64,000 bases of DNA from a virus. The stretch lies in IMG/VR virus record IMGVR_UViG_3300005529_000002, positions 1 through 64,000 of that record; one strand, given 5' to 3'. The position numbers were made by a program, and so were the translations under genes. Shown piece after piece: positions 1 to 64,000 of this stretch; position 1 is the stretch's first letter, and the number at the start of each line of letters is the position of its first letter. The notes beneath the pieces were generated by a model. That model had not been told where the DNA came from, made no database searches, and was given only the letters and a program-made list of their open reading frames with translations.

Positions 1-21
1 AACGATGAAGGTCCCAAAAGA

Positions 22-1659
22 CTATTCCTCCCCTGGTTCTTCCCAGACCGGTATCACCGCGATATCCGCGGGCTGCCTCGGCCCGGTGCGGGTCACCATG
101 ACAGCCCTGACGAGCGGTCTCAGCATCTCACGGAGCCGGGCAGCGGGAAGGAGGTCCCACGACTCGAGGACGCCCGCCACCGCGGGGAGGAACACGGCGG
201 TGTTCGCGTCCGCCGCAGCCCGCGCCGCCTTCAGCGACCGTTCCGCCGCGGCCCGGTCAGCGAGCATCCCCGCCCGCGCCGCCTCGTAGCTGGACGCCGG
301 CGTGGTCTCGTCCATCGCCTGCATCCGCACCGACTTGGCGAGCGCCTTGTCGATGCGCTCGATTTCCCGCTGGAGCCTGCCCGTGTCCGTCTTCGCCCGG
401 ATCACCGTCGTGCCCCTCGCCGCCTCTGCCTCGGCCGCGGCATCGATGTCAGCGGCCCACTTCGCGATCTCGGCCAGCACGGCCTCCTCGACGCGGCGGC
501 GCTGCACCCACACGCCGGGGCAGCCGCGGTGCTGCACCCAGTTCGGGCACCGGTACGCCCACCCGGTCCTGCCGCCGCCCGCGTTGGAGATGCTGAGCCG
601 CGCCTTGCACGTCCCGCACCGGACCAGGCCGGCCAGCGGGTAGACGGGATCCTGGTGACGCGGCGGGACCGTCCTGGTTTCCTCCCGGCGCCGCAGGTAC
701 TTCTCCCACAGTTCCGGGCCGATGACGGGCGGCTGCCCGCCGGGTATCCATGCCGCCCGGCCGCAGAAGTTGAGGTTCTTCCCGCACCGGCAGTCCGGGT
801 CGTGGATGCGGAGCAGCCCGGCGCCGAACCCGGAGTCGAGCACGAAGAACAGCGCCCGGCGGCCGAACGTCGCGCCGCGGGCCGTCCTGGCCCCGGTGCC
901 GTTGATCCAGCGCAGCAGCGCGGCGGCTCCCTCCCCGGCGACGTACCGCTCGTACGCCTCCGCCAGGACAGGGCCGGTCACCGGGTCGGTCTCGTACCGC
1001 TCCCCGGGGTCGTCCGGGTCAGCACGGTACAGCCTCGGGTTGTCCTCACGGCGGACCCGGCCCTTGCGGACGTAGCCGAACCGCGGGCCGCCGGTGCCGG
1101 GGAGCTTGCGGTCCCTGCGGGAGGCGTGCGCGGCCTTCCAGTTCTCGCCGATGATGTCCGACTGCATCTCCGCGAGCGCGAACGCGTTGGTCCGGGTGTA
1201 CTTGCCGATCGCGGTCTCCACGTCGAACGGCTCGGTGACTGACACGACCCGCCCGCCGGCCGCCTCGACGCGGAAGGCGTTGGCGAGGGATTCCATCGCG
1301 TTGCGGCCCCACCGGTCGAACCGGTAGACGAGGATCTCCGAGGCTTCCCGCTGCTCTATCCGGGCTATGGCCAGGGTCACCTTGCGCCTGAAGTTCCGCC
1401 CGCTGTTGTCGAGATCTTCCACCCAGCCGATGATACGGCGCCCGGTCTGGCGTGCCCGGCGGGAGATCGCGGCACGCTGGATCTGCGGGGAAATCATTTC
1501 CTCGCGTTTCATCGACACCCGCAGGTAGCCGATGGCGGGAACGGGGGTGCTCTGCCGGTCAGCGGCCACCGGGGACCGCCGGAGGGGCTTCCGCCTCGAC
1601 ACCGACATAAAGGAGCCGGCCCCCCTCATCGCGAAGGCGGTGGACCGCCTTCCTCTCAC
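22..1659 (-). CDS. Large serine recombinase (phage integrase)
   Basis: Site-specific DNA integrase/excisionase of the large serine recombinase family. The N-terminal resolvase domain carries the catalytic serine in YLRVS (residue 49). A recombinase domain follows, then a zinc ribbon (CGTC...CPNW...GCPG, about residues 345-380) and a C-terminal coiled-coil-rich part. The 545-residue length suits the family. The GTG start is chosen because it overlaps the stop of the upstream antitoxin-like gene by four bases (GTGA, 1656-1659); ATG codons at 1629 and 1608 are alternatives. A second integrase of a different class lies 600 bases away, so which enzyme drives integration is open. Confidence 0.92.
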   Translation of the reverse strand: MRGRRSTAFAMRGAGSFMSVSRRKPLRRSPVAADRQSTPVPAIGYLRVSMKREEMISPQIQRAAISRRARQTGRRIIGWVEDLDNSGRNFRRKVTLAIARIEQREASEILVYRFDRWGRNAMESLANAFRVEAAGGRVVSVTEPFDVETAIGKYTRTNAFALAEMQSDIIGENWKAAHASRRDRKLPGTGGPRFGYVRKGRVRREDNPRLYRADPDDPGERYETDPVTGPVLAEAYERYVAGEGAAALLRWINGTGARTARGATFGRRALFFVLDSGFGAGLLRIHDPDCRCGKNLNFCGRAAWIPGGQPPVIGPELWEKYLRRREETRTVPPRHQDPVYPLAGLVRCGTCKARLSISNAGGGRTGWAYRCPNWVQHRGCPGVWVQRRRVEEAVLAEIAKWAADIDAAAEAEAARGTTVIRAKTDTGRLQREIERIDKALAKSVRMQAMDETTPASSYEAARAGMLADRAAAERSLKAARAAADANTAVFLPAVAGVLESWDLLPAARLREMLRPLVRAVMVTRTGPRQPADIAVIPVWEEPGEE

Positions 1660-1847
1660 TCATCGGGCACCGCTTGCCTCAGAGCCGCAGCAAGGGCTGC
1701 GCGATGCCATTCGACGGGCACTATCACTGCTGCAGGAGTGTCGTACCGGAGGATCGTGATATGCGCGCCGCCGTGCTCGACCTGATCCAGCAGAACCCGG
1801 AAGTTGCGCCGTGCCTCATCGCTGCGGATCTGGCGGTCCTTGCTCAC
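1656..1847 (-). CDS. Phd/YefM-like antitoxin coupled to the integrase
   Basis: A 63-residue protein with the short N-terminal fold of Phd/YefM antitoxins (SDEARRNFRVLLDQV, then ITILRYDTPAAVIVPVEW). Family members bind DNA and repress their own operon, usually with a toxin gene next to them. Here no toxin follows; the next gene is the serine recombinase, overlapping by four bases. I infer that the protein regulates integrase expression or acts as an accessory or directionality factor. The GTG start has no ribosome binding site and lies at the predicted transcription start. Confidence 0.75.
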   Translation of the reverse strand: MSKDRQIRSDEARRNFRVLLDQVEHGGAHITILRYDTPAAVIVPVEWHRAALAAALRQAVPDE

Positions 1848-1853
1848 ATGGCG

Positions 1854-1882
1854 AGTCTACAGTGTCGTACGACATAACCCAA
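1854..1882 (-). promoter_or_regulatory. Leaderless promoter with palindromic operator for the antitoxin-integrase operon
   Basis: On the minus strand there is a -35 TTGGGT (1877-1882), a 17-base spacer and a -10 TAGACT (1854-1859). Transcription would start about at 1847, the GTG itself. The spacer holds the perfect 12-base palindrome TGTCGTACGACA (1863-1874), a good operator candidate for the Phd-like protein. Confidence 0.55.
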
Positions 1883-2113
1883 CTAACCGGCTTGGCGGAT
1901 GAGCGCTGTGAGCACTTTCCCGTACGCCAGCGCGTGCTCCAGCGTCGGCACCGCGGCTCCCGTTTCCCACGAGGAGACGGCCTGCCGGCTGACGCCGATC
2001 ACCCGCGCCATGTCGGCGGCTGTTACGCCGGCCGCTTCGCGGCGTTCCCGTGCCGCATCCGATGCGAGGTCGGCGCGGATCCGGACGGCGGCGGCGAGGT
2101 CGGCGGGGCGCAC
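1883..2113 (-). CDS. XRE-type helix-turn-helix regulator
   Basis: Small DNA-binding protein with a Cro/C1-type helix-turn-helix: AADMARVIGVSRQAVSSWETG, followed by the usual hydrophobic helix. The GTG at 2113 gives 76 residues; a TTG at 2170 is an alternative that adds a poorly conserved N-terminus. It is divergent from the tyrosine recombinase gene and sits just upstream of the antitoxin-integrase operon, with its stop codon beside that operon's -35. It is well placed to control both integrases through the inverted repeat at 2201-2218. Confidence 0.75.
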   Translation of the reverse strand: MRPADLAAAVRIRADLASDAARERREAAGVTAADMARVIGVSRQAVSSWETGAAVPTLEHALAYGKVLTALIRQAG

Positions 2114-2200
2114 GGGATCAGGGTAGAGGCCTGGCGGGCGGTTGTCATGGGGTGGGCAAGCGAGCGTCAAGCACCCGTCATCCGCCCTTCAGGGGTACAG

Positions 2201-2218
2201 AGATAATCCCTGTTATCT
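2201..2218. promoter_or_regulatory. Inverted repeat between XRE and tyrosine recombinase genes
   Basis: Perfect inverted repeat AGATAA-TCCCTG-TTATCT. Each arm reads as a -10-like TTATCT on one strand, so this may be a symmetrical divergent promoter/operator. The rightward -10 would place the transcript start next to the ATG at 2227, again suggesting a leaderless mRNA. Confidence 0.5.
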
Positions 2219-2226
2219 TTGCATGC

Positions 2227-3285
2227 ATGCACGAGGTCGGGAGATACGAGCCGGTCCCCGCCGGAGACGGCGGCCGGCCGGCACCGGAACAGCTCATACT
2301 CCGCTGGCTGATCACCAAGCGATCCCCGCATACCCGGTTCGGCTACGGCCGGGATCTCGGTGTCCGGCTCCCGCGTCCCGGCGCGACCCGGATCGGCGAT
2401 CCGCGGCCAGCGGCGGCACCGGACTGGCTGGCATGGTGCCGCTCCGTCGGCATCGACCCGCTCGCCGGGGTGAGCCAGGAGCATATCGGGGCGTGGGCGC
2501 GCACCATGGAAGCCGCGGGCCTGTCCGGGGCGACCGTGGCCCGCAGGCTGGCGGCCGTGTCGTCCTGGTACGCCTGGATGAGAGAGCAGGGCCATGTCCC
2601 GGCGAACCCGGCCGAAGGGCTCGCCCGGCCGCAGCTCGACGCCGACACGTCCACCACACCCGGGCTGACGAAGGATCAGGCTCTCAGGATGCTCTCGGCA
2701 GCCGACTCGGCACGGTGGCCGCAGGCTGTGCGCAATGCCGCGCTCGCTGCGCTGCTGCTGTTCACCGGGGCCCGTGTGAGCGAGGCGTGCGGCGCGACCC
2801 TGGCCGATCTCAGCATGGACCGCGGGCACAGGGTGCTGCTGGTCAAGCGCAAGGGAGCCGGCAAGAAGCAGCCGCTCGCTCTCCCGGCGCCCGCGCTCGA
2901 GCGGCTGGACGCCTACCTCGCCGGTCGAGGCGACCTCGAGCGGCTGCCGGCCGTCGCCGGTACCGCAGGCCGCGAACGCCCGCTCATCGCCACGGCCTCG
3001 GGGCAGCCGATGCGCCCGGCCGACGTGTGGGCGCTCATGCGGCGGCTCGGCCGGGCGGCGAAGCTGCCCCCGGAACTGGTAGGGAAGATGGGCGCTCACT
3101 CGATGCGGCACAGCTTCGCCACGCTCTACCTCGACTCCGGCGGCAGCCTGCGGGATCTCCAGGACGCGATGGGCCACAAGGACCCGCGGACAACGCGCCG
3201 GTACGACAGGGCACGGGGCCTACTTGACCGCTCCCCCGGCTACAAGCTCGCCGAGTACTTGTCGGGTGGTGCGGGCGACGAGTAG
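2227..3285 (+). CDS. Tyrosine recombinase (integrase family)
   Basis: Site-specific recombinase of the tyrosine integrase family, 352 residues. A SAM-like core-binding domain lies at about 60-135. The catalytic domain shows R183 (TGARVSEA), K209, H291/R294 (HSMRH), H317 (GHKD) and nucleophile Y326 (RRYDRARG), so all key residues are present. The ATG at 2227 is chosen because upstream codons run through the inverted repeat and promoter. It may be a XerC/D-like resolvase or an integrase that works with a site in the following repeat-rich region. Confidence 0.9.
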   Translation: MHEVGRYEPVPAGDGGRPAPEQLILRWLITKRSPHTRFGYGRDLGVRLPRPGATRIGDPRPAAAPDWLAWCRSVGIDPLAGVSQEHIGAWARTMEAAGLSGATVARRLAAVSSWYAWMREQGHVPANPAEGLARPQLDADTSTTPGLTKDQALRMLSAADSARWPQAVRNAALAALLLFTGARVSEACGATLADLSMDRGHRVLLVKRKGAGKKQPLALPAPALERLDAYLAGRGDLERLPAVAGTAGRERPLIATASGQPMRPADVWALMRRLGRAAKLPPELVGKMGAHSMRHSFATLYLDSGGSLRDLQDAMGHKDPRTTRRYDRARGLLDRSPGYKLAEYLSGGAGDE

Positions 3286-3688
3286 GGCCTGGATCGAGGT
3301 CCCCCCGGACCAGGGATGGGGACCGGCCGCAGCGCTCAAGGGATGGCTCACCGGAGAATGCGGTTACCGCGTAGCGGAGCACCGCGGCACCGGGCTGGTG
3401 ATGATCGAGGTCCGCGGTGAGCCAGGGCCGGCGTGGGACCCGCCGGGATGGTCGCCGTGGTGGCTGGAGCCTCAGCTTGAGCAGGCAGCGCCGGGGAGCC
3501 TGCTGGAGGACACGGTCATCTGGGTTGACCAGCCGGCCGTGGTGGAGCTGAGGAACGGGGCCTGGGTACGGGTGAGAGCAGGACCGCAGTGGAGGGACGA
3601 CCGGCGGAGATGGTGCGTGAAGCTCCGGTTGGATAGCGGCGAGGGCGTGTACGTCTTCGATCCGGCGCATGTCCGGCGGGGATTATGA
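3266..3688 (+). CDS. Hypothetical protein after the tyrosine recombinase
   Basis: A 140-residue protein that I do not recognise. It overlaps the recombinase gene by 20 bases. The sequence is rich in tryptophan and arginine (WGPAAALKGWL, WSPWWLEPQ, QWRDDRRRWCVKL) and ends in a beta-rich part (VVELRNGAWVRV, VYVFDP). The GTG at 3266 or 3269 is the likely start; a longer form would extend further into the recombinase gene. Tight coupling suggests it is co-expressed with the recombinase. Confidence 0.6.
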   Translation: MVRATSRAWIEVPPDQGWGPAAALKGWLTGECGYRVAEHRGTGLVMIEVRGEPGPAWDPPGWSPWWLEPQLEQAAPGSLLEDTVIWVDQPAVVELRNGAWVRVRAGPQWRDDRRRWCVKLRLDSGEGVYVFDPAHVRRGL

Positions 3689-4018
3689 GCAGCAGCGAGG
3701 AGAGGGGGTCCGGCGCGGCGCTGGCCGGGAAGCCTGGGCGGGCCGTCCCAAGACAGGGTTCACTGCCAAGATCACCCGATGCGGACGGCCCGCCGCGAGT
3801 TAAACCTACAACCAGAGTGCAGGTTTGCTTGGACCTAGGCCCCGGATCTCCAACGGAACTTGCACCTTCAGCGGCGGGTGGAGGTTTGCCCCGTGGGTCA
3901 CGGTACGGGGCCAGACCGTCAGGTGACCTCGGGAGCCAGTCTCTGAGCACCGGCAAGCTCCCGGTTTCCCGGCAATGCCCCATCCCTCAGACGGTCACCC
4001 CAAACGGGGATCCTGGGG
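3689..4018. other. Repeat-rich stretch without a convincing gene; candidate attP region
   Basis: A 12-base perfect inverted repeat GGCGGGCCGTCC (3737-3748) / GGACGGCCCGCC (3783-3794) is followed by small related words: AACCTACA, TGCAGGTTTGC and GGAGGTTTGCC between about 3802 and 3890. Such words could be integrase arm sites, and the location next to the recombinase is usual for attP. An open frame starting at 3685 (ATGA overlap) crosses the region, but its composition is unlike a folded protein. The att assignment is inference. Confidence 0.3.
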
Positions 4019-4120
4019 TCAGTTTAGCTGCTGCCGCATTAGCTGGAGTTGCATGATGCCGACTAGCAGGGATGCCGTCGAGATGATCACGCCGATGACG
4101 GCGATTGTCTTGTTGCTCAC
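4019..4120 (-). CDS. Small single-pass membrane protein (33 aa)
   Basis: Short gene with GTG start and a good ribosome binding site (GGAAGGAG, seven to eight bases upstream). The product is one hydrophobic helix (IAVIGVIISTASLLVGI) followed by a polar, basic C-terminus (QLMRQQLN). It is the last gene of the leftward run and lies beyond the hairpin at 4144-4167. Function is unknown; a lysis, exclusion or membrane-targeting role is possible but not shown. Confidence 0.55.
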   Translation of the reverse strand: MSNKTIAVIGVIISTASLLVGIMQLQLMRQQLN

Positions 4121-4143
4121 GGGACGCTCCTTCCGGATCGTTG

Positions 4144-4167
4144 GCCCTCGCCTTGACTGGCGAGGGC
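4144..4167 (-). terminator. Hairpin after the DUF559-like gene
   Basis: GCCCTCGCC (4144-4152), six-base loop, GGCGAGGGC (4159-4167). It lies 50 bases beyond the stop codon at 4217 on the minus strand. No U-tract is seen, as is common for actinobacterial terminators. Confidence 0.5.
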
Positions 4168-4216
4168 GCTTCGCCCGGAAAGTAGCACACAGAGTTACGC
4201 AAATTGCGGTGCCTTG

Positions 4217-4753
4217 TCAAGCACCGACACGCGGTTTACCAGGAAGAACGTTCTCCCGGGCGACCCTGAACGCGTCAGACAGCAGGTCCAGCGCAGTCTG
4301 CGGGTCGGTGATCCCCCGGCGCTGCAACTTGTCGAGATGGGCCTGGACTTGACAGTCCATGCGCCTGAGTGCTTCGCCGTAGGCCGCGATTCCCCTGCTG
4401 TTCGGCAGATGGCGGCGCAACTGGGTGCCCACATCGCCCTCCTCGGTGTCGATGCGGACGACGGCCCAGCCCCAGCCTCTCACCGTCCGGTCGCGCTCAC
4501 CGTCGCGCTTGCGTACCGACTGGGCACCGTGGACCCAGCCGTCTGCCTCGATCGCAATACGCTCGACCGGGATGGCGAAGTCGAGCCGATAGGGGCCGAG
4601 GTTGAACTGGGTCTCCACATCGCGCGGGGTGTAACCGGGATGCCCGAGTTGAATCGCCACCAGGGCCTCGCTGACGTTCTTGACGGTCCACCCGCCACTG
4701 CGGGCGACCTCGAGCGCTGCGACGCCGACAGGATGCTTGGCGGATACGCTCAC
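4217..4753 (-). CDS. DUF559-like PD-(D/E)XK nuclease-domain protein
   Basis: A 178-residue protein resembling the VSR/DUF559 type of small restriction-like nuclease: YRLDFAIP followed by IAIEADGWVH, then RKRDGERDRTVRGWGWAVVRI. The acidic residues in LDF and EADG fit the catalytic core. The GTG start at 4753 has GAGGAGG seven bases upstream, and its GTGA overlaps the TGA stop of the preceding frame. A longer reading from 5005 in the same frame crosses the broken upstream gene and is rejected. It may be a nicking or repair enzyme; the exact role is unknown. Confidence 0.65.
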   Translation of the reverse strand: MSVSAKHPVGVAALEVARSGGWTVKNVSEALVAIQLGHPGYTPRDVETQFNLGPYRLDFAIPVERIAIEADGWVHGAQSVRKRDGERDRTVRGWGWAVVRIDTEEGDVGTQLRRHLPNSRGIAAYGEALRRMDCQVQAHLDKLQRRGITDPQTALDLLSDAFRVARENVLPGKPRVGA

Positions 4754-5005
4754 CCCTGTACCTCCTCGCTGCAATCCTTCGCCTCGGTGTTCCAGACGTG
4801 GTAGCCGCCACCGGACATCTGGTGAGCGTACTCGGCTGCCAGCGTCACCGGCTCGGCGTGCGTTGCCAGGAACACATAGCGGAGCACTGATGCGGGTGAG
4901 ACATCCTGGCGTTCCGGCGAGGACAGCGGCATGCTCCTCGTCGCTGAGCCTCACGCCAACCATGTGCTGCCGCTGGCGGGACTTGCTGCCGCTCCGCTTA
5001 GTCAC
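4750..5005 (-). pseudogene. Ribbon-helix-helix/MobC-like small protein, frameshifted
   Basis: The start (GTG 5005, with GGAGG upstream, overlapping the previous stop) gives MVGVRLSDEEHA, a typical ribbon-helix-helix beginning. The natural continuation, SSPERQDVSPASVLRYVFLA, is in the next frame and ends at 4750 in a TGA that overlaps the next gene's GTG. Total length is 256 bases, one more than a multiple of three, so the two halves need a one-base shift near 4920-4926. This could be a real mutation, a programmed shift or a sequencing indel. Confidence 0.6.
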
Positions 5006-5324
5006 CGGTCACCACCTCCCATGGCCCGTAGGTCACCGTACGGCGGACCGCTACGGCGTCTGCGCGGGAAGCGACATACCGGGCTACCCCTTCGCCGCCG
5101 GCGCAGTAGTGAACATGGCCATCCGGGAACCGGTACCCCCACTCGGTCTCCGTGGAGCCGGTGCGGACGATGCTGTACCCGGCATCGGCGAGGATCTTCA
5201 CGACCGCACGGGCCTGCCAGGACTCGCGGGCCTCATCCGGGGAGATGCGAGCGATAGCGCTGCCCGGGTTGAACAGGGCATCCTTGATGATGCCTTCGAT
5301 GGCCCAGGCTTCACGATCGGGCAC
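4998..5324 (-). CDS. Hypothetical phage protein (108 aa)
   Basis: Not recognised. The product begins VPDREAWAIEGI and contains an alpha/beta pattern (VVKILADAGYSIVRTGSTETEWGYRF). The GTG start follows GAGGAGGGGGAG and overlaps the upstream gene by 14 bases. The stop overlaps the next GTG by eight bases, so it belongs to the tightly coupled leftward run. Confidence 0.65.
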   Translation of the reverse strand: MPDREAWAIEGIIKDALFNPGSAIARISPDEARESWQARAVVKILADAGYSIVRTGSTETEWGYRFPDGHVHYCAGGEGVARYVASRADAVAVRRTVTYGPWEVVTGD

Positions 5325-5637
5325 CGGCTCCCCCTCCTCGCAGATCCTCCGGCCGCGGCAGCGTCTCGCCTCTCGCGAGCCTGCGCAGGCTGGTCCGCAT
5401 GTCACCGTACGGCCCCACGTTGCGGGCACCGGTCCGTTCCAGCGTCCCGTCCGCCTCGTCCAGGGCGAGGATTTCCCGGGCCATCCTGCGGCGGATTGAG
5501 CGCTCCAGGGCGGGCATGGCGGCGGCGAGGACATCAGCGGCGAGCCTCATGTCGTTGTCGTCGGGCGGTCCGCCGTGGCAGTCGTTCCCCAGTACGCGGG
5601 CAGCGGCCTTAACCGCTTCGGGCGGGAAGTCAGGCAT
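5311..5637 (-). CDS. Hypothetical phage protein (108 aa)
   Basis: Not recognised. A largely helical, charged protein (VKAAARVLGNDCHG, ADVLAAAMPALERSIRRRMAREILAL). Its N-terminus resembles the short helical proteins often found among small actinophage genes. It overlaps both neighbours. Confidence 0.65.
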   Translation of the reverse strand: MPDFPPEAVKAAARVLGNDCHGGPPDDNDMRLAADVLAAAMPALERSIRRRMAREILALDEADGTLERTGARNVGPYGDMRTSLRRLARGETLPRPEDLRGGGAGARS

Positions 5638-5986
5638 CGGCGCTCTCCAGGTAACGCCATTCGATGCGGGTTACCTCTGTATCCGGCCGGCACCCCTTGT
5701 GCGAGCCGCAGAAGAACTCCGTGAACTCGGCCGGGGTCATGTCCTCGAACCCTTCGGCGGTCACGTCGTCCTCGGTGATGTCCCAGAGCGGCTCCCGGCG
5801 CACCGACACCACTTCGACGTCCACGATGCGCTCCAGCGGCTCGCCGGGCTTGCGGCCCATGACCTTGCGGCACAAGGTGAGCTTGTCGCCGGATTTGAGC
5901 ATGAGCCAGCCCATGCGGCGGGTGACGGTCTTGGACCGGGCGCGGACCTGGGGTTCGGTGAGCGACACCGACATGAGCCTAGGCAT
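5630..5986 (-). CDS. ASCH-domain-like protein
   Basis: A 118-residue protein resembling phage ASCH (PUA-like beta-barrel) proteins: KTVTRRMGW near the start, then GDKLTLCRKVMG, VDVEVVSVRREPLWDIT and the acidic segment EDDVTAEGFEDMTPAEF. ASCH proteins are thought to bind RNA or modified nucleotides. Phage copies of this length are common, but their job is not established. Overlaps both neighbours by eight bases. Confidence 0.75.
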   Translation of the reverse strand: MPRLMSVSLTEPQVRARSKTVTRRMGWLMLKSGDKLTLCRKVMGRKPGEPLERIVDVEVVSVRREPLWDITEDDVTAEGFEDMTPAEFTEFFCGSHKGCRPDTEVTRIEWRYLESADA

Positions 5987-6449
5987 CGGTGCTCCCCGGC
6001 AGTAGAGCGGGCATCGTGTTATGCGCGTAGACGGCGGCGAGCTGGGGGCTCAGCCAGTCGCCGACTGTCCGGCCGTCAGGCAAGGCGATGTGCGCGAGGA
6101 ACTCGTCTTCGACGGTGGAGATGCCCGCTTCGACGGCTTCGAGCTTGGCCTTGATCACCAGGGCCAGGGCGCGCCACCGCTGCCGGACGGCCTGCTCGTA
6201 AGCCTCTTCGGCTGCCGGCGCGGAGCGCTCGCGGCCGGTCGGGGTGAGGGTGAACTCCTCCGATGCAGGGTGGGGCAGCGGCAGCCTGAACCTGATGTGC
6301 CGGTCGCCGAGCTTGAACGCGACCTGCGCCTGGTTCCCTTCCCAGCTGTAGGCGAACGCGGTAGCACCGTACCTGCGGAGGGTCCGCTCAATCTCGGTGC
6401 GGCTCTTGTCGCTGCTGACCTCTGTACCGGCCGCGTACCTACCCGGCAT
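5979..6449 (-). CDS. Conserved-type phage hypothetical protein (156 aa)
   Basis: Begins with a polar stretch, then SRTEIERTLRRYGATAFAYSWEGNQAQVAFKLGDRHIRF, which reads as a helix followed by a beta sheet, and a helical C-terminal part (YEQAVRQRWRALALVIKAKLEAV). This layout recurs in tailed phages of Gram-positive hosts, but I do not know its function. Confidence 0.65.
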   Translation of the reverse strand: MPGRYAAGTEVSSDKSRTEIERTLRRYGATAFAYSWEGNQAQVAFKLGDRHIRFRLPLPHPASEEFTLTPTGRERSAPAAEEAYEQAVRQRWRALALVIKAKLEAVEAGISTVEDEFLAHIALPDGRTVGDWLSPQLAAVYAHNTMPALLPGSTDA

Positions 6450-6807
6450 CGCCAGCCCCCTCCCCTAGCAGGGCACGGGTGATGGCCCGGTACGTCGGGC
6501 ACGGCCAGGACCGCCACGCGCCCGAACTGAACGACTCCTCGTCCTCGTCGCTGAGATCGATGGCGCATCCGGTGCACATGCCGCGCCCGACGTACCGGTG
6601 GTCAGTCAGTATCGCCTCAAGGGCAGCGATGAGAGCCGGGGTGTACGCGTCCCGGAGCGCGATCAGGTGGCCGTGCTGGACAGGCTGGTGATAGCCGGTG
6701 CCGGGACCGGCCTCGCGCAGGCAGGTCCGGATCTCCTCCAGCATGGCGGACAGCTCGTCTGTTGTGCCCGCTGGCCGGTCTGCTGTGCCGTCAGTTGAGT
6801 CAGGCAT
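6439..6807 (-). CDS. Hypothetical protein (122 aa)
   Basis: Not recognised. The ATG at 6807 is chosen because AGGAG lies eight bases upstream. Helical N-terminal half (LSAMLEEIRTCLREAG, ALIAALEAIL), then a CTGC pair and an acidic C-terminus. It may bind a metal. Confidence 0.6.
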   Translation of the reverse strand: MPDSTDGTADRPAGTTDELSAMLEEIRTCLREAGPGTGYHQPVQHGHLIALRDAYTPALIAALEAILTDHRYVGRGMCTGCAIDLSDEDEESFSSGAWRSWPCPTYRAITRALLGEGAGDAG

Positions 6808-7255
6808 GATCACTCCTGAGCGGGTCCGCAACCGAGATCAGGCTGCCGCCTCTGCTCATCGGGATACTGTCCGCGTCAAGAGTGTCGTTCACGAACGAGG
6901 CGAGCCACTGCTCTTTCGTCCACCGGTCGCTGGCGAAGACGGTAGCGCCGTGCTCGCACCACGCAGCCAGCTCGTCCAGCGTCCGGAAGACAGGCGACAG
7001 CGGGGTGCCCTCGCTGGTGGTCTCGTACAGCTGGTAGCCGTACGGGGTGCCTTCGGGGATCGCCGGCATGTACCTGTCCGGGTCGATCTTGATGTAATCG
7101 TCCGGGTGCGGGTTCCCTGCGTTGCTCCTGACGTGGTCGCGGAGGGTTGCCCGCGAGTACAGCGGCACATAGCGCGGCGAGCCGTCGCTGTAGGTGCCGG
7201 GCCGGCGCGGATGCTCCCAGCCGAACGGGACGGGACGTACTTCCCGGTTGCCCAT
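6800..7255 (-). CDS. Hypothetical phage protein (151 aa)
   Basis: Not recognised. A polar, aromatic-rich protein (VPLYSRATLRDHVRSN, YGYQLYETTSEG, EQWLASFVNDTLD) with no membrane segment. It overlaps the downstream gene by eight bases. Confidence 0.6.
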   Translation of the reverse strand: MGNREVRPVPFGWEHPRRPGTYSDGSPRYVPLYSRATLRDHVRSNAGNPHPDDYIKIDPDRYMPAIPEGTPYGYQLYETTSEGTPLSPVFRTLDELAAWCEHGATVFASDRWTKEQWLASFVNDTLDADSIPMSRGGSLISVADPLRSDHA

Positions 7256-7275
7256 GGTCAGAGTCCTCTCCCCGC

Positions 7276-7545
7276 CTAGAAAGGCGGCTCGTCGTCGTAA
7301 CCGTCAGGGTGGTATTTCGCCCGGTGATTCCAGCGCTTCCACCCGCTGATACGCCACCTGATCCGTTCTCGCAGCGAAGGGTGCCAATCCCACGGGTCCT
7401 CTGGCGGGTCCGGATCGCGCTGGCTGCCATCAGGGTTGATGTAGCCCATGGCCAGATCGTCTTTGTATTCGTCGTAGCGGTCGTCATCGTCGTAGTCGTC
7501 CGGGTCCGGGTCGTAGTCGTCGTACAGGTCGTCGGCGTAGGTCAA
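7276..7545 (-). CDS. Highly acidic small protein (89 aa)
   Basis: The N-terminal half is a run of Asp, Tyr and Pro (DDLYDDYDPDPDDYDDDDRYDEY), followed by an aromatic, basic half (WDWHPSLRERIRWRISGWKRW). TTG at 7545 is the likely start: it lies just after the upstream stop and has GGGAG eight bases before it. The DNA-mimic-like acidity is notable, but function is unknown. Confidence 0.55.
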   Translation of the reverse strand: MTYADDLYDDYDPDPDDYDDDDRYDEYKDDLAMGYINPDGSQRDPDPPEDPWDWHPSLRERIRWRISGWKRWNHRAKYHPDGYDDEPPF

Positions 7546-7546
7546 C

Positions 7547-7744
7547 TCAGAACTCCCAGGTGTCCAGGCCTTCGCCGCCGTGCGGGTCAGCACCTATTAC
7601 GTCCTCATCGGCGATGACGGGTGGCTCGTAGTCCACGTTTCCCGCAGCGTCTACGTAGAGACCGTTGTCCTGCGCCCAGGCCAGGTAGTCGGACTCCGGG
7701 TAGCACTCGGGGCTCAGGTCATGGTCGCGGTACCAGTCAGGCAC
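7547..7744 (-). CDS. Small acidic protein (65 aa)
   Basis: Not recognised. An acidic, aromatic protein (PDWYRDHDLSPECYPESDYLAWAQ). It overlaps the STAS gene by eight bases and is followed at once by the acidic 89-residue protein. Confidence 0.6.
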   Translation of the reverse strand: MPDWYRDHDLSPECYPESDYLAWAQDNGLYVDAAGNVDYEPPVIADEDVIGADPHGGEGLDTWEF

Positions 7745-8120
7745 TGGTTTGCTCCTCTCCCGCCGTAACGGCGGCTGTCTCGTCCTCTGCCGGGCTGGCC
7801 ACGGCGAACGCTTCCACGCTGTCCCGGATGTCGAAATGCTTCGTGAGCCCCAGCACCAGGAACAGCCTCAGTACCGGTTCCCGGTCGCAGGCCACGCCCA
7901 GGCGGCGGCCACGGGATTCCGCGAGCCGCTGTGCTGCGACCAGCACGCCGCAGCCGACGGCGTCGGTGAACTCCACCCCGGTCAGGTCGGCAATCACCAG
8001 ATCTGCGCTGCCGTGCTCAATGGCATCTCGCAGGATGCGCCGGAACCTTGGTACCTCGTAGATGTTCAGGTCAGCCGGGGCGGTGATCATGGTCGCTGGT
8101 GTCGTGGTGGTGCCGGTCAT
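7737..8120 (-). CDS. STAS-domain protein (anti-anti-sigma factor-like)
   Basis: A 127-residue protein with a STAS fold: a beta strand near ITAPADLNIYE, helix VPRFRRILRDAI, then LVIADLTGVEFTDAVGCGVLVAA. Family members bind anti-sigma kinases and free sigma factors, controlled by phosphorylation of a serine in the motif DSSG. Here the equivalent is D53-A54-V55-G56, with no serine, so switching by phosphorylation seems lost. ATG at 8120 has GGAG eight bases upstream and overlaps the previous stop by four bases. Confidence 0.8.
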   Translation of the reverse strand: MTGTTTTPATMITAPADLNIYEVPRFRRILRDAIEHGSADLVIADLTGVEFTDAVGCGVLVAAQRLAESRGRRLGVACDREPVLRLFLVLGLTKHFDIRDSVEAFAVASPAEDETAAVTAGEEQTSA

Positions 8121-8389
8121 TGTCCTGTCTCCTGTTCCGGGAAGATCGCGCCGAGGGAGGAGACGAACCCGGCCAGCCATCGCTCAGCCTCGGCTTTCAG
8201 CTCTGCGGGACTGCCGGCATGGAAGCGCCTGCCCACGAAACCGGGGAGCATGGCGGCGGTCAGCATCCATTCCCCGCCCTCTTCCTCGGGCGCCCAGATG
8301 CGGAACACGGCCGGGTCCAGGGTGCCGACGCTGCCCATGGACTCGCCGGTCTCGGGCTCGTCGTGCCAGCGGATGCGGGGCTCGTTCAT
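8117..8389 (-). CDS. Hypothetical protein (90 aa)
   Basis: Not recognised. Starts MNEPRIRWHDEPETGESMG and ends in a helix (PAELKAEAERWLAGFVSSL). ATGA overlaps join it to both neighbours. Confidence 0.6.
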   Translation of the reverse strand: MNEPRIRWHDEPETGESMGSVGTLDPAVFRIWAPEEEGGEWMLTAAMLPGFVGRRFHAGSPAELKAEAERWLAGFVSSLGAIFPEQETGQ

Positions 8390-8514
8390 CGTCCATCCTC
8401 CGGTTCTTGCACCAGCTCGCCGCCGCAGTTGTCGCACTCGCTTCCGGCTGGCGGCTTTCCCGCAAGCGGCCAGGGCCATCCGCAGTCTCCGCACTGCCAT
8501 TTGCCAGTTGTCAT
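8386..8514 (-). CDS. Small zinc-ribbon protein (42 aa)
   Basis: Two CxxC pairs (CGDC and CDNC) about 17 residues apart, a simple zinc ribbon. ATGA overlaps on both sides support it as a real gene despite its size. Confidence 0.6.
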   Translation of the reverse strand: MTTGKWQCGDCGWPWPLAGKPPAGSECDNCGGELVQEPEDGR

Positions 8515-8714
8515 CGCTCCGGTACCTCCGCTCGCTCGGTCACATCCAGGTGGAGGTCGGACATCTCGGCGGAGGCGACGATCTGCGAGTACATCGCGCC
8601 GGGAGTGCCGGCAGGAATGTTGCAGAAGCGGCTGCATGCGCGGGCCAGTTTCCGGGCTAGCTCTGCCCGCTCTGCGCCAGACAGCGGGTCAGCCCAACAG
8701 ATGGTGGAGGTCAC
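8511..8714 (-). CDS. Small hypothetical protein (67 aa)
   Basis: Not recognised. Helical N-terminal half (GAERAELARKLARACSRF), GTG start overlapping the upstream stop by four bases. It sits in the coupled leftward run. Confidence 0.6.
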   Translation of the reverse strand: MTSTICWADPLSGAERAELARKLARACSRFCNIPAGTPGAMYSQIVASAEMSDLHLDVTERAEVPER

Positions 8715-9268
8715 TGGTCAGCCTCCGGGTTCCGGTCGGTCTCCTCGCCATCCGCCGCGACCGGGTAGCCGGTCCAGCCTGCGTACATCTCGGGGTTGAG
8801 TGCCGCCTGGAGATCCTTCGTCCGGACGGTCGGGCGGCGCGGGTCAAGCAGCCCGGCGACCCGTGCGAGCCTTTGCCTGGCGTCCCGGTCCAGCGCCTCG
8901 GCCCCGGCCTTGGCGCGGCTCTGTCCGAGCTCGGCCTGCTGGCAGTTGAACGCCCATTTCCGCGCCTCGCCTAGGAGCTGGTCCCTGTCCATGAGCTCGA
9001 ACTCGCCCGCGCGCTCGGTGAACCAGCCGGCGTCGGTGATGTCAAGCGGCCGTTTGTCACCGCGACTGACGGGCTCAGCAGGCGGGCGGTTGCCGCGCAG
9101 GACGACCAGCACGCCGCGCCGTATGCGGTCCCGCTGGTCCTTGTCCGCCGCGCGCCAGACAGTGCGGATCTCGTTCAGGAACGCTGCGAGTTCCGCGAGA
9201 TTGCTGTGCTCGCATTCGGTGCCACTGGACTCGGGGGTGGACTGCTCGCGGACGATGTTCGTGGTCAC
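8711..9268 (-). CDS. Hypothetical phage protein (185 aa)
   Basis: Not recognised. Mostly helical and charged (NLAELAAFLNEIRTVWRAAD, QRDRIRRGVLVVLRG, QLLGEARKWAFNCQQAELG). No membrane segment. Separated by four bases from the upstream stop. Confidence 0.6.
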   Translation of the reverse strand: MTTNIVREQSTPESSGTECEHSNLAELAAFLNEIRTVWRAADKDQRDRIRRGVLVVLRGNRPPAEPVSRGDKRPLDITDAGWFTERAGEFELMDRDQLLGEARKWAFNCQQAELGQSRAKAGAEALDRDARQRLARVAGLLDPRRPTVRTKDLQAALNPEMYAGWTGYPVAADGEETDRNPEADQ

Positions 9269-9272
9269 CGGT

Positions 9273-9671
9273 TCAGCCCTCCCACTGCTTGCGGACGCGC
9301 CTAAGAGCCGCGTCCGAGCCGATGATCAGCTCGCCGTCGCCGAGCATCCGGTCGAAGTCGTGCTCGCCGAGGTAGAGGCTCCCAGCCCCGTCGCCCTTGA
9401 GCGCATTGGTGGCAACGACAAGGTGAGGGCGGACGATGACCTCGCCGACGATGAAGTGATGCGCCCAGTAGTGCTCGCCGCCGCGTTGCCGGTAGTGGCC
9501 GCCGCCGTAGACGAGCGGGTGCTCCTGGCCGTCCGGTACCCGGCTCGCGCCGACGAGGCCGACGACTCCCGGACCCTGATCCTGGACGTACATCCAGGCG
9601 GGGACGTGGCGGGCGTTCTGGCCGTACATGAGCCGGGCCATGTCATCGGCGCTGCCGTAGGGGCTGGTCAT
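9273..9671 (-). CDS. Hypothetical phage protein (132 aa)
   Basis: Not recognised. Beta-rich, with HHFIVGEVIVRPHLVVATNA and a helical end (SDAALRRVRKQWEG). ATGA overlap with the upstream gene. Confidence 0.6.
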   Translation of the reverse strand: MTSPYGSADDMARLMYGQNARHVPAWMYVQDQGPGVVGLVGASRVPDGQEHPLVYGGGHYRQRGGEHYWAHHFIVGEVIVRPHLVVATNALKGDGAGSLYLGEHDFDRMLGDGELIIGSDAALRRVRKQWEG

Positions 9672-10132
9672 CGCGTTGCGGCCTCTCGCGTCGTCGCGAA
9701 CTCTTGGCGGTGCGCGCGGGCACTAGATCGCGCCTCTTCCCTGGTAGCGCCAGCGGCGACCCAGCCGCACGAGCACAGTGCGAACGATCCCCGGTCGTAC
9801 ATCACCCGGCCGCGCTTGTCGAATCTGCGGATTCCGGCGTCGTCCTGCACATAGCCGGCCGGCTGGGTGGTGCGCGTCTTGTGAACCACGGGCGGCCCGG
9901 ACTCGGATGCCTGCTCAGGCTCGCCGCAGACGTGGAACAGCGCCTCGTAACCGTCGGCAGGCAGGTCCGCGAGGCAGTCAACGCAGAACTCCACGCCGGT
10001 TTCCTCGTCAAGCTGGGTCATCGACCGGCCCGTGATCAGCTCGCGGTCGGCGAGGGTCAGCGGCTTGCTGCCGTCGCAGCCCTTGCAGCACCAGTGGTTG
10101 TAGGGGCTGCGGGTTCCGGTTGCTGTGCTCAT
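9668..10132 (-). CDS. Cysteine-rich protein, first gene of a leftward operon
   Basis: A 154-residue protein with WCCKGC, a CVDC pair and CSCGW, suggesting zinc binding. Its ATG (10130-10132) touches the first copy of the triple operator repeat GTGACAACAC, so it is the head of the operon running to 4217. Function unknown. Confidence 0.65.
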   Translation of the reverse strand: MSTATGTRSPYNHWCCKGCDGSKPLTLADRELITGRSMTQLDEETGVEFCVDCLADLPADGYEALFHVCGEPEQASESGPPVVHKTRTTQPAGYVQDDAGIRRFDKRGRVMYDRGSFALCSCGWVAAGATREEARSSARAHRQEFATTREAATR

Positions 10133-10201
10133 GTGACAACACTAGCACTTAGTCCTGTGACAACACAAGCTATTGCTGTAAGATCAGTCACGTGACAACA
10201 C
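10133..10201. promoter_or_regulatory. Divergent promoter with three direct repeats GTGACAACAC
   Basis: Identical 10-base repeats at 10133-10142, 10157-10166 and 10192-10201. The rightward -10 TAAGAT (10179-10184) lies seven bases before the GTG at 10192, and the second repeat overlaps the -35 position (TGTGAC, 10156-10161). The outer repeats overlap the two divergent start codons. This looks like the operator of the neighbouring ribbon-helix-helix protein, with leaderless transcripts. Confidence 0.6.
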
Positions 10202-10446
10202 CGGAGACGCCCGGCGACGAACCTTCGCCTGATGAGACGCCTATCCAGCGCGTCCGCCTGCCGCTGGCCGCGTGGGCCGCGTTCGGGCAGATGTGCAAGC
10301 GCCGGAAGATGATCCGGGCGCGCCATCTCTTCGACCTCATGTGGGCCGACATCCGCAGGCACGGCACCGACGAGGAGAAGGCCGCCTTCGCCGCTGCTGA
10401 TCAGGAGCTTCGCCAGCGCCGGTCCCGCAAGCGCCCCGCCGGGTAG
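10192..10446 (+). CDS. Ribbon-helix-helix-like autoregulator
   Basis: An 84-residue protein: a disordered N-terminus, then IQRVRLPLAAWAAFGQMCKRRKM and a second helix, IRARHLFDLMWADIRRHG, resembling a ribbon-helix-helix DNA-binding fold with a basic tail. It is the only rightward gene within a long leftward region and starts inside an operator repeat. I infer that it represses itself and the operon starting at 10132. Confidence 0.65.
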   Translation: MTTPETPGDEPSPDETPIQRVRLPLAAWAAFGQMCKRRKMIRARHLFDLMWADIRRHGTDEEKAAFAAADQELRQRRSRKRPAG

Positions 10447-10493
10447 CCCGTCCCGGCAGTTCTCCGGGTACGAGCCCGGCAGATCCCCGGTCA

Positions 10494-10697
10494 TCACTGC
10501 CATTCCCTGATCCCGGACAGCTCCCGCCACTTCCTGACCTGGTGCGCGGGGACTCGCGCGATCCAGAGACCGGACCTGTACGGGTCGTCCTCGAACTGGC
10601 GCAGCACTTCGGCTAGCAGGTCCCGGTAGATCCGGGTCTCTGCCATGGCGGCGGCAAGCTCCGGGGCAGGACCGGGCTCGTTCTCAGGCGAGGCCAT
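10494..10697 (-). CDS. Small hypothetical protein (67 aa)
   Basis: Not recognised. Helical (ELAAAMAETRIYRDLLAEVLRQF), then RSGLWIARVPAHQVRKW. TGATG overlap with the upstream gene. It is the last gene of the leftward run that begins upstream, facing the rightward regulator gene. Confidence 0.6.
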   Translation of the reverse strand: MASPENEPGPAPELAAAMAETRIYRDLLAEVLRQFEDDPYRSGLWIARVPAHQVRKWRELSGIREWQ

Positions 10698-11257
10698 CAG
10701 TGATCGGCCCAGTCGTAATCCGGGTCGCCGTCCAGGCCGTCGTTCTGCCGGACCTCGTTCTGCCGGATCTCGCCAGTGGTCAGGGCGCGCTGCTCGTCCA
10801 TGCGCCGCCACTCGGCTTCGCGCCGTGCACGTTCCTCGGCCGCTCGCCGCTGCGCTTCCCACGCCCTGCGGACTGATTCCTCCCGTATCGGGCTCAGGCC
10901 GTACAGCGCCGAAGGGGCGTACTCTTCCCAGGCGTCAGGCTCCCCGCCGAAGATCTTTGCGGGCAGGTCGATGTGCAGCATGGCCGCGCCGGCAACAGTC
11001 ACCTCGGTGACGTAGCCGGTTCGCTGGCGGTGGCCGAGGAGTTCGAGCTCCAGCCAGCGTCCGCCCTCGGGCAGCGGCGGGCTGGCCTGCTCCGGCTCCT
11101 CGCCGATGCCGTGCGCGCCGTCGAATGCTTCCGCTACGCGGCCGAACGCGGCGAGGACCTCCGGGCCAGTATCGGCTGGCAGGTAGCTCGTGCATGCGGC
11201 GACGAGCATGTCCAGGTCGTCCTTGCGGACGGGTACGGTCTCGTTCTCAGGCTGCAT
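10697..11257 (-). CDS. Hypothetical phage protein (186 aa)
   Basis: Not recognised. Helical N-terminus (DDLDMLVAACTSYLPAD), a beta region (WLELELLGHRQRTGYVTEVTV), then a long charged helix, probably a coiled coil (REESVRRAWEAQRRAAEERA), and an acidic end. Confidence 0.6.
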   Translation of the reverse strand: MQPENETVPVRKDDLDMLVAACTSYLPADTGPEVLAAFGRVAEAFDGAHGIGEEPEQASPPLPEGGRWLELELLGHRQRTGYVTEVTVAGAAMLHIDLPAKIFGGEPDAWEEYAPSALYGLSPIREESVRRAWEAQRRAAEERARREAEWRRMDEQRALTTGEIRQNEVRQNDGLDGDPDYDWADH

Positions 11258-11573
11258 GGCGGCCTCCAGTCGTCTCTGCTGTCTCGTCGTTAAGTGCAGC
11301 GGCCAGCACGCCGATCAGGTCGGCGAGCAGCACCCTGGTCCGGTACAGCCGGGCCAGCTCGCCTCCGTAGCGCCGCTGCATGACCCGCTCGGCTTCCATC
11401 CGCCACACCCAGCGCAGGACCGCGTCAACGTTCTGCTCGCCGCTGACGTCGGCCGCCGCGCGGGTGATGACCGCTGCGGCTCCGGTTTCGTCCATGGCGT
11501 CCATGCAGCGGATCAGCGCTGCTGCGGCACGGCGCTGGCGCTCGGCGCGGGTCAGGCGGTACGGGGCGCTCAC
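11247..11573 (-). CDS. Hypothetical helical protein (108 aa)
   Basis: Not recognised. All-helical appearance (RLTRAERQRRAAAALIRCMD, VDAVLRWVWRMEAERVMQ, LYRTRVLLADLIGVLAAAL). GTG start overlaps the previous stop by four bases. Confidence 0.6.
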   Translation of the reverse strand: MSAPYRLTRAERQRRAAAALIRCMDAMDETGAAAVITRAAADVSGEQNVDAVLRWVWRMEAERVMQRRYGGELARLYRTRVLLADLIGVLAAALNDETAETTGGRHAA

Positions 11574-11998
11574 GACGGCTCGCCGCCTTCCATGGCCGCC
11601 ACCCGGCACAGCAAGGCCATCGCGTCCCAGTAGACGAACTCGAGTTCCTCGCCGGCTGCGCCCTCCTCGATGCCCTGCTTGACGTACGCGCAGAAGTCGG
11701 CCAGCTCGTCGGTCGCATCCTTGCGCCAGGAGCGGTGGTTGCCGGCCTGGAGAAGCGTCTGGTACCGCTCCAGCCCGAGCTGCTTGCGGGCGAGCACCAG
11801 GGCCGCCGCTGCGGCCTTCTCCCGGTCGGGGGCCAGGACGAAGGCCAGGTCGCCGATGACGAGATCGTGGATCGACGGGTTGCCGTTAGGCACCGGGGGC
11901 GGCTGGTCGCCGGGCCGGAAACGCGGCGCGCCCCCGGCCGGGGCGGGCAGCTCCTGGTGCTGCTGCCCGCCCGCCGCCTGATCGTGTCGCGCGGTCAT
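11570..11998 (-). CDS. Hypothetical phage protein (142 aa)
   Basis: Not recognised. A disordered proline-rich first third, then helices (KAAAAALVLARKQLGLERY, KDATDELADFCAYVKQG). GTG/ATG overlaps on both sides. Confidence 0.6.
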   Translation of the reverse strand: MTARHDQAAGGQQHQELPAPAGGAPRFRPGDQPPPVPNGNPSIHDLVIGDLAFVLAPDREKAAAAALVLARKQLGLERYQTLLQAGNHRSWRKDATDELADFCAYVKQGIEEGAAGEELEFVYWDAMALLCRVAAMEGGEPS

Positions 11999-12321
11999 GA
12001 CGCCTCCACGACCTCGCGGAACCAGATGCCGGCCCGCCCGGAGACGGGGTCATCCACCCAGCAGCGGCGGCCGGCCTCGTACCCGTCCCGCCACCAGCCG
12101 GCCAGCGGGTCGGCGGCGACGTAGCCCCCGTCAACCCACGCTGCGGCGCTGCTGTCCGCCAGCGGTTTCGCACGGCTGATGTCGCGGGTGCCGAGGACCA
12201 TGATCCCGCAGACCATGTCGTCCTCATCGGTGACAGGGTAGGCAGCCACTTTCCGGGACCTGTAGAGGCGCCCGTCCGGGCGGGTGACCGTGTCGCCGGC
12301 TGGCGGCCTGGGCTCGTTCAT
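11995..12321 (-). CDS. Hypothetical protein (108 aa)
   Basis: Not recognised. ATG at 12321 has a GAGAG site eight bases upstream; an in-frame ATG at 12336 is an alternative. Contains GWWRDGYEAGRRCWVDDP and a terminal GIWFREVVEAS. First gene after the hairpin at 12357-12391. Confidence 0.55.
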   Translation of the reverse strand: MNEPRPPAGDTVTRPDGRLYRSRKVAAYPVTDEDDMVCGIMVLGTRDISRAKPLADSSAAAWVDGGYVAADPLAGWWRDGYEAGRRCWVDDPVSGRAGIWFREVVEAS

Positions 12322-12356
12322 GTCGCAATCTCTCATTCAGTGCTCGGGGGTTCAGT

Positions 12357-12391
12357 CCCTCCGGCCGCAGCGGGGTTTCACGGCCGGAGGG
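12357..12391 (-). terminator. Intergenic hairpin
   Basis: CCCTCCGGCCG (12357-12367) and CGGCCGGAGGG (12381-12391) with a 13-base loop, in the one real gap of this part of the leftward run. It could be a terminator or an RNA-processing hairpin; no U-tract follows. Confidence 0.45.
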
Positions 12392-12398
12392 GGCGGGG

Positions 12399-12911
12399 TT
12401 ACCGGGCTTTGACGTCCGGGTTGACGAACGTCGCGTATGTGTCGGCCGCGCGCACTGAGCCTTCGAGGACCGCGCAGACCCAGAGCCAGCCGCCCTTGTC
12501 CGCGATCCGGGACCGGGCCACGTCCTCGGCTGCCTTGGCGCTGGACGCGTTCACCCAGTCGCCGTAGCGCTCGCCGGTGCGCCCGATATCGCCTGTCCTG
12601 GCATCAGGCGGCAGGGCGATGCCGAACACCGTCCAGTCAGGGTCCAGGCCGCGGAGCAGATCGGGCACGTCCGGCTCGATGCCGCCGGCGTCCTGGTTGC
12701 GCGGGTCCTCAGGGTCGGTGAACAGCGTGTACCGGTCCACCGCGGGGACCTCGCCGGCGACGACGCGGGCCACCAGCAGGGTCCCGCCGCGGTCGCTGGC
12801 GTCGAGCTGGGCCAGCGATTCGGCCAGCCGTGCCGACCCGGCCCGGTACACCTCAGCGAACCGCTCCTGCGTCTCCTGCCAGCAGCCGTAGACGCTGAAC
12901 GGGGTGATCAT
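12399..12911 (-). CDS. Hypothetical protein (170 aa) beside the lipoprotein-like gene
   Basis: Not recognised. Has two similar segments, GGTLLVARVVAGEVPAVDRY and GGWLWVCAVLEGSVRAADTY, each followed by a short T/F/xP stretch, so it looks like an internal duplication. ATG at 12911 overlaps the stop of the secreted-protein gene by one base (TGATG). Confidence 0.6.
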   Translation of the reverse strand: MITPFSVYGCWQETQERFAEVYRAGSARLAESLAQLDASDRGGTLLVARVVAGEVPAVDRYTLFTDPEDPRNQDAGGIEPDVPDLLRGLDPDWTVFGIALPPDARTGDIGRTGERYGDWVNASSAKAAEDVARSRIADKGGWLWVCAVLEGSVRAADTYATFVNPDVKAR

Positions 12912-13525
12912 CAGCGGTGCCCGCTGGAACCGCGCAGCGACCCGCTGCCGTACCGCGACGTGCTGGTGCGGCTGGTGCCGGTCCGGCTGCCCGAGCCGGA
13001 CCCTGAGCGGAGGCTTCCGGAGCCGTACTTCGACCCGGCGCAGGAGAACGAGCAGCCGGAGCCGAACCGGGTCTTCCCGGTGATCCCGGTGCCCTTGACG
13101 GTCCCCCCGGATGACGTGCGGTACGTGGCCGACTTCGACAGGGTGCTGATCTGGCTGCGGTAGGTCCGGCCGAACGTGGTCACGCGGGTGACGTACACCG
13201 TCCGGTACCGGACAGGGACGTACGTGTCGTAGTAGACCGGGCTGTCGTAGTAGTCGTAGTACTCCTCTTCCCAACTCAGCGGCATCGGGGCGGGCACCCA
13301 GGACCGGGGGCACAGCCCGGCGTTTTCCAGCGCCGTCACCTCGGCCGGGGAGTTCAGGTAGTAGCACTGCCCGTTCTGGCCGTAGGCGGCCGGCGCGTAG
13401 GTGAGGGGCTGCGCCGTGCCGCATCCCCCGGTCGCCAGGATGGCGGCGGCCATGGCCGTTGCCGTGGTCAGCGCTGCGAGTCTTGATTTCAGGTTCAACT
13501 CGGGTCCTCTCTGGTTCCGTCTCAT
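12911..13525 (-). CDS. Secreted or lipoprotein-like protein with Tyr-rich and Ser/Gly-rich parts
   Basis: A 204-residue protein with a basic N-terminus, a hydrophobic signal (LAALTTATAMAAAILATGGC) and a cysteine at 35. The lipobox is weak (TGGC), so simple secretion is also possible. The mature part has a Tyr-rich segment (EEEYYDYYDSPVYYDTYVP) and a low-complexity Ser/Gly/Arg tail. Exported phage proteins expressed early or in lysogens often block superinfection, but that is inference. ATG overlaps the upstream stop (ATGA). Confidence 0.65.
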   Translation of the reverse strand: MRRNQRGPELNLKSRLAALTTATAMAAAILATGGCGTAQPLTYAPAAYGQNGQCYYLNSPAEVTALENAGLCPRSWVPAPMPLSWEEEYYDYYDSPVYYDTYVPVRYRTVYVTRVTTFGRTYRSQISTLSKSATYRTSSGGTVKGTGITGKTRFGSGCSFSCAGSKYGSGSLRSGSGSGSRTGTSRTSTSRYGSGSLRGSSGHR

Positions 13526-13920
13526 GTCGTTGCCTCTCGTTCGCTGTTCCGGTGCGGCCATCCGCATGACAGGTTCCGGACACCCTGCTCGTAGCCGTCG
13601 TCGCCGGGTTTGAGCAGGTGCCCGTGCTCGTACATCAGCTCGCGGTACCGCACGGGGTCGCCTCCGGCCCTCTCCCACAGTTCGTGCGGCGAAGGACGGG
13701 CGGCTTCCTCTGCCTCGGTGCGGGCTTTCTGCGCGGCACTGATCGCGGCGGCACATGCCGCGCTGTGCGCCTTGGTGCCGCGGCCTCTGCCGTGGTCCCA
13801 GGCGCGGTAGACGGCCTGCTGAAGCGGCTTGGGGACCCGTGCCCAGTCCTGACGGCAGAGCAGCCTGTCGTCGGGTACGTCCTTTACGTCGCAGGCCACG
13901 AGGGGGCACTGGTGGCTCAT
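13522..13920 (-). CDS. Hypothetical phage protein (132 aa)
   Basis: Not recognised. Starts MSHQCPLVACDVKDVPDDRL, with a possible C-x-C pair, then a helical alanine-rich middle (AHSAACAAAISAAQKAR) and a C-terminal CGWPH. ATGA overlaps with both neighbours. Confidence 0.6.
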   Translation of the reverse strand: MSHQCPLVACDVKDVPDDRLLCRQDWARVPKPLQQAVYRAWDHGRGRGTKAHSAACAAAISAAQKARTEAEEAARPSPHELWERAGGDPVRYRELMYEHGHLLKPGDDGYEQGVRNLSCGWPHRNSEREATT

Positions 13921-14135
13921 GACTGCCTCAAGGCGAGTGACCGGTGGAACCTGGCCGCCGGGCACATGGCGTCCCGGTATTTCAGCGACGACCCCGAGCC
14001 GCCGTCCTTGGAGTAGTCCGTCACCACCCATGTGCAGGTGCAGCGGCCGTCGATCTCGCTCTGGGTGAGGACGATCCCGGGGGACGGCCACAACGGGCCT
14101 GTCCGGGTGCCCAGGGCTTCTTTCCTGCTGCTCAC
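13917..14135 (-). CDS. Small hypothetical protein (72 aa)
   Basis: Not recognised. GTG start (VSSRKEALG) overlaps the upstream stop by four bases. Contains CTCTWVVTDYSKDGG; the cysteine pairs may bind metal. Confidence 0.55.
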   Translation of the reverse strand: MSSRKEALGTRTGPLWPSPGIVLTQSEIDGRCTCTWVVTDYSKDGGSGSSLKYRDAMCPAARFHRSLALRQS

Positions 14136-14572
14136 GGCTGGGTCCGCTCGTGGTCGTGCCTCGCCGAGTGCACACCGGGGACGGGGCACTCGCACGGGGC
14201 ACCGAGGCAGAGGACGTGCTGCCCGTCCCGGCACGACGGGTCCAGGAGGGGGCCGTTGCCTTCAGCGACCAGGTCGGGGATGCCGGGGGCCATCACCACC
14301 CGGCGTTCACCGCCCCCGATCAGGTCAGCGAAGAAACAGGACGTGCCCTCATCCCCGGTGCATACCGCCCCGGTGCGGATGGCGAGCTGGCGGATCCGCT
14401 CCTGCTCGGCTGCGGCGACGGCCTCCCCGATGCGCATGTCCGCCTCGCGCTGGCCGTCGTCCAGCTCGTCCCATCCGGCCAGCCAGGACGGTTTCGGGTC
14501 TGGCTGCTCGCCGGCCCACGCCACCCAGGTTTCGCGCACCAGGCGACCGAGCTGCTCGCGTTCGTCAGCCAC
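14132..14572 (-). CDS. Hypothetical phage protein (146 aa)
   Basis: Not recognised. N-terminal helix with conserved-looking tryptophans (RLVRETWVAWAGEQPDPKPSW), a central helix (IGEAVAAAEQERIRQLAIRTG) and a Cys-rich end (CLGAPCECPVPG). Start GTG overlaps the previous gene by eight bases. The layout is that of small actinophage early genes. Confidence 0.6.
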   Translation of the reverse strand: MADEREQLGRLVRETWVAWAGEQPDPKPSWLAGWDELDDGQREADMRIGEAVAAAEQERIRQLAIRTGAVCTGDEGTSCFFADLIGGGERRVVMAPGIPDLVAEGNGPLLDPSCRDGQHVLCLGAPCECPVPGVHSARHDHERTQP

Positions 14573-14900
14573 CGGCCGGCTCCCCGCTGTCGCCGGCAAG
14601 CTCGTACAGGTGCCAGACGAACCCTTCCGGCGTCCGGGGGCAGGTGCCGACATACCGCGCACCGGGAGGCAGCGGATGGCCCGTGCCGAACACCTGGAAA
14701 CGGCGGGCGGTCCTCGGGGCACCTTCGGCGTACTCGGCCCAGAACTCGACCTCGTAGCGCGACGAGCTGGCCGCGACGTAGACCGGGTTGCCGGTCAGGT
14801 CAAACGTCCAGGCCAGGTCATCGATGGGGACCGCGTAACGGTACATCCGGCGTTCAGCGGCCAGCGGGTCACGGGCCGTAGTCCCGGTGGTGGTGGTCAT
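14565..14900 (-). CDS. Small phage protein resembling DUF7352
   Basis: A 111-residue protein with the pattern RMYRYAVPIDDLAWTFDL, then VEFWAEYAEGAPRTARRFQV, FGTGHPLPPGARYVGTC and FVWHLYEL. This closely resembles a small actinophage family listed as DUF7352. Its function is unknown. Overlaps both neighbours. Confidence 0.65.
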   Translation of the reverse strand: MTTTTGTTARDPLAAERRMYRYAVPIDDLAWTFDLTGNPVYVAASSSRYEVEFWAEYAEGAPRTARRFQVFGTGHPLPPGARYVGTCPRTPEGFVWHLYELAGDSGEPAGG

Positions 14901-15160
14901 GGCTGGGTCTCCTCTCCGAGCACGGCGCGGACCCAGTCCGGGTTACGCCGGATGAACTCGCGCATCTGCAGGGTCACGTCGTGCCGCCCGACTGCTGCGA
15001 ACAGGGCGGTCCCGTCCGGGTTCTCACGCACCAGCCGGCGGCGGGTCACGACGTACACGCGGTCGCTGATGTCCGCGAGGTAGATGCCTACCGGGTGCTT
15101 TCGGGTGCAGTCCGGTTCGCCGCAGCAGAGCGGGGCCGTGGTCCCGGTGGAGGCGGTCAT
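14897..15160 (-). CDS. Small Cys-containing protein (87 aa)
   Basis: Not recognised. LCCGEPDCTRKHPVGIYL suggests a metal site; the rest is alpha/beta (RVYVVTRRRLVRENPDG, LQMREFIRRNPDWVRAVL). Overlapping starts and stops on both sides. Confidence 0.55.
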   Translation of the reverse strand: MTASTGTTAPLCCGEPDCTRKHPVGIYLADISDRVYVVTRRRLVRENPDGTALFAAVGRHDVTLQMREFIRRNPDWVRAVLGEETQP

Positions 15161-15648
15161 GACGGCTGTCCCAGACGCTCGATCGCAGCGGCGATGAGGG
15201 CGTTTGCCTCGGCATAGCTCGGGGCTGTCTCCGGCTCGGTGGCGTAGCCGTCTTCGTCGTAGCCGATCCCGGCCAGCCCCGCATCCGTCATGGCGTGATA
15301 GAGGATGTGCTGCCAGTCAGAGTTGCCTGTCGGGCTCCAGTTGCTCCCGTCCCTCCAGGCGACGCTGAGAGCCCCGGCGAGGAACTCCCGTACCGTTGAC
15401 GCCCCCGAGTCGTTCTCCGGCAGCGGGAGGGCCAGCAGGCGGGCCGCATGGTCCTCTCCTGGTGCGGGATGGAAGCGGGGCAGGCCCGCGAACATGAGCG
15501 CGCCGTCAGCGGCTGCTCGCCACGCCTCGCGGACTTCCGGCTGCTGCTCGTCCCATGCGGGCAGCTTCGCACCGGAGATGAGCGACCTGCCGTCGCTGGC
15601 GGCGGCGTACGCCTCGTAGGCGGCGCGGCCGGGCGAGATCTCAGCCAC
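15157..15648 (-). CDS. Hypothetical phage protein (163 aa)
   Basis: Not recognised. GTG at 15648 with GGAGG six bases upstream. Contains LPAWDEQQPEVREAWRAAAD, a helix seen in several actinophage small proteins, and an acidic alpha-helical C-terminus. Overlaps both neighbours. Confidence 0.6.
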   Translation of the reverse strand: MAEISPGRAAYEAYAAASDGRSLISGAKLPAWDEQQPEVREAWRAAADGALMFAGLPRFHPAPGEDHAARLLALPLPENDSGASTVREFLAGALSVAWRDGSNWSPTGNSDWQHILYHAMTDAGLAGIGYDEDGYATEPETAPSYAEANALIAAAIERLGQPS

Positions 15649-16066
15649 GGCGACCCTCCAGCACGGTGCGGCCGATCTCGCGGATGGCGGCAAGCGCTGC
15701 ACTTTCGGCGGTTCGCTGGCCAGGCTCAACGGCCAGGAGTTCTTCGGTCATCTGCGGGTCGTCGTCGAAGAGGGTCAGGATCTCCACGATGGCGTCCCGG
15801 TACTCGTTGACGTCAGGCGCGGGCTTGTCCTTGTCGCCGGTCAGCCACCCGGACCACAGCAGCGTCCCGTCATCCTCGGTGATCGTGATGTGCTCCTCGG
15901 GGCTGGTGTCCCGCACGCCGTCCGTGTTGTCGTAGATCGCCGACCGGACGGCCTCGTCGCGACTGGCGGGGTCCTTGAGCGCGAGCGCGGCGCGGATGTC
16001 CGGCTCGGTGAACTCGTCGTCAGCGGCGAACTCGGTGTCGCCTAGCTCGATGACCTTGATCTTCAC
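15641..16066 (-). CDS. Hypothetical acidic protein (141 aa)
   Basis: Not recognised. Begins MKIKVIELGDTEFAADDEF, rich in Asp/Glu, with a strand pair (HITITEDDGTLLWSGWLTG) and a helical C-terminus (YRDAIVEILTLF). Confidence 0.6.
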   Translation of the reverse strand: MKIKVIELGDTEFAADDEFTEPDIRAALALKDPASRDEAVRSAIYDNTDGVRDTSPEEHITITEDDGTLLWSGWLTGDKDKPAPDVNEYRDAIVEILTLFDDDPQMTEELLAVEPGQRTAESAALAAIREIGRTVLEGRRG

Positions 16067-16069
16067 GGG

Positions 16070-16858
16070 TCAGCCTCCGTTCCCGGCGGCCGTCCCGGCT
16101 CCGGCAGGCCATTCACCGGTGATCAGCACGTCGTACAAGGCGATCGCGGACGTCTGGAACTCGGCGACGGTCGGCGCGAGCTTCGCCCTGGCTGCGTCCC
16201 AGGCTGCGGCCCAGGCTGCGTCCCAGGCTGCGGCCCCGGCTGCGTCCCCGGCTGCGTCCCCGGCTGCGGCCCTGGCTGCGTCCCCGGCTGCGTCCCAGGC
16301 TGCGGCCCCGGCTGCGGCCCCGGCTGCGTCCCCGGCTGCGGCCCTGGCTGCGTCCCAGGCTGCGGCCCTGGCTGCGGCCCAGGCTGCGGCCGTGGCTGCG
16401 GCCCAGGCTGCGGCCGCTCTGCCTCGGGCGTCGCGGACGACCGGGCCGGCCGCCTGCGCGGCGACGAGATCGGCGATCCTGCGGAGGTCACGCAGCGCGG
16501 CGGCTTCGGCGGTGAGGCCCGCGAGGTCGAGCCACGCCGGGGTGTAGGTGCGGATCAGCCAGTCGAGGGCGATGTAGCCGCGGGTCTCGTCTTTTCCGTC
16601 GTTCTCGGTGCCGGCGAGGCGGTCTTGGCCATTCGGCAGGAACCCGGTCAGTTCCTGGCGGCGGTCGTCGGGAAGAGCGTCGTTCAGCCGCATCCCGAAC
16701 ACGTGCAGGACCGGGGAGACACCGGGCGGCTTGTCGTCGGTGTGCCGCTGGTGGACGAGCCAGTTGTACCACTCGAACAGGCACCGTTCGGGGTTGTCGC
16801 AGTCCGCTGGCGGCTCGTCGTGGCCGCCTCTGGCGAGGGTGATAGCAGTGTCATTCAC
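16070..16858 (-). CDS. Protein with long alanine-rich tetrapeptide repeats (262 aa)
   Basis: The N-terminal 120 residues look globular (CLFEWYNWLVHQRHTDD, GVSPVLHVFGMRLNDALP). Residues about 145-225 are tandem units of the form A-A-[AGW]-[DAR], and the last 35 residues are globular again (FQTSAIALYDVLITGEW). The repeat is encoded by 12-base units (GGCTGCG plus CCC variants on the plus strand). Similar alanine/tryptophan repeats occur in actinobacterial proteins of unknown role. GTG start has GGAG about nine bases upstream. Confidence 0.65.
   Translation of the reverse strand: MNDTAITLARGGHDEPPADCDNPERCLFEWYNWLVHQRHTDDKPPGVSPVLHVFGMRLNDALPDDRRQELTGFLPNGQDRLAGTENDGKDETRGYIALDWLIRTYTPAWLDLAGLTAEAAALRDLRRIADLVAAQAAGPVVRDARGRAAAAWAAATAAAWAAARAAAWDAARAAAGDAAGAAAGAAAWDAAGDAARAAAGDAAGDAAGAAAWDAAWAAAWDAARAKLAPTVAEFQTSAIALYDVLITGEWPAGAGTAAGNGG
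16185..16425. repeat. 12-base tandem repeats inside the alanine-rich gene
   Basis: About twenty imperfect copies of a 12-base unit (GGCTGCGTCCCA/GGCTGCGGCCCC type) in frame with the gene. Unit number could change by slippage without breaking the frame. Confidence 0.7.
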
Positions 16859-16885
16859 GGTCAGTTCTCCGTTCTCGGGTATCGG

Positions 16886-17239
16886 TCAGGCGGCACTGTG
16901 GCCGCGGTGCTCCGGCAGGGGTTCCATCGCCTCGATAGCGGCTCTCGCTGCCAGGTACTCGGGATTGCGGGGCCTCCCCTTCGGTGCCGGTTCTTCGCGT
17001 TTCAACGGGTCTGCTGCGGCTCGTTTCAGGTCCCACGGCGACCCTTCAGGTGATCGGATCAGCCGGACCGTCTCGGCGAGGATCCGGTCCCAGGACCATC
17101 CGGCTATCTCCGCTGCCGTGATCGCGTCGGCGAGGACGTTGCAGTCCCAGTCCGGTCTTGAGACCTCGGCGAGGAGGAGAAGCTGGGGGACTGCCGGGCG
17201 GATCACCGGGGCGTCCGGCTCGTCCCTGGAGGAGTTCAC
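16886..17239 (-). CDS. Hypothetical protein after the methyltransferase (117 aa)
   Basis: Not recognised. Contains DAITAAEIAGWSWDRILAE, which reads as a helix-turn-helix-like pair, then SPEGSPWDLKRAAA and a basic stretch (KGRPRNPEYLAARAAIEAM). GTGA overlap with the methyltransferase gene. A small actinobacterial HTH role is possible. Confidence 0.6.
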   Translation of the reverse strand: MNSSRDEPDAPVIRPAVPQLLLLAEVSRPDWDCNVLADAITAAEIAGWSWDRILAETVRLIRSPEGSPWDLKRAAADPLKREEPAPKGRPRNPEYLAARAAIEAMEPLPEHRGHSAA

Positions 17240-18276
17240 GACGCCTCGCCTGCGAGGTCGAATTCGAGCGCCGCCTGGACTGGCCGCTCGCTGTCCGCGA
17301 GAGCAGCCAGGTTCCGCACCGCCTGCCGGTAGTACGACGGCTTGAGCTCGGCCCCGACTCCCCTGCGCTCAAGCTCGACCGCGGCGTATACCTCGCTGCC
17401 GACCCCGGCGAACGGCGAGAACACCGTCTCGCCGGGATTGGTGCGCATGTCAACGAACCGGCGGCTTACGTCGAGCTGGAGCGGGTGGACGTGCTTCTCG
17501 TCCTCCTCGTCGCGCGCCTCGCGGTACGGCAGCACCGCGTCGACGCCGCGGCGGTCGAACTGGCCGAGGTTGCCGCGGATGTCATCCCACACGGCCGAGG
17601 CGTACTGGCGCCACACCCACTGCGAGTAGCGGTTCTCTATCTGGTTCCCGGTCCAGCCGCGGTAACGGAGCACGTCGGCGGGAGGGTGCGCGGCCCCGTG
17701 ATACCGGGTGAAACCGGCCGGGTGGGTGACGGGGACCGGGTTGGGGCCTTGCCTGCGGAACAGCAGCAGCCAGTCCGCTCCGGCGAGCCCGGCGTCCGCA
17801 CAGTCCTCGACGATCGTCTTGTGCGTGAGGTCTTTGACCATCGTCCGGTTGCGGACGGCCAGCGGTTCCTTCCAGATGGCGTGGCGGCCGACATAGTCGA
17901 ACCCGGCGCGCTGGTGCAGCCGGATCACGTCACCGGGGAAGTCCACCAGGGCGTCGCCGCCGGAATTGCCGGTGGGGGTATCCATGCAGTGCACCGCGTT
18001 GAACCGGCCCGGCATCGTCAGCCGGCGCAGCTCGGCGACGAAGTAGCCGTACATCTCGAAGAACTCGCCGTAGCCGCCGGCATTCGACAGGTCCCGCTCG
18101 CTCGAGCTGTACTTGTACAGGCCCGCCCCGCCCGGGCCTTCGTCGCCGTAGGCGAACGGCGGGGAGTAGATCACGCCGTGCATGCACCCGTCCGGGTAGG
18201 CGGCCATGACCTCCATCGCGTCGCCGTTGTGCAGCGCATACCGGTCAGTGATTACCTGGTCTGCTACGCGGCCCAT
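17236..18276 (-). CDS. Site-specific DNA methyltransferase (N4-cytosine/N6-adenine)
   Basis: A 346-residue amino-methyltransferase. Motif IV is SPPF (residues 38-41), a form common in N4-cytosine and some N6-adenine enzymes, and motif I is FSPFAGVGSEVYAAVELERR near residue 300. This IV-then-I order is the beta arrangement. No restriction enzyme gene is next to it. The gene overlaps the SNF2-like helicase gene by 13 bases, so the two probably work together, perhaps to protect or mark phage DNA. Target sequence is unknown. Confidence 0.88.
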   Translation of the reverse strand: MGRVADQVITDRYALHNGDAMEVMAAYPDGCMHGVIYSPPFAYGDEGPGGAGLYKYSSSERDLSNAGGYGEFFEMYGYFVAELRRLTMPGRFNAVHCMDTPTGNSGGDALVDFPGDVIRLHQRAGFDYVGRHAIWKEPLAVRNRTMVKDLTHKTIVEDCADAGLAGADWLLLFRRQGPNPVPVTHPAGFTRYHGAAHPPADVLRYRGWTGNQIENRYSQWVWRQYASAVWDDIRGNLGQFDRRGVDAVLPYREARDEEDEKHVHPLQLDVSRRFVDMRTNPGETVFSPFAGVGSEVYAAVELERRGVGAELKPSYYRQAVRNLAALADSERPVQAALEFDLAGEAS

Positions 18277-19637
18277 GAGGGCACCTCCACGTCCTTGCCG
18301 TAGCTGGCGCCGCGGGCGACCGCGAGCGCGTCGTGCATGTGCGCCACCAGGGCGGTGAACATCTCGCCGGCCTGAGCAGCCTTGCGCTCGAGGCTGGCCA
18401 GCGCCCGCGCGCCGCCCGGCGTGGTGATCAGGTCCACGGTCACCGGGTGCTGCTGGCCGAACCGCCAGCAGCGGCGCACTGCCTGGTAGGCCTGCTCGTA
18501 GCTGTGGGACGGGAAGTACGTCATCTGGTGGCAGTGCTGCCAGTTCAGGCCCCACGCGCCGAGCGAGGGTTTAGTGACCAGGACCCGGATCTCGCCGCGG
18601 CTGAACGCTGCCAGCCGTTCCTCTTTCACGTCCGGGTCATCGGACCCGGACACCTGCACAGAACCCGGGATCATCCGCTCGAGAAGATCCGCTTCGGCGT
18701 TGAGCTGGCACCAGGCGATCCCCGGGTCCGCGTGCTCGAGCAGAGCAGCCGCCATCTCGCACCGCTCGCGCAGTGACCGGCGCAGCTCGTCGCGTTCCTC
18801 GCGCAGGCCGGTTGCGGGAACATCGAACAGGGTCCCGTCGTCCGAGGGGATACCCGGCTCGGCGACATGCTGGCGGTATTCCAGCGGCGGGAGCTCGAAC
18901 CCGTCATCGCTGAACCCGTAGTCAGACGGCTTGCGCATCGCCCGGGACCAGGACGCGAGCCAGCACCAGAACGGCTCCGCGGCGTGCCCGCGGAACCGCC
19001 AGGTGCGGGTCTCCCCGAGGTACCCGCGCCCGGTGGCACCGGACTTCGCCTCGTTGACGAAGAACCTGCTCAGCATGTCGGTGTAGCCGAGGTAGCCGAG
19101 GGCCTCGCTTGAGGTGCCCAGCTCGGTGTAGTCGTTCGGCGCCGCGGTGGCGGTGGCCAGCAGCCGGTACGGCATCTTGCGCAGGAAGTCCGTGACGGCC
19201 GCGCGGCGTACTCCGTCGAAGGCCTTGATCGCGCTGGACTCGTCGCAGACGACGCCGCCGAAGTCGCCGCGGTCGAACCGGTGCAGCCGCTCGTAGTTCG
19301 CGACAGTGACGGGTGCGGTCACCCGCCCGTCCCGCGAGATGGCGGCCTCGACGCCGAACTTGGCGGCCTCAGCCTCCATCTGGAACGTAACTGCCAGCGG
19401 GGTCAGCAGCAGGACGGGCCTGCCGGTGTGCTGGTGCACGTTCTGCGCCCAGACAAGCTCCTGAGCCGACTTTCCCAGGCCGCAGTCCTCGAACAGCGCG
19501 CCGCGGCCCTGCCGGATGGCCCAGTCCGTCATCAGGCGCTGGAACGGGAACAGGAAGTCCGGCAGCCACAGCGGCTCGAAACCGGCCCGCTCGTCAGCCT
19601 GCGCGCGGTGCTCGAGAAACTCGGCGTAGCTGGTCAC
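18264..19637 (-). CDS. SNF2-like/superfamily 2 helicase
   Basis: A 457-residue ATPase. Motif I is CGLGKSAQ (about residues 52-59), motif II is CDESS, motif III is LLATATAAPND, and the C-terminal lobe has ITKPSLGAWGLNWQHC-type and QAVRRCWRFGQQHPV motifs (about 380-420), the usual SNF2 Q/R motif VI. The product moves on double-stranded DNA. It overlaps the methyltransferase gene; such pairs recur in phages. Start GTG overlaps the upstream stop by four bases. Confidence 0.85.
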   Translation of the reverse strand: MTSYAEFLEHRAQADERAGFEPLWLPDFLFPFQRLMTDWAIRQGRGALFEDCGLGKSAQELVWAQNVHQHTGRPVLLLTPLAVTFQMEAEAAKFGVEAAISRDGRVTAPVTVANYERLHRFDRGDFGGVVCDESSAIKAFDGVRRAAVTDFLRKMPYRLLATATAAPNDYTELGTSSEALGYLGYTDMLSRFFVNEAKSGATGRGYLGETRTWRFRGHAAEPFWCWLASWSRAMRKPSDYGFSDDGFELPPLEYRQHVAEPGIPSDDGTLFDVPATGLREERDELRRSLRERCEMAAALLEHADPGIAWCQLNAEADLLERMIPGSVQVSGSDDPDVKEERLAAFSRGEIRVLVTKPSLGAWGLNWQHCHQMTYFPSHSYEQAYQAVRRCWRFGQQHPVTVDLITTPGGARALASLERKAAQAGEMFTALVAHMHDALAVARGASYGKDVEVPSWAA

Positions 19638-19723
19638 GACGCCTCCGCTTCGTCCTGCCGGGTCAGGCCCAGCAGGTCCCTTGCCTTAGCCGCTCCCCGG
19701 CGTGCCGTGTCCGGGCGGGTCAT
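19634..19723 (-). CDS. Very small protein (29 aa)
   Basis: MTRPDTARRGAAKARDLL then an acidic tail. Supported by ATGA overlap with the upstream gene and GTGA with the downstream one. Function unknown. Confidence 0.45.
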   Translation of the reverse strand: MTRPDTARRGAAKARDLLGLTRQDEAEAS

Positions 19724-19920
19724 GCGGCACTCTCCTGCCGCGGCCAGTTCGCGGAGGCCGCGTCCCACCACGTCGTCCACCGGTGGCCCCGGCCGCAGTC
19801 GTAGTCGGCGCGGAGGCTTGATGCGCAGGCCGGGTCGGGCGCGACCGCGTGCGGGAGGCTGGCCGGGAAGTCGCCGATGCGGCAGCGAGGGCAGCAGTCG
19901 GCCAGGGCGGAGGCGGTCAT
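19720..19920 (-). CDS. Small zinc-binding protein (66 aa)
   Basis: CCPRCRIGDF and CGRGHRWTTWWD give a possible two-part zinc site (CxxC plus C and H). ATG overlaps the DnaB-like helicase stop (ATGA). Confidence 0.6.
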   Translation of the reverse strand: MTASALADCCPRCRIGDFPASLPHAVAPDPACASSLRADYDCGRGHRWTTWWDAASANWPRQESAA

Positions 19921-21275
19921 GCGACCTGCGCGGGGTAGGCCAGCTCGTCCTGCTCCGGGCGGTACATCTCGCCGCACATCGCATAATGGCCGCGGAACGC
20001 GAGCGTCGCCGTCCCGTTCGGCCCTGACCTGTTCTTGGCCACGATGAGGTCGATCTCGCCCGCGCGGGCTGTCTCCTGCTCGTAGGCGTCCTCGCGGTAG
20101 AGCAGGATCACGACATCAGAGTCCTGCTCGACCGAACCCGAGTCGCGGAGGTCGGCGGGCAGCGGCCGGTGGTCGGTGCGCATCTCGGGGCCGCGGTTGA
20201 GCTGGCTGCCGACGAGGATCGGCACCTTGAATTCCTTGGCCAGCAGCTTGAGCCCGCGGGAGATCTCCGATACTTCCCGTTCCCGGTTCGCCGCCTTGCC
20301 GGTCTTGCCCATCAGCCCGAGGTAGTCGACGACGACCAGTTCGGCGGGGTATCCGGCGCGGCTCATGGCGCGCAGGTCCGAGCGGATGGTCTGCACGCTC
20401 ATGTACGGGTCGTCGTCGATCATCAGGCTCCCCGCAGCCGTCAGCCGCGGGTACGCTCCGGCGATCCGGTCCCAGTCGCGGTCATCGAGCAGCCGGGCGC
20501 GGATTTTCCGCAGGTCGACGGTCGCCTCGTAGGCGAGGATGCGCTCGATGCACTCCGCGGCGGACATCTCCAGCGTGCACACCAGGACGGGCCGGCTGAA
20601 CGTCACCCCGATGCGGACTGCGATATTCAGCATCACCACGCTCTTGCCCATGCCGGGCCTCCCGCCGACTGTGATCATCTCGCCGGGGCGGAAGCCAGGC
20701 ACGAGATCGTCGAGGGCCGACCAGCCGGACGTGACCGCCCGGACCTGGTCCGGGCCTTTCTGGAGCGAGTCCAGGACCGGGCCGACCAGGTCCGCGACGC
20801 TCCGGGCACCTCCGGGGGCCACGGTCCCGGCCGCCCCGTCGAGGATCTTGTACGCGGCGTCCACCAGCTCGGCCAGGCCGGCGCCGCCCGTGAGAGCGGC
20901 CTGGCGGATGCGGGCGCCGGCCTCGGCGAGCTTCCACCTGACCGCGCACTCCCGGACACGCTCCGCATACCATCCGGCGCTGCCCGCGCTCGGGACGCAG
21001 GCCACGAGGGTATGGAGGTACTCGGCACGGCCGGTTTTCAGCAGCGTCCCGCGCTGCTCCAACTCGGCCTTGACGATGACCGGGTCAGCGGGCTCGCCGC
21101 GGTCGGCAATCGCCTTGAGGGCCGCGAAAATCTCCTGGTGGGCGGGCCGGGAGAAGTAATCCGGCTCGAGGATTTCCAGGCAGGATGCCAGCGCCCCCGC
21201 GGACAGCATCATCGACCCGAGGGCCGCCTGCTCAGCCGTGATGTCGCGCGGGATGCCAAGCTCGTCGTCGCTCAC
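19917..21275 (-). CDS. dnaB: DnaB-like replicative helicase
   Basis: A 452-residue replicative DNA helicase. The N-terminal helical domain (AEQAALGSMMLSAGALASCL, about residues 14-33) matches the DnaB fold. The RecA-like domain has Walker A GRPGMGKS, Walker B ELVVVDYLGLM, the sensor GSQLNRGPE and an arginine-finger region KNRSGPNGTATLAF. It sits downstream of the initiator, the DnaC-like loader and a second helicase, completing a phage replication module. GTG start overlaps the upstream stop. Confidence 0.93.
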   Translation of the reverse strand: MSDDELGIPRDITAEQAALGSMMLSAGALASCLEILEPDYFSRPAHQEIFAALKAIADRGEPADPVIVKAELEQRGTLLKTGRAEYLHTLVACVPSAGSAGWYAERVRECAVRWKLAEAGARIRQAALTGGAGLAELVDAAYKILDGAAGTVAPGGARSVADLVGPVLDSLQKGPDQVRAVTSGWSALDDLVPGFRPGEMITVGGRPGMGKSVVMLNIAVRIGVTFSRPVLVCTLEMSAAECIERILAYEATVDLRKIRARLLDDRDWDRIAGAYPRLTAAGSLMIDDDPYMSVQTIRSDLRAMSRAGYPAELVVVDYLGLMGKTGKAANREREVSEISRGLKLLAKEFKVPILVGSQLNRGPEMRTDHRPLPADLRDSGSVEQDSDVVILLYREDAYEQETARAGEIDLIVAKNRSGPNGTATLAFRGHYAMCGEMYRPEQDELAYPAQVA

Positions 21276-22918
21276 CGCGATGGCCTCCGTAGCTTGCGGA
21301 TGTTCTTCGCGGCGTAGTGCGCGGTCATCATGTCCGAGGCGGCACCGCGGGTGATCCCGGCGAGCTTGCCCGCGTATCCCATCCGCTCCAGGGCGGACAC
21401 CTGGGACTCGCTCGGCGGCCGGTTCCGCCAGGCGGCGTCTGAGCGGGACAGGACGCCGCCCTGAGCCCTGGCGATCTCCTCGCCGACGCCGCGTGCCCAG
21501 TCGAGCGCCAGCGGCTTGCCCGATTCCCGGTACAGCGCCTGGCCTTTAGCCGACCGCCACACATCCCAGTTCCCGGCACCGTCATCGGCGGGTACCAGGA
21601 TCATCACCTGGTCGGGTCCGGCAGGCAGCACCCACGCGCCCTCGACCTCAAGCCATCGCAGCTCGCTGCGCCGCAGCAGCTCGATCTGCCGCGTGCGCGC
21701 CGCGGCGACGGCCATCTTCTGCTTATCGAACGCCGCCTGCTCCTCGGCGGCGTCGAGAAGCGACTTTCCCTTCTTGACCGAGCCGGGCGGCATCCCGGCG
21801 AGGTCGGCGATGGTGGCGAGGCCCGGTTCGGCGGACCCGGCCAGGTCCAGGATGAGCGCGCCGTCCTTGGTGTACGGCTTGCCGTCCAGCGTGCCGATGA
21901 AGGGCCGCAGGACCCGGCCGGCCATCTGGATGAACAGCGGCGCCGATTTGGTGGGCCGCAGCATCAGCGCGCAGGACACGGCCGGCTCGTCCCAGCCTTC
22001 GGTGAGGACCGCGCAGTTCGCGACGACGCGGGTCTCGCCGCGGTGCAGCCGGGCCAGGACGGCGCGGCGCTCGTCGCCCGGCATCTTCCCGTCGACCGCT
22101 TCGGCGGGGAGGCCCTTGGCGCTGAACGCCTTCGCCAGTGCGTGCGCGGTCGCGATGGTCGGCGTGAACGCGACGGCGAGACGCCCGTCCGCGTACTGCC
22201 GGTACGCCTTCACCGCAGCGTTGAGCGCGTCGGAGCGCTCCAGTTCGGCGCCGATCGAGGAATCGGTGTAGTCACCCGCGCGGACCTGGACGTTGCCGAG
22301 GTTGAAGTCCGTGCCGATCTGCATCGCGCGGACATCGCAGAGGTAGCCTTCGGCGATCATCTGGACGATGCCGCGCTGGTAGGTGATCTCCTGCCAGACC
22401 GCGCCGAGGCCGACCTTGTCGCTCCGTCCGGCTGTCGCCGTGAACCCGGCCGTCAGCGGGCCGGATGCGCCCATGCAGCCCAGGCGGTCCAGGACATCCA
22501 TGTAGGTGCTGGCGACCGCGTGATGGGCCTCGTCCACGATGACCGTCGAGAAGACGCCGAGCCGTTCCACCCGGCCGGGACGGCACAGTGTCTGGACGGA
22601 CGCGACGATGACCGGGGCGTCACAGTCATCCTGCTTCGCCTTCACGATGCCGATGTCCAGTGACCCGCTGACTTGCGCGAGCTTGGCCGCGGCCTGCTGG
22701 ATCAGCTCATCGCGGTGCGCCAGGATCAGCGCCCGGCCGCCGCGGCGGGTCACCAGGTGCGCGAATACCACCGTCTTGCCACCGCCTGTAGGAAGGACGA
22801 CGAGCTGGCGGTCCACGCCCCGCGCATAGGCAGCGGCGATGGCGTCAAGCGCCTGGACCTGGTACTGGCGCGGCCGGAGCGCGGTGCCGGGCATCTCGAG
22901 TTCGAGCGTCGTCGTCAT
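21272..22918 (-). CDS. DEAD/DEAH-box helicase (UvsW/type III restriction-like)
   Basis: A 548-residue superfamily 2 helicase. Motif I LPTGGGKT, motif II DEAHH, motif III TAGFTATAGRSD, motif VI QMAGRVLRP. The C-terminal 150 residues are less familiar and end in helices (SQVSALERMGYAGKLAG). Similar phage enzymes remodel forks and joint molecules in recombination-dependent replication. ATG at 22918 overlaps the loader gene by four bases (ATGA). Confidence 0.88.
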   Translation of the reverse strand: MTTTLELEMPGTALRPRQYQVQALDAIAAAYARGVDRQLVVLPTGGGKTVVFAHLVTRRGGRALILAHRDELIQQAAAKLAQVSGSLDIGIVKAKQDDCDAPVIVASVQTLCRPGRVERLGVFSTVIVDEAHHAVASTYMDVLDRLGCMGASGPLTAGFTATAGRSDKVGLGAVWQEITYQRGIVQMIAEGYLCDVRAMQIGTDFNLGNVQVRAGDYTDSSIGAELERSDALNAAVKAYRQYADGRLAVAFTPTIATAHALAKAFSAKGLPAEAVDGKMPGDERRAVLARLHRGETRVVANCAVLTEGWDEPAVSCALMLRPTKSAPLFIQMAGRVLRPFIGTLDGKPYTKDGALILDLAGSAEPGLATIADLAGMPPGSVKKGKSLLDAAEEQAAFDKQKMAVAAARTRQIELLRRSELRWLEVEGAWVLPAGPDQVMILVPADDGAGNWDVWRSAKGQALYRESGKPLALDWARGVGEEIARAQGGVLSRSDAAWRNRPPSESQVSALERMGYAGKLAGITRGAASDMMTAHYAAKNIRKLRRPSR

Positions 22919-23490
22919 CCTTCCGCCCTCCGCCTGTCGGGTCCGCGGAGGGTGACTTGCCGGCACATCTCGGCGAGGCGGGACGCGACACGGGCACCGA
23001 GGGTGCCGCGGAGTTCGGCTGCGGGGACGTTGGAGGTGAACAGGCCGGGCAGCATCGCCTCGTAGCGGTCGTTGACGAGCCGGTAGAGGATTTCCTCGGT
23101 CCATTCGCTGCCTTTTGCCGCGCCGAGGTCGTCGAGCAGCAGCAGCGGGACCGCGGAAATCTTGCGGTACTCGGCTTCGGCGTCGGTGCCTTCACGCGGG
23201 CGGAGGCTGGCGAACAGGCCGGGCGCGGTGTCCGCGTGCCAGGCGACCGTGGCACCTTCCGCGGCGAGGCTGCGGATAGCGCCGAACGCCTGGTAGGTCT
23301 TGCCGGTCCCGGTCGGCCCGAGGATCAGCAGCGACGAGGAGGACGGCCCGAACTCCTTGCACCATGCGGCGATGCCGGGATGGGTCGCGGTGGCGTGGCG
23401 GAACCGGGGCGGGATGCGCCGGTCGGTCATCTCAATGGCCCGCTGAAGGAATCCTTCGCGGGTCGAGACATCGTACGGCGGGGAGGTCAT
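22915..23490 (-). CDS. DnaC-like helicase loader ATPase
   Basis: A 191-residue AAA+ ATPase of the DnaC/IstB type. Walker A GPTGTGKT, Walker B PLLLLDDLGAAK, sensor FTSNVPAAEL, and an arginine-rich end (ARVASRLAEMCRQVTLRG). In phages this loads the replicative helicase at the origin. It lies directly after the initiator gene (TGATG overlap), matching the initiator-loader order of lambda. Confidence 0.88.
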   Translation of the reverse strand: MTSPPYDVSTREGFLQRAIEMTDRRIPPRFRHATATHPGIAAWCKEFGPSSSSLLILGPTGTGKTYQAFGAIRSLAAEGATVAWHADTAPGLFASLRPREGTDAEAEYRKISAVPLLLLDDLGAAKGSEWTEEILYRLVNDRYEAMLPGLFTSNVPAAELRGTLGARVASRLAEMCRQVTLRGPDRRRAEG

Positions 23491-24314
23491 CAGAGTTTCT
23501 CCTCGTAAGCCGAATCCGGGGGGTTCTGGTATGGCTGGTGACCGGGTTTGACGGCACCGGGCGCGGCGTCTTTGCGTACCTGGACGGCGAGGTCGTTCCA
23601 TTCGCCGGTCCCCATGCGGTAGGCGGACTTGATCAGCTCCTCGATGCCGAATCCGTCAGCGAGGAGGGCGCGGGCCTGCTTGCCGACCCTGGCCCGCAGG
23701 CTTGACGGGGGCGGGGGCTGGCCGGAGCTGACCGCTCCGTCGACGTAGGAGGCGACGACGTCGCCGACGTGCTTGGCGCGTTCAGGGTCCTCGGCTTGGC
23801 CGGAGCGACGCGGCTTGTCCGCGTCCGGCGTAGCCGGAACTCCTGTCTCCTGTCTCCTGTCTCCAACCGCCCGCGCGCGAGGATCGCGCTCGTCTGCGGA
23901 ATCGTTCCGCGCTCGTTCCGCGATTGAGTGCGGAATCGTTCCGCGATTGAGTGCGGAATCGTTCCGCGACTGTTCTTCGCTCGATGACGGCGACGGCAGG
24001 ATGCTCGCCTGGGGCTTGGAGATGCGCTGATGCTTGGACCAGTTGGGGAAGTAGGCGTATTCAACGCCGTTGACCTGGTAGATCACCGTAAATCCCGTCC
24101 TGGCGATCTCGTCGCGCCACTGGCGGACGGTGCCTGGCTTGAGATCATCGGCGGGGAAGACGTCACCGGCAAGCTTCGCGACAGACGCGAACAGGCGTCC
24201 CTCGTCGTCGGCATGGGAGATCATGCCGAGTGCCAGCAGGCGAGCGTCCCTGGACAGGGAAATGAACTTCTCGTCGGTCCATATCGACGGCTTGATGCTC
24301 CGGATCCGCGCCAT
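23490..24314 (-). CDS. Phage replication initiator protein
   Basis: A 274-residue protein beginning MARIRSIKPSIWTDEKF, the signature start of actinophage and Gram-positive phage initiators, followed by a winged-helix-like part (LSRDARLLALGMISHADDEG). Residues about 116-140 are encoded by three repeats of a 15-base palindrome, candidate origin iterons. The C-terminal part (ELIKSAYRMGTGEWND) probably contacts the loader. ATG at 24314 is preferred; a GTG at 24464 would add 50 low-complexity residues. Confidence 0.85.
   Translation of the reverse strand: MARIRSIKPSIWTDEKFISLSRDARLLALGMISHADDEGRLFASVAKLAGDVFPADDLKPGTVRQWRDEIARTGFTVIYQVNGVEYAYFPNWSKHQRISKPQASILPSPSSSEEQSRNDSALNRGTIPHSIAERARNDSADERDPRARAVGDRRQETGVPATPDADKPRRSGQAEDPERAKHVGDVVASYVDGAVSSGQPPPPSSLRARVGKQARALLADGFGIEELIKSAYRMGTGEWNDLAVQVRKDAAPGAVKPGHQPYQNPPDSAYEEKL
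23896..23967. other. Candidate replication origin: iterons inside the initiator gene
   Basis: Three identical 15-base copies of GCGGAATCGTTCCGC, each an inverted repeat around TCG, at 23896-23910, 23930-23944 and 23953-23967. The last two are part of a 23-base direct repeat unit. They fall between the N- and C-terminal domains of the initiator gene, as in lambda O. Origin function is inferred. Confidence 0.55.
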
Positions 24315-24492
24315 AACGCACCCCGCCGCGCCCTTGAAACGAGCATCCGGCCGCTGCGTATTCGGCCGTGCATGCCCGCCTGCTCGCCGTTGACGCCGTT
24401 GCGGGGACGCCGGGGGACGGGCACTGGGCGCCTTCTTCCTGTGCTCGGTGCGGATGTTGTTCACGTGCTGTACCTGCTAAGTTCCGGACAGT

Positions 24493-24532
24493 CCCGGCGC
24501 GCTCATCGGCAACTGCCGATGAGCGCGCCGGG
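24493..24532 (-). terminator. Long palindrome, probable terminator
   Basis: Two perfect 19-base arms, CCCGGCGCGCTCATCGGCA and its complement (24514-24532), separated by AC. It lies 13 bases beyond the stop of the (G-X)n protein on the minus strand, in a non-coding gap before the initiator gene. No clear U-tract. Confidence 0.6.
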
Positions 24533-24545
24533 GGAAGGGCTGATG

Positions 24546-25151
24546 TCAGGCGACTTCTTCGACGATGAGGCGACGGAGTGCGCCTGCCTTGCTGCCGTCC
24601 GTCCGGGTCTCGCCGAGGAGGCCGACGACCCACCAGCGCTCGCCATCCCATTGCGACGGCACCCATGAGGCGTGGAGGGCGTGCTGGGAGCACAGCCGCA
24701 GCGGGCCGGGGACTTCCTGGATGAGGCCGGGGCGGGCTGGATCGGCCATGGTGCGTCCGCCGTTAGCGGACTGGCCGTCCGTACCGGACCGCCACCATCC
24801 CAGGGAGACGGTCTCACCGGCCTCGACGGCTGCGGCCACCAGAGGGTGCGACAGGTAGGCCGACAAGGCGCCGTCGCCGTCGCCGTAGCCGTAGCCGTAG
24901 CCGTAGCCGGAGCCGGAGCCGGAGCCGTCGCCGGAGCCGGAGCCGGAGCCGGAGCCGTAGCCGTAGCCGTAGCCGTAGCCGTAGCCGTAGCCGTCGCCGG
25001 AGCCGGAGCCGTCGCCGTCGCCGGAGCCGGAGCCGGAGCCGGAGCCGTCGCCGTCGCCGTCGCCGTAGCCGGAGCCGTCGCCGGAGCCGGAGCCGGAGCC
25101 GGAGCCGTCGCCGTCGCCGTCGCCGGTTAGGACCAGGGCCTGCCCTGCCAC
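24546..25151 (-). CDS. Protein with (Gly-X)n repeat and a DUF7666-like C-terminus
   Basis: A 201-residue protein. About residues 10-93 are some 42 dipeptides G-D, G-S or G-Y; the rest is globular (YLSHPLVAAAVEAGETVSLGW, LCSQHALHASWVPSQWDGERWWVVGLLGE, LRRLIVEEV). The C-terminal pattern is like phage proteins of the DUF7666 kind, where tandem repeats are also usual. GTG start overlaps the upstream gene by 25 bases. Function unknown. Confidence 0.6.
   Translation of the reverse strand: MAGQALVLTGDGDGDGSGSGSGSGDGSGYGDGDGDGSGSGSGSGDGDGSGSGDGYGYGYGYGYGYGSGSGSGSGDGSGSGSGYGYGYGYGDGDGALSAYLSHPLVAAAVEAGETVSLGWWRSGTDGQSANGGRTMADPARPGLIQEVPGPLRLCSQHALHASWVPSQWDGERWWVVGLLGETRTDGSKAGALRRLIVEEVA
24871..25126. 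repeat. Six-base tandem repeat (CCGTCG/CCGGAG/CCGTAG)
   Basis: About 42 consecutive hexamers coding G-D, G-S and G-Y on the minus strand, arranged in blocks. A simple-sequence array of this length should be unstable by slippage, but in-frame changes would be tolerated. Confidence 0.8.
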
Positions 25152-25417
25152 TGCTTCACCGCCTCCTCCGTCGCGTCGATGACGGAGGTCACGTCCTGCA
25201 ATGTGATCCGGGGCACGGGCCGGGTCACCTTGGATGTCCGCGACGGGCCGTCAGAGGCGAGCCCCAGCACGCCACGGACATCCGAGGACCAGTAGACGCA
25301 CATCTGCGCGTCGGCCAGCTCGACGGTCTTGCCCGCACGGTCCCCCGCGAGCAGGCCGAAGAACACCCCGCGGTGAGCAGTCGTCACCACGACCGGGGCG
25401 GCTTGATTAGCTGTCAT
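25127..25417 (-). CDS. Small protein resembling DUF6948
   Basis: A 96-residue protein: VVVTTAHRGVFFGLLAGD, AQMCVYWSSDVRGVLGLAS, then TLQDVTSVIDATEEAVKQW. This matches my memory of a small phage family listed as DUF6948, which often sits next to DUF7666-like proteins, as here. Function unknown. ATG at 25417 has a GGAAGG site upstream, and it is the first gene of a two-gene leftward unit. Confidence 0.7.
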   Translation of the reverse strand: MTANQAAPVVVTTAHRGVFFGLLAGDRAGKTVELADAQMCVYWSSDVRGVLGLASDGPSRTSKVTRPVPRITLQDVTSVIDATEEAVKQWQGRPWS

Positions 25418-25451
25418 CGATACGTTTCCCTTCCAAGGTAGCTTTCTTACT

Positions 25452-25499
25452 TCACGAACTGAGTTCATGATATCAGACCACGCACCTATCCCGTATAGT
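25452..25499. promoter_or_regulatory. Divergent promoter region with imperfect palindrome
   Basis: TCACGAACT-G-AGTTCATGA (25452-25470) is a 19-base palindrome with one mismatch. The rightward -10 TATAGT (25494-25499) lies seven bases before the GTG at 25506, indicating a leaderless mRNA. TCACGAACTG recurs at 39721-39730. Confidence 0.5.
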
Positions 25500-26117
25500 G
25501 GGTTCGTGACCGCAATGCTTGAACATGAGACACTGACTGACATGGCCATGGACGAAGAGACGCGGCAGGGCCTTGCCGAGGCGGCCGATAACGTGCTGCA
25601 CGGACCCGAACGGCTCAAGGCGTGGATTGTCAGGGCGGCCAGGGAGGGCGACAAGCCTGCGGACATCCACAAGGTGATCCATCCGGCCTACACCTACGAC
25701 TACGTTGCGGCGCTCGTGCGGACTGACCGCAAAGCCAATCCCGGCGAGTACCAGCGCGCAGCGAACCCGGGCACGCCAGAGCCGTCCGAGACCTCCCCGG
25801 ACGGCACCTGACGCCTCGCTCCGGCTCACCACGGCATCACCTCGGCCGCACGTACTGCACGTGAACCCGGCCGGGGGTACCTCGTCGCAGACTTCGCATG
25901 CAGGTGCGGTCAGGAGCACCGGCACCTGTATCCCGACAGCGTCAGCGATGCCGATGATCGAGCTGAGGGTGACGTTCCGGCCTGACTCGATCTGCCGCAC
26001 AGCCTCGCGGGAAATCCCGATCCGGCGGCCCATCTCATCAAGAGACCAGTTCCGCGCCTCGCGCTCGCGTCTTGCCCTCCGGCCGAACCAGGCGGGTACG
26101 TCCGGGCGGCCGGTCAC
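25473..26117 (-). CDS. XRE regulator with zinc site; C-terminus uncertain
   Basis: N-terminal helix-turn-helix (REARNWSLDEMGRRIGISREA, IESGRNVTLSSIIGIADAVGIQ) followed by CEVCDEVPPAGFTCSTCGRG, a two-CxxC zinc site. The frame then continues about 110 residues with little structure, fully opposite the rightward gene 25506-25811. The real protein may end soon after the zinc site with a frameshift near 25840, or the two genes overlap tail to tail. GTG start overlaps the upstream stop by four bases. Confidence 0.6.
   Translation of the reverse strand: MTGRPDVPAWFGRRARREREARNWSLDEMGRRIGISREAVRQIESGRNVTLSSIIGIADAVGIQVPVLLTAPACEVCDEVPPAGFTCSTCGRGDAVVSRSEASGAVRGGLGRLWRARVRCALVLAGIGFAVSPHERRNVVVGVGRMDHLVDVRRLVALPGRPDNPRLEPFGSVQHVIGRLGKALPRLFVHGHVSQCLMFKHCGHEPTIRDRCVV
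25506..25811 (+). CDS. Small HTH-like regulator
   Basis: A 101-residue protein: LAEAADNVLHGPERLKAWIVRAAREGDKP, then ADIHKVIHPAYTYDYVAALVRTD, which reads as a helix-turn-helix for DNA binding. It has a disordered Pro/Glu tail. Divergent from the 25417 gene and probably its regulator. The GTG at 25506 fits the predicted transcription start; ATG at 25467 and 25515 are alternatives. Its 3' part overlaps an opposing XRE gene. Confidence 0.6.
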   Translation: MTAMLEHETLTDMAMDEETRQGLAEAADNVLHGPERLKAWIVRAAREGDKPADIHKVIHPAYTYDYVAALVRTDRKANPGEYQRAANPGTPEPSETSPDGT

Positions 26118-26311
26118 GCTGTCTCTCCCCTCGCTGCGATCTCTGACGGCAGGAGCGTCTCGTCCAGCGGGTACAGCTCCATCTGGGTGAAGGACGGCAC
26201 CGGGCGGGGACGGAACAGCACGCACCCGCAGCCCGGCCGTGAGCACGGCTGCCAGCGTGCCCTGGCCATGTCATGGCGCTCCAGGGGATCGGTGCAGAGG
26301 CAGGTCGTCAC
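26114..26311 (-). CDS. Small Cys-rich protein (65 aa)
   Basis: CLCTDPLERHDMARARW and CSRPGCGCVLF suggest a zinc site. The GTG start overlaps by four bases the stop of the displaced methyltransferase tail (26308-26311), so it was originally coupled to the full methyltransferase gene. Confidence 0.6.
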   Translation of the reverse strand: MTTCLCTDPLERHDMARARWQPCSRPGCGCVLFRPRPVPSFTQMELYPLDETLLPSEIAARGETA

Positions 26312-26364
26312 AGCACCTCCGCGATCGCGCGGCCGAGCCAGTTCGCCACGTTCGCACTGACCGC
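26308..26364 (-). pseudogene. Displaced C-terminus of the C5 methyltransferase gene
   Basis: Eighteen codons plus stop read AVSANVANWLGRAIAEVL, clearly related to the tail of the methyltransferase at 26904-26960 (AVSCNVAHFLGKAIAAVL). It has no start and follows the HNH gene directly, sharing a base with its stop. It looks like the original 3' end left behind when the HNH segment inserted. Confidence 0.7.
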
Positions 26365-26870
26365 TACAGCGCCGCAAGCACCTCGTCGCGGTAGTGCTCG
26401 ACAATAAATGAGACGAGATCCTCGACGCGCTGGCCCGATGGCTGTTGGGTCATCCAGAGTTCGAGATTGTCCGGGCGGTTGTCCAGCGTCCTGCCATTTC
26501 GGTGATGAACTTGCTCCCATGGCCATAGGGCACGCCCGAGCACCTGGCTCATCACCCAGCGATGCTCTAGCATCGCTTTTCCGTTGACTAGAACCGTGCG
26601 GTATTTCGGAGTGCCTCGTGAGCGGGACGAGCAGGACCGTGAGCAGTATTTCTGCTGATGAAACCTGCCGGACGCCATGTTCGGCCCTCGGCCGAACGAC
26701 CTGCCGCAGTGCGCACAGGTTTTCTCGGTCAAGAAGGGGACTGCAGGGTCGCGACGAAAGCAAATCACCGAGCAAAATCGCTGCCGAGAAAACTGCTTTA
26801 GCGAGATCTTCGGGAGCTTCAGGAAGCTTTTCTGGCATCGCTCGCATTGCCGCATTGGCGGGGTGGTCAT
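26364..26870 (-). CDS. HNH homing-type endonuclease
   Basis: A 168-residue protein with three cysteine zinc clusters (CERCQKSF, CAHCGRSF, CSRSC) and an HNH core VHHRNGRTLDNRPDNLELW near the C-terminus. This is the layout of free-standing homing endonucleases. The surrounding DNA is visibly richer in A/T than its neighbours (for example TTTATTT before the ATG). It separates the methyltransferase gene from a leftover copy of that gene's end, a sign of recent insertion. Confidence 0.85.
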   Translation of the reverse strand: MTTPPMRQCERCQKSFLKLPKISLKQFSRQRFCSVICFRRDPAVPFLTEKTCAHCGRSFGRGPNMASGRFHQQKYCSRSCSSRSRGTPKYRTVLVNGKAMLEHRWVMSQVLGRALWPWEQVHHRNGRTLDNRPDNLELWMTQQPSGQRVEDLVSFIVEHYRDEVLAAL

Positions 26871-26903
26871 AAATAAATTCTCGCAGATGGGTCTGACATT
26901 TCA

Positions 26904-28595
26904 TCACAGCACCGCCGCAATTGCCTTGCCGAGGAAATGGGCCACATTACATGACACCGCGTTCCCCGCCTGCATCGTCTGCTCGCCCTGGTTGCCCTTG
27001 ACGATGTAGGTGTCGGGGAACCGCTGGGCGCGCAGGTGCTCGCGGGGCTTGAGCATCCGCAGGCGGCACTCGGCGACGTCGGAGTCATCCGGCTGCACCA
27101 GGGCGGCGGAGTCGTGCGTGCCGAGCGTGTGGACCGGCTCAGCGGTCGTCGTGGCCCGTGACCGCCTGCCGCGGTAGGGCACGACGAGGGCGTGGCCGTC
27201 CCGCACGGTGACGGCGCTCACCGGGTCGGCGACCGATGTCACGTTGTGCTCCGGCGAGCAGTAGCCGCCGTAGTTCTTCACCAGGAACGGCGGCACGGTC
27301 AGCGCGTGGTTGCCGCCGCTCGCCACGACCGTGGCCAGCGGCTCGCTCACGCCGCGAGCAGAGTCGTCGCGGCCCCGGAGCATCGTCAGGAACGGCTGGG
27401 TGACCAGTGCGTCGGTGTCCCGCACTACGCGGGTCCGCAGCGGCTCCCCGGTCGAGGTCGGGTCCGATGTCCGGTTGTACCCGCCGAGCGGGAGGACCAG
27501 GCCGTGGTTCGACCCGCCGGCCATGATCGCCGCCAGGGGCTCGTCATCCACCCCGAGGTTGCGCACCCGGTTCGAGCGGAGCAGGGTCAGGAACGCGCCG
27601 TCCGGCGTGGCAAGTGCTTCGCCCGGCGTTCCGGTCCTCGTCCCCATAGGAAGCTCGCCGACCGGCCATGCGCGGACGTAGCCGGACCCCGGCCGCTCAT
27701 AGGTGTTGCCGCCGACAGCAACAGTGACCGGCTGGGCGAACAGCTCCAGGCCCGCGCGGATCCGCCGGATCGTGTTCGCCGCCAGCGGCCGTTTCCGTTC
27801 GCCGATCGGCGTTCCCAGGTCCGACCAGTCGATCGCCGAAGCGGCGGGCAGCACCAGCGGCTCCGCGACGGCGTGCCCGCACGCAGTCTCCGGGCAGCAG
27901 TAGACGTACTGCCGGCCGTACTTGCCGATCTTCGGCCGCTCCGGGCGCTTCCACGACTGGAACGCGCAGACCAGCGCCTCGCACACCGGGCACCACGCCA
28001 GCGGCCTGGGTGACACGTCCGGCAGCGGTATCCCGATGCGGGTGAACACGACGTACAGCCGGTCACGCCATTGCGGGGCGTAGGGATTGCCTTCGCCGCC
28101 GATGTGCGCCGAGGAGACGGAGACGAGCTGGTAGTTGTAGCCGAGCAGCACCATGCCGGACAGCCACCAGTCCCACAGCTCCCAGTCCGCGACCTCGGTG
28201 ACGTTCTCCACGATCACCGCCTTGTAGCGGTGAACCTCGGTGGCGCGGATCACGTCGTGGAAAGTCGCGCGGGTGCGTTCCATCCCGGCGCCCGGCACGT
28301 GGCCGGCCTCTTCGAGCAGGTCGAGCTGGCCTTTCGGGCGCCGCTTCCGGCCCCCGGCCGGCGAGTTCTCCGTGCAGATCGGGCTGGCCCACAGCACGTC
28401 GGTCTTGGGGAGCCGGCGCATGTCGTAGTTCGACACGTCGGCGCACAGGTGCTCGGCGTCGCGGAAGTTCGCCGAGTGGGTCTCGATCGCCCGGTCCCAG
28501 TGATTTGCCGCGAGCTGGAGTTCCAGACCTGCCTCGGTCAGGCCGATCGACGATCCGCCAGCGCCGCAGAAGATGTCCGTGTAGGTCAGGCTCAC
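26904..28595 (-). CDS. DNA (cytosine-5) methyltransferase
   Basis: A 563-residue C5-cytosine methyltransferase. Motif I DIFCGAGGSS (7-16), motif IV SPICTENS with catalytic C74 (unusual SPIC instead of PPC), motif VI VIVENV (128-132), motif VIII QWRDRLYVVFTR, motif IX LKPREHLRAQRFP and motif X QAGNAVSCNVAHFLG. The middle has a zinc-ribbon-like insert (CPVC...CCPETACGH) and five related segments of the form EPLxT...HALV, perhaps target recognition. GTG start overlaps the upstream stop. Its last residues may have come with the HNH insertion. Confidence 0.9.
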   Translation of the reverse strand: MSLTYTDIFCGAGGSSIGLTEAGLELQLAANHWDRAIETHSANFRDAEHLCADVSNYDMRRLPKTDVLWASPICTENSPAGGRKRRPKGQLDLLEEAGHVPGAGMERTRATFHDVIRATEVHRYKAVIVENVTEVADWELWDWWLSGMVLLGYNYQLVSVSSAHIGGEGNPYAPQWRDRLYVVFTRIGIPLPDVSPRPLAWCPVCEALVCAFQSWKRPERPKIGKYGRQYVYCCPETACGHAVAEPLVLPAASAIDWSDLGTPIGERKRPLAANTIRRIRAGLELFAQPVTVAVGGNTYERPGSGYVRAWPVGELPMGTRTGTPGEALATPDGAFLTLLRSNRVRNLGVDDEPLAAIMAGGSNHGLVLPLGGYNRTSDPTSTGEPLRTRVVRDTDALVTQPFLTMLRGRDDSARGVSEPLATVVASGGNHALTVPPFLVKNYGGYCSPEHNVTSVADPVSAVTVRDGHALVVPYRGRRSRATTTAEPVHTLGTHDSAALVQPDDSDVAECRLRMLKPREHLRAQRFPDTYIVKGNQGEQTMQAGNAVSCNVAHFLGKAIAAVL

Positions 28596-29101
28596 CGAGA
28601 CGCGCCTCTGTTCATGCCAGGGCGGTAGCGCACCGGCTTGTCCGCCGCCTTCGTGTACCGGCCCCGTGCGGCCCGCTGGGCGGCGTGCAGCTTCGACAGC
28701 GCGGCTTTCCAGGCGTCTCTCCCGGCCTGGCCGGCGAGGGGCGGGGTTCCCTGGCTCCCGCTCCCCGCCGGATCATGGCCGGCTGCTGCCCGAGCGCTGA
28801 AAGCAGCAGCCGGAGCTTCTGGCTGACCGGCCCGGTCCCCGGCAGCAGCCTGACCGGAGGCTGAAAGGACGCTGCCAGGGACCGGGTCCGGCATCCCCGC
28901 TGCTGCTCTTGCCGCAACGGGCAGCCGCGTGGACGATGGGGTGACCGGCTCCGCACCGGGGGATACGGAGCCGGCCACGTGCGCACCTGCGGGGGGATCA
29001 GGTGCGCGATCAGTCCCGGCCGGGGGGGTGGCCGGGACGGCGCGGTCCGGGATAACGGGGGCAATCCCGTCCGCGCGTCCTTGGGGTGTTGCGGAGGTCA
29101 T
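28592..29101 (-). CDS. Disordered Pro/Ala-rich protein (169 aa)
   Basis: Most of the sequence is low-complexity proline, alanine and glycine. The last 45 residues look more ordered (RDAWKAALSKLHAAQRAARG, then PVRYRPGM). ATGA overlaps join it to both neighbours. Function unknown. Confidence 0.55.
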   Translation of the reverse strand: MTSATPQGRADGIAPVIPDRAVPATPPAGTDRAPDPPAGAHVAGSVSPGAEPVTPSSTRLPVAARAAAGMPDPVPGSVLSASGQAAAGDRAGQPEAPAAAFSARAAAGHDPAGSGSQGTPPLAGQAGRDAWKAALSKLHAAQRAARGRYTKAADKPVRYRPGMNRGASR

Positions 29102-29802
29102 GATGCCTTCGCCTCCCGCTGCATGTACTTGAGCCGCCGTGCAGCCCACCCGGCGCACAGGTCCGCTGGCGTGCCGTCAGCCTTGAACGGGCGGCCGTTG
29201 ACGAGGGGCGGCCGGTAGTCGCCGCCGTGGCCGGAGATCTCGGCGCCGGACGGATGCACCCACCGGATGACCCGCCGCACTCCCTGGTGGCACGCGAACA
29301 GCTCCCCGGTGATCACGATCTCGTCAAGGAACTCCCCGTCGCCCTGGTAGCTGGGGTCGCCGCTGCGCTCCGGCGAGCCGGGCCGGAACGCGCAGTCGCC
29401 GCACATCGAGCCGCGCAGCCCGAGGTCGCCCGGCTTAAGCGGCTGCTGCTCAAGGTCATAGACCGGCTGCCAGCAGGTGCACGCCTGCGGGCCGTTCATG
29501 ATCGCCCCGTAGCAGCACGCGCCTTCCCCTGCGTCAGGGAAGACCAGCGCCCTGCTCAGGCCGTGGCAGATGTCCGGCACGGCAGAGTGCTCGGGAGCAT
29601 CCGCGATGAACTGAGCCGCTTCCCGCTGCTCACTCCGCCGCCGTGCTTCGGCCCTGACTGCTGCCGCGATCTCGCGAGGGTCAGGCTCGGTGTCCCGGCC
29701 CGCATACCTGTACGGGGTGCGGTCCAGGACTGCGCGGGGATCAGGTGACCCGCTGGCTACCTGGACGGCGCGCTCGGCCAGGCGGCGGCGAGGCTCAGGC
29801 AC
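29098..29802 (-). CDS. Cys-rich hypothetical phage protein (234 aa)
   Basis: Not recognised as a named family. Contains several cysteine groups (GACCYGAIMNGPQACTCW, GSMCGDCAF, ADLCAGWAARRLKYM) and a segment VIRWVHPSGAEISGHGGDYRPP. Probably zinc-binding; the cluster DCAFRPGSPE is seen in actinophage proteins. GTG start overlaps the small membrane gene. Confidence 0.6.
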   Translation of the reverse strand: MPEPRRRLAERAVQVASGSPDPRAVLDRTPYRYAGRDTEPDPREIAAAVRAEARRRSEQREAAQFIADAPEHSAVPDICHGLSRALVFPDAGEGACCYGAIMNGPQACTCWQPVYDLEQQPLKPGDLGLRGSMCGDCAFRPGSPERSGDPSYQGDGEFLDEIVITGELFACHQGVRRVIRWVHPSGAEISGHGGDYRPPLVNGRPFKADGTPADLCAGWAARRLKYMQREAKAS

Positions 29803-29962
29803 CGGGCACCTCCTCCTCGCTGCTGTCTGAGCGCTGCTGCGCTGTCTCCTGCTCGTGCTCGCGGATCTGGTGAGCCAGCCCGCCTGACCTCCGCGACCCG
29901 TTCACGGTCAGCACGATGGCGGCTAGGGCGAGGACAGCGGCGACGGCGATGAAGGGGGTCAC
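29795..29962 (-). CDS. Small single-pass membrane protein (55 aa)
   Basis: GTG start in a GTGA overlap. One transmembrane helix (PFIAVAAVLALAAIVLTV) is followed by a charged, glutamine-rich cytosolic tail. Two more small membrane genes lie just upstream. Confidence 0.6.
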   Translation of the reverse strand: MTPFIAVAAVLALAAIVLTVNGSRRSGGLAHQIREHEQETAQQRSDSSEEEVPGA

Positions 29963-30858
29963 GACGGCACCACCTCAGCGGTGCGAGGGAACTCCCGGAC
30001 TCTCAGGTCTTCCGGCCAGGCGTCCCAGTCGCCGCCTTTGCGGCCAGCGCCCAGCTCGCGGCCGAGCACCGAACCGAGTTGCTTGCAGAAGAACGGGACC
30101 TCGTCGACGGCTGTCTGATCCCGCAGCGACTGAAGCCACTTCAGATCGCAAGGGCGCGCACCAGGACCCGACTCGCCACCCGCAATTACCCAGTCAAGCA
30201 GCGGATGCGGTGCACCCGTTCCGCCGCTTGGACCTCCGGCCCAGTCGGCCCGCAGGGTGTCAATGCCGTCGACGTTCTGGAGATCGACAGGGCCAAGCAA
30301 CGGTTCGGCTGAGACGAACCGGACAGCTGCCGGGGCGCCGAGCAGTGCCGGGATGCGGATGCCGGCCCAGTGCTGGTCTTCGGCCGAGACGCCGAGCCAG
30401 ACGTTGGGGAGCGGCCACTCGTCCAGGCTGGCGTGAGAGAACTCAGCCACGGCCTCCTCGACCATGTCGGGGAACCCTTCGGTGCCGAGAGCCCCGTGCG
30501 ACAGCAGCGAGCGCATCCGGCCGTGCCGCTTCGTCAGGACCTGGTAGGTGTGCAGCGGGGTTATCGCCATGATCGCGAAGGCTCGCGCGATGAACTCGTC
30601 CGGGACGGCTTCGTGGAACAGGTCGGTCATCGAGTTCACGAAGATCCGCCTGGGCCTGTGCCAGCGGAGGGGAAGCCTCAGCCTGTCGGGCCGGAGCCGG
30701 ACATCGAAGCCCTGCTCGAAATGGTGACCGGGGGTGCCGCGCCACCGCTCGGCGAAGGTCTTCGCGTAACAGTGATCGCATCCCGGCGAAACCTCGGTGC
30801 AGCCGGTCACGAAATTCCACGTGGCGTCGGTCCACTCGATGCTGCTCTTGTCGCTCAC
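29959..30858 (-). CDS. Phage Gp37/Gp68-like (DUF5131) protein
   Basis: A 299-residue protein beginning SIEWTDATWNFVTGC, then a CTEVSPGCDHCYA cluster (CxxxxxxCxxC), NSMTDLFHEAVP, QVLTKRH and IAGGESGPGARPC. All are marks of the phage Gp37/Gp68 family. The cysteines could hold a metal or an iron-sulfur cluster, recalling radical-SAM enzymes; the reaction is not established. GTG start has an AGGGAAG site and overlaps the upstream stop. Confidence 0.85.
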   Translation of the reverse strand: MSDKSSIEWTDATWNFVTGCTEVSPGCDHCYAKTFAERWRGTPGHHFEQGFDVRLRPDRLRLPLRWHRPRRIFVNSMTDLFHEAVPDEFIARAFAIMAITPLHTYQVLTKRHGRMRSLLSHGALGTEGFPDMVEEAVAEFSHASLDEWPLPNVWLGVSAEDQHWAGIRIPALLGAPAAVRFVSAEPLLGPVDLQNVDGIDTLRADWAGGPSGGTGAPHPLLDWVIAGGESGPGARPCDLKWLQSLRDQTAVDEVPFFCKQLGSVLGRELGAGRKGGDWDAWPEDLRVREFPRTAEVVPS

Positions 30859-31067
30859 GCGGCTTCCCTCCTCGGTGCTATCTCCTGAACCGGGGCAGCC
30901 GGTACGGTGGCGGCCGCGGCGGCGCAGCGGTGCCGCTTCGCCTTCGGGACCGTCCGGACGCTCACGGACACCGCTATCCACTCCCTGGCGACCGCGAGGC
31001 AGCCGAGCACGGCCAGCACGAACCCGGCCCCCAGCACTTCGGCCAGGATGATCTCCGGCCCGTTCAC
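30855..31067 (-). CDS. Small membrane protein (70 aa)
   Basis: One transmembrane helix (ILAEVLGAGFVLAVLGCLAV) near the N-terminus, then a basic, alanine-rich tail. GTGA overlaps on both sides. Confidence 0.6.
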   Translation of the reverse strand: MNGPEIILAEVLGAGFVLAVLGCLAVAREWIAVSVSVRTVPKAKRHRCAAAAATVPAAPVQEIAPRREAA

Positions 31068-31258
31068 GTCCGCTCCCTCATCTGCCGGTCCCATTGCGCG
31101 AAGTGCGGAGCCGGGTAGCTGGCCACGTCGATGGCCTGGTCGGTATCCCGCATCCACCGCTGCCAGGCCAGTACCTCCCGGCGCTTCTCCACCTTCCGGC
31201 TCGTGACCCAGCCAGCTATCAGGCCGGCGATGACGGTCCAGGTGACTGCCGCGATCAC
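31064..31258 (-). CDS. Small membrane protein (64 aa)
   Basis: N-terminal transmembrane helix (VIAAVTWTVIAGLIAGWV), then a positively charged, tryptophan-rich tail. GTG chosen at 31258 by the GTGA overlap with the upstream gene. Confidence 0.6.
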   Translation of the reverse strand: MIAAVTWTVIAGLIAGWVTSRKVEKRREVLAWQRWMRDTDQAIDVASYPAPHFAQWDRQMRERT

Positions 31259-31926
31259 GACGCACCGCCAGCAGCGTCGTACCGGCTGATGCCCCACTGG
31301 ATCGCATGGAGGCACCACAGGAACTGCCAGTCCCAGTCGCGGAGGTCCCACTCCCACGAGTGGTCGAAGCGGAAACCCTCAGCGGATGCGGCCAGGCCGG
31401 ACGGCCGGTACTCGAAGTCGCGGAGCGCTTCCCGTGCCCCGTCCTCGAACTCGGTATTCCACTGGCTGTACGCGCCGAAGATGTCCCGCTCTACAGCCTG
31501 GGTAAGTCCCGGCCAGTCTTCCTCGGCCTCCTGGGCCGCCTCGGTGACGTGCTGGCGGAACTTATCATCGCTGTAGCAGCGGGTCCTCGTCTCGCCGCGC
31601 ACCTTCTCGGCCCAGTAGTCCGGGTTGATACGGCTGCCCCGGAAGAACCCGAACATGTCCTCGACGCGGGAGAACATGAAGCTCCCGCAGTCCCCGTTGA
31701 TCGCCAGGCAGTGCGGCCAGGTCACCAGGTCGAACCAGTAGAACGACGACAGGCTGGGCGCCAGGGGCGGGTGGACCGGGGCGAAGCGGAGGAAGCTCAG
31801 GTGCCGGTACAGGCCGTCGTCGCGCCGCACCTTCATGATGTGGTAAGCCGTGTCCCTGGCGAACCGCTCGGCCACCGGGTCGGCCGTCTCGGCAACCGGG
31901 CCTAGCGTCACCTTGATAGTGGTCAT
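31255..31926 (-). CDS. Conserved-type phage protein (223 aa)
   Basis: A 223-residue protein rich in aromatic residues (LSSFYWFDLVTWPHCLAI, NPDYWAEKV, WEWDLRDWDWQFLWCLHAI). I recall the same pattern in several tailed phages, without known function. ATGA overlap upstream, GTGA downstream. Confidence 0.65.
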   Translation of the reverse strand: MTTIKVTLGPVAETADPVAERFARDTAYHIMKVRRDDGLYRHLSFLRFAPVHPPLAPSLSSFYWFDLVTWPHCLAINGDCGSFMFSRVEDMFGFFRGSRINPDYWAEKVRGETRTRCYSDDKFRQHVTEAAQEAEEDWPGLTQAVERDIFGAYSQWNTEFEDGAREALRDFEYRPSGLAASAEGFRFDHSWEWDLRDWDWQFLWCLHAIQWGISRYDAAGGAS

Positions 31927-32012
31927 GCCGCCATCTCCCCAGGTGCCTTATCCCGGTACTGGCCGTCCTCGGACCTGTAGATCTCCCGGTCTGTGAACAG
32001 GTTGCCGATCAT
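31923..32012 (-). CDS. Very small protein (29 aa) resembling a neighbour's C-terminus
   Basis: MIGNLFTDREIYRSEDGQYR is similar to the end of the HNH protein at 32776-33309 (MTLYDGREVYRTEDGRYAKK). ATGA overlaps on both sides. It may be a small duplicated domain. Confidence 0.5.
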   Translation of the reverse strand: MIGNLFTDREIYRSEDGQYRDKAPGEMAA

Positions 32013-32779
32013 GCGGCACCTGCCTGCGGCGGCTTAAGGGCTTTCGTCCGGGCGAGTCCGCGACGGTATGCCTCGGTGCCTATGTGGCCGCCGGAGTGAC
32101 CTTGAGGACGGCCGCAAGTGCTCGAATCACCGTGGCCGGGCTGAAGCTGGTGACCGCATCGCGGTTTCGGGTATACCGGCGCTGTCTCGCCATCCTGGGC
32201 TGGGCGCAGAGTCCGGAGTCGGGATTTGCGCTGCCAGGACTCGGCTGACTGGCACCAGCCCGGATGACCGGCAGGACGCCCGCAGATGGGTGGTGGTTCA
32301 TTCTCGCCGAGGCGTGCCAGCGTCCTGGCTGCACGTATCGGCTTCCCGCATCGGGGGACGGCGCTCAGGGTACCCTTTGCTTCGATCAGGACCGCGCAAT
32401 CGTGCTTCTTGTGACAGGACACGCACCGGGGCAGATAGTGATCCGGGTCAGCCGAGAAGGGGCGCCCGTCATCGGTTATGCGGGCATCCGGATCGGCGTG
32501 GTCGAACGACCAGTGCCTTGCCTGGGCGCCGCAGTCGACGCACGCATGGTCGGAGGCCGGCCCGTGCTTCGCCTTCACGCGCATGTGAGCGGCTTTGTAA
32601 CTGAGGTCGGTTCCAGTCCACGAATGGTGCGCTTCGCCGCGAGGCAAGTTGCGGTCTCTTTGATGGGTGACGGCGTGGGGGTCACCGTGCCTCCGGACTC
32701 TGGCGGCATGCATGCTGCACATGCCGCTCTCCTTGACAGGCTTCGCGCAGCCGCTGATCTTGCACTCACCCTTGCTCAT
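32009..32779 (-). CDS. HNH-type endonuclease with zinc clusters (256 aa)
   Basis: Contains CKISGCAKPVKESGMCSMH near the start and an HNH-like core: CVDCGAQARHWSFDHADP...YLPRCVSCHKKHD. A C-terminal half has further cysteines and histidines (ICGRPAGHPGWC, CGRPQGHSGGH). This resembles HNH proteins common in actinophages. Role may be homing, packaging or DNA processing. Confidence 0.7.
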   Translation of the reverse strand: MSKGECKISGCAKPVKESGMCSMHAARVRRHGDPHAVTHQRDRNLPRGEAHHSWTGTDLSYKAAHMRVKAKHGPASDHACVDCGAQARHWSFDHADPDARITDDGRPFSADPDHYLPRCVSCHKKHDCAVLIEAKGTLSAVPRCGKPIRAARTLARLGENEPPPICGRPAGHPGWCQSAESWQRKSRLRTLRPAQDGETAPVYPKPRCGHQLQPGHGDSSTCGRPQGHSGGHIGTEAYRRGLARTKALKPPQAGAA

Positions 32780-33309
32780 GCTGCGGCCTCCACTGGCGGC
32801 TTCTTGGCGTAGCGCCCGTCTTCGGTCCGGTACACCTCGCGGCCGTCATAAAGGGTCATCGGGACCGTGCGAGGGTCGCGTCCGCCCTTGATGTAGAAGC
32901 CGCGGATCTCCAGCTGCGGATCACGCTTTTCGGCGGCCCCATGGCATCCCGAGCGAAGGACCGCAGACCCACACAGCAACCCGGAATTAGCGGGGCTATT
33001 GAGTACCGCCAGCGAAGTGCCCCCCATGCCTCTCGCTACGATGTGCTGAATCTCACCTAGGAGAGGCCCGCACCACACCCCGCACGCCTCGCAGAGGGCC
33101 TGCTCGATATCCCCGCCGCCTGCCCGCTGGCGGACCAGGATCTTCACGGCCCGGCTGAACCCGGTGTGCTCCGCAGGCTCCGCAAGATGCCACGACGGGC
33201 ACCGGGAGCACTTGTACGGGGTGCCGTCCGCGCCCTTGGCGACCGCCTTGAGCGCGGCCGTCTCGGTGCCGAGGCTCCGGCCATTGACGCAGCCGCGGTT
33301 AAGGCTCAT
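32776..33309 (-). CDS. HNH-type endonuclease (177 aa)
   Basis: N-terminal CSRCPSWHL and CEACGVWCGPLLGEIQHIVARGMGG, then LLCGSAVLRSGCHGAAEKRD, a classical HNH pattern with zinc ligands. The C-terminal 25 residues are similar to the small gene at 31923-32012. ATG at 33309 overlaps the small gene upstream (ATGA). Confidence 0.75.
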   Translation of the reverse strand: MSLNRGCVNGRSLGTETAALKAVAKGADGTPYKCSRCPSWHLAEPAEHTGFSRAVKILVRQRAGGGDIEQALCEACGVWCGPLLGEIQHIVARGMGGTSLAVLNSPANSGLLCGSAVLRSGCHGAAEKRDPQLEIRGFYIKGGRDPRTVPMTLYDGREVYRTEDGRYAKKPPVEAAA

Positions 33310-33395
33310 GGCGCCCACCTCGCATCCCGCTGCCACTGGCGCAGCTTCCGGCGCTCGATCAGGCGCAGTACCAGGCGGGCTATAGCGGCGCTCAC
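33306..33395 (-). CDS. Very small basic protein (29 aa)
   Basis: VSAAIARLVLRLIERRKLRQ: an amphipathic, very basic helix. Supported only by GTGA and ATGA overlaps with its neighbours. Confidence 0.45.
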   Translation of the reverse strand: MSAAIARLVLRLIERRKLRQWQRDARWAP

Positions 33396-34018
33396 GACGC
33401 ACCGCCGCTCATCACCGCGTCGTAGATCGCCTTTGCCCACCTGGCGTCACCGAGCGCGGTGTGACGGTCCTGCTCGCCGGGTGGCGCGATGTGAAGGGAT
33501 CGCGTCAGCTCGTCCGAGTTCCACGGCAGGCCGGGCAGGTCGTCCTCGCTTATACAGGGTCCTTCCAGGCACGCGGCGCTGCTGTGGCCGTGGCGGGAAA
33601 GGCCGTTCAGGTAGCCGACCGCGAGCGCTTCCACGTCGATCAGGTGGTAGTGCCACGACGGGCAGATGCCGTGCGCGCGCATCCTCGCCGCGAGCACGTC
33701 GGCGTCGAAGCTGACGACCGCGCCGACAAGATGGGCGCCGCGGGTAAACCGGTCGACCTCGTGGAGCACGTACGCCTCCGGATAAGCGCAATCCCCGTCC
33801 CATCCGGGTCCCCGGTAATCCGGGTGGCGGTCGTAGAACCGGCCGACCTGCAACGAGAACGGGTCTGCGTTGCCGAGGTCCAGGTCCTCGCTGCGGACGA
33901 ACCAGCGGTACGCGGTGTCGTCGCGGCCGGGGTCGCGCACGATCAGCCCGGCCTCCCAGACCCGGCGGTCGTGACGGAGCGAGGTGGTTTCCGTGTCCAG
34001 GATCACGATGCGGGTCAC
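33392..34018 (-). CDS. DnaQ-like 3'-5' exonuclease
   Basis: A 208-residue exonuclease of the DEDD type: ILDTETTSL at the start (first D and E), SFDADVLAARM in the middle and HTALGDARWAKAIYD near the end (H and D). It is close to the epsilon-like proofreading nucleases of phages. It lies beside the putative annealing protein and RecE-like nuclease. GTG start. Confidence 0.85.
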   Translation of the reverse strand: MTRIVILDTETTSLRHDRRVWEAGLIVRDPGRDDTAYRWFVRSEDLDLGNADPFSLQVGRFYDRHPDYRGPGWDGDCAYPEAYVLHEVDRFTRGAHLVGAVVSFDADVLAARMRAHGICPSWHYHLIDVEALAVGYLNGLSRHGHSSAACLEGPCISEDDLPGLPWNSDELTRSLHIAPPGEQDRHTALGDARWAKAIYDAVMSGGAS

Positions 34019-35154
34019 GATGCACCATCACCCTCTGCCGGAGGCGTGGTCAGGAACGCGACGAGCTGGTCGCGGTCCTGGAATCCCTCCAGGGTGTCGA
34101 TGAGCTTCCGCGCTTCCCGCTCCGACAGGTTGGCGTGCACCCGTCCCTCGCTGGGGCCGGTCAGGTCCCTGCCGATGATCTGCTCAGACGCGCCGACGGC
34201 AAGCCGATGCTCGGCGCGCTTGAAACCGAGGGCTGATGAATAGACGCTCTCCACCTTGCCGACCTGCTCAGGCCGTGCGCTGCCCGGCTCATCACTGGCC
34301 TCGGGCTGGGCGTCCTGCTCTGCTGCCGCGGGTGCCATCTCTGCGGCTGGCGTGGCGGGAGCCGCCGGCGGGGTCCCGGTGATCTCGTCGGCGGTGACGC
34401 GGGGCGGCGGGAACTCCTCGTCCTTGGTGACTTCGCCGCGCAGCAGCGACTGGCGGATCACGCGCAGGTTGGCGACGTCGTGATCCGTCCACTTCTCCGT
34501 CGCCGCCCCGATCTTGACCTCAAGCTGCGGGATGGTGATGCCGAGGTTCCCGAACACCTCGATCGCGTTGGCGATCCGCTGCGCGAGCGGAACCCCGCCG
34601 CCCTCCGCGATCGTCTTCGCGCAGATGTCCTTGGCTTCCTCCACGAACCACGTGGGGAGCGAGGCGAGGATCGCCTCGCGGACGCGGCGCGAGATCACGT
34701 TCGCGTTGTTCTCGTAGATCTGCCGCAGGTCGGTCAGGTCCCGGCCGCCCGTGTACCCCTTGTGCGGGTTGATCACCACCGAGGAGTTCCTGGTGTTGGT
34801 CTGCACGTCCCACGCGAACGCGAGCATCTCGGACTGGCCGTACTCGTCGTCGCGGCGCAGCTCAACCGCGCCGTACTGGAAGTTGCCCCATACCCGGGCC
34901 AGCTCGCGGGCCAGGTGGACGGACGGCCCGCTGACGATCTGGCCGCCCTGCGGGTAGCGGAAGAACGCCCGGTCGGCGAGTTCCTTGCGGCGGCAGGAGT
35001 CGCGCATGTCGGCGATGGCCTGCGGCACGTTGCGCGGGAACTGCCGGGCGACGATGATCGCCGCCTGCACCTCGGCGATGGCGCGGGTCTGCTCGACAGC
35101 GGTCGCCTGCCCCACCCGGCTGGGCGCGAGCATCTGCTGGACATCGGCGGTCAT
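34015..35154 (-). CDS. Putative RecT-type single-strand annealing protein
   Basis: A 379-residue protein with SFLARELARVWGNFQYGAVEL-like phage annealing features: the segment GGQIVSGPSVHLARELARVW, then NTRNSSVVINPHKGYTGGRDL and YENNANVISRRVREAILASL. The C-terminal third is disordered then helical. It sits directly downstream of a RecE/Cas4-like nuclease in the usual exonuclease-recombinase order. RecT-type family membership is a judgement from context and pattern. Confidence 0.65.
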   Translation of the reverse strand: MTADVQQMLAPSRVGQATAVEQTRAIAEVQAAIIVARQFPRNVPQAIADMRDSCRRKELADRAFFRYPQGGQIVSGPSVHLARELARVWGNFQYGAVELRRDDEYGQSEMLAFAWDVQTNTRNSSVVINPHKGYTGGRDLTDLRQIYENNANVISRRVREAILASLPTWFVEEAKDICAKTIAEGGGVPLAQRIANAIEVFGNLGITIPQLEVKIGAATEKWTDHDVANLRVIRQSLLRGEVTKDEEFPPPRVTADEITGTPPAAPATPAAEMAPAAAEQDAQPEASDEPGSARPEQVGKVESVYSSALGFKRAEHRLAVGASEQIIGRDLTGPSEGRVHANLSEREARKLIDTLEGFQDRDQLVAFLTTPPAEGDGAS

Positions 35155-36044
35155 CGGTACTCCTCAAGCTTGCGGAACGCCCACGGGGGCAGGGAGATGT
35201 GCTCAATGCCGGCCGGCCGGCCCGCGCGGATGGCCTCGGCCTCGTAGCCCGGCCAGTTCCCGGACGCGGTGCAGTCGCGGTAGACCTCGATCGCCAGCCG
35301 GTTCAGCTCGCGGCCCACGCTGACGGACTCGGGTTCCAGTTCCGCGATGGTGATCAGGTACGGCGGGTCCTTCTCCTGGAACACGAACACGAACGCGGGA
35401 TCGTCTGCCAGGCCGACTGCGCGGACGCCGTCGGTGTACCAGGGGTCCTGCTGGTGGTAGCCGAAGTTGGCGACCGACTTCGCGATAGCGGCGGGGCTCG
35501 CCGAGACGCAGCTCTTGTAGTCGGCCACGATGAGCCGCTCGCGGGCGCTGATGTCGGGCAGCCAGTCGAGCCGCGCCCGGCACTGCACACCGGTCGCCGG
35601 GTCCTGCCAGAACAGGGACTGCTCAGGCTTGCCCCGCTCGGGGTTGAACAGCGCCGACGCGACCGGGTGCCTGCGCAGCGCAGCGGCCATCGCCTTGACC
35701 TGCTCGTGCTCAGCGGCGAGAAGCGGCAGGAAACCCTCGGCGCGGGCCGCGTCACGTGCGTCCCTCGCCGCTTTGGTGCGCCAGTCATCCGCCTCAATGG
35801 TGACGATCTCCGCGCCCGCGCCGAGCACCAGCTTGTGCGCGGCACTGCCGAGCTCGAACATGTCTTTCGGCGGCGGCGGATTGTCGGCCTCGTAGCGGAA
35901 CCGGGCAGGGCAGGACGGCGGGAGGAGCTTGCGCGCCCCGGTGGATGACAGGGAACCGCCCGGTACCGGATCGGAGTGGTAGACGTCCTCCGGCATGCCG
36001 TCGTAGACCCCGGCCTCAGTGACCGTCGCGGTGGCGGTGGTCAC
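35151..36044 (-). CDS. PD-(D/E)XK nuclease (RecE/Cas4-like)
   Basis: A 297-residue nuclease. GVYDGMPEDVYHSDPVPGGSLS is the typical start, then ELGSAAHKLVLG, ARLDWLPD and LIVADYKSC (motifs II and III, D and D-x-K), QQDPWYTDGVR (Q motif). This is the RecE-like exodeoxyribonuclease of phage recombination systems (DUF3799-like). It pairs with the annealing protein. GTG start overlaps the upstream stop by four bases. Confidence 0.88.
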   Translation of the reverse strand: MTTATATVTEAGVYDGMPEDVYHSDPVPGGSLSSTGARKLLPPSCPARFRYEADNPPPPKDMFELGSAAHKLVLGAGAEIVTIEADDWRTKAARDARDAARAEGFLPLLAAEHEQVKAMAAALRRHPVASALFNPERGKPEQSLFWQDPATGVQCRARLDWLPDISARERLIVADYKSCVSASPAAIAKSVANFGYHQQDPWYTDGVRAVGLADDPAFVFVFQEKDPPYLITIAELEPESVSVGRELNRLAIEVYRDCTASGNWPGYEAEAIRAGRPAGIEHISLPPWAFRKLEEYR

Positions 36045-37039
36045 TGCGTACCGCCTTCCAGGCCGCGCACGAACTCCGCGGCCTCCTCGCCGCATTCGGC
36101 CAGTACCGTCCCGATCAGCCGCCCGGCCTCACCCGCTGCGCGCTCTGCTGCCAGCGCCTCCGCATCCCGGTGCGGGTGCTCGCATCCGGAGGCAAGCTCA
36201 GGGAAGGCCCTCTCGGGGGCGGTCAGCCCGTTCACCAGCCGGCCGTAGAGCCCCAGTGCCTCCTCCAGTTCGAGCGCGCCCGCCTGGACTGCGGGGCTTT
36301 CAGACACGGAGAGAGCGCGGCTCCATATCCCCCAGCAGTGCATGAGGACCGCGGTGTGCTCATCCGCCGGCGCGGCGGGCGCTGCCGCCGTGAACACCTG
36401 AGGCTCAGGTGCCGGCTGGCCGTGCAGCAGGGCGTCCCTGGCCTCTGTCGCGGCCTCGATCAGGTCATCGAGCCATTCAGTGCTCATCACGTCGGCGACG
36501 AACCAGTCGCCATCCGCCTCGGCACCGAGACGCAGCCCGGCCGCGGGGCATCCGCCGGCCCGCGTGATCCCCGCGAACGACGGCCGGCCGTGCAGCGCCT
36601 CGTGCCGGTAGAACAGGCTGGTCGCTCCCTCGACTGCGCGCAGGAACGCGCTCGGCTCGCTGCCCGGCTGCCCGTCCGGCGGACCGCTGTCCTGCGGCTC
36701 CTCGCTGATCACGGCGAACAGCTCGGTCTCCGGCTGGTCCGCCGGCTCGGGCCTTCCCTCGGGGATGGGCCGGATGTTCCTGATGCCGTCGCGGACCCGC
36801 TCCAGCAGGTCCGCCGTGTCCCCGCCGGAGGTGTCCGGCAGTCCTGCTTGCGATGCCCCGGTGAATGCAAGGACCGGCGCCGGCTGCGCCTGCTCGCCGG
36901 GGCTGGCCGGGACCTCGCCGAAGGCCGGGCAGGCATCCGGCGTGACCGGTGCCTGAGGGCGGCGGCGGGGGAGCCGCAGCCGGCGCCTCGGCTTCGGCTC
37001 AGGCAGGAGGGCGTGCCTGCCCGCTGTCGCGGCGCTCAT
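36041..37039 (-). CDS. Hypothetical phage protein (332 aa)
   Basis: N-terminal third is basic and disordered (PEPKPRRRLRLPRRR). The remainder is helical and acidic (TADLLERVRDGIRNIRPIPE, EWLDDLIEAATEARDALLHG, AVLMHCWGIWSRALSV). Not recognised. Upstream of the recombination pair with overlapping ATGA. Confidence 0.6.
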   Translation of the reverse strand: MSAATAGRHALLPEPKPRRRLRLPRRRPQAPVTPDACPAFGEVPASPGEQAQPAPVLAFTGASQAGLPDTSGGDTADLLERVRDGIRNIRPIPEGRPEPADQPETELFAVISEEPQDSGPPDGQPGSEPSAFLRAVEGATSLFYRHEALHGRPSFAGITRAGGCPAAGLRLGAEADGDWFVADVMSTEWLDDLIEAATEARDALLHGQPAPEPQVFTAAAPAAPADEHTAVLMHCWGIWSRALSVSESPAVQAGALELEEALGLYGRLVNGLTAPERAFPELASGCEHPHRDAEALAAERAAGEAGRLIGTVLAECGEEAAEFVRGLEGGTQ

Positions 37040-37563
37040 GCGGCCACGTCCGTACCGGCCGGAGCCGTGACCGGCTCGCACACCCACTCGATGATCTCCA
37101 CCGGCTTGACGACCTTGCGCGTCACGGCAGGGGTGACGATCTCCTCGACCTCGCGGTCCTCGGTGCCGGCCACGACCCGCTTGCAGACCGCGTCACGGTG
37201 GGCGCTCAGCTTGACGTGCCAGCCTTCCCACGTCCCGGTCATCTCGAAGTAGGCATCTCCCTCGCGCTCCCAGGTCCGCTTGTCCCACTTGCAGCGGCGG
37301 AACGCCCGGATGGCCGCGGCGATCCCGGCGCGCTCGTCCGTCTCGCCGAAGAAGTAGATGCCGACGCTGCGGTCGCGGACGTGCGGCATCGGGATGTCCG
37401 GGTGCCCCGCGACGAAGGCGAACAGGTCCGCGACATCGGCGGCGTACTGCTCGCGGGCAGCCCGGCGCGGGTCCGGCGGGGAGACTCTCCTCGCCGCGTC
37501 CTCTTCGAGCGCCAGCGCGTGCGCGATGTCTCTCTCGGCTGGCGTGATTGCTGTGCGGTCCAC
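37036..37563 (-). CDS. Hypothetical phage protein (175 aa)
   Basis: Not recognised. GTG at 37563 with a GGGA site upstream. Helical N-terminus (TPAERDIAHALALEEDAARR), then a beta-rich part (DAYFEMTGTWEGWHVKLSAH, CKRVVAG). First gene after the hairpin at 37617-37644. Confidence 0.6.
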   Translation of the reverse strand: MDRTAITPAERDIAHALALEEDAARRVSPPDPRRAAREQYAADVADLFAFVAGHPDIPMPHVRDRSVGIYFFGETDERAGIAAAIRAFRRCKWDKRTWEREGDAYFEMTGTWEGWHVKLSAHRDAVCKRVVAGTEDREVEEIVTPAVTRKVVKPVEIIEWVCEPVTAPAGTDVAA

Positions 37564-37616
37564 TGCGTATCCCTTTCCCTCGGTTACGATTGGCGGGTGG
37601 CGTATCCCGCCCGCCC

Positions 37617-37644
37617 CGCCCCGGCGATCTGACCCGCCGGGGCG
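37617..37644 (-). terminator. Intergenic hairpin
   Basis: CGCCCCGGCG (37617-37626) and CGCCGGGGCG (37635-37644) with an eight-base loop, in the gap between 37653 and 37563 of the leftward run. Partial terminator or processing site. Confidence 0.45.
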
Positions 37645-37652
37645 AATCCTTC

Positions 37653-37889
37653 TCAGGCGGCTTTCCGCCGCCCCTGCCCGCGTGCCTGCTCGATCCGCTG
37701 CTGGATCTCCTCCACGCTGAGCGGGTGACCGGGGTAGCACGCCCGTTCCGCTGCTGCCCTGGTGCCGTGGACGGAGGCGTACTCGTGCAGGTCATCCCAC
37801 GCGGCCCGGTACGCCGCGCCTGCTGCTTTCACTGCCAGGTCGTAACGGTCCCGGGCAGCGGGAGGGAGAGTGCCGCGGAAGGCGGTCAT
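37653..37889 (-). CDS. Small basic protein (78 aa)
   Basis: Not recognised. Helical (ARDRYDLAVKAAGAAYRAAWD, VEEIQQRIEQARGQGRRK). ATGA overlap with the upstream gene. Confidence 0.6.
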   Translation of the reverse strand: MTAFRGTLPPAARDRYDLAVKAAGAAYRAAWDDLHEYASVHGTRAAAERACYPGHPLSVEEIQQRIEQARGQGRRKAA

Positions 37890-38527
37890 GCGGCACCGTC
37901 CAGGGCGGCCTGCGCTTCTTCCCACGTCTTGCTCAGGTCGCCGTGCACGGCGGCGATGAGGCTGTCGAGGTAGGCGGCGCGCTCCCGGTCCTTGCGCGCG
38001 TACCGCTCAGTAAGCTCCGCCATCTCGTGGGCGTACTTCATCAGCTCGCCGAGAGTGGATAGCTCGGTGAACTTGTCATCGGGGAAGAAATCGAAGAGGG
38101 TGAGCTGCTCGCTGCCGCTCCCGTTTGCGTGGCGGGTAAACTCGCGCGCCGCGTCCCTGGCTCGCTCGCCGCTGTCACGCGGGTCGAACGGCAGCGTGTC
38201 CGGGGGCGCCTCGACGGGCGGGAAACCGGCGCGGGCAAGTGCGTCCCAGTTGGCGAAATCCGTGAGCGCCTCACGGATTTGGGCTTCGCTCGGATAGGTC
38301 CGGGCGGCGCGCAGGCGACGCTGGATCTCCTGTTCGGTGAGCTTGTATCCGCCCGCCGCAGCCCGCCCGATCAGCTCTGCTAGTACGCCGTGCTTGAGGT
38401 TGCCGGCAGGAGTCGTCTTGGCGGGGTCGGTGAGAAGATCGCGGCCGAACGCCCACCGTTCCAGGACGCCACCGGTGTCGCTAGCGGCGATGTTCTTCTC
38501 GCGCCGCAGGAGGCGGGCGTACCTCAT
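37886..38527 (-). CDS. Hypothetical helical protein (213 aa)
   Basis: Not recognised. Starts MRYARLLRREKNI and is mostly helical, with a part that looks helix-turn-helix-like (KLTEQEIQRRLRAARTYPSE). Second gene after the repressor promoter, joined to it by ATGA. Confidence 0.6.
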   Translation of the reverse strand: MRYARLLRREKNIAASDTGGVLERWAFGRDLLTDPAKTTPAGNLKHGVLAELIGRAAAGGYKLTEQEIQRRLRAARTYPSEAQIREALTDFANWDALARAGFPPVEAPPDTLPFDPRDSGERARDAAREFTRHANGSGSEQLTLFDFFPDDKFTELSTLGELMKYAHEMAELTERYARKDRERAAYLDSLIAAVHGDLSKTWEEAQAALDGAA

Positions 38528-38976
38528 GCCGCCACGCTTTCCTTGGCGAGGCGGATGAGGGCGTCGGCGACAGTCTGCCCTTCGGTCATCAGAGGGCGCA
38601 CCGCCCGGTAGAGGTCCATGAAGGTGCTGCGCTCCCGCTCGGCCGCCGCCCGCGCCGCCTCGATGTCGCTCTGGGTCCTGGCGAACAGCGTGACCTTCGC
38701 GCAATCCAGTTCCACGCCGTCCATCAGCGCGACCTCGGACGTGCGCCAGCGGCCGCGCTCGAGCATCGCGGCCGGGCAGGCGAGGGCGGTGGCCATTTTC
38801 CCGAGCAACTCAGGACTGGCGTTTCGGGTGCCGCGTTCGATCTCGCTGATCAGGCTGACGGTCACGCCGACCCGCGCGGCCAGTTCCGTCTTCGTCAGTC
38901 CCGCCGTCTCGCGCGCCCGCGTGACCGCCTCAGGCTCGTGATCGAGGGGGAATTTTGCTTTAGATCGCTGGGCCAT
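38524..38976 (-). CDS. XRE repressor-type regulator, first gene of the leftward run
   Basis: A 150-residue protein. N-terminal helix-turn-helix TKTELAARVGVTVSLISEIERG, followed by a helical domain (LLGKMATALACPAAMLERG). It heads the long leftward run and lies divergent to another HTH gene, across an operator-rich region. This is the position of a phage repressor or Cro. ATG sits at the predicted transcription start. Confidence 0.82.
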   Translation of the reverse strand: MAQRSKAKFPLDHEPEAVTRARETAGLTKTELAARVGVTVSLISEIERGTRNASPELLGKMATALACPAAMLERGRWRTSEVALMDGVELDCAKVTLFARTQSDIEAARAAAERERSTFMDLYRAVRPLMTEGQTVADALIRLAKESVAA

Positions 38977-39101
38977 GAGGCGAACCTAGTGCGTAGTGGT
39001 GCGAAGGTCAAGCGAACTTCGCACCACTACGCGGATGATGCATACTTGTGACCGGGAGTGGGTCCTAGACGCGAGTGCGAAGTTATGCGAAGGTGTGGCC
39101 C
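38977..39101. promoter_or_regulatory. Divergent control region with 16-base inverted repeat operator
   Basis: Perfect arms GCGTAGTGGTGCGAAG (38991-39006) and complement (39017-39032) around a 10-base spacer. Two further TGCGAAG words at 39076-39082 and 39086-39092. Leftward promoter: -35 TTGACC (39006-39011), 17-base spacer, -10 TAGGTT (38983-38988), start at 38976. Rightward promoter: -35 TTCGCA (39018-39023), 17-base spacer, -10 CATACT (39041-39046). Both -35 boxes touch the inverted repeat. Confidence 0.65.
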
Positions 39102-39674
39102 ATGGACGCGCGCCCGGAACCGCCGCCAGAGGGCGTGCTGATCGCCGCAGCCCTGAAAGACGCCCGGATCTCGGTACGCGAGGCAGCCCGGCGGGCAGGC
39201 ATCAGCGAAGGCTGGTGGCGGCAGGTCGTCAACGGCTACCAGAGCCTCAGCGGCGGCGCTTACGGAACCGTGCGGGCACCCGCCGAGACGCTCGCGCGCA
39301 TGGCGCAGGCCGCCGGGGTGACCGCTGATGACCTGACCGCTGCCGGGCGAGCGGACGCAGCGGCCGAGCTGGACAGGCTGGGCAGCGGCGCGTCCGCAGG
39401 GCCGCCCGCCGCGCCGCCAGCCCCCTACCTGCCGCCTCACGAGGACATGACCCGCGATGACGTGGAGTTCTACGAGGACCAGGTGCGGCGGGACCTGGTA
39501 CGGCACGGCACGGACGCCCCGCCGGAGGTGATCTTTCCCGGCAGCGAGCTGGAGCAGCGGATCTGGCGGGAACCGGGGATGCACCGGGAGACGAAGGTGC
39601 GGCTCATCGCGATCCGCCGGTTCGACCGGGCGCAGGCGGCGGCACTGGACCAGAGGGGGCGCACCGGGTCATGA
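39102..39674 (+). CDS. XRE/HTH-type regulator, divergent from the repressor
   Basis: A 190-residue protein. N-terminal helix-turn-helix (ARISVREAARRAGISEGWWRQ, VNGYQSLS), a following helix (AETLARMAQAAGVTADDL), a proline-rich linker and an acidic C-terminal part. ATG at 39102 has AAGG 10 bases upstream; GTG at 39075 is an alternative. It forms a switch pair with the gene at 38524. Confidence 0.8.
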   Translation: MDARPEPPPEGVLIAAALKDARISVREAARRAGISEGWWRQVVNGYQSLSGGAYGTVRAPAETLARMAQAAGVTADDLTAAGRADAAAELDRLGSGASAGPPAAPPAPYLPPHEDMTRDDVEFYEDQVRRDLVRHGTDAPPEVIFPGSELEQRIWREPGMHRETKVRLIAIRRFDRAQAAALDQRGRTGS

Positions 39675-39709
39675 CCCGTTTCCGGCTATATCGCACCTAG
39701 TTCGCATCG

Positions 39710-39759
39710 TAACGGTTCAGTCACGAACTGTTGGCAGTATTGCCCGGTTCCCATCATAT
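39710..39759 (+). promoter_or_regulatory. Promoter of the membrane protein gene with an operator-like repeat
   Basis: -35 TTGGCA (39731-39736), 17-base spacer, -10 TCATAT (39754-39759). Just upstream, AACGGTTC...GAACTGTT (about 39710-39732) forms an imperfect inverted repeat, and the word TCACGAACTG (39721-39730) is shared with 25452-25461. Confidence 0.5.
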
Positions 39760-39844
39760 GAGAAGAATCACAGCGTGGCTGGGGGGGAACCAGCCCGCTA
39801 GCGAGGCTGGAGGCGCGTCAGGGAACGCGCAGAGGGGACGGGCC

Positions 39845-40753
39845 ATGCAAGGCGCGGCGAAGCAGGATGAAGCAGCAGCGGGCACAGGCCGGGACCAGGG
39901 CGTCCTCGCCGAACTGGGGCGCTGCCTCCGCGACACCAGGACAGTCCTGGCAAGGATCGGCCGCGACCCCCGCAACAGCCTCGCCATCGCCGAGCTCATC
40001 CACTTCGGCCATCGCATCGCCGACCTCGACGGGCCGCTCCGGTCCGCGCCGCACCTGATCGCCATCGGCGAGGAACGCGAGCGGGACCGGGCCGCGGCGC
40101 AGGCCCGCCAGCGTGCCCGCCACGCGGCACCCGGCAAGCGCCTGCTCCGCGCCGTCCCGGTAGCGGCAGCGGCAGGCGCGGCACTCAAGACCGCGTTCAC
40201 CGCGGTCACCGCGCACCGGGCCGCTACCGCGTCGCTGGCTCTCGCCGCTTCCGTGGTGACCGCTGGGGGCCTCACCCTCGCAGTCCAGCCGTACCAGACG
40301 CAGACGGTGCCGCCGCAGCCTGCGGTCACCCAGGCCGCGGCCCTGGCCCCCGCCGCCGCGTTCCCGTCGGCTGTGCCCGCCGTGGTCACTCACAAGCGCA
40401 GGCACCGGCCGCGCCGCGCCGTGACCTCGCCGGCCCCGCAGCCCTCCACCGCGCCGCCGCCGAGTTCCCCGCCGCCGTCCCCGTCCGCCTCCCCCTCTCC
40501 CGGCGTCCTGGCTGTCTCATCCCCGGTGCTCCAGCTCGAGGGCGGCACCGGGGAGGTGGCCCTCACCGCGCAGGGGGGCCAGGTGTCGTGGGAGGCGTCC
40601 GCCCCTGGGTGGGTGTTCCTGTCGCCGGCCTCGGGATCCCTGGCGGACGGGGAGACGGTCACGGTCACGGTGACGTGCCACCGTGAGGGTCCTGGCAGCG
40701 CCGTGGTCACGTTCGCGCCGGGGGTCGCCGTGCAGGTCACGTGGGGCGGCTGA
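39845..40753 (+). CDS. Membrane-anchored protein with extracellular beta domain
   Basis: A 302-residue protein. Cytoplasmic helical part (VLAELGRCLRDTRTVLARIG), one transmembrane helix near residue 130-150 (ATASLALAASVVTAGGLTLAV), a proline/serine-rich linker and a C-terminal beta domain ending in VTVTVTCHREGPGSAVVTF and VAVQVTWGG, similar to the BACON/Ig-like fold. ATG at 39845 has GAGGGGA upstream; ATG at 39758 lies too close to the -10. Possible surface or superinfection-exclusion role, by inference only. Confidence 0.65.
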   Translation: MQGAAKQDEAAAGTGRDQGVLAELGRCLRDTRTVLARIGRDPRNSLAIAELIHFGHRIADLDGPLRSAPHLIAIGEERERDRAAAQARQRARHAAPGKRLLRAVPVAAAAGAALKTAFTAVTAHRAATASLALAASVVTAGGLTLAVQPYQTQTVPPQPAVTQAAALAPAAAFPSAVPAVVTHKRRHRPRRAVTSPAPQPSTAPPPSSPPPSPSASPSPGVLAVSSPVLQLEGGTGEVALTAQGGQVSWEASAPGWVFLSPASGSLADGETVTVTVTCHREGPGSAVVTFAPGVAVQVTWGG

Positions 40754-40768
40754 CGGAAGGCGAGGCGT

Positions 40769-41617
40769 TCAGTAAGGCTTGACCGCGACCCCGCATAGCG
40801 CGTAGCTCGGCGCGTCAGACGGCGCGGACTCTCTCCACCCGGGCCGCCATCCCCGCGCGGGCACCACGCCCGGCTTGAGCACGTCCAGGCCGGAGAACCA
40901 CGTCTCCACCTCGCCGGCACTGTGGTTCCACACGCTCCCGGCTGTGTAGACGCCCTGGATCGCCTCCCACAGCTCCGGGTCATCGCACCGGGCGACGGAG
41001 ACGACCAGGACGCTGCCGGGCGCGAGCCGGGCCGTGATATCCCCGGTGATCCGCCGCGCCTCGGAAGCGCCGCAGAAGTGGAGCACCATGCCCAGCACCA
41101 CGCAGCACGGCTCCTCGAGGCCGATGACGGCGCCTACGGCCGGGTCCGCGAGGATCGCGCCGGGATCGCGGATGTCGCCGGGTACCGCCGTCACCCCGGT
41201 GCCGGACAGCAGCGCCTGGGCGTGGGAGACCGCGACCCGGTCGATGTCGGCATAGACGACGCGGGCATCCCCGATGACGGCCCGTGCCGCCGTGTGCGTG
41301 TCGGTGACCTGAGTGACCGTCCCGTCCGGCATGGGGACGGCGCCGCCTGCGGGGAGGCCGGAGCCGAGGTCGAGGTACTGGGCGATGCCCCGCTGGCGTG
41401 CGCACCAGGTGACGGCCCGTTCCAGGAACTGGCGGTTCCGCACGGCCATCTCGCGGGGCACCGGGAGATGGCCCGGCTGCGGCGGGCCGAACAGGGCTTC
41501 GACCTGCTGCGCCATTTCCCGGTCGGCGGCGAAGTTGTCTTTCCCGCCGAGCCAGTAGTCCCAGACCCTGGCGATGTTCGGCTTGCTGGTGTCGATGCCG
41601 GGTTCATGGGCGGGCAT
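40769..41617 (-). CDS. SAM-dependent methyltransferase (DUF574-like)
   Basis: A 282-residue protein beginning IDTSKPNIARVWDYWLGGKDNF, the hallmark of a large actinomycete methyltransferase family (DUF574/Methyltransf_19). The SAM-binding part has QYLDLGSGLPAGG, VVYADIDRVAVSHA and GLEEPCCVVLGMVLHF. The substrate is unknown. Host-type genes like this one are unusual in phages and may be a moron acquired from the host. ATG has GAGGAG eight bases upstream. Confidence 0.88.
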   Translation of the reverse strand: MPAHEPGIDTSKPNIARVWDYWLGGKDNFAADREMAQQVEALFGPPQPGHLPVPREMAVRNRQFLERAVTWCARQRGIAQYLDLGSGLPAGGAVPMPDGTVTQVTDTHTAARAVIGDARVVYADIDRVAVSHAQALLSGTGVTAVPGDIRDPGAILADPAVGAVIGLEEPCCVVLGMVLHFCGASEARRITGDITARLAPGSVLVVSVARCDDPELWEAIQGVYTAGSVWNHSAGEVETWFSGLDVLKPGVVPARGWRPGWRESAPSDAPSYALCGVAVKPY

Positions 41618-41929
41618 GATGCTCCTCTCGCTGGTGCCTGCGGCCCGTGCCGGGCGGAGGCTGGACCCGTGGCGGCCGGGGGGCATGCCGCCGTGTCCTT
41701 GCCGTCTCGCCCGGCACGGGGGGTCCCGCGCCGGGAGCGCTCCGGGACTAACGGCATCCCTCATGCAGCGCCCGGCGCGGGCTCAGCGCCGGCGCGGAAC
41801 CAGGTGCGGCAGGAGCGGCCGAGCCACCACCGCACCAGTCGCGTGCCGCCGGCGCCGTCCGGTTCGTGCCGCGTTCGCTCCGGCGCGGGCCGGGTCAGCC
41901 CGCGCCGCGCTGCACGCCCCCGGACGTCT

Positions 41930-42067
41930 TCACTTGTAGCCGGTCCCTCCGCAGTCCGGGCACGGGAGTGACACCGGCTCATCAGGCCTCTTCGACGACC
42001 AGTCCGGGTTCGCGATGATCCCGCCGCCGTGGCAGCGGGTGCAGTCGGGCTCACCGACCTTCGCCAT
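41930..42067 (-). CDS. Small DnaJ-type zinc-finger protein (45 aa)
   Basis: CTRCHGGG and CPDCGGTGYK form one CxxCxGxG zinc module of the DnaJ type. Such single-module proteins are common in actinomycetes and phages. Upstream reading is open but disordered. No clear function. Confidence 0.6.
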   Translation of the reverse strand: MAKVGEPDCTRCHGGGIIANPDWSSKRPDEPVSLPCPDCGGTGYK

Positions 42068-42395
42068 GCTCCTGGTCCCTTCTTCTCGCTGCGGTCCTCT
42101 TGCGGCCGTGCCGGGCGGCCGGAGCCGCGCACCCCGTCCAGGCGCCCGTCCTTCCCTCCGGTACCCGGCACGGCCTGAGGCGGTACCGCAGGGGGCCCCG
42201 CAAAACAGGCCCGGTACCGCCTTTCTCACCTCCCGAATGAGCGACGGGAGGAAGTTTTGATGTGGCCGCGCTGGCGGCTGGGGACCGGGCTGGGAGCTGG
42301 AGCGTCTCGCTCCCGCCCGGAACCGCCAGCGCGGCGGCACGGCAGCGGCCCGGCACGCCCGCCAGGACATCGGGCCAGCCGCCGTGGTCCTCCCG
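42068..42395. other. Gap of about 330 bases without a supported gene
   Basis: Arginine/proline-rich frames only. A GTG at about 42217 could give an N-terminal extension of the zinc-finger protein (VRKAVPGLFCGAPCG), but the composition argues against it. No strong repeat or promoter is seen. Confidence 0.4.
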
Positions 42396-42713
42396 CTACC
42401 GGTACGGCGGGGCCGTGTACCTCCGGTCAGCCGCGATCCTCGTGGCGCACGGGTCCTGCCGGCACGCTGCGCCGAGCCGCCCGCACCCGGAGCATCCGGC
42501 GGTTACCCCGACGTAATGGTCGAGGAGCACGCCGTCAGCCCCGCCTGCGCACGTCATCACGGGCGGCGGGTCATCCATCCCGCACCCCAGGCACCTCGGC
42601 GCGCCGCTGACCGTCACGGCGCGGATATCGAGCCTGCCGGCCGTGATCCGGGCACCGCCGAGCCGCCACGTGCGCCGCCACGCCCTGACGGCGACCAGGA
42701 CCCCGCCACTCAC
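42396..42713 (-). CDS. Cys-rich hypothetical protein (105 aa)
   Basis: Contains CLGCGMDDPPPVMTC, then CSGCGRLGAACRQDPC, likely a zinc site. N-terminal part is basic. GTGA overlap with the HTH gene upstream. Confidence 0.55.
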   Translation of the reverse strand: MSGGVLVAVRAWRRTWRLGGARITAGRLDIRAVTVSGAPRCLGCGMDDPPPVMTCAGGADGVLLDHYVGVTAGCSGCGRLGAACRQDPCATRIAADRRYTAPPYR

Positions 42714-42949
42714 TGCCCCGCCTCCGCTGCCTCGTACCCGGCCGTGACGCTCGTGGCGTACGCCTGCACTTCAGAGCGCAGGTAGCGGCGCTGGCCGCCC
42801 GGTGTGCGGTGCACGGTCAGGGGCAGGCCGCCGCGGAGCACACGGTGACCCAGCGTGTCCGTCTTGATGCCGAGCAGCCCTCCCGCATAGGCGGCGCATA
42901 TCGCCGGCTCGACGGCGGCAATCTGGCTGCTGGTCATGCGGGGGCTCAC
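42710..42949 (-). CDS. MerR/excisionase-like winged HTH (79 aa)
   Basis: HRVLRGGLPLTVHRTPGGQRRYLRSEVQAYA is the winged-helix pattern of MerR-like and Xis-like small DNA-binding proteins. Such proteins act as excisionases or directionality factors beside integrases, though here the integrases are 40 kb away. GTGA overlaps with both neighbours. Confidence 0.7.
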   Translation of the reverse strand: MSPRMTSSQIAAVEPAICAAYAGGLLGIKTDTLGHRVLRGGLPLTVHRTPGGQRRYLRSEVQAYATSVTAGYEAAEAGQ

Positions 42950-43218
42950 GCGGGCACCGCCACCGGGCCAGGCACAGCCGCGTCCCGCAGCCGCCGGGCA
43001 AGCGCCTCGATCGCGGCCCGCGACTTCGCGCCGAGCGGACGGCATGCGCGCTTCTTCCGCCGCCGCATGAGAAGCCACAGCACGATGCAGATCACGGCGG
43101 CAGCCCCGTTCGGGACGCCTGCCACGCCCCAGGTGCGCACGCTGACTGCCGCCAGCAGCGCCGACACGACCGCGTTCGCCACCGCGACCAGCAGCAGGCC
43201 GGCTTCGCCGCCTCTCAC
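42946..43218 (-). CDS. Membrane protein (90 aa)
   Basis: Two transmembrane helices (GLLLVAVANAVVSALLAAVSV and GAAAVICIVLWLLM), then a basic tail RRRKKRACRP. Function unknown. Confidence 0.6.
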   Translation of the reverse strand: MRGGEAGLLLVAVANAVVSALLAAVSVRTWGVAGVPNGAAAVICIVLWLLMRRRKKRACRPLGAKSRAAIEALARRLRDAAVPGPVAVPA

Positions 43219-43430
43219 TGCGCAGCCTCCCCCGGGTACCGGGCGTCCAGCTCGCCGCGCAGCTCGTGCAGGTCCCTGGCCCGGACCGGTCTCCCGCCGC
43301 TCAGCGGGTAGGCGACCGGGCACTGGGCTTTGGCCAGCACCACGACATCATCGTGGGTCTCGCGGAACCTGGCCAGCCATTCCAGGTCGTCCGCCGCGGC
43401 CTCGCCGCGGCTCACGGCGCGCGCGGTCAC
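43215..43430 (-). CDS. Small hypothetical protein (71 aa)
   Basis: Not recognised. Charged (ADDLEWLARFRETHDDVVVL, ARDLHELRGELDARYPG). GTGA overlaps on both sides. Confidence 0.55.
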   Translation of the reverse strand: MTARAVSRGEAAADDLEWLARFRETHDDVVVLAKAQCPVAYPLSGGRPVRARDLHELRGELDARYPGEAAQ

Positions 43431-43822
43431 AGCCGCTCCCGGCGGTCGAGAGCTTCGCGGAACAGCGCGTTGAGGCCGTCCGCCGACCAGGCCGTGAACT
43501 CGCACCCGTCGCCGCCGCGTTCCCGGCCTTTCCACAGCACGCCGTCCGGGGACATCTCGGTGCGGATGTCCTCGAACCAGTCGCCCCACGCCAGCCTCAG
43601 CGCGGCCAGCGCGTCCAGGTCCGCCTCGCGGCGGGCCTCCTCGGCTTCGAGGACGCGGAGCTGGCGGCCGATCAGGTCCCGCTGCCCCTCCGGTGCCTCC
43701 GCCATCTCCCGCAGGACCATGACGCGCTCATCCGCGAGCTGGCCGGCGGTCATCGTCTTGTAGTCGGCCGCGAGGCCCGACAGGGCCTCTGCGACGCTGT
43801 GCAGCCGGGCCGGGGGCGTCAT
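43427..43822 (-). CDS. Hypothetical coiled-coil protein (131 aa)
   Basis: Not recognised. Long helix (LADERVMVLREMAEAPEGQR, QLRVLEAEEARREADLDALA). ATGA overlap upstream. Confidence 0.55.
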   Translation of the reverse strand: MTPPARLHSVAEALSGLAADYKTMTAGQLADERVMVLREMAEAPEGQRDLIGRQLRVLEAEEARREADLDALAALRLAWGDWFEDIRTEMSPDGVLWKGRERGGDGCEFTAWSADGLNALFREALDRRERL

Positions 43823-44022
43823 GATGCATCCCGCGGCGGCAGCCAGTCCAGCATCGCGTGCCTGCGTTCCGGCAGGCGCCCGCCGGGCCGGCCGACAGGT
43901 TCGCGGAGCGGCCCCGGCGGACTCTCTCCCAGCGCCTCCCGGACCCGGCGCAGAACCGCCAGGCCAGTTTCCCATCTGACTGCCTGCCCCCCGGCAGCAT
44001 CTCCCCAGGCTGCCCCTGCCAT
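43819..44022 (-). CDS. Small basic protein (67 aa), head of a leftward operon
   Basis: Not recognised. ATG at 44022 with GGGAG upstream. It starts the six-gene leftward operon ending at 42396 and is divergent from the GntR gene. Confidence 0.5.
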   Translation of the reverse strand: MAGAAWGDAAGGQAVRWETGLAVLRRVREALGESPPGPLREPVGRPGGRLPERRHAMLDWLPPRDAS

Positions 44023-44060
44023 CTGCGTCTCCCTTCTCAGCCAGCCGTGCCGGCGTGCTG

Positions 44061-44134
44061 TAGCCGTCTATAGCCTGCCCTGGCGATATGTAGCCTGCCC
44101 CGGGCGTCTGTGCTGGTCAGCGGCTCTCTATCGT
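44061..44134. promoter_or_regulatory. Repeat-bearing region between divergent operons
   Basis: TAGCCTGCCC occurs at 44071-44080 and 44091-44100, with a related TAGCCGTC at 44061, all 10 or 20 bases apart. A rightward -10-like TATCGT (44129-44134) lies seven bases before the GntR ATG. Probable operator for the GntR protein. Confidence 0.4.
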
Positions 44135-44141
44135 CTAGGGC

Positions 44142-44387
44142 ATGACTGAGCGTGACGGCCCTCGCTACGATCCGCACGGCGCGCGGCTGGTCTATGCCCA
44201 GATCGCGGACGACATCGCGGGCAAGATCGCCCGCGGCGTCTACACCGAGCGGATCCCCTCCCTCGACGGCATCGTCCAGGAATACGGATGCGCCAGGATG
44301 ACCGCCCGCCGCGCGGTGCGCGAGCTGCGGGACCGGGGCCTGGTCGAGACCGTCCAGGGGAAAGGCTCGTTCGTCATCAGCCGTTAA
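44142..44387 (+). CDS. Short GntR-type winged HTH regulator
   Basis: An 81-residue GntR DNA-binding domain with no effector domain: LVYAQIADDIAGKIARGVY, IPSLDGIVQEYGCARMTARRAVRELRDRGLV, VQGKGSFVI. Short GntR repressors control actinomycete ICE transfer (KorSA in pSAM2 is an example from the family). Here it may repress the neighbouring operon or the transfer block, by inference. Confidence 0.85.
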   Translation: MTERDGPRYDPHGARLVYAQIADDIAGKIARGVYTERIPSLDGIVQEYGCARMTARRAVRELRDRGLVETVQGKGSFVISR

Positions 44388-44552
44388 CACGATTCCCTCC
44401 CGCATCTGCTCGTGGTGATCCCGTCACGGAGACAGTTCACATCATGAGATTCGCATGCGATAGTGATCGGCATGGAGTAGACGGGAGCACATCGGAGCAC
44501 GGAATGCTCCGCCCCCTCTTGTGCTGCCGCTGGGACGCGAATGGTGTGCGCG

Positions 44553-45980
44553 ATGCCCGGGATAGACGGCGCTAGCCTGCGCGAATGGCGCAGGTCACGA
44601 GGCTGGGATGAGCCGAGGCTGGCGAGGGAGGTCCGCGAGGCTGCCCGCAGGCGCGGCGAGAGCTGCGCTGTCCAGCACGGCCTCGTCAAGATGATCAAGG
44701 CGTGGGAGCGGGGCGACCACCGCATCTCCGAGCGGTACGAGCTGCTGCTTCACGGGCTCGGGTACGGTAGCCCCCCGGAGGGCCCGGCCAGACGCGCCGT
44801 GCTCGCGGGAGGCGCGGGAGGCGCGATGCTGGCATTCGCTGACACGCTGCTGTTCGGCGGACCCGATGACAGCGGCGCGCGGGTGGCGCGTGCCGTCCGG
44901 CATCCGGCAGGGATCGACCAGGAATCGGTGGACTCGCTCGCGGGCGTCCTGGCCGCCCAGCGGCGCACCGAGGACTCGATAGGTGCCAGGGCCGTCACTG
45001 CGCCCGTGCTCGCCCAGCTCGCCGCCATCGAGGATCTCGTCAAGGACGCGCGCGGCCCGATGCGCCGGCCGCTGATCGGGGTCGCCCAGCAGTGGGCCCA
45101 GTTCAGCGCCTACCTGAAACGGGACGCGGGCGACCGGGCCGGGGACGCGGCCCTGCTGTCCCGTGCGCTGGAATGGGCAACCGAGGCGGGCGACGTGACG
45201 ATGATCGCGACCGCGCTGACCCAGCGCGCCGCGTTCGCCCTGGAAAGCGGGGAGCTGGGGACGGCCATCGGGCTGGCGCAGGCAGCCCGGAGCGACCGGA
45301 GGGCGGCCAGCGGGCAGCGGGCCTACGCCTGGGCCACCGAAGCGCGCGCCCACGCCATGGCAGGCGACGCAGGCGCGGCGGAGCGGGCCATCGGGCAGTC
45401 GCTGGAATGCGCCGGAGACCTCACGCCGCCCGGCTCGCGCAAACCATGGCTGTACTGGATGAGCCCGGAATATTTCCAGTGCGCCAGCGGCATCGCCCTG
45501 GTGCCCCTGGCCAGCGACCCGCGTCACCGCCGCCGGGCCGTCGCCGCACTGGAGGAAGGGCACGGGGCCCTTCCGGCGGACTACCGCGCTTCGGCGTGGA
45601 CGGCAGTGAACCTTGCTCACCTCGCTGCCGTGCACGTCCGCGGCGGGGACCTGGACGCGGCAGCGGACGCGGCGATGCGCGGGGCAGCGATAGCGCGCGC
45701 CACGGCATCAGCGCGGCTGGCAGTGATGCTGGAGTGCGTCAGGCGCAGGATGGAGGCGGCGGTACCGGGCCATCCCCTCGCGGACGAGCTGGGCCGTGCG
45801 CTGGAAGCCGTGCCCCTGTTACGATCCTGCTTACGCACACCGCGTCAAGACGCCCCCGCCGGTCCGCGACTGGCGGGGGCGTCTGCTGCCTCAGCCGCCG
45901 GCGGCGGGCACCTTCAGGCCGGCGGTCATAGCCGCGAGGCCCCTGCCTGCCCGCCCCCGCCACATTCAGGTAACGGATAG
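44553..45980 (+). CDS. Long XRE regulator with TPR-like C-terminus
   Basis: A 475-residue protein of a type widespread in actinomycetes: an HTH part (LREWRRSRGWDEPRLAREVRE, LVKMIKAWERGDH) followed by a helical repeat region with pairs typical of TPRs (ATALTQRAAFALESGELGTA, YAWATEARAHAMAGDAGAA). It looks host-derived. The last 50 residues are low complexity, read through a strong hairpin (45849-45883) and may not be real. The GTG at 44541 is an alternative start. Confidence 0.78.
   Translation: MPGIDGASLREWRRSRGWDEPRLAREVREAARRRGESCAVQHGLVKMIKAWERGDHRISERYELLLHGLGYGSPPEGPARRAVLAGGAGGAMLAFADTLLFGGPDDSGARVARAVRHPAGIDQESVDSLAGVLAAQRRTEDSIGARAVTAPVLAQLAAIEDLVKDARGPMRRPLIGVAQQWAQFSAYLKRDAGDRAGDAALLSRALEWATEAGDVTMIATALTQRAAFALESGELGTAIGLAQAARSDRRAASGQRAYAWATEARAHAMAGDAGAAERAIGQSLECAGDLTPPGSRKPWLYWMSPEYFQCASGIALVPLASDPRHRRRAVAALEEGHGALPADYRASAWTAVNLAHLAAVHVRGGDLDAAADAAMRGAAIARATASARLAVMLECVRRRMEAAVPGHPLADELGRALEAVPLLRSCLRTPRQDAPAGPRLAGASAASAAGGGHLQAGGHSREAPACPPPPHSGNG
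45849..45883 (+). terminator. Hairpin inside the end of the XRE gene
   Basis: GACGCCCCCGCC (45849-45860), 11-base loop, GGCGGGGGCGTC (45872-45883). Strong enough to stop transcription; its location inside the frame suggests the natural end of the XRE gene lies earlier, with a small frame change. Confidence 0.5.
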
Positions 45981-46017
45981 TGCGCGCCGGTATCACCGCC
46001 GCGTCCCGCCGCGTCTG

Positions 46018-46039
46018 GTTATGCGTATCCGCGCATAAC
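46018..46039 (+). promoter_or_regulatory. Inverted repeat before the lipoprotein gene
   Basis: GTTATGCG-TATCCG-CGCATAAC, perfect arms. It overlaps a likely -10 (CATAAC) and is a candidate operator for the lipoprotein gene. Confidence 0.45.
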
Positions 46040-46060
46040 TACGCCAGAGGGAGAACGGGA

Positions 46061-46417
46061 ATGCCGACGTGGAAGGTACCGGCCGTGATCGCCGTATGCG
46101 CGGGACTGGCCGGGTGCGCCAGCCTCGCCGGCTCCAGCACGCCCGCGAGCCAGGTGAGCGCCAGCGCGAGCGCCCCGCCGTGCACCACGGCGGCCTGCGT
46201 GATCACCGAGATACAGGACACCCTGGTGGGCACGGCAGCAAAGGACGGGGCGGCGTTCACCAAGTTCACCTGCTCTCCCTCCTCGCTCAAGGTTTCAGCC
46301 GGCCCCACCTACACGGTGAAGTGCACGGCCTACTACTCGGACGGCATGACCGCGAGAGGCACCGGGAACTGGCTGCTGAAGACCGGCGACGTGACGTTCG
46401 TCCCGTCGGGCGCCTAG
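46061..46417 (+). CDS. Lipoprotein (118 aa)
   Basis: A 118-residue exported lipoprotein: basic start, hydrophobic segment and a perfect lipobox LAGC (cysteine 19). The mature part has a serine/alanine-rich stretch and a beta-rich domain with a CTTAAC pair and VKCTAYYSDG. ATG has GGGAG seven bases upstream. Phage lipoproteins often give superinfection exclusion; this is a reasonable guess for a gene in the lysogeny region. Confidence 0.75.
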   Translation: MPTWKVPAVIAVCAGLAGCASLAGSSTPASQVSASASAPPCTTAACVITEIQDTLVGTAAKDGAAFTKFTCSPSSLKVSAGPTYTVKCTAYYSDGMTARGTGNWLLKTGDVTFVPSGA

Positions 46418-46457
46418 CCGGCCCGGCACAGCCCGCCGTCCGGTATATGTACCTTCC

Positions 46458-46766
46458 GTGACCCGGCGTGCAATCGTCCTGCTGATCGCGGTGCTCGGCA
46501 TCTGGCACCTGGCCTCCTCGCCGCGCCGCCCGCCGGAGCCTCCCGCCGCCGGGGTCACCGCAGAGGAGGACCCGCCGGCCGGGGCGGGCATCCTCAGGCT
46601 GGCTGCCGTGCCGGCCTGCTACATCGCGCTCCTCGCCGCAGCAGTCGCCGGCTGGAAACTGCTGCGCATCCCTGATCACGGGTCAGAGACACTCTGGTTC
46701 TGCGCCGGTTTCCTGGCACTGTCCGGGTACGCGACGGTGAAGGTCACGTCCTGGAGTGCCGGGTGA
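46458..46766 (+). CDS. Membrane protein (102 aa)
   Basis: Three hydrophobic segments (AIVLLIAVLGIWHLA, AAVPACYIALLAAAVAGW, WFCAGFLALSGYATV) separated by a proline-rich loop. GTG at 46458 lies eight bases after a -10-like TATATG (46444-46449), so the mRNA may be leaderless. Function unknown. Confidence 0.55.
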   Translation: MTRRAIVLLIAVLGIWHLASSPRRPPEPPAAGVTAEEDPPAGAGILRLAAVPACYIALLAAAVAGWKLLRIPDHGSETLWFCAGFLALSGYATVKVTSWSAG

Positions 46767-46853
46767 GCCCCGGTTATGCGCTCCTGCCGCTCTCGCGCTC
46801 GCCGTCACCTGCGGGAGGTCCCAGGACCCGGGGGGTTCCGGAGTCCCGGGGAC

Positions 46854-47108
46854 TCAGGGGCGCGGGGGTTCGGCTTGGCCTGCTACGACTTCGGCGAGGT
46901 AGTTCGGCGTGTACCGATCGGGCCGCGTCCATCCGCTGACCTCGACGCCGAAGTCCTCGGCCATGGTGCCGGCTGCTGCCTTCTGCGCGCCGGCCACGTC
47001 GTCTGCGGCGACGGCCGGGTAGGAGCACACCAGGTCGGTCCCGGCGCGGAGGACCCACGCCTCAGCGTCCGCCGGGTCCTCCCAGCAGAGCCAGTATTCG
47101 GTGATCAT
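46854..47108 (-). CDS. Hypothetical protein (84 aa)
   Basis: Not recognised. MITEYWLCWEDPADAEAWVL at the start, alpha/beta appearance. ATG has AGGAG seven bases upstream and overlaps the stop of a broken frame (47105-47108). Confidence 0.55.
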   Translation of the reverse strand: MITEYWLCWEDPADAEAWVLRAGTDLVCSYPAVAADDVAGAQKAAAGTMAEDFGVEVSGWTRPDRYTPNYLAEVVAGQAEPPRP

Positions 47109-47190
47109 GACTTATCTCCTGTGCTCTGCACGGTCTGGATCCGGTCCGCCTGCTCGCGGTAGGCGGCGAGCGCCTCGTCGAGTAGTAACT
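47105..47190 (-). pseudogene. Remnant of a small gene
   Basis: The frame ending at 47105 reads LDEALAAYREQADRIQTVQS but has a stop just upstream and no start. The gene has lost its 5' end, which marks a deletion or rearrangement around 47180-47200. Confidence 0.5.
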
Positions 47191-47429
47191 ACCGCAAGTC
47201 TCAGCCGCGAAGTAAGGCCACTGTCACCCCGGAGTAAGTGAGCTGTAGCCGAAATGGGCCAATCATCGCGGAACCGTGAATCCGTCACGCCAGCCCCGAG
47301 CCCCGCCAGCCACGCACCCCATCCGCGTCCCCAGCCTGCCGCCATGCCTGCCCAGGCCAGGACTGCCCCGGCCGGGACGCAGGCGGCCCCGCCGATGATG
47401 ACCGCATTCAGGTGGAAGGTGATGCTCAC
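47112..47429 (-). CDS. Membrane protein with a doubtful C-terminus
   Basis: N-terminal part has a clear transmembrane segment (AVIIGGAACVPAGAVLAWAGM). After about residue 48 the sequence becomes basic and low-complexity and overlaps the broken small gene. The original protein probably ended near GLGAGVTD, or was cut by the same rearrangement. Confidence 0.45.
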   Translation of the reverse strand: MSITFHLNAVIIGGAACVPAGAVLAWAGMAAGWGRGWGAWLAGLGAGVTDSRFRDDWPISATAHLLRGDSGLTSRLRLAVVTTRRGARRLPRAGGPDPDRAEHRR

Positions 47430-47439
47430 GACGGGGAGC

Positions 47440-47715
47440 CTAGTTCGAGATCCTGCACCGGGGGCAGGAATCCCCGCCCGGCGTGGCGGTCCACCCTGGC
47501 GGGAGCTGCGGCTCGCCGAAGTCCACCTCGGCCGCGTCCCCGCAGCCGTCGCAGCGGACAGCCGCCGCCGTGACCGCGCCGGGCTCGATCTCCGGCAGGC
47601 TCGCCTTGAGCTGGCGGAAGCGTTCTGCGGTGTCTGCTTCCCCGTCCGCTATCTCAGTGGTCAGGGTCGCGTCGCCGGTCGCCTTGTCGATCGTGAGACG
47701 CTGGATCTCCCTCAC
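47440..47715 (-). CDS. Small zinc-binding protein (91 aa)
   Basis: Ends with CDGCGDAAEVDFGEPQLP...DSCPRC, a zinc ribbon. N-terminal part is helical (TAERFRQLKASLPEIEPG). GTGA overlap with the next gene. Confidence 0.6.
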   Translation of the reverse strand: MREIQRLTIDKATGDATLTTEIADGEADTAERFRQLKASLPEIEPGAVTAAAVRCDGCGDAAEVDFGEPQLPPGWTATPGGDSCPRCRISN

Positions 47716-48134
47716 GGTTTCGAGCCCGGCTCTCCGCACAGCCGGGAGTCGTGAGCGCGCATCTGGACCCACTCCCACGTCTTGAGCGCTTCCTGCCGTA
47801 GCGTCTGCCCTGTGTCGTGGTTGTGATGGCCTTCGAGGCAGGCTACCGAGCCGAGCACGTTCCGCATCAGGCATTCCTTGTGGGCGTGCCGGATCGAGGA
47901 CCCTTCGAGGGTGTGGCACGGCGTCGCCTGCCCGCTGTCGCCTGCCGCCTCGTCGAACAGCTCGTCGCAAAGCAGGCAGGACTCACCGGACGGGAACGGC
48001 TTGCGCATCTCCTCGATCAGCCGGCCGGCCTCGTCGTAGCAGACGTAAGACCACCAGGGTTTGCCGAACCATCCCCAGTTGGCGCGGCGGACCTCAATCG
48101 GCATGTCGTCAACTGGCGTCTTAGGCTCACTCAT
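47712..48134 (-). CDS. Cys/His-rich phage protein (140 aa)
   Basis: Contains CLLCDELFDEAA, PCHTLEG, IRHAHKECLMRNVLGSVAC and HHNHDTG, suggesting zinc sites. The HAHKECL-type core recurs in actinophage proteins. ATGA overlap with the small gene upstream. Confidence 0.65.
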   Translation of the reverse strand: MSEPKTPVDDMPIEVRRANWGWFGKPWWSYVCYDEAGRLIEEMRKPFPSGESCLLCDELFDEAAGDSGQATPCHTLEGSSIRHAHKECLMRNVLGSVACLEGHHNHDTGQTLRQEALKTWEWVQMRAHDSRLCGEPGSKP

Positions 48135-48304
48135 GCCGGCCATTCTCCGCGTCCCTCCGCCCATCGCCGGAAATTCTCCTCGATCGTGCCTTCCGCCGGG
48201 TCCCTCATCGACGCGAGCGCCCTGACGGCCTTCTCCGGTGTGGGGTCATCCTCGGACCAGCCGGGACGGGGGTCCCACCCGCCGTGCTCGATCACGTACC
48301 TCAT
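48131..48304 (-). CDS. Small hypothetical protein (57 aa)
   Basis: MRYVIEHGGWDPRPGWSEDD..., ending in EENFRRWAEGRGEWPA. Supported by ATGA overlaps on both sides. Not recognised. Confidence 0.55.
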   Translation of the reverse strand: MRYVIEHGGWDPRPGWSEDDPTPEKAVRALASMRDPAEGTIEENFRRWAEGRGEWPA

Positions 48305-48848
48305 GATGCGCCCCCGTTCTCGCGGGTCATCCTGCGTACCGCCTCGATGGCGTCATGCGCGCGCTGCACCGGTTCCTCCAGTTCAGCAGCCAGTTCCTCG
48401 GCGGTGAGCGTACTGCTCGCCGCCTCGTCCATCAGGTCCCCGAACGGCATCCTGGTCCGGATGGCCTCCGGCCGAAGCCACGTGCCGCGTGCCGCCGCGG
48501 TGAGCCTGGCGATCTCAGCCTCGTCGGCGACACCGTAGAGCGCGAGCATGGCCTGGACGTCGGTCACGCTGACCGTGTTCGTCCCGTTCTCGACCCGGAC
48601 GAACTTCGACGACGACCAGTCCAGGCCTGCGGCTGCCTGCTTCTGGGTCAGCCCGGGACACGCCGGAAACCCGGCCGCCCGTTCTCCTCCCGCTCGATCC
48701 GCCGCCCCATCTCGACGAGCTGGTCCTCGCAGAACGCCCGTGCCGCCTGTACCTCCACGGCCTCGCGGAGCCGGGCGAGTTCGGCGAGGATGCCGGCGAG
48801 CTGCCCGGCCAGATTGTCCTCGGGCGGGCGCGTACGATCGCTTACCAC
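48301..48848 (-). pseudogene. XRE regulator broken by a frameshift
   Basis: First part (GTG 48848) gives LAGILAELARLREAVEVQAA...EMGRRIEREE. The second half, in another frame, reads GLTQKQAAAGLDWSSSKFVR, VENGTNTVSVTDVQAMLALYGV, then helices (LMDEAASSTLTAEELAAELE), an HTH protein of the Scr1/XRE type. The join lies near 48675-48690; total length is two bases over a multiple of three. A GTG at 48567 could express the second half alone. Confidence 0.65.
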
Positions 48849-48928
48849 GGTTCCGGGCCTCTCTCTGCGGGGTCGGGTTCCCAGGCCGGCCGGGGTGTTC
48901 TCAGCACCTCGGCCGGCTGCTTTTCACG

Positions 48929-49048
48929 TCAGGTCCAGCGCTCCTCGCGCGCCATCTGCTCGGCTTCGGGATCAAGCTGGCCGGGGGACTCAGCGGTCAC
49001 GCCCATGGCGATCAGCGCCTCGCGGAGTTCTGCGAGCGTCATCGTCAC
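48929..49048 (-). CDS. Very small protein (39 aa)
   Basis: VTMTLAELREALIAMGVTAE then an acidic tail. GTGA overlap with the upstream gene is the main support. Confidence 0.45.
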   Translation of the reverse strand: MTMTLAELREALIAMGVTAESPGQLDPEAEQMAREERWT

Positions 49049-49413
49049 GCCGCCTTCCGCACCGCGTTGAGCACTCGCACGGCAGCCACGTGGTAGCACG
49101 GCCGCTCGTGCATCCCGGCGGGGCATGTGCACATGGCGCTGTGCACCAGGTAAGTCACGTCCCCGCTGCTGCTGCTCGCCCTGTAGACGCCGGGCCGGGA
49201 GGTGGGCACGAGGCCGCCGTCCGCGATCAGTTCCGCAGCCTTGCCGCGCTGAGCCAGGGTGAAGCCGGCGAACGCGGTCTCGATGGCGGCCTTGCGGATC
49301 CGCGCCAGGCAGCGCGGGCCGTAGCCTGCGGCTACCGAGGCCGGGGCGGTCAGCTTGCGCCCGCAGCCGGGCCGGAGGCACCTGGCGGTGCGGCATTCTG
49401 CGGTATTGCTCAT
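49045..49413 (-). CDS. DUF6011-like protein with SWIM-type zinc motif
   Basis: A 122-residue protein. N-terminal CLRPGCGRKLTAPASVAAGYG and GPRCLARI, typical of the DUF6011 kind; C-terminal CTCPAGMHERPCYHVAAV, a SWIM-like CxCx(n)CxH motif. Probably binds zinc and perhaps nucleic acid. ATG at 49413 is next to the CACTGTAG operator. Confidence 0.7.
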   Translation of the reverse strand: MSNTAECRTARCLRPGCGRKLTAPASVAAGYGPRCLARIRKAAIETAFAGFTLAQRGKAAELIADGGLVPTSRPGVYRASSSSGDVTYLVHSAMCTCPAGMHERPCYHVAAVRVLNAVRKAA

Positions 49414-49468
49414 GAGTCCACTGTAGGGCACACTGTAGCCACAGTCAATCCACATGAGAGGATATGCC
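49414..49468. promoter_or_regulatory. Divergent region with CACTGTAG repeats
   Basis: CACTGTAG at 49419-49426 and 49431-49438, twelve bases apart, then an ACAGT word on the same strand. Likely operator for the ribbon-helix-helix protein starting at 49469. Confidence 0.45.
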
Positions 49469-49699
49469 GTGAGCGACAGAAAGGCTTACGCCGTGCCCCA
49501 AGAAGGAACCCCGATCCGGCGCATCCGCATGGATGACGACCTGTGGGAACGACTAGAGCAGGCAGCCAAGGCAGCCGACCCGGACTCGAACCGGACGGCC
49601 CTGCTGCGGAAGTTCGCGCGCTGGTACGTCGGCGACATCGACGACATGCCGCAGCGCCCAGCCGCCCCGAAGATCCGCGACGGCAAGACACGGGCATGA
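49469..49699 (+). CDS. Ribbon-helix-helix regulator (76 aa)
   Basis: TPIRRIRMDDDLWERLEQAAKAADP, then NRTALLRKFARWYVGDID: a ribbon-helix-helix of the Arc/CopG kind. GTG at 49469 has GAGAGG seven bases upstream. Divergent from the DUF6011 gene and followed by the toxin-antitoxin pair. Confidence 0.7.
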   Translation: MSDRKAYAVPQEGTPIRRIRMDDDLWERLEQAAKAADPDSNRTALLRKFARWYVGDIDDMPQRPAAPKIRDGKTRA

Positions 49700-49727
49700 C
49701 CCCGCTGGCCGGAGTTACGATGCCCTC

Positions 49728-49976
49728 ATGACCGCCCAGCCCGAAGACGCCCACGAGATCATCCACCTAGGCGGCGAAGCAGCGGTGATCGTCCCGCTTG
49801 AGGAATACCGCACCCTGAAAGCACTCCGGGACAACGCCACCCCGGACGCGATCGAGCTGGCCGAGATGGACGCCGCCATCGCAGAGCACCAGGCATGGGA
49901 GGCGGCCGGGGCACCTGGCGGCTACCTCACCCACGAGGAAGTCATGGCCGAACTGCTGACTGAGCCTCAGCCGTGA
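49728..49976 (+). CDS. Phd/YefM-like antitoxin
   Basis: An 82-residue protein: IIHLGGEAAVIVPLEEYRTL (the Phd fold) and an acidic C-terminal part (VMAELLTEPQP) that would cover the toxin. Overlaps the toxin gene by four bases (GTGA). Forms a type II toxin-antitoxin pair. Confidence 0.85.
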   Translation: MTAQPEDAHEIIHLGGEAAVIVPLEEYRTLKALRDNATPDAIELAEMDAAIAEHQAWEAAGAPGGYLTHEEVMAELLTEPQP

Positions 49977-50203
49977 GAGTCCTGTGGCTCACCCGGGCAA
50001 AAGAGCAGGCCCGCGAGCACATGCACGACCAGGCCGCGCTCCGCGAGCTGAACGCCGCCGTCACCGCTTTAACACAGGACCCGGAACCGCCTGAGGCTTT
50101 CGTTCGCGGCGAGTACCGCAGGCTCCGCGCCGGAGACTGGCGCATCCTGTACGAGTTCCGGGGCGACCTGATTATCGTCGTCAGGGTAGACCGCGCCAGC
50201 TAA
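49973..50203 (+). CDS. RelE/ParE-family toxin
   Basis: A 76-residue protein with VRVLWLTRAKEQAREH, then FVRGEYRRLRAGDWRILYEF and DLIIVVRVDR: the compact RelE/ParE fold (core R-x-L-R-x-G-x-x-R). It likely cuts mRNA at the ribosome or hits gyrase, countered by the upstream antitoxin. The pair could keep the element stable. Confidence 0.88.
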   Translation: MRVLWLTRAKEQAREHMHDQAALRELNAAVTALTQDPEPPEAFVRGEYRRLRAGDWRILYEFRGDLIIVVRVDRAS

Positions 50204-50315
50204 GCGGCCGGGCGGTCGGTTCCCGACTTCCGGACATCCCGGGACACGACTGGTCCTGACCCGGGGGTGTCCGTTTTGCCCGTTGGTCGGTTTCCGGCCT
50301 GCAATCGGTCCGCAG

Positions 50316-50513
50316 CTATTCGGGCCTGGGGTTCTCAGGCTCGCCGGGGCGGCGCGGAGGTTCGTTCGACTCTCCGGCCATCCACAGCAGCCATTGGGTG
50401 AATCGCTCCTCCATGGTGGAACCATCCCGGTGAACCGCTTCTTTGGCGCGCATGTAGAGGTCCCGGTCGGGCCGTAGCGGCGGCCGGAAAGTGCGCCTGT
50501 GTCGGTCTGCCAT
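50316..50513 (-). CDS. Arc-like small protein (65 aa)
   Basis: LYMRAKEAVHRDGSTMEERFTQWLLWMAGE has an Arc/MetJ-like helix pair. ATG at 50513. Convergent with the toxin gene. Possible regulator; no operator identified. Confidence 0.5.
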   Translation of the reverse strand: MADRHRRTFRPPLRPDRDLYMRAKEAVHRDGSTMEERFTQWLLWMAGESNEPPRRPGEPENPRPE

Positions 50514-50602
50514 GTTGCCGACAATCATCGCATGATCCGCTTGCATGATGGCCCCGGCTGCCGTACCGTGAATGTGGGCATCCCACACGGAAGCCGCGAC
50601 CG

Positions 50603-50668
50603 TCCTGGTAACTCGACTACCAGGAACAAGGCGGGGCATGGCCAGCGACTCGACCGCGGCCATGCCCC
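50603..50668. promoter_or_regulatory. Two hairpins before the transfer operon
   Basis: TCCTGGTA/TACCAGGA (50603-50625) and GGGGCATGGCC (50633-50643) / GGCCATGCCCC (50658-50668). They lie in the leader of the 50699 operon and could form an attenuator or a terminator for upstream transcripts. Confidence 0.45.
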
Positions 50669-50698
50669 TTGGCCCAGCCTGCTAAGGAGGCCGGACCC

Positions 50699-50998
50699 AT
50701 GGGTCATCATGCCATCACGCAGCTCTGGCTCAGCAGCCTCACCCGCCGCGCCGCTGCCTTCCTCGCCGCGGTCTTCAAAGGCCCGTGGTGCCTCGGATGC
50801 GACTGCTGCGGAACCACCCTGAAGAAGGGCCGCCGTACCCGCTGGTTCCTGACCCGTGAAGCAGCAGACCGCGCTGGTCTCGAAGCCGGCTGGCAGACCG
50901 CGGCGGGCAGGAGCGATTCCGAGATCTGCCCCGCCTGCCTGGAGCAGCGGGGCCAGGCGGTCACTTTCTCTCAGGACACCCCGGCCGGTGAGTCATGA
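50699..50998 (+). CDS. Zinc-binding protein (99 aa), first gene of the transfer operon
   Basis: CLGCDCCGTTLKKGRRTRWF and CPACLEQRG form a zinc ribbon with a basic region. The ATG has GGAGG eight bases upstream. It ends in an ATGA overlap with the WhiB-like gene. Confidence 0.6.
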   Translation: MGHHAITQLWLSSLTRRAAAFLAAVFKGPWCLGCDCCGTTLKKGRRTRWFLTREAADRAGLEAGWQTAAGRSDSEICPACLEQRGQAVTFSQDTPAGES

Positions 50999-51282
50999 GC
51001 CTCCCCGCCTGGAGCTGGGCAGACCGCGCCGCGTGCAAGGGCACCGACCCGGACGCGGCATTGTTCTTCGGGCTGGACGGCGAGCGCGGCCCCGAGCGGG
51101 ATAAGCGCGAAGCAGCGGCCCGGACAGTCTGCGCGCCGTGCCCGGTGCGCATCGCCTGCCTGGACTACGCCATCGCCAACGCCGAGCGGTACGGCACGTG
51201 GGGCGGATTCAGCGAGGACGAGCGTGCCGCTGAGCGCCGCCGCCAGATGCGCCGCGCCGCCAGGAAGCAGGCAGCGGCATGA
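50995..51282 (+). CDS. WhiB-like iron-sulfur regulator
   Basis: A 95-residue WhiB-family protein. Cys14, Cys46, Cys49 and Cys55 (AACKG, CAPCPVRIAC) would hold a 4Fe-4S cluster; GTWGG (67-71) is the family turn, and a basic tail follows. WhiB proteins bind the main sigma factor and are carried by many actinophages. Overlaps both neighbours (ATGA). Confidence 0.93.
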   Translation: MSLPAWSWADRAACKGTDPDAALFFGLDGERGPERDKREAAARTVCAPCPVRIACLDYAIANAERYGTWGGFSEDERAAERRRQMRRAARKQAAA

Positions 51283-51500
51283 TCCGCGTCCTGCTCGCCG
51301 CCATGCTGGCCGCAACCGGCCACGCAGGGGCATCGGTACTCGTCGCCGTCCTCGTGATCGCGGCCCGGCTGGCCAGGGTCCTGCTGCCGGTGCTGCCCCA
51401 GCTGGCCGTCGCCGTTCCCGCAGTCGCGATCGTCCTGACCGGCCTCCTGGCGTTCCGGGCCGTCAAGGGATGGCCTCACCTCGCGGCGGTGGCCGGATGA
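51279..51500 (+). CDS. Small membrane protein (73 aa)
   Basis: Two hydrophobic segments (HAGASVLVAVLVIAARLARV and LAVAVPAVAIVLTGLLAF). Overlaps the TraB-like gene by four bases (ATGA), the usual place for a small Spd-like membrane gene. Confidence 0.6.
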   Translation: MIRVLLAAMLAATGHAGASVLVAVLVIAARLARVLLPVLPQLAVAVPAVAIVLTGLLAFRAVKGWPHLAAVAG

Positions 51501-53668
51501 CCGCCAGCGGCCCGCAGAACCTGCCCGCCGTCCCTGGCGAGTCCGGCGCGGACGAGATCGTCGACGGGGTGATCGTCGACGAGCCGCCCGGCGTTGACGG
51601 GCCGGCGGCCGGCGTCGCCGCCGTCATCCGGGTTATCGTGCGGCCTGAGCACGCCAAGTCGGCCGGCCGTCACCTGGCCTACATCCCGCTCGGCTTCGCC
51701 GTCATGTGCCGTCGCCTGTGGGACAGCCGGACGACAGCCCGCTACGAGCGGTTCATCCGGGCAGCCGAAGCGGCCGGGAACCACGAGGCCGCGCTGGAGT
51801 GGGACGACCAGACGCAGACGTTCCGCCGCGACCGGCACCAGCGCCGCGTCGACATGATCGAAGTGCCCGTCCGGGTGCTGCTGATGCTCCCGAAGATCGG
51901 CATGGGCCTGCTCGGCGTTCTTCTCTGCCTCGGCATCATGCTGGCTGTCGCCACGGGGCACGTCTCCGAGGTCGCCGTCCCGGCCAGGGTGCTCGCACGG
52001 ATCGTGTTCTGGACGGGACTCGTGCTGTCGGTGTCCTGGGGTCCGCTCCTGCTCTCGCTGCCCTGGATAGCCCTCGGCGCGCTGTGGTGGACCGGCCGGG
52101 CGCACGCCAACGCGAACCTGACCGGCTGGCTGGTGCCGGATAAGGACGAGGAGGACGCCGGCATCGTGGTGACGGCGGACACGATCGTGCTGGCCCTCCA
52201 GAACCTGGACAAGATCCCCGCGCTGAAGAAAGCGTTCAAGGACGGCTGGCGGCCAACATTCCACACGCTGCCGGTCAAGGACGGCCGAGGCTACTTCACG
52301 GTGTTCAGCGTCCCGCTCGGCGTCACCGCCGGGATGGTCGCCGACCAGCGGCCGGTGCTCGCCCGCAACGTGCACCGCGCCGAACCGGAGGTGTGGCCGA
52401 CCGACGCCGAGAAATCCGGTCAGGGGCCGGCAGGCACCGTCGCCATGTGGATCGCCGACCCCGGCGTCCTGTCCAAGGCCGCGCCGGAGTACCCGCTCAT
52501 GCACGAAGGCACCGCCGACGTGTTCACGGGCGTGCCGGGCGGGGTGGTGGCGCGCGGCGACGGCCTCCTCATCCCGGTCGTTGGCAACAACTTCGTGGCC
52601 GGCGGCCAGATGGGCCAAGGGAAGTCCAACGCCTGCCGCGTGCTCATGCTCGGCTGCGCCCTGGATCCGCTCGCCGTGCTGGACGTTTTCGTGTTCGCGA
52701 ACAACGGCGACTTCGACGCGTACGCGCCCCGGCTGCACATCTACCGCAAAGGCGTCGAGGACGACGTGGTCCTGGCCGCCCTCGGCCGCCTGCACCAGCT
52801 GTATGGCGAAGTCGGCCGGCGCGAGCAGCGTCTCGCGGACCTCGGCGCGAAGAAGGTCACCCGCGGACTGGCGCAGGAGCACCCGGACCTGCGGCCGGTC
52901 ATCGCCCTGTTCAGCGAGTGCCATGAGCTGTTCGGCCACCCCGAGTACGGCGAGGAAGCCGCCGACGTGGCCACCAAGACAATCAAGCGGGCGCGGAAGA
53001 CCGCCGTCTCCCTGGGGTTCGACACCCAGAGCAGCCGCAAGGAAGCCATACCGCCGAAGCTGGTCGAGCTGGTCAGCGTCAACGCGTGCTTCTACGTCAA
53101 GACCTGGCGCTCCAATGACGGCTTCCTCGGCGACGGGTCGTTCGCCGCGGGCATCCGCGCGACCGAGCTGCGGCCCGGCCGCGACCGGGGCACGTCGGTA
53201 ATCACCGGCGTGTCCGAGGCGCAGTTCGAGCTGCTCCGCTGGTATTTCGTGGAGGTCAACGACGACACCGGCTATGACGCGGCGGCCGAGGTGATCGGCC
53301 GCGCCATGGCGAGCCTCGCGCCCGGCACGCGCCTGACATCAGGCGAGCCGCTGCCCGAGATCGAGCGCCGCGACCTCCTCGACGACCTGGACGAGGTGCT
53401 CGAATACGAGCGGGTCAAGCTGGCCGACTTGCCCGCGCTGCTCCGCGAGCTGGCCGGGGACTGGGGACCGTACCGGAACCTGACCGGCACCCAGCTCCGC
53501 GAGCTGCTTGATGACCTGGACGTGCGGACCACGAACGTCGGGAACGTGCCGAGGCTCGACCCGGCCGACCTGCGCCGTGCGCTGGCCGGAAGGGGTGAGT
53601 TAGATCGCGCCCCTCTACCCGGAACAGGCCCTGCGGGCACCTGCGGACGGGGACCTAACCCCGCCTAA
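51497..53668 (+). CDS. FtsK/SpoIIIE-TraB-like DNA translocase
   Basis: A 723-residue protein. Two to three transmembrane helices (VRVLLMLPKIGMGLLGVLLC, VFWTGLVLSVSWGPLLLSL) at about 125-205, then a RecA-like motor: Walker A GQMGQGKSNA (about 368-377) and Walker B RPVIALFSECHEL. A C-terminal winged-helix-like part (LTGTQLRELLDDLDVRTTNV) follows. This is the layout of TraB-type translocases that carry actinomycete ICE and plasmid DNA as double strands between mycelia. The CTAAC repeats just downstream may be its recognition site. No packaging role is expected, since terminase genes exist. Confidence 0.88.
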   Translation: MTASGPQNLPAVPGESGADEIVDGVIVDEPPGVDGPAAGVAAVIRVIVRPEHAKSAGRHLAYIPLGFAVMCRRLWDSRTTARYERFIRAAEAAGNHEAALEWDDQTQTFRRDRHQRRVDMIEVPVRVLLMLPKIGMGLLGVLLCLGIMLAVATGHVSEVAVPARVLARIVFWTGLVLSVSWGPLLLSLPWIALGALWWTGRAHANANLTGWLVPDKDEEDAGIVVTADTIVLALQNLDKIPALKKAFKDGWRPTFHTLPVKDGRGYFTVFSVPLGVTAGMVADQRPVLARNVHRAEPEVWPTDAEKSGQGPAGTVAMWIADPGVLSKAAPEYPLMHEGTADVFTGVPGGVVARGDGLLIPVVGNNFVAGGQMGQGKSNACRVLMLGCALDPLAVLDVFVFANNGDFDAYAPRLHIYRKGVEDDVVLAALGRLHQLYGEVGRREQRLADLGAKKVTRGLAQEHPDLRPVIALFSECHELFGHPEYGEEAADVATKTIKRARKTAVSLGFDTQSSRKEAIPPKLVELVSVNACFYVKTWRSNDGFLGDGSFAAGIRATELRPGRDRGTSVITGVSEAQFELLRWYFVEVNDDTGYDAAAEVIGRAMASLAPGTRLTSGEPLPEIERRDLLDDLDEVLEYERVKLADLPALLRELAGDWGPYRNLTGTQLRELLDDLDVRTTNVGNVPRLDPADLRRALAGRGELDRAPLPGTGPAGTCGRGPNPA

Positions 53669-53773
53669 CCCGTCTAACGCGACCTAACTTCTGCAGGTCA
53701 GGGACCTGCGGGCAGCGATCGCCCCCACCTAACGAGGGGGTTAGAAAACTAACCCCCGCACCCGTGAGCTAAC
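53599..53773. other. CTAAC repeat cluster, clt-like
   Basis: CTAAC at 53655, 53665, 53674, 53684, 53729, 53749 and 53769 (plus strand), with inverted copies GTTAG at 53599 and 53740. The first four are one helical turn apart. The pair GGGGGTTAG-AAAA-CTAACCCCC (53736-53757) is a perfect hairpin. Location beside a TraB-like gene recalls the clt/TRS repeats used by TraB. Function is inferred. Confidence 0.5.
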
Positions 53774-53791
53774 CCGGGAGGATCACATCCG

Positions 53792-54127
53792 GTGCTGTCG
53801 AGGACCGTCAGGCGGGAAGCCCGCAAGCGGATCGGGAACCCTCTGCGCGAAGCGGTGCGCCGCGCCGCCGAGCAGTGGTGCCCTGAATGCCAGAAGCGCG
53901 TCCAGCCATTCCACCTGTGCATGGTCAGGACCGATTTCAGGCAGCGCAAGGCGGAAGCCGGACGGCAGGTCAGGCGCGGCGGAGGCCCGGAAACTGCCAG
54001 GGGCGGCCGGCGGGACGCGCGCACGGCGCACGACTACCAGACCTGTCCTGACCGCGGCTGCCCGCGCCCGCTGTGCCGGGCGTTCCGCGAAGGCCAGCTC
54101 GCCTGCCCGCTACCTCACCAGGGGTGA
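53792..54127 (+). CDS. Small zinc-binding protein of ICE type (111 aa)
   Basis: WCPECQKRVQPFHLCMVRTDFRQRK matches a short motif frequent in genes next to TraB in actinomycete ICEs (CxxCQxxVxPFHxCxxRTDF). A CPDRGC cluster follows. GTG has GGAGG 10 bases upstream. Role unknown, but the context is transfer. Confidence 0.7.
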   Translation: MLSRTVRREARKRIGNPLREAVRRAAEQWCPECQKRVQPFHLCMVRTDFRQRKAEAGRQVRRGGGPETARGGRRDARTAHDYQTCPDRGCPRPLCRAFREGQLACPLPHQG

Positions 54128-54160
54128 TGTCTTGAACCAGCACAGGAAGGAGCGCAGGTC

Positions 54161-54595
54161 ATGAGCTGTCCCGGCTTGCACTGCCCTGGCTGCTCAGAGG
54201 GCCAGTCGCTCGGCATCCTCGGCACAGTGGCGGTGGCCGTCATCATCGCCGATGAGACAGTCCGGTGGGCAGCCGACCGCATCTGGTGGATCGGCGGCAC
54301 GGCGGCGGCATGTTTCGCCCTGTCGGTGGCCGTGACCATGTGGCTCGAAAGACGCGCCGATGCCCGCGGAGTCCGGTACGCCGAGCTGCACGGCATCGCG
54401 TCGCGCGCCGACGTCGAGGAGCTGACCCCGGCCGGGGTCGCGTGGCTGGCGAGCCGCGAGCAGCCGCGCGCCGCACTCGGCGTCCGCGAGGTGCACTTTC
54501 ACTTCGGCGGCCTGAGCGCCGATGAGCAGGCCCACATCATCCGCACCACGCTCGCGGGGCACCCCGCTCCCGGCCCGGAGGAGATAACCAGATGA
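54161..54595 (+). CDS. Spd-like membrane protein (144 aa)
   Basis: Two transmembrane helices (GILGTVAVAVIIADETVRW and IGGTAAACFALSVAVTMWLE) after a Cys pair (CPGC), then a soluble acidic part. Length and layout resemble plasmid spread (Spd) proteins of actinomycetes. ATG has GGAG upstream. Confidence 0.65.
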   Translation: MSCPGLHCPGCSEGQSLGILGTVAVAVIIADETVRWAADRIWWIGGTAAACFALSVAVTMWLERRADARGVRYAELHGIASRADVEELTPAGVAWLASREQPRAALGVREVHFHFGGLSADEQAHIIRTTLAGHPAPGPEEITR

Positions 54596-54846
54596 AGCTG
54601 TTCCGCAGGCGCGGCGTGCCTGCCAGGCCCGACTACATGACGCAGGCAGAGCACCTCCAGGAGGCCGGACGCCTGGCCTGGGTCATTGACGACGTGATGC
54701 AGTCCCGCGCGAAGCGCAGCCTCGGCGATGTGATCGCGCTCGCCCGGCTGCACCTGGAGCTCGCCCAGGTCGCGCGGCACAACGAGGGCACCCGCCTGGA
54801 TGCCCCGCTACCAGAAGGAGAAACCCCATGTCACTGCCGGAAATGA
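54592..54846 (+). CDS. Small hypothetical protein of the transfer block (84 aa)
   Basis: Not recognised. Helical (AEHLQEAGRLAWVIDDVMQ, LGDVIALARLHLELAQVARH). ATGA overlap with the Spd-like gene. It ends just before the mIHF-like gene. Confidence 0.55.
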   Translation: MKLFRRRGVPARPDYMTQAEHLQEAGRLAWVIDDVMQSRAKRSLGDVIALARLHLELAQVARHNEGTRLDAPLPEGETPCHCRK

Positions 54847-55148
54847 CCCCGGAGCAGCGTGCCGAGGCGCTGCGGAAGGCCGCCGAGACGCGCAGGCTCC
54901 GCGCGGCCGAACTGGAGAAGGTCCGCAAGGGCCAGATCACTGTCACCGACGTGCTCGACAGCGGCGACTCGCTGCTGCTGCCGGTGCCCGTGCGCCGGCT
55001 GCTCCTCGCGGTTCCCGGCATCGGCCCGGCCAAGGCGGACGCCCTGCTCGACGCGATCGGCGTCAGCGCAGAGTTCCGCAAGAAGCGCCGCGTTCAGGGC
55101 CTCGGCGAGGTCCAGCGCAAGGCGCTCCGCGAGCGTCTCGCAGCCTGA
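54828..55148 (+). CDS. Actinobacterial integration host factor (mIHF-like)
   Basis: A 106-residue protein: LPEMTPEQRAEALRKAAETR then VTVTDVLDSGDSLLLPVPV, VPGIGPAKADALLDAIG (helix-two-turn-helix) and RRVQGLGEVQRKALRERL. This matches mIHF/sIHF. The family bends DNA and is needed for integration by several mycobacteriophage integrases. A phage copy could free the element from the host factor. Overlaps the previous gene by 19 bases. Confidence 0.87.
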   Translation: MSLPEMTPEQRAEALRKAAETRRLRAAELEKVRKGQITVTDVLDSGDSLLLPVPVRRLLLAVPGIGPAKADALLDAIGVSAEFRKKRRVQGLGEVQRKALRERLAA

Positions 55149-55227
55149 CCTGTCCCCCGTCCCGCATCCGCCCGGTCCCGCTTCCGGGCGGATGCGGGAC
55201 CATCGCACCGAGAGAGGTAAGCCCAGC

Positions 55228-56115
55228 ATGACGCCCCCGGCCGCCGCCAACGGCACCCATGTCCTGACGCCGGAGTTCGTCGCGCTGCTGCGGCACCGGG
55301 AGCTTGCGGACGCCACTGCCGCAGCGACAGCGGACGCGCCGCAGCCGCGGCGGGAACCGCCATCGCTGTGGCGCCGGCAGCACCTTGACGGCGACACGGT
55401 GATCCGCATCGTGGCGGCTTCGGCAGTGCTCGGTGTCGCCGTCATCGCGGCAGTGGTCAGCTACTCGCATATCTACGACCTGGCCCGCCATCATGGCGAG
55501 TCGGGAACCGCCGCCAGGCTCCTGCCGGTGTCGGTTGACGGGCTGATCGCGTCCGCCAGCCTCGCGCTCTTGCATGCCGCCAGGAACCGCATCGACGCGC
55601 CGTGGATGGCGTACCTGATGCTGTGGCTCGGTGTCGGCGCCACGATCGCCGCCAATGTCGGGTTCGGGCTGCCTGCGGGCTGGCTGTCGGCCGTCATCGC
55701 CGCGTGGCCCGCCGCCGCGTTTGTCGGGTCGGTGGAGATGGCGCTGATGCTGGCCAGGAACAGGCGCCGGGCCGCCGCGGACTCTGGCGGGAACGGATGC
55801 CGCAAGCCGCGATGGCGGCGAAGATGGCGGGGACAGTGCGCCTGCCGCGCCGTGCCGGATGCGGACCCTCCGGCCGCCGCCCCTCAGCCGCCATCGCAGC
55901 CAGCCGCCGCCGCCCCTCAGCCGCCAGTCCGCGCCCGCAAGCCGGCACGCAAACCCGCCATGTCGGCTGCCGCCAAATCCGCCAGGGCGGATGCGGAACT
56001 GGCCGCCAGGCCGCACCTGACCAACGCTGAGATCGCCAAGCGCGCCGGAGTGTCGGAACGCACGGTGGAGCGCCGCCGCGAGGCGGCACGGAAAGCTGCG
56101 ACAATCGGATCGTGA
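55228..56115 (+). CDS. DUF2637-like membrane protein with C-terminal HTH
   Basis: A 295-residue protein. Four transmembrane helices at about 52-175 (IVAASAVLGVAVIAAVVSY, LLPVSVDGLIASASLALLHA, YLMLWLGVGATIAANVGFG, AVIAAWPAAAFVGSVEM), a proline-rich linker and a C-terminal helix-turn-helix (LTNAEIAKRAGVSERTVERR). DUF2637 proteins are a hallmark of actinomycete ICE transfer regions. ATG has AGAGAGG upstream. Confidence 0.85.
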   Translation: MTPPAAANGTHVLTPEFVALLRHRELADATAAATADAPQPRREPPSLWRRQHLDGDTVIRIVAASAVLGVAVIAAVVSYSHIYDLARHHGESGTAARLLPVSVDGLIASASLALLHAARNRIDAPWMAYLMLWLGVGATIAANVGFGLPAGWLSAVIAAWPAAAFVGSVEMALMLARNRRRAAADSGGNGCRKPRWRRRWRGQCACRAVPDADPPAAAPQPPSQPAAAAPQPPVRARKPARKPAMSAAAKSARADAELAARPHLTNAEIAKRAGVSERTVERRREAARKAATIGS

Positions 56116-56243
56116 ACCGGCACCATCAGACCGCGCTTGACTGGCACTGCCGCCTGTCGGTGGAGACGATGCACCCGAGGTTCTCGCGGCGGCTCTCCTC
56201 GGGCCTGTCTGTCGTGCTCACCGTGAACAGCGGCTACGAATGA
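56112..56243 (+). CDS. Very small protein (43 aa), possibly the first half of a split gene
   Basis: VNRHHQTALDWHCRLSVETM... to VNSGYE. GTGA overlap with the DUF2637 gene. The stop TGA is followed at once and in frame by the next gene's ATG, so the two may once have been one gene. Confidence 0.5.
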   Translation: MNRHHQTALDWHCRLSVETMHPRFSRRLSSGLSVVLTVNSGYE

Positions 56244-56450
56244 ATGCTCCTGGAGCTGGGCGGTCCTGTCTGGCATGCGAGCGTGGCGGGAAGCGTGATC
56301 CGGGCTGTCCTGGAACGGGAGGCTGAGCGCCAGCTCGCCGGCGTCGGCGACGCGTCCCTCGGCGAGTGGCGCGAGTGGACGGGCAAGGCGTTCCATATCC
56401 GCCGCAGGCTGACCGCGAGAGAGCAGCGGGCAGTCGGCACTGTCGTTTGA
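56244..56450 (+). CDS. Small hypothetical protein (68 aa)
   Basis: MLLELGGPVWHASVAGSV, then LAGVGDASLGEWREWTGKAF: a pattern I recall in actinophage proteins that run longer at the N-terminus. It lies in the same frame, directly after a TGA. Confidence 0.5.
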   Translation: MLLELGGPVWHASVAGSVIRAVLEREAERQLAGVGDASLGEWREWTGKAFHIRRRLTAREQRAVGTVV

Positions 56451-56641
56451 CATCCGGGGCAGCGGAGAGGCCCGGATGCGGGCGGCGAGGCTCGGCCCGC
56501 TCCTCGCGCTAGCTCCGCCCGAAGTGCTCAGCGCAGAGATCGGCCCGGCTCCCGCAGCGTGAGCATGTCCCGGTAACCTAGACGCAGGCCATTCGGCCGC
56601 CAACTTCTCCCGCTGGACCCCTCCCCGATCGGTGCCGTTCC
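56451..56641. other. Gap without a supported gene
   Basis: About 190 bases with no convincing coding pattern or repeat. Confidence 0.4.
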
Positions 56642-57001
56642 TTGCTGTCCCACCACGCCCATGTTCTCTTCAGCCTGCTCGCCGTCGTCGCAACCCCCCT
56701 CGTCACCGGAGTGATCCTGTGGCGCTCGGACCACCTCGACCACCCGCGCAGCCAGGATGATGAGCCGGGCACCGGAGAGGAGGAGGACCGGCCGCTACCG
56801 GCCGCGCGGCTCCCCGAGGTCTGCCCCGTCGATGACGAGCAGCCCGTCCGCGAGCCGTTCCGCTTCGGCGACTGCGGCGAGGATGCCCTCCGCGTCCAGG
56901 GTCACGGCTGCCTCCGGCTGGATCACCACGGTCCCGCCGCGGAGTCCGGCAGCGGACACGAGCCGGCGCACCGCCTCGGTGAAGTACTCGAGGTCATCTG
57001 A
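56642..57001 (+). CDS. Possible small membrane protein, doubtful
   Basis: TTG start. The N-terminal part has a plausible transmembrane segment (AHVLFSLLAVVATPLVTGVIL) followed by an acidic tail. The later part lies opposite the gene at 56795-57094 and is probably not real; the frame may end earlier in nature. Confidence 0.35.
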   Translation: MLSHHAHVLFSLLAVVATPLVTGVILWRSDHLDHPRSQDDEPGTGEEEDRPLPAARLPEVCPVDDEQPVREPFRFGDCGEDALRVQGHGCLRLDHHGPAAESGSGHEPAHRLGEVLEVI

Positions 57002-57094
57002 CCTGACCCCGCCCGGGAGCCTGAGGCGGACCACGACGGGGCGCGTGACCGCACCGGGGGCGGGGAACAGGGGCGCGGGCCCGTCAGTGCTCAT
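56795..57094 (-). CDS. Small protein (99 aa) on the opposite strand
   Basis: Not recognised. VVVRLRLPGGVRSDDLEYFT and GTVVIQPEAAVTLDAEGIL show an alpha/beta fold, ending in LADGLLVIDGADLGEP. It is the only leftward gene in the middle of the rightward block. Confidence 0.55.
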   Translation of the reverse strand: MSTDGPAPLFPAPGAVTRPVVVRLRLPGGVRSDDLEYFTEAVRRLVSAAGLRGGTVVIQPEAAVTLDAEGILAAVAEAERLADGLLVIDGADLGEPRGR

Positions 57095-57173
57095 GGGTGC
57101 ACGGTAACGCCGGGGTCTGACATTCCCGCGCGGCGTGTTGGCAGCATCCGTCCCGGTCGGTGATCATGTGCGC

Positions 57174-58385
57174 ATGGCGCGCGGCAACTACTGGGAATAC
57201 TCGTTCCGGAGCAGCGAATCCCTCCGTGAGCAGGACCGGCGGCAGAATGGCGCGGCTCACGACCCGGCGCAGGCCGGCGCGGGTGACCACCGCTGCGAAC
57301 GCGGCGACTGGTGCGTCGCGAGGACACGCGGTGAGGACGGGATCTGGCGTCCCGCGCTCACCTATCAGGTGTTCTGCCAGTCTGACGAGAAAGTGATCAG
57401 CGAGCAGGCCGCCCAGATGCCTGGCATGTGGCTGGAACTGGCGGCGAGGATCGGCGACCCGCTGCGCACAGGCCGGCCCTCCGGGCGCCGGCCGCCGGGC
57501 TCCCGGGTGCTGATCTCCGGCGTGGTCGACGCGCTCCAGCAGGAGATCGCCGCGGTCCTCGGCGCCTGGGCGGCCAGGACACGTGCGATCCCCGGCCTGG
57601 ACCTGTCGGCCGCACGGCACGCGCCGGGGACGCTGCGGCGCATCGCGGAGGACTGCGCGGTACTGGCGAAGCACACCGGCCCCCTGCTGGCGCTCACCCC
57701 CGGCCCGGTAACCCGCATCTACGACCTGCCCGCGGCGGCGCGCGAAGACGGGCTGGACCGGGCGAAGGCTACATGCCGCCACTGCGGGCGCGTCATCACC
57801 CAGTCGCCGGTATCGAAATGGTGGTGGGCGCCTGCTGCCGGGATGCGGACTCACGCGACAGATTTCTGCGGCCACGACCCGCAGCCGGGAAGCCTCACCG
57901 CGCTCCCGCGGCACGGTCCTGTGCCCGATGACCTCGCGGAGGAGATCGGCGGCCAGGAAATCGTCACCGCCGGCGACGGCTGGGTGAAGGTGGTCCGCGA
58001 CCGCGCCGGCAAAGACGCAGGCGCGGAGATCCTGGACCTGCACTACCGGTCGCGCAGGCTCACCGGGCACACCCCGGCGCAGCGGGAAGCGTTCGACGGG
58101 GTGCCGTGCCGGCGCATCAGCTGCGAGGAGTTCGCCCTCGAACGGGCCGCGCCCCCGTCTGACCCGTCGGTCCCGGCGATGCATTCCCGCTGCTCGGCGT
58201 GCGGCGACGAGATGGACAAGCAGGAGTACGACCAGCAGGCGAAACGGTGGGCGTCCAGCCCCGGGGTGCAGGTGTGCAGGCGCTGCTCGGCCGCCGCCCC
58301 GGCGCATGATGACTGCCGGTGGACGGCGTGCGCATGCAGCGAGGCTCCGCACCCGCGCCGCCCGGCCGCCCGCCCAGCCGCGTGA
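57174..58385 (+). CDS. Zinc-binding phage protein (403 aa)
   Basis: A long soluble protein with several zinc clusters: HRCERGDWCVARTRG, CRHCGRV (with HATDFCGH), CSACGDEMDKQEYDQQ and CRRCSAAAPAHDDC. It carries helical segments (VISEQAAQMPGMWLELAARIG). A similar architecture recurs in actinophage proteins of unknown function. ATG at 57174 is preferred over a GTG-less longer form. Confidence 0.65.
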   Translation: MARGNYWEYSFRSSESLREQDRRQNGAAHDPAQAGAGDHRCERGDWCVARTRGEDGIWRPALTYQVFCQSDEKVISEQAAQMPGMWLELAARIGDPLRTGRPSGRRPPGSRVLISGVVDALQQEIAAVLGAWAARTRAIPGLDLSAARHAPGTLRRIAEDCAVLAKHTGPLLALTPGPVTRIYDLPAAAREDGLDRAKATCRHCGRVITQSPVSKWWWAPAAGMRTHATDFCGHDPQPGSLTALPRHGPVPDDLAEEIGGQEIVTAGDGWVKVVRDRAGKDAGAEILDLHYRSRRLTGHTPAQREAFDGVPCRRISCEEFALERAAPPSDPSVPAMHSRCSACGDEMDKQEYDQQAKRWASSPGVQVCRRCSAAAPAHDDCRWTACACSEAPHPRRPAARPAA

Positions 58386-58496
58386 CCCGAGGGGTATTTG
58401 ATTTTCCGGTGATGGGGTGCAACACTGAACGCGTCCCTGGTGGAGTGTCCCCGGAGCGCGGTGCGCCCGGGGTTTTCTGCTGTTCCGGGGGTGGTC

Positions 58497-58760
58497 ATGC
58501 GGCCAGCCCGGGGCGACGGGATGCTCACCACCCCGCAAGCGGCCCGGCTCGTCGGCGTCTCCCCGGCCACGGTCCGCTCATGGCGTAACCGCGGGTATCT
58601 CGCCCCGCAGGGCCTTGACGAGCGCGGCAACCCGCTGCACACCCCCGAAGCGGTGCGCGCCGCCGAGCGGCTGGTCCGCGAGCACGGCATCAAGGCGTCG
58701 GGAATCGACCCGCGGCTGCTCCGCAAGTCCGCGCGGGGACCCCGCGACCTCGCCGCCTGA
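58497..58760 (+). CDS. MerR-like winged HTH (87 aa)
   Basis: MLTTPQAARLVGVSPATVRS, WRNRGYLAPQGLDERGNPLH, then a basic tail. A MerR/excisionase-type DNA-binding protein. In this position, just before the late genes, it could be a late regulator or an excisionase. ATG at 58521 is an alternative. Confidence 0.7.
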   Translation: MRPARGDGMLTTPQAARLVGVSPATVRSWRNRGYLAPQGLDERGNPLHTPEAVRAAERLVREHGIKASGIDPRLLRKSARGPRDLAA

Positions 58761-58786
58761 CCTGTGTTCCCGCCTGGAGGTGGCCG

Positions 58787-59299
58787 GTGACCGCCTCCGC
58801 TTCCCTTGAACCTGGCGACTACGTGGTGGTGCGGAGCAACGCTTTCGCCGGCCGGATCATCCGGGCATTTACCCGCAGCTGGGCGGACCACGCGTTCGTG
58901 TACGCGGGTGACGGCCAGATCCTGGAATCGACGCCGCGCCGTGGCGTCCGCCAGTCCCCTCTGAGCAGCTACGCCGGGCTGAAAGCCGCCGCGAACCTCG
59001 GAGACGTGCTGACCGGCACCGAACGCGCCGCTGTCGTCCTCGCCGCCCGCTCATACGTGGGCGATGACTACGGCTGGCGCGAGATAGTGCTGATCACGCT
59101 GCGCCGCCTGGGGTTCCGCTGGTCCTGGCTGGTACGGCCGGACAAGACCGAGCTCATCTGTTCCGAGCTGGTTGCGCTGGCCTATGGGATGGCGGGGCTG
59201 GAACTGCTGTGCGGGGAGCCGTCAGCGGCGTACGTGACCCCGGCGGACCTCGCTGACCGGGACGGCATGGAACCGGTGCAGATCGGAGAGACGGCATGA
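58787..59299 (+). CDS. Permuted papain-like hydrolase (YiiX/NlpC-P60 type)
   Basis: A 170-residue protein. The GDYVVVRSNAFAGRIIRAFT start, WADHAFVYAGDGQILES (catalytic His) and LICSELVALAYGM (catalytic Cys) match the circularly permuted papain fold of YiiX-like enzymes. It could cleave cell wall or lipid amides. It lies just before the terminase genes. GTG has GGAGG upstream; the stop overlaps the next ATG (ATGA). Confidence 0.75.
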   Translation: MTASASLEPGDYVVVRSNAFAGRIIRAFTRSWADHAFVYAGDGQILESTPRRGVRQSPLSSYAGLKAAANLGDVLTGTERAAVVLAARSYVGDDYGWREIVLITLRRLGFRWSWLVRPDKTELICSELVALAYGMAGLELLCGEPSAAYVTPADLADRDGMEPVQIGETA

Positions 59300-59544
59300 C
59301 AGCTGACGAGCTGCTGCGGCGGGCCGCGGCTTGCCAGGCGTGCGGCAAGGAGCACAGGTACCGCGCGATCTCGTCGAATCAGGCGACCTGGGCATCTCCG
59401 GAGGACGGCCACGCATACAGGCCGGTCCTCGACGCTGACACTGTCGCGAAGCTCCGCTGCCTGGCGACGGGCGAGTATGTCAGCCCGTGGGCGAATCCGG
59501 TATCGCTCAAGAGGTCCCTCGCGGACCGGGTACTAAGGGTCTGA
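59296..59544 (+). CDS. Small zinc-binding protein (82 aa)
   Basis: CQACGKEHRYRAISSN at the start gives a CxxC site; the rest is mixed. ATGA overlap with the hydrolase gene. Confidence 0.55.
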   Translation: MTADELLRRAAACQACGKEHRYRAISSNQATWASPEDGHAYRPVLDADTVAKLRCLATGEYVSPWANPVSLKRSLADRVLRV

Positions 59545-59547
59545 CCG

Positions 59548-59661
59548 GTGGCCCGTATCTGCTCGCAATGCAGGCAGCCAGTCGCCCCGGTGAACGAGTG
59601 CATCTGCCCCGACGACGAGGACGACGCGCAGGGCAGCGGGGACGAGCGCGACTGCGCCTGA
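59548..59661 (+). CDS. Very small Cys-rich protein (37 aa)
   Basis: CSQCRQP and CIC give a zinc-knuckle-like motif, followed by an acidic tail ending in DCA. The TGA overlaps the next ATG by one base. Confidence 0.5.
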   Translation: MARICSQCRQPVAPVNECICPDDEDDAQGSGDERDCA

Positions 59662-60002
59662 TGGACTCCTCCGATCCGGCGCGTGACGCGATACATCAGG
59701 CTCTCCAGCAGCACATGCCGAAAGGCTCCGAGGCGGTCCTGACCGGCTGGGTAGTGATCGCCGAGTGGATGGACGCGGGTCACGTCCCGAGCCATGAGGG
59801 ATCGCCGGCGTCGATCTCAAGCTGGCCGCCTCCGAACGGCGCGGTGATCTTGCGCCGGGGGCGGGGCTCGCGTTCAGCGGCGCGGCGCTCGAATGCCCGC
59901 CGCCGCTGTTCTTCGGCTTCAGCGAACGCCAGCCAGTCGTCGCAGTCAATGAGCCGCCCGTCCGGGAACTGGACGCCAGCCGGCGAAGCGGTTCCGTCAT
60001 AG
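59661..60002 (+). CDS. Small phage protein with a doubtful C-terminus
   Basis: N-terminal part ARDAIHQALQQHM and EAVLTGWVVIAEWMD resembles a small actinophage family. Beyond residue about 45 it lies opposite the leftward gene ending at 59780 and is low-complexity, so the natural end was probably lost at a junction here. Confidence 0.5.
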   Translation: MDSSDPARDAIHQALQQHMPKGSEAVLTGWVVIAEWMDAGHVPSHEGSPASISSWPPPNGAVILRRGRGSRSAARRSNARRRCSSASANASQSSQSMSRPSGNWTPAGEAVPS

Positions 60003-60106
60003 GTCATGGCTACGGCGGTGCCGGCTGCTTCCTCCTCGCTGTCCCAGATGTCGTAGTGCATCTGGTGATGCCGCCAGAACCACAGCGCTACCTCGCTCAC
60101 AGCCAC
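59780..60106 (-). CDS. Hypothetical protein (108 aa), leftward cassette
   Basis: Not recognised. VALWFWRHHQMHYDIWDSEE, then LIDCDDWLAFAEAEEQRRRAF and a basic tail. Overlaps the upstream gene by 10 bases. Third gene of a leftward three-gene cassette in the late region. Confidence 0.6.
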   Translation of the reverse strand: MAVSEVALWFWRHHQMHYDIWDSEEEAAGTAVAMTYDGTASPAGVQFPDGRLIDCDDWLAFAEAEEQRRRAFERRAAEREPRPRRKITAPFGGGQLEIDAGDPSWLGT

Positions 60107-60273
60107 CCCTTCGACGCCCGTCCGACCTTGCGCCTGACCTGACGCGGGGCGAGCCTCTTCACCAGCCCTGCGACGCCGCCCCGCTGGAAGGCCAGGAGAT
60201 CACCCAGGGTCCTGTCTGTGAGGTAGAGGTTCCGTTCCGCCTTGCGGAGCCCGCCGGTCCTGCTGCGTGCCAT
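60097..60273 (-). CDS. Small basic protein (58 aa)
   Basis: NLYLTDRTLGDLLAFQRGG followed by LVKRLAPRQVRRKVGR: basic, perhaps nucleic-acid binding. TGATG overlap with the gene upstream. Confidence 0.55.
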   Translation of the reverse strand: MARSRTGGLRKAERNLYLTDRTLGDLLAFQRGGVAGLVKRLAPRQVRRKVGRASKGWL

Positions 60274-60464
60274 CACTGGCCTCCCGCTTTCGCTTGCCGG
60301 TCCCTGAGCGCCCGCTGCGCCATCACCTTCGCGCATGCCCTAGAGCAGTACACGGCGTCGGCGCGGCGGTTCCTGAACGGCTTGCTGCAGTCCTGGCGCG
60401 CGCATGTCCGCGCGACCGGTCTCGGGCGACCGCACTCCGGGCATGGCTCCGTGGCAACCTTCAC
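60273..60464 (-). CDS. Small zinc-ribbon protein (63 aa)
   Basis: CPECGRPRPVARTCARQDC and YCSRACAKVMAQRALRD form a zinc site like that of HNH-linked proteins. GTG at 60464 lies just after TACGAT, a possible -10, so this cassette may have its own leaderless promoter. Confidence 0.55.
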   Translation of the reverse strand: MKVATEPCPECGRPRPVARTCARQDCSKPFRNRRADAVYCSRACAKVMAQRALRDRQAKAGGQ

Positions 60465-60602
60465 AAAGTTATCGTACCACGGTGATACGGTTCTAGCGCG
60501 CTGAAATACCACGGACCTTTACCCGCCTGTCAAGCCCAGCCTGATACCCGGGCACGGCAGCCAGCGTGACCCCCATGCGATCAGCCCGGGGAGGCCAACC
60601 CG

Positions 60603-61190
60603 ATGCCAACCTCGGACGAGCCCGGACAGCGCGGCAAGTGGTGCGCCGAGCACCAGCGGTACGAGTGCGTCAGCCCCTGCAAGGACCGCACCCCCTGCCA
60701 CAGCCCCCGCATGGTGACCGGCACCGAAAAATGCCGGATGCACCTGGGGAAGAAAGCGCAGCCGGTCATCGCCGAAGCCAGGATCGAGCAGGCCGCACGG
60801 AAACTCCTCTACCAGCACGACGCCGCCCCCGTAGCTGACCCGCTCGAAGCACTCCAGCGGCTCGCCGGCCGTGCCCTCGCTCTCGAGGAGACCATCGGCA
60901 CGCTCGTCAACGATCTCCGCTCGCTCCGGTACGAGACCGAGGCGGGCGGGGAGCAGCTCCGCGGCGAAGTGGCCGTGCTCGAGCGGGCGATGGACCGTGC
61001 CGGGCGCCTGCTAGTGGATATCGCGAAGCTGAACATCGAGGAACGGCTCGCGAAAGTCACGATGCGGCAGGCGCAGATGGCGATGGACGCGCTCGCGGCG
61101 GCGATGGCAGGCATGGGGATGAGCGCGGATCAGCAGCAGGAGGCGCGGAGGCGTGTCGCCCGTCACCTCCGTCTTGTCCCCGCCGCTTAG
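60603..61190 (+). CDS. Terminase small subunit-like protein
   Basis: A 195-residue protein before the large terminase. N-terminal zinc-like part (KWCAEHQRYECVSPCKDRTPC), KCRMHLGKKAQPVIAEARIEQ, then a long helical part (LAGRALALEETIGTLVNDLR, ERLAKVTMRQAQMAMDALAA). This layout and position are those of the DNA-recognition subunit. It overlaps the large subunit gene by 38 bases. Confidence 0.75.
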   Translation: MPTSDEPGQRGKWCAEHQRYECVSPCKDRTPCHSPRMVTGTEKCRMHLGKKAQPVIAEARIEQAARKLLYQHDAAPVADPLEALQRLAGRALALEETIGTLVNDLRSLRYETEAGGEQLRGEVAVLERAMDRAGRLLVDIAKLNIEERLAKVTMRQAQMAMDALAAAMAGMGMSADQQQEARRRVARHLRLVPAA

Positions 61191-62853
61191 CACGGACCCG
61201 TTCGCGGCAGCGCTGGCCGGCCGGCTCGACCCGCCGCCGCCCCGGATCCCGGAACGCCAGTGGGGGACGCCCGGCGAGCTTGCGCGGGCCGTGGATCCGT
61301 CCACGGTGCAGACACCGGCGCTGGACCTGATCGATGAGGCGCTCGTCTGGGCGTACTCCACGCCCGGTGCCAGGCTGATCGTGTCGATCGGGCCTCAGGA
61401 AGGCAAGTCGACCAGGATCTCCAAGGTCGGGGTGCTGTGGGCGCTGATCCGCAACCCCGAGACGCGGATCGGGATCGTCTCCTACGCGCAGCCTCTCGCG
61501 GAGTCTTTCGGCCGGGAGATCCGGAACTGGATCACCACGTTCAACGGCGATGACGGTGCGCTGGACCTGGGCTTGCGCATCGCCCCGGATTACGGGTCGG
61601 CGAAGCGCTGGCAGCTCGCGGGGCACCGGGGCGGCGTGCTGTGCGCGGGTCTCCAGGGCGGGATATCGGGGCGCCCGCTCGACACGCTCCTGATCGACGA
61701 CCCGTTCGCCGACCGCAAGCAGGCCGACTCGGCCTACTACCGCGAGCTTGTCTGGGAATGGTGGCGTTCGGTCGGTTCCCGGCGCCTGTCACCTGACGGC
61801 CCGGTGATCCAGGTGGCTACCCGCTGGCACGAGGATGACCTTGCCGGGCGGATGCTCGCGGCCGAGGACGGCCACCGCTGGCGGCTGGTCAACATCCCGG
61901 CGCTGGCTGACCATGACCCGGCGAAAGGGCAGTCTGACCCGCTCGGCCGGGAACCGGGGCAGTGGCTCAGGTCCGCCCGCGGGCGGACTGATGCGCAGTG
62001 GGAGCAGATCCGGATCGAATCCGGGTCGCGGAACTTCGCCGCCCTGTACCAGGGGCGCCCGTCTCCCGATGCGGGGAACGTGTGGAAGCGCCCGTGGTGG
62101 CGCAGGTACCGCGAGCCGCTGTGGTCCCAGCATCCCCAGGTCCCCGGCGCGTACCTGGTCCGCGACGTGGATGAGCTCGTCATGTCGTGGGACATGACGT
62201 TCAAGGACACTAAAGGCTCCGACTTTGTCGCCGGCGGCCTGCTGGCGCGCCGCGGCGCGGACGTGTTCCTGCTCGACGTGATCCGCAAGCGGCTGTCGTT
62301 CCCTGACACCCTGACCGCCTTCGCCGCGTTCTGTGCCCGGTGGCCCGGCGCTACCGCGAAATACGTCGAGGACAAGGCCAACGGGCCGGCGGTCATCTCG
62401 ACGCTGCGGTCGAAAATCCCCGGCATTGTCGCGGTCAACCCGAAGGACTCCAAGTACGGGCGGGCGACCGCGGTCGCGCCGTTCGTGGAAGCCGGGAACG
62501 TCCTGGTGCCGGACGCGGAGATCGCGCTTTTCGACCCTGAGGAACTGATCTCCGAAGCGGCGGCATTCCCTAACGGCTCGCATGACGACCTCGTGGACAT
62601 GATGAGCCAGGGACTCGCGGAGCTGCTGTTGGACGGGACCGGCGCTCAGGCGTGGATCGAGTGGGCGCGGAAGAAGGCCCTCGCCGCGCAGGGGACAGCG
62701 CCGGAGGCCGGCGCGCCGGAACCGGAACCGGAACCGGAACCGGAACCGGACCCTGAACCCGGTGTGCCGCTCACCCCGGAGCAGGCGAGGAAACAGGCAC
62801 GGGACGAGATGTACCGGCAGCAGCGGGAAAGGGCAGCTTCTTGGCAGAGGTAG
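61153..62853 (+). CDS. terL: Terminase large subunit
   Basis: A 566-residue packaging motor. ATPase: SIGPQEGKST (Walker A-like), DTLLIDDPF (Walker B) and VATRWHEDD (coupling). Nuclease: SWDMTFKDTKGSDFV (first acid), VEDKANGPAVI (second) and GSHDDLVDMM (third). A low-complexity (EP)n stretch precedes a basic C-terminus. GTG start with GGAGG upstream. This marks the start of the structural module and defines the element as a tailed phage. Confidence 0.95.
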   Translation: MSPVTSVLSPPLSTDPFAAALAGRLDPPPPRIPERQWGTPGELARAVDPSTVQTPALDLIDEALVWAYSTPGARLIVSIGPQEGKSTRISKVGVLWALIRNPETRIGIVSYAQPLAESFGREIRNWITTFNGDDGALDLGLRIAPDYGSAKRWQLAGHRGGVLCAGLQGGISGRPLDTLLIDDPFADRKQADSAYYRELVWEWWRSVGSRRLSPDGPVIQVATRWHEDDLAGRMLAAEDGHRWRLVNIPALADHDPAKGQSDPLGREPGQWLRSARGRTDAQWEQIRIESGSRNFAALYQGRPSPDAGNVWKRPWWRRYREPLWSQHPQVPGAYLVRDVDELVMSWDMTFKDTKGSDFVAGGLLARRGADVFLLDVIRKRLSFPDTLTAFAAFCARWPGATAKYVEDKANGPAVISTLRSKIPGIVAVNPKDSKYGRATAVAPFVEAGNVLVPDAEIALFDPEELISEAAAFPNGSHDDLVDMMSQGLAELLLDGTGAQAWIEWARKKALAAQGTAPEAGAPEPEPEPEPEPDPEPGVPLTPEQARKQARDEMYRQQRERAASWQR

Positions 62854-63383
62854 CGCGGCAGCAGGCGACGTTCGAGTTCGAGACGGACGGGCCGCCATGG
62901 AAGGGCACTGTGGCCGTCAACGGGCACAGGGTCATGAACGCCGCGTCTTTCGACGTTCACCTGGACTGCGAGTCGGTCCCCGTCGTGACCTTGAACCTGC
63001 TCTGCGCTGATGCGCTGCGGCTCGCGTTCAAGGACGCGGCACTGGTCCGGCTCGGAGACGAGACGCGGGATGGGCTTGTTTCCCTGGGCTGGACGCCGCC
63101 ACCAGGAGAGGGTGGCCAGCGCCAGCGTATCGCCCTCCGTATCGCCTGGAGCGAGGACGGCACGGAACGCGCGGAGCTGTTCGGCCCGTGGGTATCCGGC
63201 GAGGACCAGGAAGACCTGTCGCACGTGCGGGCAGCGCTTGCTTTCGCCGCCAGATGGCGGGACGCTACCGGCCTGGAGCCTGCCGACGTGACTGCGATCG
63301 TGCTGAACGACCCGGACGGCTGGCTCGCGGAACAGGCCCCGGCCGCAGCGGCGCGCCCCTGCGGCACCGAGTGCGACTGCTGA
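62841..63383 (+). CDS. Hypothetical protein between terminase and portal (180 aa)
   Basis: N-terminal half shares VVTLNLLCADALRLAF and TRDGLVSLGWTPP with the next gene, so they are paralogs. C-terminal half has a further helix (VRAALAFAARWRDATG) and a Cys-rich end. TTG start overlaps the terminase end. Not recognised. Confidence 0.6.
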   Translation: MAEVARQQATFEFETDGPPWKGTVAVNGHRVMNAASFDVHLDCESVPVVTLNLLCADALRLAFKDAALVRLGDETRDGLVSLGWTPPPGEGGQRQRIALRIAWSEDGTERAELFGPWVSGEDQEDLSHVRAALAFAARWRDATGLEPADVTAIVLNDPDGWLAEQAPAAAARPCGTECDC

Positions 63384-63652
63384 TGGCGGACACGGACCCA
63401 CCCCCGGCATTCAGCTTCGACGGCTCGTGGCCGTTCACCGGGACCCCGGAGGTCTCAGGCCACCCGGTAGCTACCGTCACCGCGTTCACCGTCCAGGCCG
63501 CCCCCGACGGCATACCTGCGGTCACCCTGACTCTCGTCGGCCCGGACGCGCTGCGCCTGGCGCTGGCTCCCGGCGCGGCACGGGTGCAGGTCTCGGACCA
63601 GACCCGTGAGGCGCTGATCTCGCTCGGCTGGACGCCGCCGTCAGAACGGTGA
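63383..63652 (+). CDS. Hypothetical protein (89 aa), paralog of the preceding gene
   Basis: AVTLTLVGPDALRLAL and TREALISLGWTPP closely match the preceding gene. Starts on TGATG at the previous stop. Same fold, shorter C-terminus. Confidence 0.6.
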   Translation: MADTDPPPAFSFDGSWPFTGTPEVSGHPVATVTAFTVQAAPDGIPAVTLTLVGPDALRLALAPGAARVQVSDQTREALISLGWTPPSER

Positions 63653-63665
63653 AGCGGGGGGATGG

Positions 63666-64000
63666 ATGAGCCTCCGGTCCCGCGCGGCACTCCTTGACCG
63701 GCCCGGCAGCACCGTGGCCGTCGCCAAGACGTTCGGTCCCGGTGTCCCGGAGTCGTTCCGGCAGGGCGAGCAGCAGTCCCAGATGACCCCGTCGTCCCCG
63801 TTCTCGCCGGGGACCCCGATCGGGCCGTACGACGGATACGACCGGGTACCGCGATCCCGCGATTTCGTCACCGGGTACAACATCGCGGCCCGGCCCCGGC
63901 TGCACGAACGGGTGTCGTTCGGCACGCTGAAGGGCCTCATCGAGGCGTACGACGTCGCTTCCTTGTGTATCTGGCACAGGATCGACTCCATCCGGTCCCT
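63666..64000 (+). CDS. Portal protein, 5' part
   Basis: The frame from 63666 runs off the window. GYDRVPRSRDFVTGYNIAAR, then VSFGTLKGLIEAYDVASLCI and WHRIDSIRS match the start of actinophage portal proteins. Position directly after the terminase and paralogous genes fits the usual phage order. Confidence 0.8.
   Translation, partial: MSLRSRAALLDRPGSTVAVAKTFGPGVPESFRQGEQQSQMTPSSPFSPGTPIGPYDGYDRVPRSRDFVTGYNIAARPRLHERVSFGTLKGLIEAYDVASLCIWHRIDSIRS

Follow-up and report, generated by a model that had tools for sequence, protein, structure and literature searches.

The segment at 23835-23967 of a viral genome, inside the phage's own initiator gene, is a candidate replication origin made up of iterons and a GGA-repeat tract. 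We analyzed a 64,000-nucleotide stretch (the window, positions 1 to 64,000 of the 99,932-base IMG/VR virus record IMGVR_UViG_3300005529_000002) and, on sequence grounds, consider it likely that this segment functions as an origin with the GGA repeat as its opening or loading element. The iterons and the GGA tract 3' of them are conserved as DNA and lie in the part of the gene that codes for a disordered protein linker. Matching pairs of signals recur in related viruses of very different bacteria, so the combination may well represent a type of replication origin that is common but has received little description. Iteron origins located inside initiator genes are already known; the new aspect is the recurrent GGA tract that replaces the A+T-rich region, across phyla. 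The features of the region are:

19917..21275, minus strand: DnaB-like replicative helicase (PF03796, 3.4e-78; phrog_19, 6.7e-98)
21272..22918, minus strand: SF2 (ResIII/DEAD) helicase (phrog_16, 1.9e-83)
22915..23490, minus strand: DnaC-like helicase loader (phrog_50, 1e-31; IstB, 2.8e-8)
23490..24314, minus strand: initiator gene, 274 aa (phrog_2149, 7e-30, and phrog_1408, 5e-29; replication initiation protein)
23835..23885, minus strand: 51-bp block with the GGA tract, invariant in an alignment of the window with loci L004, L005, L006 and L007
23840..23864, minus strand: GGA-repeat (purine-strand) tract, GGAGACA x3.6 on the coding strand (TRF)
23896..23910, minus strand: iteron 3 (gene nt 405-419)
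23913..23921, minus strand: half-iteron GCGGAACGA (gene nt 394-402)
23930..23944, minus strand: iteron 2 (gene nt 371-385; 23-bp tandem unit)
23953..23967, minus strand: iteron 1, GCGGAACGATTCCGC (gene nt 348-362)

The initiator gene encodes two ordered domains joined by a disordered linker. Matches to the phrog_2149 and phrog_1408 profiles span the N-domain and the linker. An AlphaFold2 model shows a winged-helix N-domain (aa 1-110, pLDDT about 98), a disordered linker (about 112-170) and a helical C-domain (about 177-250), with pLDDT below 50 at aa 114-138, 140-144 and 153-158; the low-confidence part, aa 114-158, is the one encoded by the iterons and the tract. Fold matches in the PDB are weak and led by 4pt7 and 4pql (E 0.006-0.017), whose annotations name an initiator and a DNA-binding domain at the N-terminus, and a PDB sequence search with the initiator gave no match. 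Replisome organizers are among the closest viral models. Downstream follow the loader, whose ATG overlaps the initiator stop codon (TGATG), the SF2 helicase and DnaB. A sequence-only reading of this DNA had the initiator followed by loader and helicase genes; both are present, with the SF2 helicase intervening between loader and DnaB. Of the genome matches to the initiator, the nearest comes from an assembly of Frankiales, with 64% in the N-domain, and an actinobacterial host for the contig is therefore a guess.

The iterons are a repeat of DNA and not of peptide. GCGGAATCGTTCCGC occurs at three exact sites, 23896-23910, 23930-23944 and 23953-23967, with no further exact copies in the whole record, and GCGGAANNNTTCCGC with at most one mismatch is found four times in the window compared to 0.34 expected, a count reached in 0/100 shuffles. 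Read on the coding strand, the unit GCGGAACGATTCCGC is an interrupted palindrome with 6-bp arms and a 3-bp asymmetric core. Coding-strand starts at 348, 371, 394 (the half-site) and 405 give spacings of 23, 23 and 11. A spacing of 23 is not divisible by 3 and places successive copies in different reading frames (RNDSA, GTIPHS), indicating a repeat at the DNA level. The claim of three identical 15-base palindromes in the linker region is borne out by the exact copies and by the predicted disorder of the linker that the array encodes, while the description itself needs amending in that the palindrome is interrupted, the gene lies on the minus strand and a half-site is present in addition.

A strand-asymmetric purine tract adjoins the iterons. 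This second element, GGAGACA x3.6, overlooked in the sequence-only reading, is separated from the iterons by 31 nt on their 3' side (coding strand), and the invariant 51-bp block around it holds GGAGACAGGAGACAGGAGACAGGAG. No A+T-rich unwinding region is found beside the iterons, the AT content being 20-47% in 30-nt steps over 23701-24330 and 30% at the tract. The GGAGACA repeat alone was rejected as an initiator-specific word. Phage genes unrelated to the initiator (L119-L123, L125-L127) contain exact 25-mers of it too, so only its position beside the iterons is informative.

This arrangement resembles the origin of phage lambda in plan. Lambda iterons bind O dimers and the neighbouring region has nearly all purines on one strand (PMC5043065); in the lambda sequence, palindromic iterons followed by a purine-strand tract are found inside O. 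In both phages, palindromic iterons spaced 20-24 bp apart occupy the stretch of the initiator gene that codes for the linker, a tract with its purines almost all on one strand follows 3' on the coding strand and the loader gene comes next (PMC5043065). The window tract is, however, GGA-rich with about 30% AT, compared to 79% AT in lambda, and lambda uses P with host DnaB whereas the window phage encodes a DnaC-type loader and its own DnaB. The lambda-like origin proposed earlier thus holds for the plan (initiator domains, linker iterons, loader and DnaB downstream) and fails for the protein, for which profile comparisons show no homology to lambda O. Using Pfam and NCBIfam, the window initiator matches neither Phage_rep_O PF04492 nor phage_O_Nterm TIGR01610 and gives only a sub-threshold HTH_36 hit, while lambda O, as positive control, matches both models; hhalign likewise finds no relation to lambda O (probability 0.1). 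A set of lambda O sequences drawn from viral contigs proved 99-100% identical throughout, too uniform for a comparison. In nine O-type (Phage_rep_O) genes inspected, the linker is free of GGA tracts. P22 is similar in having repeats followed by an A-rich ACAAAAGACAA tract within its initiator gene.

Further counterparts are phages of the same initiator family (phrog_2149/phrog_1408), namely mycobacteriophages Butters, Phrann and Beakin, Gordonia OneUp and Streptomyces Alderaan. In their linker DNA, iterons are accompanied by a tract of GGAACAGG or GGAAGG, although the iteron sequences differ from those of the window. The OneUp initiator resembles O-like phrogs in its C-terminal part. The records examined for these phages carry no origin annotation. 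The short repeated motif beside the initiator boxes of bacterial oriC, the DnaA-trio (also cited in PMC5043065), possibly read as a single strand, is an analogy only, as sequence and initiator differ. Searches of an open-access library yielded lambda reviews and a paper on a RepA-type mycobacteriophage origin (PMC7157519) and no description of the GGA tract, which is weak evidence as most subscription journals lie outside that library.

Close relatives conserve the element at the DNA level. Four viral contigs (L004-L007, with L005 identical to L006 over the initiator gene) code for initiators of 71-75% identity. Each of them retains two complete iterons along with the half-site GCGGAAC and a degenerate fourth site (GCGGAATGACTCCGC, GCGGAACGGCTCCGC, corresponding to iteron 3) at unchanged spacing. 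At conserved residues within the element the codon is identical in 35/37, 32/34 and 35/37 cases, compared to 103/165, 96/156 and 129/181 in the rest of the gene (94-95% vs 62-71%). The spacers after the palindromes (ACTCAATC, ACTCAGTC, ACCCAGTC) vary among genomes and match for both copies within each, as expected if the arrays evolve in concert. L004 (199-236), L005 (6059-6096) and L006 also carry a second two-iteron array, absent from the window, which precedes the initiator ATG by about 90-130 nt. It is identical to the in-gene array of its own genome and is not accompanied by a GGA tract. The upstream and in-gene arrays appear to be a case of concerted evolution, and the upstream copy is possibly an operator or second binding site.

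Distant homologues typically retain the two-part layout with diverged iterons. A profile of the N-domain without the linker was used to find homologues, and the best-scoring 160 further loci, a non-random sample, come from viral contigs and prophages of Actinobacteria, Proteobacteria, Bacteroidota, Thermodesulfobacteria, Planctomycetes and others. Conservation of the iterons in homologous genes, on which the earlier reading had staked its origin, is seen in two forms: identical or near-identical copies in close relatives and differently sequenced iterons at the same place in the majority of distant homologues. In this majority, iterons of varied sequence (including TCGACGA, CTCACTGA, TTCGCGAG, TTCAGATGAAATC and GGAACGATTCC) lie just after the N-domain and are followed by a GGA-rich repeat (including GGAAGGGAAGGG, GGAACAGGGGAACAG, GGATCTAGGATC and GGAGACAGGAGACA). 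Among 75 non-redundant homologues, the linker coding strand reaches at least 4 GGA per 35 nt in 62, at a median position of 75 nt after the N-domain, and 13 remain below 4 GGA; the same threshold is reached by 8/75 antisense strands, 7/75 N-domains and 4.6% of 2,800 other windows. A plain purine-fraction test was weaker than the GGA count because some tracts hold pyrimidines (GGATCTA). The tract is present in nine of ten named phages (of Mycobacterium, Gordonia, Streptomyces, Rhodococcus, Klebsiella and Marinomonas), the Bordetella phage being without it. Immediately 5' of the tract, repeats account for 35.6 nt, compared to 14.2 nt in dinucleotide shuffles, 15.0 nt in synonymous shuffles and 19.8 nt in a downstream control; taken locus by locus against dinucleotide shuffles, 31/62 homologues miss p<=0.05. 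Similarity of the iteron region correlates with N-domain identity at rho 0.25 (C-terminal DNA 0.07, N-domain DNA 0.20), a weak correlation that is confounded by phylogeny. As an exception, the linker of L249 (from about 3321) has CTACGAC heptad repeats and no GGA tract after TCTCGCGA-type iterons.

A constraint acting on the peptide, by which a requirement for charged Gly/Arg/Glu/Lys segments in the linker would give rise to the DNA repeats as a side effect, is very improbable. Part of the GGA enrichment does survive synonymous shuffling (mean GGA count 3.56 vs 5.46 observed). Shuffled sequences attain the observed count in 17.7% of cases on average, so that the enrichment is due in part to the Gly/Glu/Arg/Lys composition of the protein. 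However, GGA is found in all three frames with spacings of 5 (218), 6 (53) and 7 (44), so that repeats with a period of 5-7 nt cross every frame, and codon identity in the element is far above that in the rest of the gene. This explanation is largely contradicted by six homologues (L124, L128, L129, L130, L131 and L209) in which the tract lies past the stop codon, indicating selection as DNA. In L128 the frame closes before the tract, yet the window-type GCGGAACGATTCCGC iteron is kept. L124 (11739-12230) is a distant initiator with other iterons and the same GTTGGAGACAGGAGACAGGAGACAGGAGT tract, untranslated beyond the stop.

Two further explanations accept the signal as DNA and assign it another role. 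The palindromes could be an operator for transcription of the replication operon, bound by the initiator or a repressor, with replication starting elsewhere. The upstream array of L004, L005 and L006 sits without a GGA tract where an autoregulatory operator would be expected, but such an array is missing in the window and is unsupported as a family-wide autoregulatory site (5/51 loci, about chance), and it is the in-gene array that is constant and followed by the GGA tract. We therefore regard an operator as a doubtful reading. Alternatively, the GGA tract could form a G-quadruplex or R-loop on the coding strand, and the initiator would then not open it as an asymmetric duplex; this would change the mechanism and leave the origin in place. 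Four runs of G2+ with loops of 1-7 nt are found in 60/62 tracts compared to 9.3% of control windows. This pattern is, however, a trivial consequence of GGA repeats, most tracts have G2 runs only, and lambda and P22 share the plan with A-rich tracts lacking G runs, making this mechanism unlikely.

Under the preferred reading of an in-gene origin, the steps of initiation can be proposed by analogy with lambda (PMC5043065). The winged-helix N-domain would bind the palindromes as dimers and wrap or bend the DNA, straining the adjacent purine/pyrimidine-asymmetric tract. The strained tract would open and one of its strands would be kept single-stranded. Recruited by the C-domain, the DnaC-like loader would place DnaB on this strand. 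With its period of mostly 5-7 nt, the GGA repeat would do the work of the A+T-rich region that opens in lambda ori. For the family as a whole, we see about an even chance that this large group of initiators, found across many bacterial phyla, has a single type of two-part origin inside the gene. Its sequence-specific element for opening or helicase loading would be the GGA repeat (5-7 nt period), and not an A+T-rich stretch, and would be conserved even after divergence of iterons and protein or where the reading frame stops short of it. Such a signal would pinpoint the origin in many phages, both uncultured and cultured, common mycobacteriophages among them, and would make origins predictable from sequence. 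It also provides a natural series in which iterons vary while the neighbouring GGA repeat stays, which could reveal the needs of an opening or loading element that is not A+T-rich.

The cumulative GC skew of the whole record, a check proposed with the sequence-only reading, has its maximum at 25,103, within about 1.2 kb of the iterons, and is weakly suggestive, being confounded by gene orientation and by a repeat at 24870-25125. This repeat comprises about 43 copies of a 6-nt unit (GCCGTA/GCCGTC/GCCGGA) within an ORF at 24546-25151 (minus strand) whose product is a Gly-Asp/Gly-Ser/Gly-Tyr repeat protein. A perfect 19-bp inverted repeat with a 2-nt loop is located at 24493-24532, between this ORF and the initiator gene.
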